NCBI GenBank assembly: GCA_025359825.1
Contig: JANYER010000210.1
Coordinates: forward strand, 1 to 34,556
Length of the DNA: 34,556 bases
Direction: 5' to 3'
From: Granulicella sp.
GTDB lineage: Bacteria; Acidobacteriota; Terriglobia; Terriglobales; Acidobacteriaceae
Shown: positions 1 to 34,556 of the stretch, piece after piece
Numbering within the stretch: position 1 is the stretch's first letter
How the letters are laid out: each line of letters begins with the position of its first letter
Notes under the pieces: model-generated
What the model saw: only the letters and a program-made list of their open reading frames with translations
The model's database searches: none
Told to the model about the DNA's origin: nothing
Translations under genes and position numbers: made by a program

Positions 1-19
1 CGACAGACCCCACCGCTCC

Positions 20-49
20 GCCTAAAGCCCCTACCCTGGGGGCATAGGC
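20..49 (-). terminator. possible hairpin downstream of the DUF255 gene
   Basis: GCCTA/TAGGC plus CCCC/GGGG nested inverted repeat just 3' of the minus-strand ORF 58-2220; no clear U-tract. Confidence 0.3.
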
Positions 50-57
50 AGCAGCCT

Positions 58-2220
58 CTACATCGCCTGGTTCATCGCCTCAATCAACTCATCTGCCGTC
101 GTAACCGGTGGCAGACAGCCCTTGCCATTGCAAAGCATCGCAAAGCTTCCCGTCATCTTCGGTACATGCGGCAACGATTCCGCCAGAGCTTTGGGCAGCG
201 TCGCCAATTGATCGCGCCGCAGCCGCACCACGCTCTTGTTCACCGCGTAACGCGCCATCGCTACCGCCTCCATCCGTCGCGCATCCGCATCATCGCCGAT
301 CACACATATCTGCACCGCACGCTGTACCAGGCGTTGCAAAGCCAGACCATAGCTCGCCGCATAAAGTCCAAAGTGCTCCACGACTCCGGCGAAGGTCTCC
401 ATCGTCTCCTGCGCCTTCACGGCATAGTCTTCGCGCCCGTTCAACGCCTCCAGCCGCAGCAGCAGCGCCGCGGCTACGGGGTTCCCTGCCGGAGTAGGCG
501 AGTCCTGCAATGGCTTCCGCCGCGTCCCAAGCGCCCCAAGCCGCTTTTCTCCCTCAATTGCTGGCTCGGTATCGAAGAAAGCGCATCCTGTCGTGTCATA
601 GAACCGCGCAATCATGCTCTCCGCAATATCCTCTGCGGCCTGGTAGTACTTCAGTTCGCCCGTCGCCTCCCAGGCATCCAGCGCAGCGTGCCCAAGGAAC
701 ACCGAATCTTCCAGCACACCCGACACCCGACGCCGTTCCATTGGCACATCTGGGGCAGGCTCACCATACGCAACCACGTGCGTCACACCCAGCTCCGGGC
801 TCCAGGCCTCGCGCAAGATTCGGTCCACGGACTTTACCGCAAACTCCACCACCTCCGGCAGACCCAACACGCGCCCCGCCTCGATATAGGCGGAGATGCA
901 CATCCCGTTCCACCCCACATAGACCGTCTTATCCACATAAGGAGTAGGCCGCGCCAGCCGTGCTGCATACAACTTGCTCTTTGCCTCGACCAGCAACTGC
1001 TTCGCGGCCTCCAGCTCAATCTGGTTAGAGCGCGCTACGCTCTGGATCGTCGTACGGACATGCAGCACATTCTTCGCAGGATTGTGGTGCATGTCGCCGA
1101 TCTCGCCGATATCGTAGTACGCTCCGGCGACCGCCAGTTCCTCCGGAGAGAGCACAGCTGCCGCCTCGTCCCGCGTCCACGTAAAGTAGTCACCATCATC
1201 GTCCAGCGAGAAGTCCGCGTCCTGCGAGGCATAGAACCCACCCTGCTCCCGGTCGCTGAGCCACTCGTCCATCCACTGGATCATCTCCCGCGCCACCCGC
1301 GCGTTCTCCGGCTCCACGAAGGTCTGGTAAGCGTGGACGTAGTTCTTCAGCAGCTCGCTGTTGTCGTACGACATCTTCTCGAAGTGTGGCACCACCCAGC
1401 GGTCGTCCACACTGTAGCGGTGAAATCCTCCAGCAAGATGATCGTAGATGCCACCCTTCTGCATCTTGTCCAATGTCACCAGAGCAGCCCGCTTGGCCGA
1501 GTCATTCACTACCGCAGTACCCGCACCGATCGATACCCGCGACGCAGCATCCAGCAGCAGATCAATCGCCCCCGAATGAGGAAACTTCGGCTGCGATCCA
1601 AACCCGCCGGACCGTGCATCGAACTGCTTTAACGCCCCATCTACGAGCTTTGCCACCAGCTCCGGCCCCGGGTTGCCGCTCCGTCCAACAAAAGATTCAT
1701 TGTGCTCAATTGCGCCCAGGACACTGCTGGCCGATTCGTTCACCTCGTCCCGGCGCTTCTGGAAGGCTTCCGCCATCGTCAGCAGCACTCGTTTCAAGCC
1801 TGGGCGACCATGCCGGTCTTCAGGGGGGAAGTACGTCCCGCCAAAGTAAGGCTTCCCATCCGGGGTCAGAAACGCAGTCAACGGCCATCCGCCCTGTCCG
1901 CTGATAGATGAGACCGCTGCCTGGTAGCGTGTATCCACATCCGGACGCTCGTCGCGGTCCACCTTTACCGCCACAAAGTGGTCATTGATAATCTTCGCTG
2001 TCTCTGCGCTCTCATAGCTCTCGCGGTCCATCACGTGGCACCAGTGGCACCACACCGCGCCGATGTCCAGTAGGATCGGCTTGTCTTCCTTCTGGGCCAG
2101 GGCAAAAGCCTCGTCCCCCCACTCCATCCAATCCACCGGCTGGTGCATCGCAGACCGCAGGTAGGCCGACGCAGCCTTCGCCAAAGAGTTTCTGTGCTCA
2201 CTGCTCATAAGTTCTGACAT
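58..2220 (-). CDS. thioredoxin domain-containing protein, YyaL/SSP411 (DUF255) family
   Basis: N-terminal HQPVDWMEWGDEAF...GAVWCHWCHVMDRESYES...VKVDRDERPDVD and GGWPLTAFLTPDGKPYFGGTYFPPE are family hallmarks. Confidence 0.93.
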   Translation of the reverse strand: MSELMSSEHRNSLAKAASAYLRSAMHQPVDWMEWGDEAFALAQKEDKPILLDIGAVWCHWCHVMDRESYESAETAKIINDHFVAVKVDRDERPDVDTRYQAAVSSISGQGGWPLTAFLTPDGKPYFGGTYFPPEDRHGRPGLKRVLLTMAEAFQKRRDEVNESASSVLGAIEHNESFVGRSGNPGPELVAKLVDGALKQFDARSGGFGSQPKFPHSGAIDLLLDAASRVSIGAGTAVVNDSAKRAALVTLDKMQKGGIYDHLAGGFHRYSVDDRWVVPHFEKMSYDNSELLKNYVHAYQTFVEPENARVAREMIQWMDEWLSDREQGGFYASQDADFSLDDDGDYFTWTRDEAAAVLSPEELAVAGAYYDIGEIGDMHHNPAKNVLHVRTTIQSVARSNQIELEAAKQLLVEAKSKLYAARLARPTPYVDKTVYVGWNGMCISAYIEAGRVLGLPEVVEFAVKSVDRILREAWSPELGVTHVVAYGEPAPDVPMERRRVSGVLEDSVFLGHAALDAWEATGELKYYQAAEDIAESMIARFYDTTGCAFFDTEPAIEGEKRLGALGTRRKPLQDSPTPAGNPVAAALLLRLEALNGREDYAVKAQETMETFAGVVEHFGLYAASYGLALQRLVQRAVQICVIGDDADARRMEAVAMARYAVNKSVVRLRRDQLATLPKALAESLPHVPKMTGSFAMLCNGKGCLPPVTTADELIEAMNQAM

Positions 2221-2342
2221 TACACCTTTACTGTTAGCGCTTTGAGCAATAAGTCTATCCGAAACCCTGACTCACCTCTGGGTTTCCCTCGAAGTAGCTC
2301 CCGAATAATCCCGCAAAATCAAAAACATATCCTGCCAAAGCA

Positions 2343-2379
2343 AATCCAGGGCTGAGGAGTATCTCCTCAGCCCTGGATT
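2343..2379 (-). terminator. strong perfect hairpin 3' of the tolC-like gene, probable terminator
   Basis: 17-bp perfect inverted repeat AATCCAGGGCTGAGGAG-TAT-CTCCTCAGCCCTGGATT; followed on the minus strand by TTGCTTTGG. Confidence 0.6.
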
Positions 2380-2447
2380 GGTAAAACGGATAGGTAAAAC
2401 TGGTTGATGAAACGGACAGGTTGAAACACGTCTCTCGACGCTGACGA

Positions 2448-4580
2448 TTACTGCGGGATCGGAGCAGGTGTGCTCGAGATCGGCTTTGCCGTAGCCGGTC
2501 CGCTCGGCGCCGTCAGGCCTGGAATCACCGGGGTCTGGCTCAGCACTCCGGTCGCCGCATCTGTAATGCTGATGCCGTAGCGGTCCAGCGTGTTCGACAG
2601 CAGTTGGCTCAACGCGCCACGGTCCTTTGCGTAAGCAGCGGTCGCAGAAATCAGAGTATTCTCCGAAGTTGCCAGATTCCGCTGCTGCTGCAAGACCAGG
2701 GCCGTTGTCGAAGCACCCAGTTTGTACTTCTTCTGTTCAGCATCCAGACTCTGCAACTGGAAGTCCCGCGATGCCGTAGCCGCTTGAACCTGTGCTCGGT
2801 CATTGGTCAACGCATACTGACCGTTCGTTACCTGGATACGAATTTGTGTGTAGAGCTGCTGCAGCCGCATCTGCGACTGCAGCAGCTCCATCTGCGAGCG
2901 TGCCTGGTCGGCCTGCGCCGCACGGTTTCGCAGCGTGATGTTGATATTCACGCCCACACCTTTATCAGGGTAGGAGTTGTTGAACACATTGCCTAGTACG
3001 CTGCTGTAGCCGCTTGTGCTTACTGTTCCAGGAGGGCAAGGTGCGGTTGTCGTCACGGGGCCAGTGGGAGTCGTAACGGTGGTCGTACATTGAAGCGCCG
3101 AATTTTGCGCGCCGCCCAGACCACTTCCACCGTAGTACGCGTATGCGTCCACAGTCGGCAACAGGCCATTCTTGAAGGCCTTAATTGTGATCTGGTTGTT
3201 CTTCATATTTAGAACAGCCTGCTCAATCTGCGGATTGTTCGTGTAGGCCTGCCGTACCAGGTCCTCGGCACCCATATCCTCCTCGGGCAGCCGATCCAGC
3301 GCCACGCGGTCGGTTGGAACGACGGGTGCGTTTGACAGAATCGGATCGTTCAGGTTGCGTGCGATTGCCTGCTTCATCAGCAACTGCTGATATTCGAGGT
3401 TTGTCTTCGAAGCCACCAGTGCTTGCTTGTCCGTCGCCTGCGCGCTGTCCGAATTCACTACATCCAGAGGGGCCAGCGTACCGATCTCCAGCTGCTTCCG
3501 GTTATCCGAGGTCAACTGCGTGGACTGTGTGAGCGCCCGCTCCTTGGCCTGCTCGTCTTCATAAGCACTCACCAGGCCCCAGTAGATGTTCTCCACCTGG
3601 TTTACAGTAAACAGCAATTGCTGCCGGAAGGCCGAATCCGTAATGCGCCGGTCGTTCTTCGCCTGCAGGATAAATCGTCCGTTGACCCCGGGGCCAAAGC
3701 CTTGTAGCAAGTGCTGCGTCGCCCTTGCCTGGAAGCTGGAGTTCAACTGTGGACTGTAGTTGCTGCGCTGGCTATTCGTTGTAGTGCGGGCGTTGTTGAA
3801 TGTGAGGTTGAGCAACGTGCCGGTCAGAAAACCCTGCTGATAGCCAAAATTAAACGTACCGGTGTTCTGATCCAACTGGTTCGTACCGGTAATAAAAGTT
3901 GTCGTCTGTTGCGTCTTGGCAGCGTCGTACTGCAACGTGCCCGTCAGTACAGGATCTAGATTCTCAACTGCAGGTCCGCCGCCGTTGGTACTCAGCACCA
4001 GGCCGGATGCACCCGCGCCACTGCCGCCTGCTGCACTTGAAGTGCCGCCCGGTCCACCGCCGCCGGTCACCGTCGAGGTCGAGCCGCCCAGAGTGTTCGC
4101 CACAGTGCCGGTCGAAACACCGCGCAGTGTTTGGCCCGCCTTGGTCCGCAGAATATCGGTATCGGCGATGTCCAGGTTGATCCGTGCGATTGCAATGTCG
4201 TAGTTGTTCTCGAGCGCCAGCGCGACCGCATCCGCAAGGCTCAGATAGATCGTGCCGTCCCGCAGCAGCGCATCGATACGCGGAGTATTGCCCGTCCGGG
4301 GCAGTGGCACGCTAATCGGGGTGTAGGGCGCGATCGGGTTCCGGAACATCCCCTTTGCCTTCGAGTAATCGTGTCCCGTGCCTCGCAGGTAGAGCGGTTC
4401 CGTGAGCTTCGGTTGCGGGGCCTGCGGCAGTCCTGCCTGACCCGTCGTGTCGTTCACTACCGTCTGCGTGGGAGTGGCCGCTGCTGGTGTCGCCTGCTGC
4501 TGTGCAAGCACTGGTTGTGTACTTACGCTCATCAGCAGCAATCCAATGCTAGCCGCCGCCTGCATATCTTTTAATCTCAC
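2448..4580 (-). CDS. TolC family outer membrane efflux protein
   Basis: Signal peptide (VRLKDMQAAASIGLLLMSVSTQPVLAQQ), OEP-like SLADAVALALENNYDIAIARINLDIAD and coiled-coil repeats. Supplied ORF begins at 4715, but a GTG at 4580 preceded by GGAGAG fits the signal peptide better. Confidence 0.85.
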   Translation of the reverse strand: MRLKDMQAAASIGLLLMSVSTQPVLAQQQATPAAATPTQTVVNDTTGQAGLPQAPQPKLTEPLYLRGTGHDYSKAKGMFRNPIAPYTPISVPLPRTGNTPRIDALLRDGTIYLSLADAVALALENNYDIAIARINLDIADTDILRTKAGQTLRGVSTGTVANTLGGSTSTVTGGGGPGGTSSAAGGSGAGASGLVLSTNGGGPAVENLDPVLTGTLQYDAAKTQQTTTFITGTNQLDQNTGTFNFGYQQGFLTGTLLNLTFNNARTTTNSQRSNYSPQLNSSFQARATQHLLQGFGPGVNGRFILQAKNDRRITDSAFRQQLLFTVNQVENIYWGLVSAYEDEQAKERALTQSTQLTSDNRKQLEIGTLAPLDVVNSDSAQATDKQALVASKTNLEYQQLLMKQAIARNLNDPILSNAPVVPTDRVALDRLPEEDMGAEDLVRQAYTNNPQIEQAVLNMKNNQITIKAFKNGLLPTVDAYAYYGGSGLGGAQNSALQCTTTVTTPTGPVTTTAPCPPGTVSTSGYSSVLGNVFNNSYPDKGVGVNINITLRNRAAQADQARSQMELLQSQMRLQQLYTQIRIQVTNGQYALTNDRAQVQAATASRDFQLQSLDAEQKKYKLGASTTALVLQQQRNLATSENTLISATAAYAKDRGALSQLLSNTLDRYGISITDAATGVLSQTPVIPGLTAPSGPATAKPISSTPAPIPQ

Positions 4581-5148
4581 GTTGCGCTCTCCAACTCTTA
4601 AATCTCTTGTGCGTTGTCTCTTGAGCCTGCTGGAAACAACAGAATCCTGACTGTTTAGCCTGCTGAAACATTGCTTACTGCTATCGCCTTCCGACTTCCA
4701 CTGCAACTTCCGCATACTTCGAGTCGTTGCAGTACTTCGTCTTCTGGCTAAAGGTCTCGCAAAACGGCAACGTGCACCGTCCCAGGAATGTCTCGATACG
4801 TACTAGACGCGCAGCCTGCCTGTAAGGACTCGGAAACTTCCGTTTCAGCCCGGCAACGGTATCCAGCAATGCACTTGGCAGAGGTATACGCACAGTCTCT
4901 CGCCTTCGTTCCCACACTTTGCTCCCAACCTGCTATTCAGGCTGATTCCAAAGCCAGTACGCTGAAAAGCTGAAAAAGAAAAAAGGACACTTTGTGTGTT
5001 CGCGACCCGATAAGTATACCAACGACGCTGCTACTTCTATCTGGAACACTGAAACCCGGCAAAGAAACACAACCTTTGTCGTTTCTTTCGCTTCTCCTCC
5101 ACGCCAAACACCGCTCCCTACCGTGATACCGTCCAAAGAGCACTCTTT

Positions 5149-6021
5149 ATGACCCTCTGGAAATCCATCCTCGCCTACGACGGCACCGGCTTCAACGGCT
5201 GGCAGATTCAACCCGGCCTGCCCACCATCCAGGGCACCCTCGCCCAGGCGATCCAGCACGTCACCAGCGAGACCGTCCTCCCCCAGGGCTCCGGACGCAC
5301 CGACTCCGGGGTCCACGCGTTAGGCCAGGTTGCCTCCTTCTCGACCTCCATCCCCATCCCTGCCTCCAACCTCCATCGGGCCCTGAACCGTGCCCTGCCC
5401 CCCGCCATCCGCATCCTCTCCCTCGAACCCGCGCAGCCGGGCTTCCATGCCCGCCACAGCTCCATCGGCAAAACCTACGAGTACCGCATCTTCCCTGCCC
5501 GTCCGCTAACCAGAGCGACAGCCGAAGTCTTCCGCACTGATCCCATGCCTGAAATCTGCTCCCCTATGCTCGCCCCCTACATCTGGGACTGCCATCTTCC
5601 GCTCGATTACAACGCTCTCCAGCAGGCCGCCCAGGCCATCCTTGGCACCCACGACTTCACCTCCTTCGCCGCCTCGGACCCCGATCAGGCCACCCGCAAG
5701 CAAACCGCCAGCGAAATTGATCCGGCGAAAGAACCCATTCACGCCACGAATATCCGCATCATCCACCATTCCAACTGGACCTTCGAGCCGAACCTCCTCA
5801 CCTACCGGATCTCCGGCAACGGTTTCCTCCATCACATGGTTCGCAATCTCGTTGGCACCTTCGTGGAAGCCGCCTGCGGTCGCATTCTCTCCGATTCCAT
5901 CCCCCATATCCTGGCCACCCAGAACCGCGCCGCCGCCGGGCCAACCGCACCGGCGCAGGGCCTCTTCCTGATAGAGGTCCAATATAAAGAGAATCCCGGT
6001 GTCCCAAAGGCGGCCCTCTGA
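5149..6021 (+). CDS. truA: tRNA pseudouridine(38-40) synthase TruA
   Basis: LAYDGTGFNGWQIQPGLPTIQGTL, GSGRTDSGVHALGQVASF, GNGFLHHMVRNLVGTFVEA motifs. Confidence 0.96.
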   Translation: MTLWKSILAYDGTGFNGWQIQPGLPTIQGTLAQAIQHVTSETVLPQGSGRTDSGVHALGQVASFSTSIPIPASNLHRALNRALPPAIRILSLEPAQPGFHARHSSIGKTYEYRIFPARPLTRATAEVFRTDPMPEICSPMLAPYIWDCHLPLDYNALQQAAQAILGTHDFTSFAASDPDQATRKQTASEIDPAKEPIHATNIRIIHHSNWTFEPNLLTYRISGNGFLHHMVRNLVGTFVEAACGRILSDSIPHILATQNRAAAGPTAPAQGLFLIEVQYKENPGVPKAAL

Positions 6022-7280
6022 TGCCAGCCGCTACCGCTCAACGCCGCATCGCACGGCTCGCCAGCCTCACCCCAGTCCACCGCGCCTTCCACTGGCTGCA
6101 CCTTCACCAGCCACAGCTCCGCAAATGGCAGTTGGAGATGGTCAATATCCCTGCACCTCCCTTCCATGAACAAGCCCGCGCAGTCTGGTTTCTCGACCGC
6201 TTCCACGACCTTGGCCTTACGAATCTCCACATTGATGACGAAGGAAATGCCCTGGCTGAGTTGCAGCCCGAAAACCTGCCGGAGATCCCCCAACCACACC
6301 TTCTGATTTCCGCCCACCTCGACACAGTCTTTGCTCCCGGCACACCCTGCCAGCCCGTCGAAGACCCCGAATCCCCACGCATCTTCGCCCCCGGAATCTG
6401 CGACAACGCCGCCGGCCTCACCGCTCTACTCGCCATCGCCGCCGCATTACGCTACGCCCAGATCGCGCCCCCTATCCCCCTGCTCTTTGCCGCCAACGTA
6501 GGCGAAGAGGGCGAGGGCGACCTCCGCGGCATGCGCCACCTCTTCACCAGCGGCCGTTACCACAATCGCATCGCCGCCGCATTCGCGCTGGAGGGCGGAG
6601 GCACTAACACCGTCGTCACCCGCGGCCTCGGCAGCCGCCGCCTCCGCGTCACCTTCACCGGGCAGGGCGGGCACTCCTGGACCGACGCCGGGATACCCAA
6701 CCCCATCCTTATTCTCAGCCGCGCCCTCACCGATATCGCCCACCTGAGACTCCCCACCACCCCTCGCACCACCATCAACGTCGGCCACATCTCCGGTGGC
6801 ACCTCTAGTAACTCCATCCCCGAGTCCGCCACCGCGCTGCTGGACCTTCGCTCCACCGACCCCGGCCAGCTCACTTCTACCGAACTCGAGGTGCGCCGCC
6901 TGCTCGACGCTACCCTCCACACCGCCATTCGCGAATCCACTCGCCAACGACCCGCACGTCCAGCCCCCAAGTTGGAGATTACTGTCATCGGCAGCCGACC
7001 AGCTGGAGCGCTTCCGGACGACTCTCCGCTCCTCCACACTCTCCGCGCCGTGGACCGCCACCTCACCCTCCACTCCGAACCACGTATCGGCTCCACCGAT
7101 GCCAATATCCCCCTGGCCCTCGGTATCCCTGCCATGGCACTCGGAGCCGGCGGCATGGGTGGCGGCATACACACCCTCCAGGAGTGGTTCGACCCCACCG
7201 GCCGCGAGACCGCCCTTCGCCGCATCCTCCTTACCGTCCTCGACACCGCTCACCGTATCGCCGACGCCAGCACCATCTGA
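6021..7280 (+). CDS. M20 family metallopeptidase (peptidase T-like)
   Basis: LLISAHLDTVFAPG, FAPGICDNAAGLTALLAIA, ANVGEEGEGDLRGMRHL metal-ligand motifs; start overlaps truA stop (TGATG). Confidence 0.88.
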   Translation: MPAATAQRRIARLASLTPVHRAFHWLHLHQPQLRKWQLEMVNIPAPPFHEQARAVWFLDRFHDLGLTNLHIDDEGNALAELQPENLPEIPQPHLLISAHLDTVFAPGTPCQPVEDPESPRIFAPGICDNAAGLTALLAIAAALRYAQIAPPIPLLFAANVGEEGEGDLRGMRHLFTSGRYHNRIAAAFALEGGGTNTVVTRGLGSRRLRVTFTGQGGHSWTDAGIPNPILILSRALTDIAHLRLPTTPRTTINVGHISGGTSSNSIPESATALLDLRSTDPGQLTSTELEVRRLLDATLHTAIRESTRQRPARPAPKLEITVIGSRPAGALPDDSPLLHTLRAVDRHLTLHSEPRIGSTDANIPLALGIPAMALGAGGMGGGIHTLQEWFDPTGRETALRRILLTVLDTAHRIADASTI

Positions 7281-7307
7281 CCATCGCCTCTTGATACACT
7301 CCACCTC

Positions 7308-9059
7308 GTGAAGCCTTCCATCCTGACCGCCCTCTGCCTCGTCTCTGCCTTGCCCCTCTGCGCCCAACAGCCCCGCCCTGCGCCGGACACTATCTTCCTG
7401 CACGGCAATATCCTCACCGGCACCAACCTGCTCAGTGCCTCCCCAAATCGCGTCTCTGCTATCGCCGTCGCCGTCGGCACCATCCTCGCTGTCGGCACCG
7501 ACGCACAAATCGAAGCCCTCAAGATCCCCTCCACCAAGGTCGTCGACCTCAACAACGCCTTTGTCATGCCCGGCTTCAACGACGCCCACACCCACATCGC
7601 CTACGCCGGCCAGCAGAAGCTCACCGTGGACCTGGATCACGTCCCCTCTCTGGCCGAGATGAAGTCCCGCATCCAATCCTTCGCCGCCACACTTCCCGCC
7701 GGAGCATGGGTGCAGGGCGGCGGCTGGGACCACACCCTCTGGGCGTCGAAGACCCTTCCCACCCGGCAGGACCTGGACGCCGTCACCGCCGGGCATCCCG
7801 CCATCCTCAGCCGCACCGACGGCCATATAGCCATCGTCAACTCCGCTGCGCTGGTCGCCGCCGGAATCTCCGGCGCCACTCCCGACCCCGCCGGCGGAAA
7901 GATCGACCGCGACGCCTCCGGCACCCCCACCGGAATCATTCGCGAGTCCTCTGCCCTTACTCTGGTCCGCTCAAAAATCCCAGCCCTATCCCTGGAGCAG
8001 CGCCGCAAAGCCCTTAACTACGCCATAGCCGACGTCCTCGCCCACGGCGTCACCTCCGTTCAGGATAACTCCGACTGGGACGATTTTCTCGCCCTCGAAG
8101 AGCTCGAGCACGCTCACCAACTCCACCTTCGCGTTTCAGAGTGGCTCGCCTTCGCGACCCCACTTCCTGTCCTGAAAGAACGCCGCGCCAGCCATCCCGC
8201 CAACGATCCTCTCCTTCATCTCGGCATGCTCAAAGGCTTTATGGATGGCTCCCTCGGCTCCCGAACAGCCGCGCTCGATAGCCCGTACGCCGACGAACCT
8301 ACTAACTCCGGAATCCCCCGTTACACTCAGGACGCCCTTAACCAGCTTGCGACAGAGCGAGCCGCCGCCGGTTTCCAACTCGGTTTCCACGCCATCGGCG
8401 ATCACGCTAACACCATGGCCCTCAACGCTTACGCCGCCGCTGAACAGGTCGCTCCAAACGCCAACTCGGCAAGCCAGAACAACCTGCGCTATCGCATCGA
8501 GCATGCACAGGTATTGCTCCCAACAGACTTTGCCCGCTTCCAGTCGGAAGGCATCATCGCCTCCATGCAGCCCAGTCACCTGCTTACGGACATGAATTGG
8601 GCACCCGACCGTCTCGGCCCAGAACGGGTCAAGCTTTCATATGCTTGGAAGTCTTTCCTCGACCATCACATCACTCTCGTCTTCGGCACCGACTACCCCG
8701 TCGAGTCCATCGACCCTTTCCGCGGTCTCTATTCTGCCATCACTCGTCAGAACGAGGCCGGGACGATGACCTATCAGCCGCAGGAGAAGATCACCCTCAG
8801 CCAGGCGCTCTACGCCTACACCCAGGCCAGCGCCTTCGCCGAGTTTGAAGAGAAGAACAAGGGCATCCTCGCCCCCGGCTATTTTGCCGATCTCGTCGTG
8901 CTGGATCGTGACATCACCAAAGCCACTCCGCAGGAGATACTCCGCACTCAGGTACTCGAGACCATCGTCAACGGCGAGGTCGTCTACACCCGCCAATCCA
9001 ACACCGTAGCCGATAACTCCATCCACCCCACCTACATCGACGACGATGCCGATGAGTAG
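7308..9059 (+). CDS. amidohydrolase family protein (YtcJ-like), predicted exported
   Basis: N-terminal signal-like sequence; VMPGFNDAHTHIAYAG, GFHAIGDHANTMALNAY, RYRIEHAQVL, LVFGTDYPVESIDPFRGLYSAI motifs. Confidence 0.9.
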   Translation: MKPSILTALCLVSALPLCAQQPRPAPDTIFLHGNILTGTNLLSASPNRVSAIAVAVGTILAVGTDAQIEALKIPSTKVVDLNNAFVMPGFNDAHTHIAYAGQQKLTVDLDHVPSLAEMKSRIQSFAATLPAGAWVQGGGWDHTLWASKTLPTRQDLDAVTAGHPAILSRTDGHIAIVNSAALVAAGISGATPDPAGGKIDRDASGTPTGIIRESSALTLVRSKIPALSLEQRRKALNYAIADVLAHGVTSVQDNSDWDDFLALEELEHAHQLHLRVSEWLAFATPLPVLKERRASHPANDPLLHLGMLKGFMDGSLGSRTAALDSPYADEPTNSGIPRYTQDALNQLATERAAAGFQLGFHAIGDHANTMALNAYAAAEQVAPNANSASQNNLRYRIEHAQVLLPTDFARFQSEGIIASMQPSHLLTDMNWAPDRLGPERVKLSYAWKSFLDHHITLVFGTDYPVESIDPFRGLYSAITRQNEAGTMTYQPQEKITLSQALYAYTQASAFAEFEEKNKGILAPGYFADLVVLDRDITKATPQEILRTQVLETIVNGEVVYTRQSNTVADNSIHPTYIDDDADE

Positions 9060-9987
9060 TACCGCTCCGGCAACCCGCCGCCTCAGCAATAGCACCCTTG
9101 CCCATCTCCTCCTGCTCGTCGTCGTAGCCATCTGGGGCGCAACCTTCGCGCTGGTCAAAGACGCACTACAGGACGTCTCTCCGCTTCTCTTCAATCTCAT
9201 CCGCATGGCCCTGGCCTTCCTCGCCATGGCCATCCTCAACTATCGCCAACTTCGCAATTTGAGCCGTCAAACCGTTCTCTCCGGTCTGGTGGTGGGCATT
9301 TTTTTGGCTGCGGGATATCAGTTTCAGACCGCAGGGCTGGCCCGTACTACACCCGCCAAGTCCGCCTTCATCACCGGCCTCATTGTGGTCTTTGTACCCT
9401 GCTTCACCATCTTCCGCGCCTTTCGCCCCGCCGGAGCCCACGCCCCGGGTTGGAACGCAGTACTCGGCACTCTCTTCGCATTTTCAGGACTTCTGCTCCT
9501 CACCACTCCCGCAGGCACTCACATCTCGGACGTCTTCACCACCATCGGCATCGGCGATCTGCTTACCCTGGCCTGTGCCATCGCCTTCGCAGCCCACCTC
9601 ATCGCCTTGGCGCACTTTTCCCCTAACCTGCCTGCCGCCCAGATCGCCACCCTTCAAATCGGTTTTGCCGCCCTTTGTATGGCTATCACCCTCCCCCTTG
9701 GTGGAGCCTTACACCTTACTGTCACTCCCCGCCTGCTCATCGCCCTAGCCGTAACCAGCCTGCTGGCCACCGCCGCTGCCTTCACCATTCAAAGCTGGGC
9801 GCAACAATATATTCCCCCTACCCACACCGCAGTTCTGCTCACTTTAGAGCCAGTCTTTGCCTATCTGACCTCCCTGCTCTTCCTGCACGAGCAGCTTGGC
9901 CCCCGTTCCCTCATCGGGGCCGCCCTAATCCTTGTCGGAATTGCCATCATTGAGTTCCTCAGCCCTACCCCCATCCCTCCGGCTTGA
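9046..9987 (+). CDS. DMT superfamily (EamA) transporter
   Basis: About ten hydrophobic segments; WGATFALVKDAL, repeated EamA organisation, TLEPVFAYLTSLLFLHEQLG; overlaps the upstream CDS by 14 nt. Confidence 0.9.
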   Translation: MPMSSTAPATRRLSNSTLAHLLLLVVVAIWGATFALVKDALQDVSPLLFNLIRMALAFLAMAILNYRQLRNLSRQTVLSGLVVGIFLAAGYQFQTAGLARTTPAKSAFITGLIVVFVPCFTIFRAFRPAGAHAPGWNAVLGTLFAFSGLLLLTTPAGTHISDVFTTIGIGDLLTLACAIAFAAHLIALAHFSPNLPAAQIATLQIGFAALCMAITLPLGGALHLTVTPRLLIALAVTSLLATAAAFTIQSWAQQYIPPTHTAVLLTLEPVFAYLTSLLFLHEQLGPRSLIGAALILVGIAIIEFLSPTPIPPA

Positions 9988-10208
9988 TGTCGGGTCTGAC
10001 AGTTCGCGCCACGGCCTACGCGCTGACACTTTTTCCCAAATCTGTGCGTCTAACCAACCGGAACGCTGAGTCTGCCCTCAAACAAGGAAGACTTACGGCT
10101 CCCGTGACTATACTTAGACTTTCGCCGGAAGCGTTCGCCGTAGACACGCAACGTAAAACGAGCAGTCGCCCACCGCGAAACACCGCAAGAATGAGGTTAG
10201 ACCGAAGC

Positions 10209-11870
<1,662 letters not shown>

Positions 11871-11884
11871 AACTGAAACGAAGA

Positions 11885-11916
11885 GGGGAGCAGGTGCGAA
11901 TCAGCGCCTACTCCCC
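11885..11916 (+). terminator. possible terminator hairpin downstream of the HtrA-like gene
   Basis: GGGGAG.AGGTGC-gaatca-GCGCCT.CTCCCC inverted repeat with one mismatch; weak T tract. Confidence 0.45.
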
Positions 11917-12076
11917 CCATTTGCGACTCGAATTGTCACCAAACCAGAAAAAAGTACTCAATTTAGGCAACTTTTTCTATTGCAACAACAGTAACCTCCA
12001 GATAATCTAATCACGGAATAGATTAGTCAAACGGTTCCGCGCGATCTGAGCTTCTACAAAAAGGTATCCAGCAACC

Positions 12077-12490
12077 ATGCGGTTTTCCCGGATTGTTCTT
12101 AACTCGACTCTCCTTCTGACGATGGCAGTTCCGTCCTTTGCTCTCAGCCATGCCCGCCGTGGTCCAACCTCGCAAAAGCTCTTCAACAATAAGCGTGCCA
12201 AGCCAGTGGGAAAGCGCTCCGGCCAGGCCAGCATCGAGTCCGACCGCGCCACTGAGATTCAGGTCGCACTCATCAGGTCTGGCTACCTCGGCGGTCAACC
12301 CTCCGGTGTATGGGACAGCCCCACCCAGTCTGCCATGCAGAAGCTGCAGGGCGATAACGGCTGGCAGACCATGCTCGTCCCAGACTCTCGCGCCATCATT
12401 AAGCTCGGCCTCGGGCCGGCACAGGATAGCGCCAGCATCAGCAACCCCGCCTTCGACGAGACCCGTCCCCTTTCCGCATCGACCTACTAA
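12077..12490 (+). CDS. secreted peptidoglycan-binding domain protein
   Basis: N-terminal signal peptide; ATEIQVALIRSGYLGGQPSGVWDSPTQSAMQKLQGDNGW resembles PG_binding_1. Confidence 0.78.
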   Translation: MRFSRIVLNSTLLLTMAVPSFALSHARRGPTSQKLFNNKRAKPVGKRSGQASIESDRATEIQVALIRSGYLGGQPSGVWDSPTQSAMQKLQGDNGWQTMLVPDSRAIIKLGLGPAQDSASISNPAFDETRPLSASTY

Positions 12491-12522
12491 GAAACATTGT
12501 TCTATCTACAAATCAACCAACA

Positions 12523-12548
12523 AAAGGCCCGGCATCTGCCAGGCCTTT
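12523..12548. terminator. bidirectional intrinsic terminator between convergent genes; 3' boundary of the flagellar operon
   Basis: AAAGGCC-C-GGC-ATCT-GCC-A-GGCCTTT inverted repeat, with TTTTG on the minus-strand side. Confidence 0.75.
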
Positions 12549-12578
12549 CGCATTGTTGCCAATCACTCACAACCGTCT

Positions 12579-13556
12579 CTAAGCCGCACTCCCAACGGTA
12601 AATAAGCAGTCCTGCATGTCCTCCGTACTCCTTGGCAAACTTCCTGCCAGCCCCCTGGTCCCACTCTCCAGCCAAAGCCGCAGCCAGTAGTACTGGTGTA
12701 GTCGCACCAGACGTGCCGCCAGAGGCTGCCGATGCTCCAGGATTGCGGTCATCCGCGCTGCCAGCGAGTCCTCATCCGCGACCGCCTCCAGGTTAGTCTG
12801 CACTGCGTCCGCATTCAGCAAATTGGCTTTGGCCGCTGTTAGCTGAACGCCATCGACCAATCCGCTCTCCACCTTCAACCCGGTCATCTGCTCCACGGCA
12901 TAGGCCACGGAGGCGTTCAGCCGGTCGTCGCAGCCTAGATACAACAGTCGCCCTCCCGCCACCCGCAGCGGCACCATTCCAAACTCCTGCACAAACCGCT
13001 GCGGCATCACCAGCGCCATCGCCTGTGCGGAAAAGCCCTCCGTCGAGAGCACCGGGCAACTCCACTGCACGCTCAGTCCCCGTGTTACCTGCTCTGCTTC
13101 CAGGCCGCACTCCGACACCAGCCAATCGCCAATCCGTCCGCTGCCACTCTGCCGCTGCGCCTGCAACGCAGCCTTCAGTTGCGGATGCGTGATCCACCCC
13201 TGTGCCAGCATGACCAGTCCCAGCGGCACCCGATGGCGGTGCGAGCCGGCGGTTTCTGTGACAGCCCTGCGGTCGCCCGTCTCGCGCCGCATGGCCGCCC
13301 GAACCATGGCAAGAACGCAGCGTCCGCTGCATCCCCAGTGCCCTTCAAAAATAGGACGTTTCTTGCTACGCCACGGCCGCGTCCACCCCCCCGTGCACTC
13401 GACGCTTCCGCAGCCTCTCGGCCCTTGTTCTGCAGCACTGGCTTCGAAGAGTCCTACTGGCCCATACACATCCTGCCCCAACAACGCGTCATCAACGCGC
13501 GAAGCAAAGCGCTTTGCATCGCCGCCCATCTCCCGTCCGAAACTTATACCAGGCAT
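12579..13556 (-). CDS. standalone MshEN (T2SSE_N-like) protein with an N-terminal Cys-rich putative Zn-binding segment
   Basis: PLGLVMLAQGWITHPQLKAALQAQ...RIGDWLVSECGLEAEQVTRGLSVQ match tandem MshEN motifs; upstream CGSVEC...WGCSGRC Cys pairs; no ATPase domain; start overlaps fliN 3' end with GGAGAG upstream. Confidence 0.75.
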   Translation of the reverse strand: MPGISFGREMGGDAKRFASRVDDALLGQDVYGPVGLFEASAAEQGPRGCGSVECTGGWTRPWRSKKRPIFEGHWGCSGRCVLAMVRAAMRRETGDRRAVTETAGSHRHRVPLGLVMLAQGWITHPQLKAALQAQRQSGSGRIGDWLVSECGLEAEQVTRGLSVQWSCPVLSTEGFSAQAMALVMPQRFVQEFGMVPLRVAGGRLLYLGCDDRLNASVAYAVEQMTGLKVESGLVDGVQLTAAKANLLNADAVQTNLEAVADEDSLAARMTAILEHRQPLAARLVRLHQYYWLRLWLESGTRGLAGSLPRSTEDMQDCLFTVGSAA

Positions 13557-13861
13557 CGTATGCTCTCCAGCCGCATCTGCGGCGTCGATACTTCGGTAAT
13601 ACGCAGTGCGAAGTTGCCGCTTACAACGACTACCTCGCCGCGCGCAATAATTCTGTCCCCCACCACCAGGTCCACTGGCTCTGAGACATGCCGGTTCAAC
13701 TCCACGACATCTCCAGGGCCCAACTCCAGCACCTCGCGCAGCGGCATCTCCCGCGCGCCAAACTGCAACGTCGCATCCAGCTCAATGTCATACAGCAGGT
13801 CCAGACTGCTCAGCGCTCCCTGTCCCTGCATCGCATCGTCTCGCTCTACAGCTTCATTCAC
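13544..13861 (-). CDS. fliN: flagellar motor switch protein FliN
   Basis: SpoA domain: LDLLYDIELDATLQFGAREMPLREVLELGPGDVVELNRHVSEPVDLVVGDRIIARGEVVVVSGNFALRITEV. Confidence 0.93.
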   Translation of the reverse strand: MNEAVERDDAMQGQGALSSLDLLYDIELDATLQFGAREMPLREVLELGPGDVVELNRHVSEPVDLVVGDRIIARGEVVVVSGNFALRITEVSTPQMRLESIRCLV

Positions 13862-14880
13862 TGCACACCTCCACTTGCCAGCGTCATCTCTCTCCGACCA
13901 CCAGACTCCAGTTGTGCGCCGCGATGCTCTCCGGTCCGCACCGGCTGCGCCCGGCCCAGGCAGAGTCCGCCGATACGCAACTCAGCGTCGGCATGCTTCG
14001 GCAGCGGCAGACGCAATACCGACCCCGGTGCCAGGGATGCCAGCTCGCGTGCCCGCAGTTTCATCGGCGGAAATTGCAGCACTGCGCCCACCATCGTCTC
14101 TCCCATCAGCTCTCGCATCCGCTTTCTCGCCTCACCGGCACGCCGGCGCGGACGTCCAGCCTCGGCCACCATCCGCCGCAGAATCGCATTCAGCACCGAC
14201 GCCGGAAAGCACAGGTTGATCATCCCCAGCGTCCCGGGCATGCGTACTTCAAACCCGACGCACAACGTCTTCTCCAGCGACGTCATGATCCGTTCAATCT
14301 GCTCTTCTCCCTCGCGCCGTTGCATCGCCATCTCCAGCCCGAACGGCTTCCATGCGACATTCAGCTCCTGAACGATGCGCTCCACGACAGTTGCCAGAAT
14401 CGTCTCTTCAATGTCCGTTACCTCCCGCGCACTGCCTGCTCCACCAACTCCGCCCATCAGCAGATCCAGGATCGGCAGTGCCAGCATCAGGTCCAGCTCC
14501 ATCAACCCCAACGCGTCGAACGGCTCCAGCACAATCGAGCAGACGTACATCGGCTTGGTAAGGCGTTCTACAAAATCTCCATACGGCAACTGCTCCCCAG
14601 CCACCAGCCGTACATCAAACTCTGTCCGCAGCCAGCCCCCCAGGGTGTCCATCAGGTTCCTGGCAAACAGATTGTTCACGCCGCTGATGGCGCGCATCTG
14701 CTCGTTATTGATCTGTCCCGCGCGTCCAAAGTTGTAAGCTTCAGCTTCATTGGACAACTCTGCGCTGGCAGGGCCGTCTCCAACCTGCACCGCTGCAAAC
14801 ATCGCGTCGATGCTCTCCTGCTCCAGTTGCTTCTCTAATGTCCGTCCTGTCGTCTTCACCATCGTCATCGTGCGCAGCAC
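13858..14880 (-). CDS. fliM: flagellar motor switch protein FliM
   Basis: N-terminal EQESIDAMF CheY-binding-like motif; NFGRAGQINNEQMRAISGVNNLFARNLMDTL; 4-nt overlap with fliN. Confidence 0.93.
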   Translation of the reverse strand: MLRTMTMVKTTGRTLEKQLEQESIDAMFAAVQVGDGPASAELSNEAEAYNFGRAGQINNEQMRAISGVNNLFARNLMDTLGGWLRTEFDVRLVAGEQLPYGDFVERLTKPMYVCSIVLEPFDALGLMELDLMLALPILDLLMGGVGGAGSAREVTDIEETILATVVERIVQELNVAWKPFGLEMAMQRREGEEQIERIMTSLEKTLCVGFEVRMPGTLGMINLCFPASVLNAILRRMVAEAGRPRRRAGEARKRMRELMGETMVGAVLQFPPMKLRARELASLAPGSVLRLPLPKHADAELRIGGLCLGRAQPVRTGEHRGAQLESGGRREMTLASGGVQ

Positions 14881-14886
14881 CCTTCC

Positions 14887-15891
14887 TTACCGTTGCACTG
14901 CCTTCGATCTACGAACCGCGGCGCTTCCCCGGATCGGCTTCTGCGCTGCGGTACCACCGCTTTTAAGACCGGCCAACGCCACCCGCAATCGCACCACGGC
15001 AGACGAATGGATCTGCGACACACGCGATTCCACTACGCCCAAGGTCTGCCCGATCTCCTTCATCGTCAGCTCCTCGTAGTAGTACAGCGTCAGCACCATT
15101 CGTTCCTTCTCCGGCAGCTCTTCAATCGCGTCAATCAACCGCTGCTTCAACTCGCCCTTCAGGCAAAGGAACAGCGGGTCATCCTCCGGCGACCCAGGAA
15201 TATACGCCAGCTCTTCATCGCCAGAGTCCTCTGACCGCTCCATATGCAGGCTGCCGATCTCCAAACCCTTCAGGTCGCCCAGCAGTTGCTGGTAGTCATC
15301 CAGACTCAGCTCCATCTCGCCCGCAATCTCCTGCTCGCCCGGAGCGCGTCCCAGCCGCTGTGTCACCGAGCGGATCGCCTCTTCCACGGCGCGTCCCTTG
15401 CGGCGTAGTTCGCGCGGGCTCCAGTCCAGCGTTCGCAACGAGTCCAGGATCGCACCGCGTATCCGGAACTGCGCATAGCTCTTGAACTGCACCTTCTTGC
15501 TATGGTCGAACTTCGCAAACGCATCGATCAATCCCACTACCCCAGCCGACACCAGGTCATCCAGCTCCACATGCTGTGGCAATCGCTCATGGATTCGGCG
15601 TGCGATATACCGCACCGTAGGCAGGTGCTCCACCAACATCTGGTCGCGATCGGTGGCGACACTCATCACGCTGGCGGCGCTTGTGCCCAGCAACAGACTC
15701 TCGGCCGCCGTGTCGCCGGTAAAGGGAGTGAACAGCGGCTCAAGTGGTGCCAGCATCGCCAGTTCGCTGCCGTTTTCAAACCGGCCATCCTCATACCTGC
15801 CGTCTTCAAATAAAGACTGACCCGTCGACAGACCGTTTCGCTTCGCCAATCCCTGTAGCATTGTAGGGTTCATCCACTCTCCTGTAGCCAT
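14887..15891 (-). CDS. fliA: RNA polymerase sigma factor FliA/WhiG family (sigma-28)
   Basis: VRYIARRIHERLPQHVELDDLVSAGVVGLIDAFAKFD...FKSYAQFRIRGAILDSLRTLDWSPRELRRKGR and ELTMKEIGQTLGVVESRVSQIHSSAV. ATG at 15891 has GAGGAG upstream; supplied ORF starts at 15909. Confidence 0.94.
   Translation of the reverse strand: MATGEWMNPTMLQGLAKRNGLSTGQSLFEDGRYEDGRFENGSELAMLAPLEPLFTPFTGDTAAESLLLGTSAASVMSVATDRDQMLVEHLPTVRYIARRIHERLPQHVELDDLVSAGVVGLIDAFAKFDHSKKVQFKSYAQFRIRGAILDSLRTLDWSPRELRRKGRAVEEAIRSVTQRLGRAPGEQEIAGEMELSLDDYQQLLGDLKGLEIGSLHMERSEDSGDEELAYIPGSPEDDPLFLCLKGELKQRLIDAIEELPEKERMVLTLYYYEELTMKEIGQTLGVVESRVSQIHSSAVVRLRVALAGLKSGGTAAQKPIRGSAAVRRSKAVQR
15766..15810 (-). repeat. 15-bp degenerate tandem repeat x3 in the fliA N-terminal extension
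   Basis: Minus strand TTTGAAGACGGCAGG / TATGAGGATGGCCGG / TTTGAAAACGGCAGC, encoding FEDGR-YEDGR-FENGS. Confidence 0.8.
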
Positions 15892-15923
15892 TCGCTTTCT
15901 CCTCTTCAAACCACAATCTGTTG

Positions 15924-18038
15924 CTAACCAACTGTCCCAACGCTACGAACCCGAATCTCTGGTGGTATCTCTGCCGGAGCCAGTACTGTCACCTTTGGCA
16001 GAAATGGCTCCAACCAACGCCGCACGTGATAGCGGGCTGGACTTGGAATGAGAAGCACGGGAAGTGCCGCACTCGACCCTCCTCCGGTTAGGCGTTTCAC
16101 AGACTCCACCAGCCGCTTCATAAAGTCCGCCGGCACACCCGACGGACGCGACCCATCTCCCAGCAGCAAACTCGCTTGAGGATCAAACGTATTCACCAGC
16201 TCCGTCTCCAGACCCTGCTCCAGCATCAGCACTCGCAGGCCACCCTCGCCATCCAGCAAGGGATGGATCAGCCCCCGCCCCAGCGACTGTCGAACGCTCT
16301 CCACCAGGTGCACCAGATTTTTGGATTGCTGCGCTGCCTCCACCAGTACCTCGAGGATTGCTCCCAGGTCACGAATCGACACCTGCTCTCGCAGCAGCTG
16401 TTGCAGCACCCGCTGCACCTCGCCCAGCGACATCAGCTTCGGAATCAGCTCCTCCACCAGCTTCGGATAGCTCTCGTTCATGCTGTCCAGCAGCCGCTTC
16501 ACCTCCTGCCGCCCCAGCAGCTCATGCGCATGACGCCGAATCAGCTCGCCAAGATGCGTGCCGATCACCGTCGTCTGGTCTACCACGGAATACCCAGCAG
16601 CCAGCGCCGAGTCCTCCAGCCCCGGCTGGATCCAACGCGCCAGCACCCCGAACGCAGGCTCCCGCGTCTCCACTCCCGGCAGCGCACGCGCCTTCGGGTC
16701 GGAGTTCACCGCCAGCAGGAAGTTCTGCTCCGTCTGCCAGCGGGCGATCTCAACCCCGCGCAGACTCACCACGTACTCTCGCGGCTTCAATCGCAGATTG
16801 TCCGTAATATGCACCGCCGGAACGATGAAGCCCAACTCCGTTGCCAGATGCCGCCGCAGTGCCCGTACGCGGTTCAGCATCTGCCCACCCTGCTTCTCAT
16901 CCACCAACGAGATCAACTGGAAGCCGATCTCCAGCGTCAGCTCATCCATCTTCAGCAGCGAAGCCAGGTTCTCGCCCTTCACCTCCTCCGTGGACTTTGC
17001 CTTGACACCTGCGGCCTCTGCCGCCTCCTCGGCCAACACCTGGGCCTCATCCTTCTCCGCCGGAAGTCTGCGCGCCATCATCGCCACACCAGCCGCCATC
17101 AGCACAAACGAAAGCTTCGGCAACCCAGGAATCAAAGCCAGCGCCAGCAGCACACCACACGCAATCCAAAGCGTATTCCGCCCTCGTAATAGCTGCGTCC
17201 CCAGCTCATCGTTCAACGTGCCGGAGGACGATGCGCGCGTTAGAATCATGCCGCCCGCAATCGAGACCAGCAAACTCGGAATAATCGTTACCAGCCCATC
17301 GCCCACCGTAAGAATGGTGTAGGTCTTCAACGCCGTTGCAACATCCACCCCCTGCTGTAATACGCCAATCAAAAGCCCCGCCAGAATGTTGATCGCCGTA
17401 ATCAGAATGGTCGCCAGCGAATCCCGCTGATTGAACTTCGCTGCGCCGTCCATCGCACCATAAAACTCAGCCTCTCGAGCAATCACCTGTCGACGCTTCC
17501 TCGCGCCCTGCTCATCAATCAACCCGGCATTCATGTCCGCATCGATCGCCATCTGCTTACCCGGTAAAGCATCCAGCGTGAAGCGTGCCGTCACCTCCGC
17601 CGTCCGCACCGCACCATGGCTCACCACCAGGAACTGGATCGCGATCAAGGCCAGAAACAGTACGAACCCCACCACATAATTCCCGCCCACGACAAAGTGC
17701 CCGAACGCCTCAATCACCGCACCAGCAGCCTGCGTCCCCTCATGTCCATGCAGCAGAATCCGGCGGCTCGAAGCGAGATTCAAGGACAGACGAAACAGCG
17801 TCAGCAACAACAGCAGCGTAGGAAATACCGAGAAGTCCACCGCCCGCCGTATCTGCACGGCAGTCAAAAACACAATCACCGAGGCCGTAATCGAGGCCGC
17901 CAACAACAGGTCCAGCACAAAACTCGGCACCGGCACCAGCATGACGAACACCATGCCAATCGCCGTAATCGGCAGCAACAACACCTGCATCTTCTTCATT
18001 CCGAAACTTCCCTTCTCTTCAACCGCTGCGACGCTCAC
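15924..18038 (-). CDS. flhA: flagellar export apparatus protein FlhA
   Basis: DFSVFPTLLLLLTLFRLSLNLASSRRILL, GKQMAIDADMNAGLIDEQGARKRR, FYGAMDGAAKF. Confidence 0.97.
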   Translation of the reverse strand: MSVAAVEEKGSFGMKKMQVLLLPITAIGMVFVMLVPVPSFVLDLLLAASITASVIVFLTAVQIRRAVDFSVFPTLLLLLTLFRLSLNLASSRRILLHGHEGTQAAGAVIEAFGHFVVGGNYVVGFVLFLALIAIQFLVVSHGAVRTAEVTARFTLDALPGKQMAIDADMNAGLIDEQGARKRRQVIAREAEFYGAMDGAAKFNQRDSLATILITAINILAGLLIGVLQQGVDVATALKTYTILTVGDGLVTIIPSLLVSIAGGMILTRASSSGTLNDELGTQLLRGRNTLWIACGVLLALALIPGLPKLSFVLMAAGVAMMARRLPAEKDEAQVLAEEAAEAAGVKAKSTEEVKGENLASLLKMDELTLEIGFQLISLVDEKQGGQMLNRVRALRRHLATELGFIVPAVHITDNLRLKPREYVVSLRGVEIARWQTEQNFLLAVNSDPKARALPGVETREPAFGVLARWIQPGLEDSALAAGYSVVDQTTVIGTHLGELIRRHAHELLGRQEVKRLLDSMNESYPKLVEELIPKLMSLGEVQRVLQQLLREQVSIRDLGAILEVLVEAAQQSKNLVHLVESVRQSLGRGLIHPLLDGEGGLRVLMLEQGLETELVNTFDPQASLLLGDGSRPSGVPADFMKRLVESVKRLTGGGSSAALPVLLIPSPARYHVRRWLEPFLPKVTVLAPAEIPPEIRVRSVGTVG

Positions 18039-19177
18039 ATCCCACCTCCAAAGCCTTCTGCGACTCGAGAACGACTCACACCCCGCATCGCACCTTGCTG
18101 TCGCATCGCTTCGGCATGACGCTTGTCACGCTTGCGCTCTTCCACTTTTTGCCGGTACAGGTACGCCAGAATTCCCGCCACCGCCGCATACAGATCAAAC
18201 GGAATCGATTGTCCCGGCTCCACCGTTCGATATAGACTCCGTGCGAGCGGAGGATTCTCGATCAGCGGAATCCCCAGCCAGCGCGCCTCCTCACGAATCT
18301 CCGCTGCCAGTAGGTCTCGCCCCTTAGCTAGTACAGTTGGTGCCTGCATCGTCTCGAAGCTGAACTCCAGTGCCACCGCATAGTGCGTCGGATTGGTAAT
18401 CACCACGCTGGCCCGGCTCATGTCCGCCTTCACCTTGCGTCGCCGCATGGCCATCTGGATCTGCCGCACCCGCATCTTGATCTGGGGGTTGCCCATCGCG
18501 TCGCGTATCTCTTCGCGCATCTCCTGCTTGCTCATCTTCAGCCGATCGTTCCAGCTCTTCCACTCCATCGCATAGTCCAGTGCCGACCACGCCAGCGTCA
18601 CCCACGCTGCATCCAGCGCAAGCCGGTATGCCATCGAGAAGGTAGCGGGCAGCCGCATCAGGCTCATCACCGGCATCGGCAACATCACCGTCTTCAACGC
18701 GCCCCAGCCCAACCCCACCATCACCGCCGCAGGGACCAGCGACTTCACCGAACGGATCGCCGAGCGCAAGCTGAACAGGTTGCCCAGGTTCGTCACGGGG
18801 TTCAACCGAGAGAACTTCATTGCCACGGCGTTTGGATGGACTGATACGCCACCCCCTTGCGCAATGCCAACAGCCAGTGCAGCGCTAAAGCTCGCAGCCA
18901 TTACATACCCCACCGGAAACAATGCTGGCGCCAGCATTCTCCGCACCGCAATGCTCCAGCTCTCCTCCGCCACCTCACCCACCGCCGCTGACCGCAGGCT
19001 CTCCAAATACACCCTCCCCCAGTCGCCCACGAATCCATGCGCCATCCCGCCCAGCATCACCACACCACCCAGCATCGCTACCGCAGAGAGCAGCTCACGG
19101 CTTCGAACAATGTCGCCGCGTTCACGGGCTTTCTGCTTCCGCTGCGGTGTAGCTTGCTCTGTCCCCTTTTCGCTCAA
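18035..19177 (-). CDS. flhB: flagellar export apparatus protein FlhB
   Basis: TEQATPQRKQKARERGDIVRSREL; autocleavage motif VVITNPTHYAVAL; 4-nt overlaps with flhA and fliR. Confidence 0.97.
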   Translation of the reverse strand: MSEKGTEQATPQRKQKARERGDIVRSRELLSAVAMLGGVVMLGGMAHGFVGDWGRVYLESLRSAAVGEVAEESWSIAVRRMLAPALFPVGYVMAASFSAALAVGIAQGGGVSVHPNAVAMKFSRLNPVTNLGNLFSLRSAIRSVKSLVPAAVMVGLGWGALKTVMLPMPVMSLMRLPATFSMAYRLALDAAWVTLAWSALDYAMEWKSWNDRLKMSKQEMREEIRDAMGNPQIKMRVRQIQMAMRRRKVKADMSRASVVITNPTHYAVALEFSFETMQAPTVLAKGRDLLAAEIREEARWLGIPLIENPPLARSLYRTVEPGQSIPFDLYAAVAGILAYLYRQKVEERKRDKRHAEAMRQQGAMRGVSRSRVAEGFGGGM

Positions 19178-19956
19178 GGCGTCACCATCAGCTTGCCCGC
19201 GCTATCCAGCAGCGCCGCAAAGTGCCGTTCAATCCATCCCGGCCAAACCGCCAAGCTGCCAATTAATACCGTGTACGACGCAATCGTCTTCAATGGCACA
19301 CTCACCACCATCGTCGGCAGCTGCGGAGCCAGCTTCGCTACCAGTGCAATCGTCACCTCCACCGTCAACGCCGCTGCAATCACCGGAGCCGCAAGCTGCA
19401 ACCCCGCCATAAAGATCCCACTCGCCATCCCGGCAATTGCGATCCCGGTCTTCGCCTGCATCGCCCCATGTCCCACCGGCACGACGCAGAAACTGCGTAC
19501 CATCCCTGCCAGTAGGGTCCGGTCCAACCCTGTACCCAGCAGCACCAGGATGCCCAGCCAGCCCATCATCTGGCCCAGCACCGGCGTCTCCACCTTCGAG
19601 TTTGGGTCCATCAGATTCACCAGCGAGAAGCTGAACTGCATCCCCAGCAACGCACCCGCAAAGATCAATGCCTCATTCAACATCGAGAGCGACAGCCCAA
19701 ACACCAGCCCCACACCCAACTCTCCCAGCACCGACCCCATACTCAACACCGCCTGCGCCCCTGGAACCACAGCCACTGCGGGTGCCAGCAACACCGTCAA
19801 CGCGATCACGAAGCCCGCCTTGATGCGCGGAGCCAATGCAGCCGAAGAGAACACCGGAGCAAACACCATCAACCCGCTCAGCCGGATCATTACCAGCAGC
19901 GCCGCCGTCAGATACTGCGGCCAATTTGCAATCAACCCGCTTACCTCACCCGTCAT
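19174..19956 (-). CDS. fliR: flagellar export apparatus protein FliR
   Basis: Hydrophobic, RLSGLMVFAPVFSSAALAPRIKAGFVIALTVLL...GVGLVFGLSLSMLNEALIFAGALLGMQ; synteny. Confidence 0.95.
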   Translation of the reverse strand: MTGEVSGLIANWPQYLTAALLVMIRLSGLMVFAPVFSSAALAPRIKAGFVIALTVLLAPAVAVVPGAQAVLSMGSVLGELGVGLVFGLSLSMLNEALIFAGALLGMQFSFSLVNLMDPNSKVETPVLGQMMGWLGILVLLGTGLDRTLLAGMVRSFCVVPVGHGAMQAKTGIAIAGMASGIFMAGLQLAAPVIAAALTVEVTIALVAKLAPQLPTMVVSVPLKTIASYTVLIGSLAVWPGWIERHFAALLDSAGKLMVTP

Positions 19957-19960
19957 CGCA

Positions 19961-20236
19961 TTACCCCAGGTACCGGTGAAAGTCCGTGAACAGCCGCAAC
20001 GTAAAGTTCACCAGCCGATGGATCGTCCATGGCAGCGAAGCCATGCACACCCCAAACACCACCACCAGCCGAGGCACGGCCGTCAGCGTCTGCTCCTGCA
20101 CTCCTGTCAACGTCTGCAGCAAGCTCACCAGCAGGCTGATCAGCGCAGCGGAGATCAGTAACGGCGCACTCAGCACCATCGCCTCCACCAGCAACCTCCG
20201 CATGATCTCTACTGTCTGGTCCGGTCCCATACACAC
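19961..20236 (-). CDS. fliQ: flagellar export apparatus protein FliQ
   Basis: Two-TM 91-aa protein; APLLISAALISLLVSLLQTLTGVQEQTLTAVPRL. Confidence 0.95.
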   Translation of the reverse strand: MCMGPDQTVEIMRRLLVEAMVLSAPLLISAALISLLVSLLQTLTGVQEQTLTAVPRLVVVFGVCMASLPWTIHRLVNFTLRLFTDFHRYLG

Positions 20237-20249
20237 TGCCTCCCGTACG

Positions 20250-21107
20250 CTAGAAACTTTTAATCAACTGGTCAGCCAGCAGGTGCCAGCCATCCACCAT
20301 CACAAACAGCAGTATCTTCAGCGGAGTGGATACCACCACCGGCGGCAGCTGCATCATGCCAATCGAGGTGGTCACACTTGCCACCACCAGGTCCACCAGC
20401 AAAAACGGCAGAAACAATACAGCGCCAATCTGGAAGCCTGCCTTCAACTCACTCAGGATGTACGCCGGCACCACCACCTGGATCGGCAGGTCCTGCTTCG
20501 TCGCTGGTCGCGCACTCATGCCCGCGGCTGCAAACACGGCCAGATCCTTCTCCCGCGCATAGCGCAGCATGTACTGCTTGACTGGTTGCAACCCACGATC
20601 CATCGCTTCCATTCCGGATAGGGTTCCCGCCTGGTATGGCACCACTGCCTGCTGCTCGACCTGCAGCAACACTGGCTGCATCAGAAACCACGTCATCATA
20701 AGCGCCAGTCCCATCAGCACCTGGTTCGAAGGCGCCGTCTGCGTTCCCAATGCCTGCCGCAAAAAATGAAATACCACCAGCAGGCGCACTAGCGGAGTCA
20801 TCGAAAGCAGGAGGGCCGGCAGCAGCGTAAGCAGCGTCAACCCAACCACGATCGACCACGGGACACTCTTGCTCCCCTGCAACTGCGCAGCAATCGACTC
20901 TGGCACCACTGGCGCAGCCGTCGTCTTACTCTCTTTCGCCGCTGCATTGCGTACCGTCACCTTGCTGCCGTGCGCAGACTTCACCCAAAAGGAATCCTTG
21001 CCTCGGGCCACCGCACTCACCGGCGCTCCCCCAGCATCCGCTGCGTAGGCAATCGGCGCACCCAACAACATTGCCAACATCAACCCAACCAGCAGACGTG
21101 TCCTCAC
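20250..21107 (-). CDS. fliP: flagellar export apparatus protein FliP
   Basis: TLLTLLPALLLSMTPLVRLLVVFHFLRQALGTQTAPSNQVLMGLALMMTWFLM. Supplied ORF begins at 21161; GTG at 21107 gives GTGA overlap with the fliO-like stop and a clean signal peptide. Confidence 0.95.
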   Translation of the reverse strand: MRTRLLVGLMLAMLLGAPIAYAADAGGAPVSAVARGKDSFWVKSAHGSKVTVRNAAAKESKTTAAPVVPESIAAQLQGSKSVPWSIVVGLTLLTLLPALLLSMTPLVRLLVVFHFLRQALGTQTAPSNQVLMGLALMMTWFLMQPVLLQVEQQAVVPYQAGTLSGMEAMDRGLQPVKQYMLRYAREKDLAVFAAAGMSARPATKQDLPIQVVVPAYILSELKAGFQIGAVLFLPFLLVDLVVASVTTSIGMMQLPPVVVSTPLKILLFVMVDGWHLLADQLIKSF

Positions 21108-21400
21108 AGGCCTGCACTCCCATCGCCAACGCAGTTCGCCTCTGCATCTGCATCGACACAAACAATGGTCGTCACACTCTCTGCTCCACTACCCACCAGG
21201 TACCGTCTTCCGCCGCAAGCGACCAGCATCAACTGCCGTCTCCCGCCTAACGGTAAGGTCTCGAGCAGCTTCATCTGCCGCTGCATCCCTTTGCCCTGCA
21301 CACCCAAGCCACGCAGCCAACCGAGCATCCATGCCGCCAGCCCCGCCGTCTCGTGCCTTCCGTTCTTCCCATATGCCACTACCGTAAAACTCATTCGCAT
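21104..21400 (-). CDS. fliO: FliO-like protein lacking an obvious N-terminal TM helix
   Basis: MKLLETLPLGGRRQLMLVACGGRRYLVGSGAESVTTIVCV matches the FliO cytoplasmic domain pattern; immediately upstream of fliP. Confidence 0.75.
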   Translation of the reverse strand: MRMSFTVVAYGKNGRHETAGLAAWMLGWLRGLGVQGKGMQRQMKLLETLPLGGRRQLMLVACGGRRYLVGSGAESVTTIVCVDADAEANCVGDGSAGL

Positions 21401-21408
21401 CCTCTCGC

Positions 21409-21726
21409 TTAAGCCAGCTGTGTCAATCGAACGCTCAGTCTCTGACTCGAAACTTCAAACTCACTCCACCCCAGTCGCACCTGCCCTGCCGATAGAGGAA
21501 CGTCTCGCAGCTCAGACCACTCACTCGTCAGAACCTGCCCTGCCTTCAACTCCAACAGGTCGCTAACGCGTATACGGGTCAATCCGATCTGCACCATCAA
21601 CATCACCGGCAACCTCGAGAGCAGCGGCCAAGCCTCATGCTCCTCAATCTGAGCCATCCCAGTCATCATGTCGTCAGCCAACGGCCGTACGGCCAATGCC
21701 ATCTCACTCATCCCGACTCCCTCCAA
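21409..21726 (-). CDS. second SpoA-domain (FliN-like) protein
   Basis: LSRLPVMLMVQIGLTRIRVSDLLELKAGQVLTSEWSELRDVPLSAGQVRLGWSEFEVSSQRLSVRLTQL resembles the FliN C-terminal fold; located between fliL and the fliO-like gene. Confidence 0.8.
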   Translation of the reverse strand: MEGVGMSEMALAVRPLADDMMTGMAQIEEHEAWPLLSRLPVMLMVQIGLTRIRVSDLLELKAGQVLTSEWSELRDVPLSAGQVRLGWSEFEVSSQRLSVRLTQLA

Positions 21727-21743
21727 ACTTCAACTGCCAATCC

Positions 21744-22358
21744 TTACCGCTGCACCAGGAACTCCGTAAAGAAGACCTCGCTCACCTGCAAAGCAGCATC
21801 CTTCGCCTTCAACTGCTCCTTCAGTTCCGCCTTCAGCCGCTCCTTACCCTCCGGCACCAGCAGTGCAGCGGCAGTCTGCCGCCCTAAAACCTCCAGCGCC
21901 ACATCGCGCACTGCGGCCTCCGCCTCATTGGGCCCCTTGACATCTTTCGGCTTCTCCTCTTTTGGCTTGTCGCCCTTCTTGGGTGCCGGGTCTACCACTA
22001 CCAGCGTCAGGCCCAGCCGCAGAAAACTCTTACCGCCGTCATCCGCCAGGTTAACGACCAATGGCTCCAGCGCCATCGGGTGCGTCGCCGGTGCCACTCC
22101 CGGCTCCGCCTTCGCAGCAGCCGTGGGGGTCGCAGCACCTGGTAGCGCAATCCGGCCACTCTTGATCAGGAAATATCCCGCTCCAGCCAGCAGTGTCACT
22201 GAAACCACCACTGCTGCGACCATCGAAAGCATCAGCGGTGCCAGCCCGATCTTCGGCTGTGCCGCCACTGCACTCTCCGTACCTTCAACCTCATTGGATG
22301 AACTCGCCATAGTGCAAAGGACTACTGCACCCGGAAGGCCAGTCTCACGCCCCCACAC
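21744..22358 (-). CDS. fliL: flagellar basal body-associated protein FliL
   Basis: Single TM (MLSMVAAVVVSVTLLAGAGYFLI); MALEPLVVNLADDGGKSFLRLGLTLVV...VRDVALEVLGRQTAAALLVPEGKERLKAELKEQL. Start may be ATG 22310 (MASSSNEVEG). Confidence 0.92.
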   Translation of the reverse strand: MWGRETGLPGAVVLCTMASSSNEVEGTESAVAAQPKIGLAPLMLSMVAAVVVSVTLLAGAGYFLIKSGRIALPGAATPTAAAKAEPGVAPATHPMALEPLVVNLADDGGKSFLRLGLTLVVVDPAPKKGDKPKEEKPKDVKGPNEAEAAVRDVALEVLGRQTAAALLVPEGKERLKAELKEQLKAKDAALQVSEVFFTEFLVQR

Positions 22359-22402
22359 ATTAGCAAAACTTCATCATGCCGGGGATCTTCGCCCACGGAT
22401 CC

Positions 22403-22442
22403 GGTAGAGTGGGCCGGAAGACCTCACCCGCGCCACTCTACC
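22403..22442 (-). other. 10-bp perfect inverted repeat (stem-loop) between flgE and fliL
   Basis: GGTAGAGTGG-20nt-CCACTCTACC; no U-tract. Confidence 0.55.
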
Positions 22443-22469
22443 TCACCCATTCATCTCTTCAGGCTATCT

Positions 22470-23696
22470 CTAACGAAGCATTGAGATCGTGTCCTGCGTA
22501 ATTTGATCGAACGTCGTCACGGTCTTCGAGTTTGCCTCAAACGACCGCTGCGCCACAATCAGATTGGAGAACTCCGTAGCAATATCCACATTGGACTGCT
22601 CCAGCGAGTCGTCCTCAATCGCGCCCCGTCCGCCCGCGCCCGCCACTCCAATACTTGCCAAGCCAGAGGCCGCCGTCGTGCGGTAGTTATTGTTACCAGT
22701 CATCACCAAGCCCTCCTGGTTGGAGACTGATGCCACCGCAAGCTGCCCGATCTGCGCTACATGCCCATTGCTGAAGGCAGCGCTGATGATTCCTGCTGAG
22801 TCGACCGTGAAGCTCTGGTATACCCCGCTCTCAAAGCCGTCCTGCGACGTAGCCGTAGAGCTCGAGGCGGCGGTCGACTGACTGATCGTCCCATTCCCCA
22901 GCGCATCTCTCAGACTCCAGGTCAACGACAGGTCGCTCGACCCATTCGACATACCCGTAAATTGGATACCACTCACATTGCTCGCCGGGGTAAGGATCTT
23001 ACCCGCAGAATCAAAGGTCAGTGTCCCGGTATTACCACTTGCACCTGTGGCATCACCGTTCGGCAGGGTCACAGCATAGTTCCAGGTATTTGACGCCGTC
23101 TTGGTATAGTTCACCGTTGCGATGTGGCTCTGGCCGAGCGAGTCATAACTGGTCACCGGCGTCGAGTAAGTCGTCCCTACTGCCGCCGCAGCATTCAGAT
23201 TTGCAGTCAGGGAGAAGTTCTGAGTGGCCTTCGCGGCCTCGGTCTGTCCAATGGGCAACTGCAACGCGCCCAGCGCCGTATTGCCGCTCGCCACGCCGTT
23301 CATAGTTCCGTATCCCAGTACCTGCTCACCATTCATCGTCTGCAGGTTGCCGAACGAGTCCAGTTGAAAGTTTCCGGAGCGAGTCAAGGACTGCACTCCT
23401 CCCTGCTGCACGACGAAGTGGCCGTTTCCGCTCAGCGCCATGTCCGTCGCATTCCCAGTGCTGGAGAGACTTCCCTGCTGGAAGTTCGTGGAGGTCCCTG
23501 AAACCTTGGTGCCCACGCCAACCTGCAGCGCTTCATTCGCTCCCGATGTCCCAATCTGCTGGTAGAACAGGTCCTCGAACGACGTGCTCTTCTTTTTGAA
23601 TGCAGTCGTATTCAGGTTCGCAAGGTTATTCCCTATCGTATTAAGGGCGACGGAATCAGCCTGCAGTCCGCTCAAGGCAATGGAAAAAGATGGCAT
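22470..23696 (-). CDS. flgE: flagellar hook protein FlgE
   Basis: MPSFSIALSGLQADSVALNTIGNNLANLNTTAFKKKSTSFEDLFYQQ; C-terminal SNVDIATEFSNLIVAQRSFEANSKTVTTFDQI. Confidence 0.96.
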   Translation of the reverse strand: MPSFSIALSGLQADSVALNTIGNNLANLNTTAFKKKSTSFEDLFYQQIGTSGANEALQVGVGTKVSGTSTNFQQGSLSSTGNATDMALSGNGHFVVQQGGVQSLTRSGNFQLDSFGNLQTMNGEQVLGYGTMNGVASGNTALGALQLPIGQTEAAKATQNFSLTANLNAAAAVGTTYSTPVTSYDSLGQSHIATVNYTKTASNTWNYAVTLPNGDATGASGNTGTLTFDSAGKILTPASNVSGIQFTGMSNGSSDLSLTWSLRDALGNGTISQSTAASSSTATSQDGFESGVYQSFTVDSAGIISAAFSNGHVAQIGQLAVASVSNQEGLVMTGNNNYRTTAASGLASIGVAGAGGRGAIEDDSLEQSNVDIATEFSNLIVAQRSFEANSKTVTTFDQITQDTISMLR

Positions 23697-23763
23697 AGTA
23701 TCTCCTGGATCAGTTATGAATCTCTCAAAACTAAAATGCTTGCACGTACCGAAATCGCTGAAG

Positions 23764-24138
23764 CTACACCGCGCCGGTGCTTCCTGTCGAGCTACCTGCC
23801 GCAGGCTCGATCGACGTCAACCCCTTGTTGATCTGGATCAACTGCTGCAGGCTGTTTACACCGACGAGCTGCTGAATGTAAGCATTCGGGTCTGTAGGCT
23901 GCGTCGGGTCCTGGTTCTTCAGCTCGCTCACCAGCAAAGTCAAAAAGTCATTGGAGGTAATCGTCCCCGCAGACTTGCTCGTTGCTGCAGCGCTGCCACT
24001 CGAACCCGTAGTAGCCCGGGCTGCAACGGTACCCACACTCTGCGGCAACAATCCTGCCACGACCTTCGCCTGTGCTGCAGTTCCTGCTGCAGTAATCGAA
24101 TCGTTTCCAAATAAATTCATGGTCTCTCTCCCTTTCAA
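23764..24138 (-). CDS. flgD: flagellar hook capping protein FlgD (short form)
   Basis: NDFLTLLVSELKNQDPTQPTDPNAYIQQLVGVNSLQQLIQINKGL matches the conserved FlgD N-terminal region. Confidence 0.92.
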   Translation of the reverse strand: MKGRETMNLFGNDSITAAGTAAQAKVVAGLLPQSVGTVAARATTGSSGSAAATSKSAGTITSNDFLTLLVSELKNQDPTQPTDPNAYIQQLVGVNSLQQLIQINKGLTSIEPAAGSSTGSTGAV

Positions 24139-24147
24139 TTCCTTAAA

Positions 24148-25806
24148 TCAAACTCGTACATTCAACCAGCCGCCACTTCCAACCGCCATCGCTGGAAGAA
24201 ACTCCATCCCACTCCAACCCTTCCAGCTGCGCGCGCTCGTTCCGGCAAAGCCGTCCTCAGCTCCACCCTGTCCAGGCATCTGCGCCGTTTGCTCTTCCCT
24301 CCGACTGCCGCCGCTGTTCGATTCCGGTTGCCGGGCCATGCCGCCTCCGCCGGGGTTATCACGAAGCCCGTCCATCCCTCCGTCCTTTACCACCAGCGCA
24401 CTCACCTGCAACCTCTCGTCCCGCAGGTACGCGGTCAATGCTGGAAGCTCTCGATGCAGCATCTCCCGGCCTGCAACCGTAGCGGAGGCCACGGACGCGG
24501 TGACGGCTCCATCCTGCAACTCTGCACGAACCCTCAACCATCCATGCGTTCCGTTCGAAACCCCCACCTCCAGAACCCCCGGGGCGACTGCCGTAAAACC
24601 CTGCACTTCATTTCGCCCGGAATCGACAGCAGAAGCTGCACCTGCATCGCTGCGGCCACTGCTTCCGTCCGCGAAGCTTGAGACCTCCACAGCACGGCTC
24701 ATCGTCGAGCTACTATCAGGATGCTCCGGCCAACGTGCTGCACCGCCCACCTGCAAAGACGTCCCTTCAGTCGAGACGGCACTACTCGGATCATGCGTCC
24801 CCAATACCCCGCTGACAGGATCGAGGTCGTGCTTGCCACTGCCCGCAACAATGTCGTCGACTCTCGTCAAACGAAGCTTCCCGTCCTCTCCCAGAGCCTT
24901 ATCACTCCGTCTCCCATCATCCGTCGATGGCATTGCAATAGCTCTGCCCTCAGCCGACTTTGCAGTCTTAACCATCGTTGTCACCCCGACGGCGGAACCC
25001 ACCCTCACTTCACCTGCAAGGGAGGTCCGATTCGTCTTGTCCGGTGCCTTGTTTATCTCTCCACTCGACTCAACGCTCTCCGCTTGCACCTGAATCGGAA
25101 CCGCAGCTCCTTCTGGACGAGCGACCATCATCGCGACGGCAGTCGAACCGGTCTCCATCTGCGGCACAGCGATCTCCTGCACTCCAGACGGAGAACCGTC
25201 TACCTGGGCGACTGCCTTCGAAGCCTTTGTTCCCGGGCCATCCTTTAGCTTCAGGCTTTGCTCCACCTCAGGCTTTGCTTTCTCGCTTAGCGGCCTTTTG
25301 CCTTCCACCGGCATCTTTCCTTCCACCAGGATTGGCGTGGCAATCGGTTCAACAGATCCCACGGCACTTTCAGGTTTCACAGCCACCGCGGCACTGGTCC
25401 CGACACTCGATTTCACCGGTGCAGCGGACTCGGCAACTACCTCACACTGCTCCGCTTCCAATAAGCCCTTTTCGGCCAAACTCTCAACCCGACCCACATT
25501 CAAACTCGAAGTAGCGACAGCTTCATTCTTCTTGCTGACCTTAGTCTCGCTGCCAGATTTAATCGCACTGCTGTCAGTAGTTTCGCTGCCAATCTTCATC
25601 TCATTGCTGGCCTTGACGTCCTTGCTTCCGATAATCGTCTGCCCAGTTCCATCCTTTCCCGGCGAGGCCGCGGCGGCGGCCAGGACGAAGCTTGCCAAAC
25701 TCGCAGCGAACACACCGGAAGCTTCTCCGCTGTGCTCCGTCTTCGCAGTTGCGGTAGCGGCGACAACACATTCCGTTCTAGGACTCTCCACCGCTAACGG
25801 CACCAT
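24148..25806 (-). CDS. fliK: flagellar hook-length control protein FliK
   Basis: Position between fliJ and flgD; low-complexity N-terminal half; C-terminal LRVRAELQDGAVTASVASATVAGREMLHRELPALTAYLRDERLQVSALVV is FliK C-domain-like. Confidence 0.85.
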   Translation of the reverse strand: MVPLAVESPRTECVVAATATAKTEHSGEASGVFAASLASFVLAAAAASPGKDGTGQTIIGSKDVKASNEMKIGSETTDSSAIKSGSETKVSKKNEAVATSSLNVGRVESLAEKGLLEAEQCEVVAESAAPVKSSVGTSAAVAVKPESAVGSVEPIATPILVEGKMPVEGKRPLSEKAKPEVEQSLKLKDGPGTKASKAVAQVDGSPSGVQEIAVPQMETGSTAVAMMVARPEGAAVPIQVQAESVESSGEINKAPDKTNRTSLAGEVRVGSAVGVTTMVKTAKSAEGRAIAMPSTDDGRRSDKALGEDGKLRLTRVDDIVAGSGKHDLDPVSGVLGTHDPSSAVSTEGTSLQVGGAARWPEHPDSSSTMSRAVEVSSFADGSSGRSDAGAASAVDSGRNEVQGFTAVAPGVLEVGVSNGTHGWLRVRAELQDGAVTASVASATVAGREMLHRELPALTAYLRDERLQVSALVVKDGGMDGLRDNPGGGGMARQPESNSGGSRREEQTAQMPGQGGAEDGFAGTSARSWKGWSGMEFLPAMAVGSGGWLNVRV

Positions 25807-25889
25807 CGAGACTCTCCCAATCCATCCAGACTGGTTGCACTCGACGCGCCAAACAGCAATGCGAATCCATTAGAAGCCGCTCATAACTT

Positions 25890-26354
25890 TTAGTTTGAAG
25901 TTTCGCCCGCAGTCAGTTCCAGCCAGCGGCGTCTCGCCAGATAGCGGTCGTCCGACCTCGCCTGTTCCTGTCGCCCTTCCAGCGTCTTCCGCTCAGACAC
26001 AGCATGATGCAGTAGGCGCCGCATCCTCTCGCTCTCGGTCCGGCTAGCCAGATAGCTCTGCTTTGCTGTCTCTTCCGCCTCACGATGTTTCAGCAGTTCC
26101 ACCTCCAGCCGCTCCACCGCCCACCCCATACGTCGCGCCTGCGTCTCAGCGGAGACCCACCCAATCCTGTCGCCTTCTTCCAGCGCATCTCGTCCGTCCA
26201 GATTCGACTTATCTATCATCGTCTGCTGCACCGCCAGAGACTGCTCCGTCTCCCGCAGTTGCAGTGCAGCCCGCTGCATCTCCACCCCCCGAGCCGCCTC
26301 CACCACGCCATACACATCTGCCAGCCGCTGCAGCCGTCGCTCGCGCCCATGCAT
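25890..26354 (-). CDS. fliJ: flagellar FliJ-like export chaperone/coiled-coil protein
   Basis: ~150-aa coiled coil directly downstream of fliI. Confidence 0.8.
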   Translation of the reverse strand: MHGRERRLQRLADVYGVVEAARGVEMQRAALQLRETEQSLAVQQTMIDKSNLDGRDALEEGDRIGWVSAETQARRMGWAVERLEVELLKHREAEETAKQSYLASRTESERMRRLLHHAVSERKTLEGRQEQARSDDRYLARRRWLELTAGETSN

Positions 26355-26357
26355 CGT

Positions 26358-27701
26358 CTACAGCTCCATCGCCAGCAGGCGCCGAATACTCTCCTGCATT
26401 GACACCCGTTCCAGGCTGTCCTGCTTCATGTAGTTCTTCAGCATCGGCAGCGCCACAATCGCCTTGTCCAACTCCGGGTCCGTCCCGGCTTTATACGCCC
26501 CAATGCGAATCAGGTCCTCCGAGCGCGACTGCACCGCCAGAAGTCCTCGCACCAGCGAGACCCGTTTGCGGTGCTCCATCGAAGTCACCGCCGGCATCAA
26601 CCGGCTCAAGGAATCCAGTACATCCACTGGAGGAAACTGTCCCGCAGACGCCAGCGCCCGCGACAGCACAATGTGCCCATCCAGCAACGAACGCACCGAG
26701 TCCACGATCGGGTCCTGTTGATCGTCCCCCTCCATCAGCACGGTATAGAAAGCCGTAATACTCCCCTGCTTGAAGTTTCCCGCGCGCTCCACCAGCTTCG
26801 CCAGCCGAGAAAAGACACTCGGGGTATATCCCTTGCTGGCGGGAGGCTCCCCCGCAGCCAGCCCCACCTCACGTGCAGCCATCGCGTACCGCGTCAACGA
26901 GTCCAGCACCAGCAGCACATGCAACCCTTGCGCCGCATAGAACTCCGCCACTGCCGTCGCTGCCATTGCCGCTCGCATCCGCAGCAGTGGGCTATCATCG
27001 GAGGTCGACACCAGCACCACCGATCTCCGCCGCCCCTCCTCTCCCAGCGCATCCTCCACAAACTCCCGCACCTCGCGGCCGCGTTCTCCTACCAGCCCCA
27101 CCACCGTAATATCTGCGGCTGTACTGCGTGTCATCATCCCGATCAGCGTGCTCTTTCCCACACCCGACCCACCAAAGATTCCCACGCGCTGCCCACGTCC
27201 CACCGTCAACAGACCATCCAGAATCTTGACTCCAGTCTGCAGTGGCTCGTGGATCGGCACCCTGTCCATCGGCTTCGGCACCGGCCCATCCAGGGGCCAC
27301 ATCTGGTGCACCCGCGGAGCCGCCTCACCATCCAGCGGAGCACCCAGCGCACTCAAGATCCGGCCAGCCATTTGTGGCCCCACTGCCATCTGTGGAGTAG
27401 TCCCTAAAGCTCGCACCACATCGCCATATTGGATTCCCTGGGTCGCCGCCACCGGCATCGCCAGCACATGCCGCCCGCGGAACCCGATCACCTCGGCCCG
27501 GTGCCGTTCTCCCGCACCGTCTACAATCTCGCAACACTCTCCTACCGAACACAACGGCCCTTGCGACTCCACAGTCTGCGCATTCGCCTCCACCACACGA
27601 CCGCTCCACCGCCACGCCGGCCTCTGCGTCAACCGCGAAAAATATCCTGCCAGCACCTCGTGCTGCGATGCTGCGACTCGCTCATCATCGGCCATCCTCA
27701 C
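26358..27701 (-). CDS. fliI: flagellum-specific ATPase FliI
   Basis: Walker A GIFGGSGVGKSTLIGMM, LVLDSLTRYAMAAREVGLAAGEPPASKGYTPSVFSRLAKLVERAG. Confidence 0.97.
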   Translation of the reverse strand: MRMADDERVAASQHEVLAGYFSRLTQRPAWRWSGRVVEANAQTVESQGPLCSVGECCEIVDGAGERHRAEVIGFRGRHVLAMPVAATQGIQYGDVVRALGTTPQMAVGPQMAGRILSALGAPLDGEAAPRVHQMWPLDGPVPKPMDRVPIHEPLQTGVKILDGLLTVGRGQRVGIFGGSGVGKSTLIGMMTRSTAADITVVGLVGERGREVREFVEDALGEEGRRRSVVLVSTSDDSPLLRMRAAMAATAVAEFYAAQGLHVLLVLDSLTRYAMAAREVGLAAGEPPASKGYTPSVFSRLAKLVERAGNFKQGSITAFYTVLMEGDDQQDPIVDSVRSLLDGHIVLSRALASAGQFPPVDVLDSLSRLMPAVTSMEHRKRVSLVRGLLAVQSRSEDLIRIGAYKAGTDPELDKAIVALPMLKNYMKQDSLERVSMQESIRRLLAMEL

Positions 27702-28438
27702 ATCGGCCTCTGTTGCAACAGGTCGTAGAAGCCCGTCTCAATCTCTTCCAGCTGTGCGCGCACTCCAAGCTCCACCCTGCCAACGCTCGTCTCCAGCACA
27801 CACTCCCCCACCTCTGCCCGCACATCGCCCACCAACTCCACCCCAGGAAACTCCTCTCCCACGATCAGTCGTCGCCACGCCTCCACATCCTGCACCGGCA
27901 CACGCAGCACCGTGCCACTCTCCTCGGACACCTTCCCCAACGCCACCCGCACCACACCCTGTAGCAGCATCGGGTCCAGCTTCACCTCGCGATGCAACAC
28001 TTGCGCCGCGATCGCTAACGCCAGCTTCACCACCTCGCCCTCTACTCCAGCAAAGTAGCTGTCCCGCTCCTTTTTGAACTGCGTGCAAGTCTTAAGCATC
28101 TGGCTTCGTTCCACGGCAATCCGCTCTTCACATTCTTCCGCCGTCTCCGCTCGTCCCTCCGCCCGGCCCTGCTCCAATACAGCCTCTAACTCTTTCGTCG
28201 CTTTTTGTTGTGCAGCCATCCTCTGCCGTTCATACTCGGCCAGCTGTTCCGCCTGCCATTCAGCCGACCTCTCCGCCCGCCCGCCGTCCCGTTGCAGGAC
28301 GCGCGGGAACACCTGCGGCATCTCGATCGCCTCGTACTCCAGCAGAGTTACCTCTGCTCCTTCACTCGCTCCAGCCAGCGTAGCGAGCAGCGCGGTTGGT
28401 TCTCGTCTCACACCTCCAGGCTCATACGGAAAGGTCAT
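27698..28438 (-). CDS. fliH: flagellar export ATPase regulator FliH
   Basis: Charged coiled-coil N-term, C-terminal VVKLALAIAAQVLHREVKLDPMLLQGVVRVAL; located between fliG and fliI. Confidence 0.88.
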   Translation of the reverse strand: MTFPYEPGGVRREPTALLATLAGASEGAEVTLLEYEAIEMPQVFPRVLQRDGGRAERSAEWQAEQLAEYERQRMAAQQKATKELEAVLEQGRAEGRAETAEECEERIAVERSQMLKTCTQFKKERDSYFAGVEGEVVKLALAIAAQVLHREVKLDPMLLQGVVRVALGKVSEESGTVLRVPVQDVEAWRRLIVGEEFPGVELVGDVRAEVGECVLETSVGRVELGVRAQLEEIETGFYDLLQQRPM

Positions 28439-29510
28439 CTTCAGCCTCCAGCTTCAGCAGAATCTTCCCCTCTGCCTCCATGGTCCGGGCCAGCGTCAAC
28501 AGTGCCTGCTTGGCCCCGTTCACATCCTTGCTCCGCACCGGACCCAACGACTCCATGTCGTCCTTCATCATCTCCACCGCTCTCGAGCTCATCGCCTGAA
28601 ACAGATGAGCCTTCACATTGTCCTGTGCGCCCTTCAATGCCATCGCGAGCACTCGCTTATCCGCTGCGCCCACCAGGTCCCGGATACTCTGGATCGGTAC
28701 CGTCACCAAATCCTCAAAGGTAAACATCAGGTTCCGGATGCCAATCGCCAGCTCCGGCTCCTGCGTCTCAATCTGCTCCAGTATCCCTTTGCTCATACCC
28801 TGGTCCATGCTGTTCAAAAGATCCGCAACCGCTTTGAAGCCCGAGTAGTTGGTACGACCCGTACTGCCCGCACTCTCCATCCTCTTCTGCAGTACCAATG
28901 CCACGCTCTGCGCCATCTCCGGCGAGAACTGTCGCATCTCTGCCATCTTCCGCACTACCTCCACTCGCATTGGCTGCTTTAAATAACTCAATACAGTCGA
29001 TCCACGCTTCGACTCAAGGTTCGCCAACACCAGTGCTATGGTCTGCGGCTGCTCTGTCTCAAGATACTTGCAAAGCTGCTGCGGCTCCATGCGTTGCAAC
29101 AGCGCCAGATCACCTGTACTTCGCTCCTGAATCCGCCGTATTTGCTCCAGCAGCTGCTGTGCCTTCTCCGCTCCAAAAGCCTCGGTCAGCAGGCGCAACG
29201 CATAGTCTGTCCCGCCCCGCATCACATACTGCTGTGTCTCCAGCAGTCCATAGAACTCGGAGAGCACTTGCAGCGACTGCTCCGGCGACACCTCTCCCAG
29301 CCGTGTAATCTCATTCGTCACCCGCTGCACATCCAGCTCCGACAAGCTCTGCAATAACCCCGTCGCCAGCTCATCCCCTACCGCAACCATCAGGATCGCA
29401 GCCTTCTGCAATCCCGAAACGTCCGCCGCTACAAATCCCGTATCCGACAGCAGCAACGGTGGCCCCTGCCGCTGCATCGACACTTCTACTGCCTGCACTG
29501 CTGCACTCAT
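28422..29510 (-). CDS. fliG: flagellar motor switch protein FliG
   Basis: GLQKAAILMVAVGDELATGLLQSLSELDVQRVTNEI; ELMFTFEDLV-like MFTFEDLVTVPIQSIRDLV. Confidence 0.97.
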   Translation of the reverse strand: MSAAVQAVEVSMQRQGPPLLLSDTGFVAADVSGLQKAAILMVAVGDELATGLLQSLSELDVQRVTNEITRLGEVSPEQSLQVLSEFYGLLETQQYVMRGGTDYALRLLTEAFGAEKAQQLLEQIRRIQERSTGDLALLQRMEPQQLCKYLETEQPQTIALVLANLESKRGSTVLSYLKQPMRVEVVRKMAEMRQFSPEMAQSVALVLQKRMESAGSTGRTNYSGFKAVADLLNSMDQGMSKGILEQIETQEPELAIGIRNLMFTFEDLVTVPIQSIRDLVGAADKRVLAMALKGAQDNVKAHLFQAMSSRAVEMMKDDMESLGPVRSKDVNGAKQALLTLARTMEAEGKILLKLEAEDDLSV

Positions 29511-31258
29511 GCGCGTCGTCCTCCCTCTTCACGGCCGATCCACGTCTCCAGCAATTTAGTACTCCGCACCGGCTCCCGTCGTATATGGTCCGATACATGG
29601 TCAAAGATGCCCTGCTGTCCCGCCGGTCGATCCAGACTCCGCGCACTCCCACCTGCGACACCCTGTGTCGAGCGCATTTCCTCGTGGTGCTGCACCGTTC
29701 CGGCGCCCAATAGCACTGGCTCCTTCAGCGTTGCATTCACCTGCCTGGCCACTGGGCGCAGGACAAACAGCACCAACAGCACACCGCACATCCCTACCAT
29801 CAGCGTCCGCAACAACCCCGGCTGCGTGTGCAACACACCCTTAGCCTCCTCCATCCACTTGTCCATCCCGACGCCCTTTCCCTCCGGAACATTCGCACTA
29901 AATCCGACATTCTCCATTACGACCTGGTCTCCGCGCCGTCCATCAAATCCCACAGCAGCCTGCGCCAACTGTTCCAGGCGATGCATCTCTTCCGCACTTC
30001 GCGCCTTCCACTCCAGCTTGCCGTCTTTCCCGGTGAAAGCCCGGTCGTTCACCACCACCGCAGCCGTCACACGCCGAATCCGTCCCGGCCCCGCCTCGCT
30101 GTGGATCGTATGTTTTGTAACCGCATAGGTACCATTCTCTTGATGGATCGTCTGCCCTCCGGCCGTGCTCTGCGGATATACCGGTAGCGCCCCCTTTTGG
30201 AGCAATGGTGGAGTACCCGACGCAGCCGCTGCCTGCGACCCCGCCACAGCACCCGCCGGAGCGCCCGCAGGCGAGTTACTTGCCGTCCCCGGAACCCCCT
30301 GCGCCTTCACCGGAAGCGTCGCAACCTGATCGCTCTTCTGCATCGAGAGGGCCACCACCTGGGTCGGGTCGTAGACCTCGTCCGTCCGTTCCTCGGCCCC
30401 TTCGTCATAGCTCACGTTTACGGTAGCGCGTACATTGTCACGCCCAGCCAGAGGCTCCAGCATCGCCACCAGCTTCGACTCCATCCCCAACTCCACATCC
30501 CCTAGAACAGCATCCTTCGAGCGCGACTTCATGCTCACCCGTCCATCTGCGTCCACCAACGTCACATTGTCTGGATTCAGATTCTCCACCGACCCCGCCA
30601 CCAAACTGCGAATCGCGTCCGCCTGCTCTGTATCCATCGCCGATCGTTTCAGCTTCAACACCACGGATGCCTTGGCCAACTTTTGCTCCCCTGCAAACAG
30701 ACTCTGCTGCGGCAGCACCAGGTGTACCCGTGCCGAGCGCACCGCACTGATCGTCCCGATCGTATGTTCCAGCTCGCCCTCCAGGGCCCGCTGATAGTTC
30801 ACCCGTTCATCGAACTCGCTTCCAACCCAGTTGGGCTTGTCGAACAGCTCAAAGCCCAGCCGCCCCGTCTGCGGCATACCCTTCGCGGCGACTTCCATAC
30901 GCGCCTTGTCCAGCATCTCTGCCGGTACCTGCACCCCACCACCATCCGAAGTCATCTCGTAGGAGATTCCTGCCGCCGCCAGCTCCTGCGCCACCTGCTG
31001 CGCGTCCTTACTGTCTAATCCAGAGAACAACACACGCCAGTCCGGACGCTGCGCATACCAGCCCATTCCAGCAGTCGCCGCCACCAGGAACACCAGCGAA
31101 GCAATCAGCCAGCTCCTCTGTTTCGACGGCATCGCACCCAGCCGCTGCCGCACCGACGCGACCATCGCCAGCACCTGCTCAACTGGTCCCGATACCGATT
31201 CTGACGACGCATTCACTCGCTGCAACCCCGTCTGCCCGTTCTCTGCCATTCGCTCCAC
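29507..31258 (-). CDS. fliF: flagellar MS-ring protein FliF
   Basis: WRVLFSGLDSKDAQQVAQELAAAGISYEM, VNYQRALEGELEHTIGTISAVRSARVHLVLPQQSLF. Confidence 0.97.
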   Translation of the reverse strand: MERMAENGQTGLQRVNASSESVSGPVEQVLAMVASVRQRLGAMPSKQRSWLIASLVFLVAATAGMGWYAQRPDWRVLFSGLDSKDAQQVAQELAAAGISYEMTSDGGGVQVPAEMLDKARMEVAAKGMPQTGRLGFELFDKPNWVGSEFDERVNYQRALEGELEHTIGTISAVRSARVHLVLPQQSLFAGEQKLAKASVVLKLKRSAMDTEQADAIRSLVAGSVENLNPDNVTLVDADGRVSMKSRSKDAVLGDVELGMESKLVAMLEPLAGRDNVRATVNVSYDEGAEERTDEVYDPTQVVALSMQKSDQVATLPVKAQGVPGTASNSPAGAPAGAVAGSQAAAASGTPPLLQKGALPVYPQSTAGGQTIHQENGTYAVTKHTIHSEAGPGRIRRVTAAVVVNDRAFTGKDGKLEWKARSAEEMHRLEQLAQAAVGFDGRRGDQVVMENVGFSANVPEGKGVGMDKWMEEAKGVLHTQPGLLRTLMVGMCGVLLVLFVLRPVARQVNATLKEPVLLGAGTVQHHEEMRSTQGVAGGSARSLDRPAGQQGIFDHVSDHIRREPVRSTKLLETWIGREEGGRRA

Positions 31259-31306
31259 TCATCATCCAACGCAAGATTGATCGCCAATACACCAACGCAT
31301 ACAGAT

Positions 31307-31636
31307 CTAAAACTGCATATTCATCATCTGCTGATACGCCGCCACTGCCTTGTTCCTTACCTGCAACGCCAATTCAAACGCGATGTCGGCCTTCTGCGTT
31401 GCAATCATAGCGTCGTGCACCTCCACGCCCTGCCCGTTCATCACACCCGTCACGGCCTGCGAAGCCTTCTGGTCCAGCGCCGTCGTCTGCTCCACCATCG
31501 CCCGCATCATTCCGGCAAACGGCATCCCCGCGGCGGATGTAGCCGGATTCGACGCAGCGTTCGGCACCGCAGCATTCGACAAAGCCGTCGCCACAGAACT
31601 CCGTACCTGCCCCGCAACTGCTCCAACTCCCGTCAT
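31307..31636 (-). CDS. fliE: flagellar hook-basal body protein FliE
   Basis: VEVHDAMIATQKADIAFELALQVRNKAVAAYQQMMNMQF. Confidence 0.93.
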   Translation of the reverse strand: MTGVGAVAGQVRSSVATALSNAAVPNAASNPATSAAGMPFAGMMRAMVEQTTALDQKASQAVTGVMNGQGVEVHDAMIATQKADIAFELALQVRNKAVAAYQQMMNMQF

Positions 31637-31684
31637 CCCAATCTCCAGTTCTTCATCGATCCAGCCGTTCCTGAAACCAATCGC

Positions 31685-32206
31685 TTACTTCATCAACTCC
31701 AACGAACTCGTCAGCATATTTTTCTCCGCCTGCACCGCAGAAGCATTCATCCCATACGCCCGCGTCGCACCCATCAAGTCCACCATCTCCGTCAACGGAT
31801 TGATGTCCGGGTACGCCACAAATCCATCCGGCCCTGCATCCGGGTGCTGCGGATCATACCGCCGCAGCGGCTCGCTGTTGTCCTCAATCACGCCCGCAAC
31901 CGAGACCCCTCCAGCCACCGTCCGCGCATCGCTGAATCCACTCCCCGCAAAATTCAATCCACCCACCTGACCGGGCACCGTCTGTTCAAGGCCAGCCTGT
32001 CCCAACAGCGCCTGCTGCCCAAACATAGCCTGCTGAAAGCTCCCACCCCCATCCGCTGAAAACACCACATGGTGCCTCCGATACGGTCCACCATCAGCCG
32101 TCCGCGTCGTCTCCGCATTCGCCATATTCGAAGCCACCACCTCGGCCCGAACCCGCTCCGCCTTCAACGCCGAAGCGCTCACATCCATCACACCAAAGAG
32201 GTTCAT
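31685..32206 (-). CDS. flgC: flagellar basal-body rod protein FlgC
   Basis: MDVSASALKAERVRAEVVASNMANAETTRTADGGPYRRHHVVF; YPDINPLTEMVDLMGATRAYGMNASAVQAEKNM. Confidence 0.95.
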   Translation of the reverse strand: MNLFGVMDVSASALKAERVRAEVVASNMANAETTRTADGGPYRRHHVVFSADGGGSFQQAMFGQQALLGQAGLEQTVPGQVGGLNFAGSGFSDARTVAGGVSVAGVIEDNSEPLRRYDPQHPDAGPDGFVAYPDINPLTEMVDLMGATRAYGMNASAVQAEKNMLTSSLELMK

Positions 32207-32209
32207 CGT

Positions 32210-32593
32210 TTACTTAGCCTCCGCGTGGATTGCACTCATCACGCCCGCAAACTCGTGCCGCAACAACTCCACGCCCATCCGAAACTGCAACTGCGACTTC
32301 GCCAACTGCATCCCCTCACGATCCATCGAGACGTTGTTCCCATCCGGCCTCGACACCAAGCCATCCACCTCACTCACCTGCGCCTCGTCCGCACCCCCAC
32401 TCAACTGGCGAGCCATCTCCTGCTCAAAATCAAATCCCTTTGTCCGGTAGCCAGGCGTATCCACATTCGCCATGTTGCCCGCAGTCAACTTCATCTGCGT
32501 ACTCGTCAGGTCCAGATACCGTCCTAGAGCATCCGCCATCGCCGTCGTACTCGGCAGCCCACCCGTATTGATTGGTAGTCCAGTAGTCTGCAT
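32210..32593 (-). CDS. flgB: flagellar basal-body rod protein FlgB
   Basis: ALGRYLDLTSTQMKLTAGNMANVDTPGYRTKGFDFE. ATG at 32593 preceded by GGAGGTG Shine-Dalgarno; supplied ORF starts at 32635 inside the promoter region. Confidence 0.93.
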   Translation of the reverse strand: MQTTGLPINTGGLPSTTAMADALGRYLDLTSTQMKLTAGNMANVDTPGYRTKGFDFEQEMARQLSGGADEAQVSEVDGLVSRPDGNNVSMDREGMQLAKSQLQFRMGVELLRHEFAGVMSAIHAEAK

Positions 32594-32617
32594 CTCTACA
32601 CCTCCGTGCAGAGACGG

Positions 32618-32636
32618 ATGCACTCCACTGACCAAA
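32618..32636 (-). promoter_or_regulatory. candidate sigma-54 (-24/-12) promoter for flgB operon
   Basis: Minus strand TTTGGTCAGTGGAGTGCAT: invariant GG and GC separated by 10 nt, TTGG and TGCA edges match consensus; predicted +1 near 32608, just 5' of the GGAGGTG SD. Confidence 0.5.
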
Positions 32637-32640
32637 TAAA

Positions 32641-32661
32641 AGCGCCCAGCATTAGGGCGCT
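32641..32661 (-). terminator. intrinsic terminator between the sigma-54 activator gene and flgB
   Basis: Minus strand AGCGCCC-TAATGCT-GGGCGCT-TTTATTT: perfect 7-bp stem followed by T-rich tract. Confidence 0.75.
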
Positions 32662-32744
32662 CTCATCGACCATCCATCATCCACAGCAAAATCAATTGGA
32701 GACAACTTCAGTTACAAGTAGCACCTTCATGTGTCAGGGCTGCG

Positions 32745-34073
32745 CTAGTCCGTAACCCGCCGAAACCGTATCTCATCCTCCCCGATCTCCGGGCGGTCGC
32801 CACACAGGATCGTGCCTCGTTCCAGCACATGCATCAACTCACGAACGTTCCCTGGCCACGCATACTCCTGCAGCTTGGCCAGCGCAGCGGGAGTCAGTCG
32901 CTTTCGCGGCATCTCCTGTCCCATCTGCGCCAGAAAGTGCTCTGTCAGCGACGGTAAGTCGTCCTTCCGTATCCGCAGCGCAGGCACCTCCACCGGAAAC
33001 ACCGCCAGCCGATGAAAGAGGTCCAGCCGAAATGTCTTCTCTGCGGACCGCTGCTCCAGCGGCTGATGCGTCGCCGCAATCACCCGCACATCCACGCGCA
33101 ACGTCTCGTTATCGCCGACACGCTGTAGCTCCCCGTTCTCAAGAAAACGCAACATCTTCGCTTGCAACGACATTGGCATCTCTCCAATCTCATCCAGAAA
33201 CAAAGTGCCACCATCGGCTGCTTCAATCCGTCCCGTCCGCGATTGCACCGCTCCCGTAAACGCTCCGCGCGTATGCCCAAACAGCTCCGCTTCCAGCAGC
33301 GCCTCTGGAATCGCCGCGCAGTTCAGCACCACAAATGGCCTCGCTGCCCGCAAGCTCAGCCGGTGCAGCGCCCGCGCCACAACCTCCTTACCGGTCCCCG
33401 TCTCGCCTTCAATCAACACCGAAGTAGAACGCGGCGCCACCATCCGGATCAACCGTGCCAGCTCCATCATCCCCGCATTCGAACCCACCAGCTCCGGAAT
33501 CGAACCCGGCATCTGCATCCCGGGCATCGGTGAACTTGCGAGCAGCGCAGTTGTTCCGACTTCCAGGCTCTCAGCTTCGGCCGGCCGCTCCTTCACCATC
33601 CCCATCGGCTGCCGTACGCGCACCGGCATCTCCACAAACCCGCCGCGACCTGCCGTCCCGTGCACCGGCACACTCGCCGGGGCCGACGCCCATGCTGCCG
33701 TGTCGGTCAGCGGAGCCTCCTGCGCCTCACGCAGTGCATGAAGCAGCTCATTCCGTCGCGGACTTCGCGCACCATCGCCCTCCGCCGCACCATCCACCCG
33801 CAGCACATCGATGCCCGGATACATGCGTCGTATTTGCCCTGCAAACTCGCCCACCTCTAGGTCCGGCAGCCAGCTATCCACCAGCATCGCTTCAGGACGA
33901 GACGTCTCCAGAAACGCCATCGCCTCTGCTCCGCCACCGGCCTCCCGCACCTGCCACCGCAAACCCGTCAACGCCACCCGCAACCGCTGCCGCAACCCTG
34001 CATCCGCACTCGCCAGCACTACCGTCCGCGTCGCCGCCATCTCCATAACGCTCGTCCCAACCGCTACCGCCAT
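32745..34073 (-). CDS. sigma-54-interacting transcriptional activator with degenerate receiver domain and no C-terminal HTH
   Basis: GETGTGKEVVARALH (Walker A), LFGHTRGAFTGA, GGTLFLDEIGEMP (Walker B), YAWPGNVRELMHVLERG; ends at ...EIRFRRVTD with no Fis-type HTH. Confidence 0.93.
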   Translation of the reverse strand: MAVAVGTSVMEMAATRTVVLASADAGLRQRLRVALTGLRWQVREAGGGAEAMAFLETSRPEAMLVDSWLPDLEVGEFAGQIRRMYPGIDVLRVDGAAEGDGARSPRRNELLHALREAQEAPLTDTAAWASAPASVPVHGTAGRGGFVEMPVRVRQPMGMVKERPAEAESLEVGTTALLASSPMPGMQMPGSIPELVGSNAGMMELARLIRMVAPRSTSVLIEGETGTGKEVVARALHRLSLRAARPFVVLNCAAIPEALLEAELFGHTRGAFTGAVQSRTGRIEAADGGTLFLDEIGEMPMSLQAKMLRFLENGELQRVGDNETLRVDVRVIAATHQPLEQRSAEKTFRLDLFHRLAVFPVEVPALRIRKDDLPSLTEHFLAQMGQEMPRKRLTPAALAKLQEYAWPGNVRELMHVLERGTILCGDRPEIGEDEIRFRRVTD

Positions 34074-34076
34074 CGT

Positions 34077-34322
34077 CTAGCCTCGTTCTTCCCGGTTCGC
34101 ATCCAGCAACCGCTGTTCCATCAGGTTGCGCATCATAGCCACCGCCGCGTTCAGCCGTTTGCACTCTCGCAGACCCTCAACTACCGCGGCCTGCGTCGCC
34201 TCTTCTCCACCCTTCATCAGGCCAAGCTCCAGCTTGCACTGCAGCACCGTCAGAGGCTGGCACAGATCGTGCAGCGCCACCTCCATCCCCGCATACATCA
34301 CCTGCGAACTTGCGCTATGCAT
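34077..34322 (-). CDS. 81-aa standalone histidine-kinase DHp (HisKA)-like protein
   Basis: H-box-like VALHDLCQPLTVLQCKLELGLMKG then a second predicted helix; no HATPase_c domain; tightly spaced between regulator genes. Confidence 0.65.
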   Translation of the reverse strand: MHSASSQVMYAGMEVALHDLCQPLTVLQCKLELGLMKGGEEATQAAVVEGLRECKRLNAAVAMMRNLMEQRLLDANREERG

Positions 34323-34325
34323 CGC

Positions 34326-34556
34326 CTACACCCCCGCCAGCGCGACATCGCCACAGAAGAATCCAACCGCGTTCTCCTCGGGCAACTTCGCCTTCACCAC
34401 GGCACCCATCTTGTACCCAGAGCCACGCACCGTCTCGATCACCCCGGCGCTCGCTCCACCCACATCCGCCCCACCCTCATCCGCCGCACCCAGCTTGCGT
34501 CCCAACTTCCGTCCCAACTTCCGTCGTAGATAGTTGATATACACATCCACCACATT
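34326..34556 (-). CDS. OmpR/PhoB-type response regulator, C-terminal winged-helix (partial, cut by window edge)
   Basis: VVDVYINYLRRKLG...VIETVRGSGYKMG is the Trans_reg_C recognition helix/wing signature; frame is open to the window end. Confidence 0.85.
   Translation of the reverse strand, partial: NVVDVYINYLRRKLGRKLGRKLGAADEGGADVGGASAGVIETVRGSGYKMGAVVKAKLPEENAVGFFCGDVALAGV
34488..34523 (-). repeat. 12-bp tandem repeat x3 encoding RKLG-RKLG-RKLG
   Basis: Minus strand CGGAAGTTGGGA x2 followed by CGCAAGCTGGGT. Confidence 0.85.

Follow-up and report, generated by a model that had tools for sequence, protein, structure and literature searches.

Histidine kinase-like phosphotransferases without autokinase activity are represented by ChpT (PMC3433190) and PhyT (PMC5898713), and PhyT also sequesters its regulator (PMC5898713). 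ChpT, which acts in the CckA–ChpT–CtrA pathway of Caulobacter, combines a dimerisation/phosphotransfer (DHp) hairpin with a CA-like domain unable to use ATP, has an OmpR-family regulator as its partner, and belongs to a flagellar and cell-cycle context. The isolated DHp domain of EnvZ ('domain A') has no CA domain and acts on an OmpR-family regulator as well, but it is a laboratory fragment and not a natural gene. EnvZ carries Thr four residues after its phospho-acceptor His (+4), where the protein described here has Gln. That protein, of 81 residues and thus similar in size to 'domain A', is encoded in the window (the whole stretch of Granulicella DNA that was analysed, 34,556 nucleotides) and is, judged by its sequence, a HisKA-type DHp domain. 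It differs from ChpT in having no CA-like domain, whereas longer relatives in other genera are ChpT-like in this respect. By analogy, Spo0B and PhyT may also be compared with it as proteins without kinase activity that carry phosphate on a DHp His, but both keep more than the DHp domain, serve other regulators, and share no sequence family match with it. Our literature searches found no published description of the protein in the window.

The 81-residue gene and its neighbours

The open reading frame lies between genes for an OmpR-type and an NtrC-like regulator, with a flagellar gene cluster downstream (Table 1). The intergenic gaps are 3 nt on each side, leaving no space for an ATPase domain, and no frameshifted CA domain is present; on both points the sequence-only reading was right, and its description of the frame and its core was accurate. 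Homologues occur in 28 of the 36 other genomes of the genus (single-sequence search with the 81-aa protein), the order OmpR–DHp–NtrC is retained among them, and dN is below dS in every tested pair of DHp genes (0.20 and 0.99 for the window against locus L023). The frame is therefore a real gene under purifying selection and not a chance ORF. A single-protein scan of genome contigs gave one locus only, the same contig as G020. A profile of this short form, A1, built from 27 members, has matches at E ≤ 0.001 in 192 of 399 class genomes; its weaker matches include ordinary kinases, and weak class-wide matches from family f6, ~500 aa long, were classed with the latter.

Table 1. Features at the DHp locus of the window
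Feature	Position	Strand	Basis or detail
OmpR/CusR-type response regulator, C-terminal part (winged helix)	34326..34556	-	Trans_reg_C match; aligned full-length relatives; stop at 34326
DHp-only protein, 81 aa	34077..34322	-	ATG start; ORF 34322..34077
Putative phospho-acceptor His18 of the DHp-only protein	34271-34269 (codon)		Followed by Gln22 (+4) and Pro23 (+5)
NtrC-like sigma-54 AAA+ activator, pseudo-receiver, no C-terminal HTH	32745..34073	-	Pfam and alignments; start at 34073
Putative flgB, next downstream	32210..32635	-	Translation; synteny in relatives
Putative flgC	31685..32206	-	Translation; synteny
Putative fliE	31307..31636	-	Translation; synteny
Putative fliF	29507..31258	-	Translation; synteny; TIGR00206 (fliF) match in window genome

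Pfam HisKA (PF00512) matches the window protein with 15.6 bits (E 0.017), under the gathering cut-off of 26.9. At E ≤ 1 the model recognises 21 of 27 short members (best 6.6e-6), and no other Pfam family recurs consistently among them. The short-form profile weakly resembles the DHp domains of EnvZ, QseC and FixL in solved structures (E 0.05–0.5, not significant alone). A Pfam scan of the window protein and the other members gave no match to PF10090 (HPTransfase) or a Spo0B family; among 21 long forms PF10090 matched once, weakly (E 0.02), and ChpT was not among the listed PDB sequence matches of either the short-form profile or the long form.

Although the alignment shows the short form diverging fast outside its core, the core itself is strongly constrained. 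His18, Gln22 and Pro23 are invariant in all 44 short forms aligned, Thr at +7 is present in 43 of them, and +2 is always Leu, Met or Ile; the residue at +1 is Asp or Glu in just 26 of the 44. The same His, Gln and Pro are present in 25/25 long forms, so that the His with Pro at +5 recurs in both sets (44/44 and 25/25) and the phospho-acceptor His is kept in 69/69. The DHp-like H-box centred on this His, as first read from the window, is borne out, and the loss of the His among orthologues that would have spoken against it was not seen.

The OmpR gene is cut by the contig end, and its last 76 codons lie in the window. NCBIfam TIGR01387 (CopR/SilR family) scores best for this regulator, under the cut-off, and in complete relatives the receiver is intact (DD, D, T, K). 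On the other side, the Pfam domains of the NtrC-like protein stop at residue 434 of 442, after the AAA+ lid, and a Pfam scan of it did not find HTH_8. In its receiver only the Asp is conserved, within [LVI]xDxWLPDLE, the acidic pair and the Lys being gone; such a pseudo-receiver without a DNA-binding domain was seen in all relatives examined. The activator may act from solution or via a partner.

Counting the window and 28 further loci of the genus, OmpR is present in 28/29 and NtrC in 28/29, and flgB–flgC–fliE–fliF, or their start, follow NtrC in 22/29; in the window, genes read from their sequence as fliG, fliH, fliI and fliJ come after fliF. An OmpR gene lies directly upstream of the DHp gene in 28/29 of these loci, in 15/15 further short forms and in 25/25 long forms, making the OmpR-type regulator the most constant partner of the DHp protein. 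This conserved neighbourhood supports the earlier proposal of a flagellar regulatory operon with that regulator as the likely partner. Two loci depart from the pattern: L039 (G034) has DHp–NtrC with no OmpR found, in a locus containing 150 N, and L044 (G008) has OmpR–DHp without NtrC.

Long-form relatives and the origin of the short form

Elsewhere in the class, namely in further genera of this family and in families f2, f3, f5, f7 and f8, the ORF right after the homologous OmpR gene is ~230–300 aa long and encodes a DHp and a CA (HATPase-like) domain, the N-terminal part aligning with the short form. HisKA matches 20 of 21 long forms (best 2.3e-10) and HATPase_c 12 of 21. Of the 25 long forms, 2 have the N-box Asn, 10 the G1 Asp and a single one the first G2 Gly; none combines all the N-box and G-box residues. 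In the comparison set, the 12 ordinary kinases of the window genome, N-box Asn, DxGxG and G2 glycines are conserved throughout. The short form thus lacks the CA domain of a functional kinase altogether, and in the long form its N-box, G1 and G2 motifs are incomplete. By these residues the long forms' CA domain is degenerate and has probably lost ATP binding. The occurrence of such long forms after the same OmpR gene in other genera and families of the class is new here. They combine a DHp His with a degenerate CA-like domain, as ChpT and Spo0B do, and the window protein does not.

AlphaFold predicted the long form L103 as a DHp hairpin (residues 13–39 and 44–75) plus a CA fold (pLDDT 88.7, pTM 0.83), and the top structural matches of this model are ordinary HisKA kinases. 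The short form alone (27 sequences) was modelled as a single straight helix over residues 4–80 (77 residues; mean pLDDT 89). We do not accept the straight helix as its true fold, because the long homologue is modelled as a hairpin and the short-form alignment shows indels and prolines in the loop at the expected turn. A hairpin is the probable fold by homology, in disagreement with the short form's own model; the two-helix hairpin first read from the sequence is therefore backed by the long homologue and was not reproduced in the prediction for the short form alone.

By sequence, the closest solved homologue of the long form is CusS (7zp0, E 6.6e-33), a pairing that recalls the best-scoring, below cut-off CopR/SilR assignment of the OmpR neighbour and so CusS/CusR-type pairs; CusS, however, is a sensor in the membrane whose CA domain is intact, and the long form has lost both the sensor and the ATP-binding residues. 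This homology to full kinases and the wider distribution of the long form indicate that it is ancestral and the short form derived. A tree built from the neighbouring OmpR proteins divides 41 short-form rows from 27 others on one branch (SH-aLRT 99; root not fixed). Orthologues with a full HATPase domain had been named in the sequence-only reading as a sign of simple truncation, and relatives beside the same OmpR gene do have the CA fold, but its ATP-binding residues are gone. Since the CA domain of the relatives is already degenerate, simple truncation of a working kinase is rejected; on sequence grounds the short form is best described as a reduced derivative of a ChpT/Spo0B/PhyT-like non-kinase. 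A second DHp-only gene, L051:7986-8171 (+) in G046 of family f2, adjoins an OmpR gene and is followed by an unrelated gene. It groups with the long forms in the OmpR tree, and the CA domain was probably lost there independently, that is, twice in all.

Flagellar context and the FlrB/FlrC tier

The position of the gene suggests a flagellar role. In the genus sample a strong DHp match is present in 33/33 fliF-positive genomes, and of two genomes without fliF one has no match and the other a weak one (8.5e-5). Strict co-occurrence of flagella and DHp holds for this sample but fails across the class, where many genomes outside the genus have fliF without the OmpR–DHp pair. The pair was also found without fliF in several genomes outside the genus, e.g. 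G102, G169, G306 and G363; it may therefore have roles beyond flagella.

FlrBC/FleSR and FlgSR are the known flagellar systems to which the cluster can be compared, as related genomes hold a FlrB-like kinase and a FlrC-like regulator in the same cluster, with flgB downstream. At L139, L140 and L141 (G286, G331 and G125) the order is OmpR, DHp/CA-like protein, HTH-less NtrC, FlrB-like PAS kinase, FlrC-like regulator and flgB, with fliF at most a few kb away on the contig. Receiver and HTH_8 are both present in the FlrC-like protein of G286. The window clade, in contrast, is without that pair, having lost the FlrB/FlrC tier of the ancestral cluster, and its DHp protein is unrelated to FlrB and FlrC. 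No FlrB-like kinase is encoded in the window genome (85.8% complete) or in most members of the genus; five members (G003, G006, G019, G030 and G036) have the gene at a different location. FlrB was considered as a dedicated kinase for the DHp protein and rejected, being present in few species of the genus only.

Proposed phosphotransfer and competing explanations

Without a CA domain the DHp protein cannot phosphorylate itself, so phosphate must come from a receiver or another kinase, and its probable role at the neighbouring regulator is phosphate transfer or removal, not the making of phosphate signals. Our preferred reading, held tentatively and at a little under an even chance, is that the free-standing domain would serve the OmpR-type regulator encoded just upstream as a histidine phosphotransfer protein. 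We infer dimer, docking, phosphotransfer, direction of flow and effect on flagellar genes alike: a pair of copies would assemble into a four-helix bundle to which the OmpR receiver binds, allowing phosphoryl exchange between His18 and the Asp of the receiver. The source would be either a receiver (OmpR~P, with the DHp protein as phosphate sink, or another donor) or a kinase in trans. The His invariant in 69/69 members, none with an intact CA domain, points to phosphotransfer, and the intact OmpR receiver with its gene directly upstream appears to support it, as do, by analogy, ChpT and PhyT. Against it, a phosphodonor was looked for and none was found, and neither the window genome nor most of the genus encodes the FlrB-like kinase of the ancestral cluster; the predicted straight helix of the short form also speaks against it, and the contact area for a response regulator without a CA domain would be smaller than in ChpT.

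The main rival, possible but doubtful, is a stand-alone OmpR~P phosphatase, the natural equivalent of EnvZ 'domain A', in which Gln22 would place the water and the regulator would stay off unless phosphate input is strong. For EnvZ and NtrB, the DHp domain on its own is enough for phosphatase activity, and in HisKA kinases the acidic residue at His+1 is needed for kinase activity only, phosphatase activity depending on +4 as the key residue, where Thr or Asn is needed (PMC3510030). Here +4 is an invariant Gln, in the same HxxxQPL box as in FixL kinases (HELNQPL), and the output module of FixL shows strong net phosphatase activity (PMC13322254), which keeps a phosphatase alive as an explanation. 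In CrdS, however, Asn to Gln at +4 abolished phosphatase activity, while His to Ala left most of it (PMC3510030); a His only mildly needed for a phosphatase is nevertheless invariant here, which favours phosphotransfer, and a CA domain usually boosts phosphatase activity. The relaxed His+1, acidic in 26/44 short and 6/25 long forms against 11/12 ordinary HisKA kinases of the same genome, counts in favour of phosphotransfer and is expected without a CA domain. It also argues against acceptance of phosphate from ATP, and so against phosphorylation of His18 in trans by the CA domain of another kinase, FlrB-like or otherwise soluble. Halves of EnvZ can act in trans and a FlrB-like kinase belongs to the ancestral cluster, but FlrB was lost in most of the genus while the DHp protein was kept, and we consider such a split kinase very improbable.

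Ranked third, and unlikely, is a non-catalytic adaptor in which a DHp dimer would join OmpR, for promoter binding, to the HTH-less NtrC, for sigma-54 activation. The OmpR–DHp–NtrC order is conserved, and the neighbour, HTH-less with a pseudo-receiver in all members, has no HTH-based promoter targeting of its own. Pure scaffolding, however, leaves the invariant His and Gln unexplained, the NtrC-like neighbour is often missing beside the long form (e.g. L089, L093, L101, L103) and at L044, and activators that do not bind DNA, such as FlgR of Helicobacter, work from solution. The sequence-only reading had also proposed that phosphate is shuttled to the sigma-54 activator; a relay through the NtrC receiver is disfavoured, as the acidic pair and Lys are lost, though the DHp protein may sequester this activator. 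Least credible of all is a vestige, a kinase gene decaying after CA loss and kept as an operon spacer. In its favour, CA degeneration preceded CA loss, and sequence outside the core changes fast; against it stand a dN far below dS, an H-box unchanged across three genera and an open frame in every short form examined.

A more far-reaching proposal, which we regard as speculative and distinctly unlikely, is that the DHp protein is essential in Acidobacteriaceae flagellar control, bridging the DNA-binding OmpR-family regulator and a sigma-54 activator that has neither a DNA-binding domain nor a working receiver; His phosphorylation would switch the complex, and the DHp protein would have arisen in two steps, losing first the ATP-binding residues and later the entire CA domain. 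The known phosphotransferases derived from histidine kinases keep a CA-like domain with an uncertain role. Here, a graded natural series stands beside one regulator: ordinary kinases provide the control, a putative pseudo-kinase has a CA domain in decay, and the bare DHp domain still has its invariant His. The series makes the sufficiency of DHp alone for signalling in the cell directly testable. For Acidobacteriota, the locus would represent an unstudied route of flagellar control, in which an OmpR-type regulator and a sigma-54 activator lacking a DNA-binding domain take the place of FlrBC.
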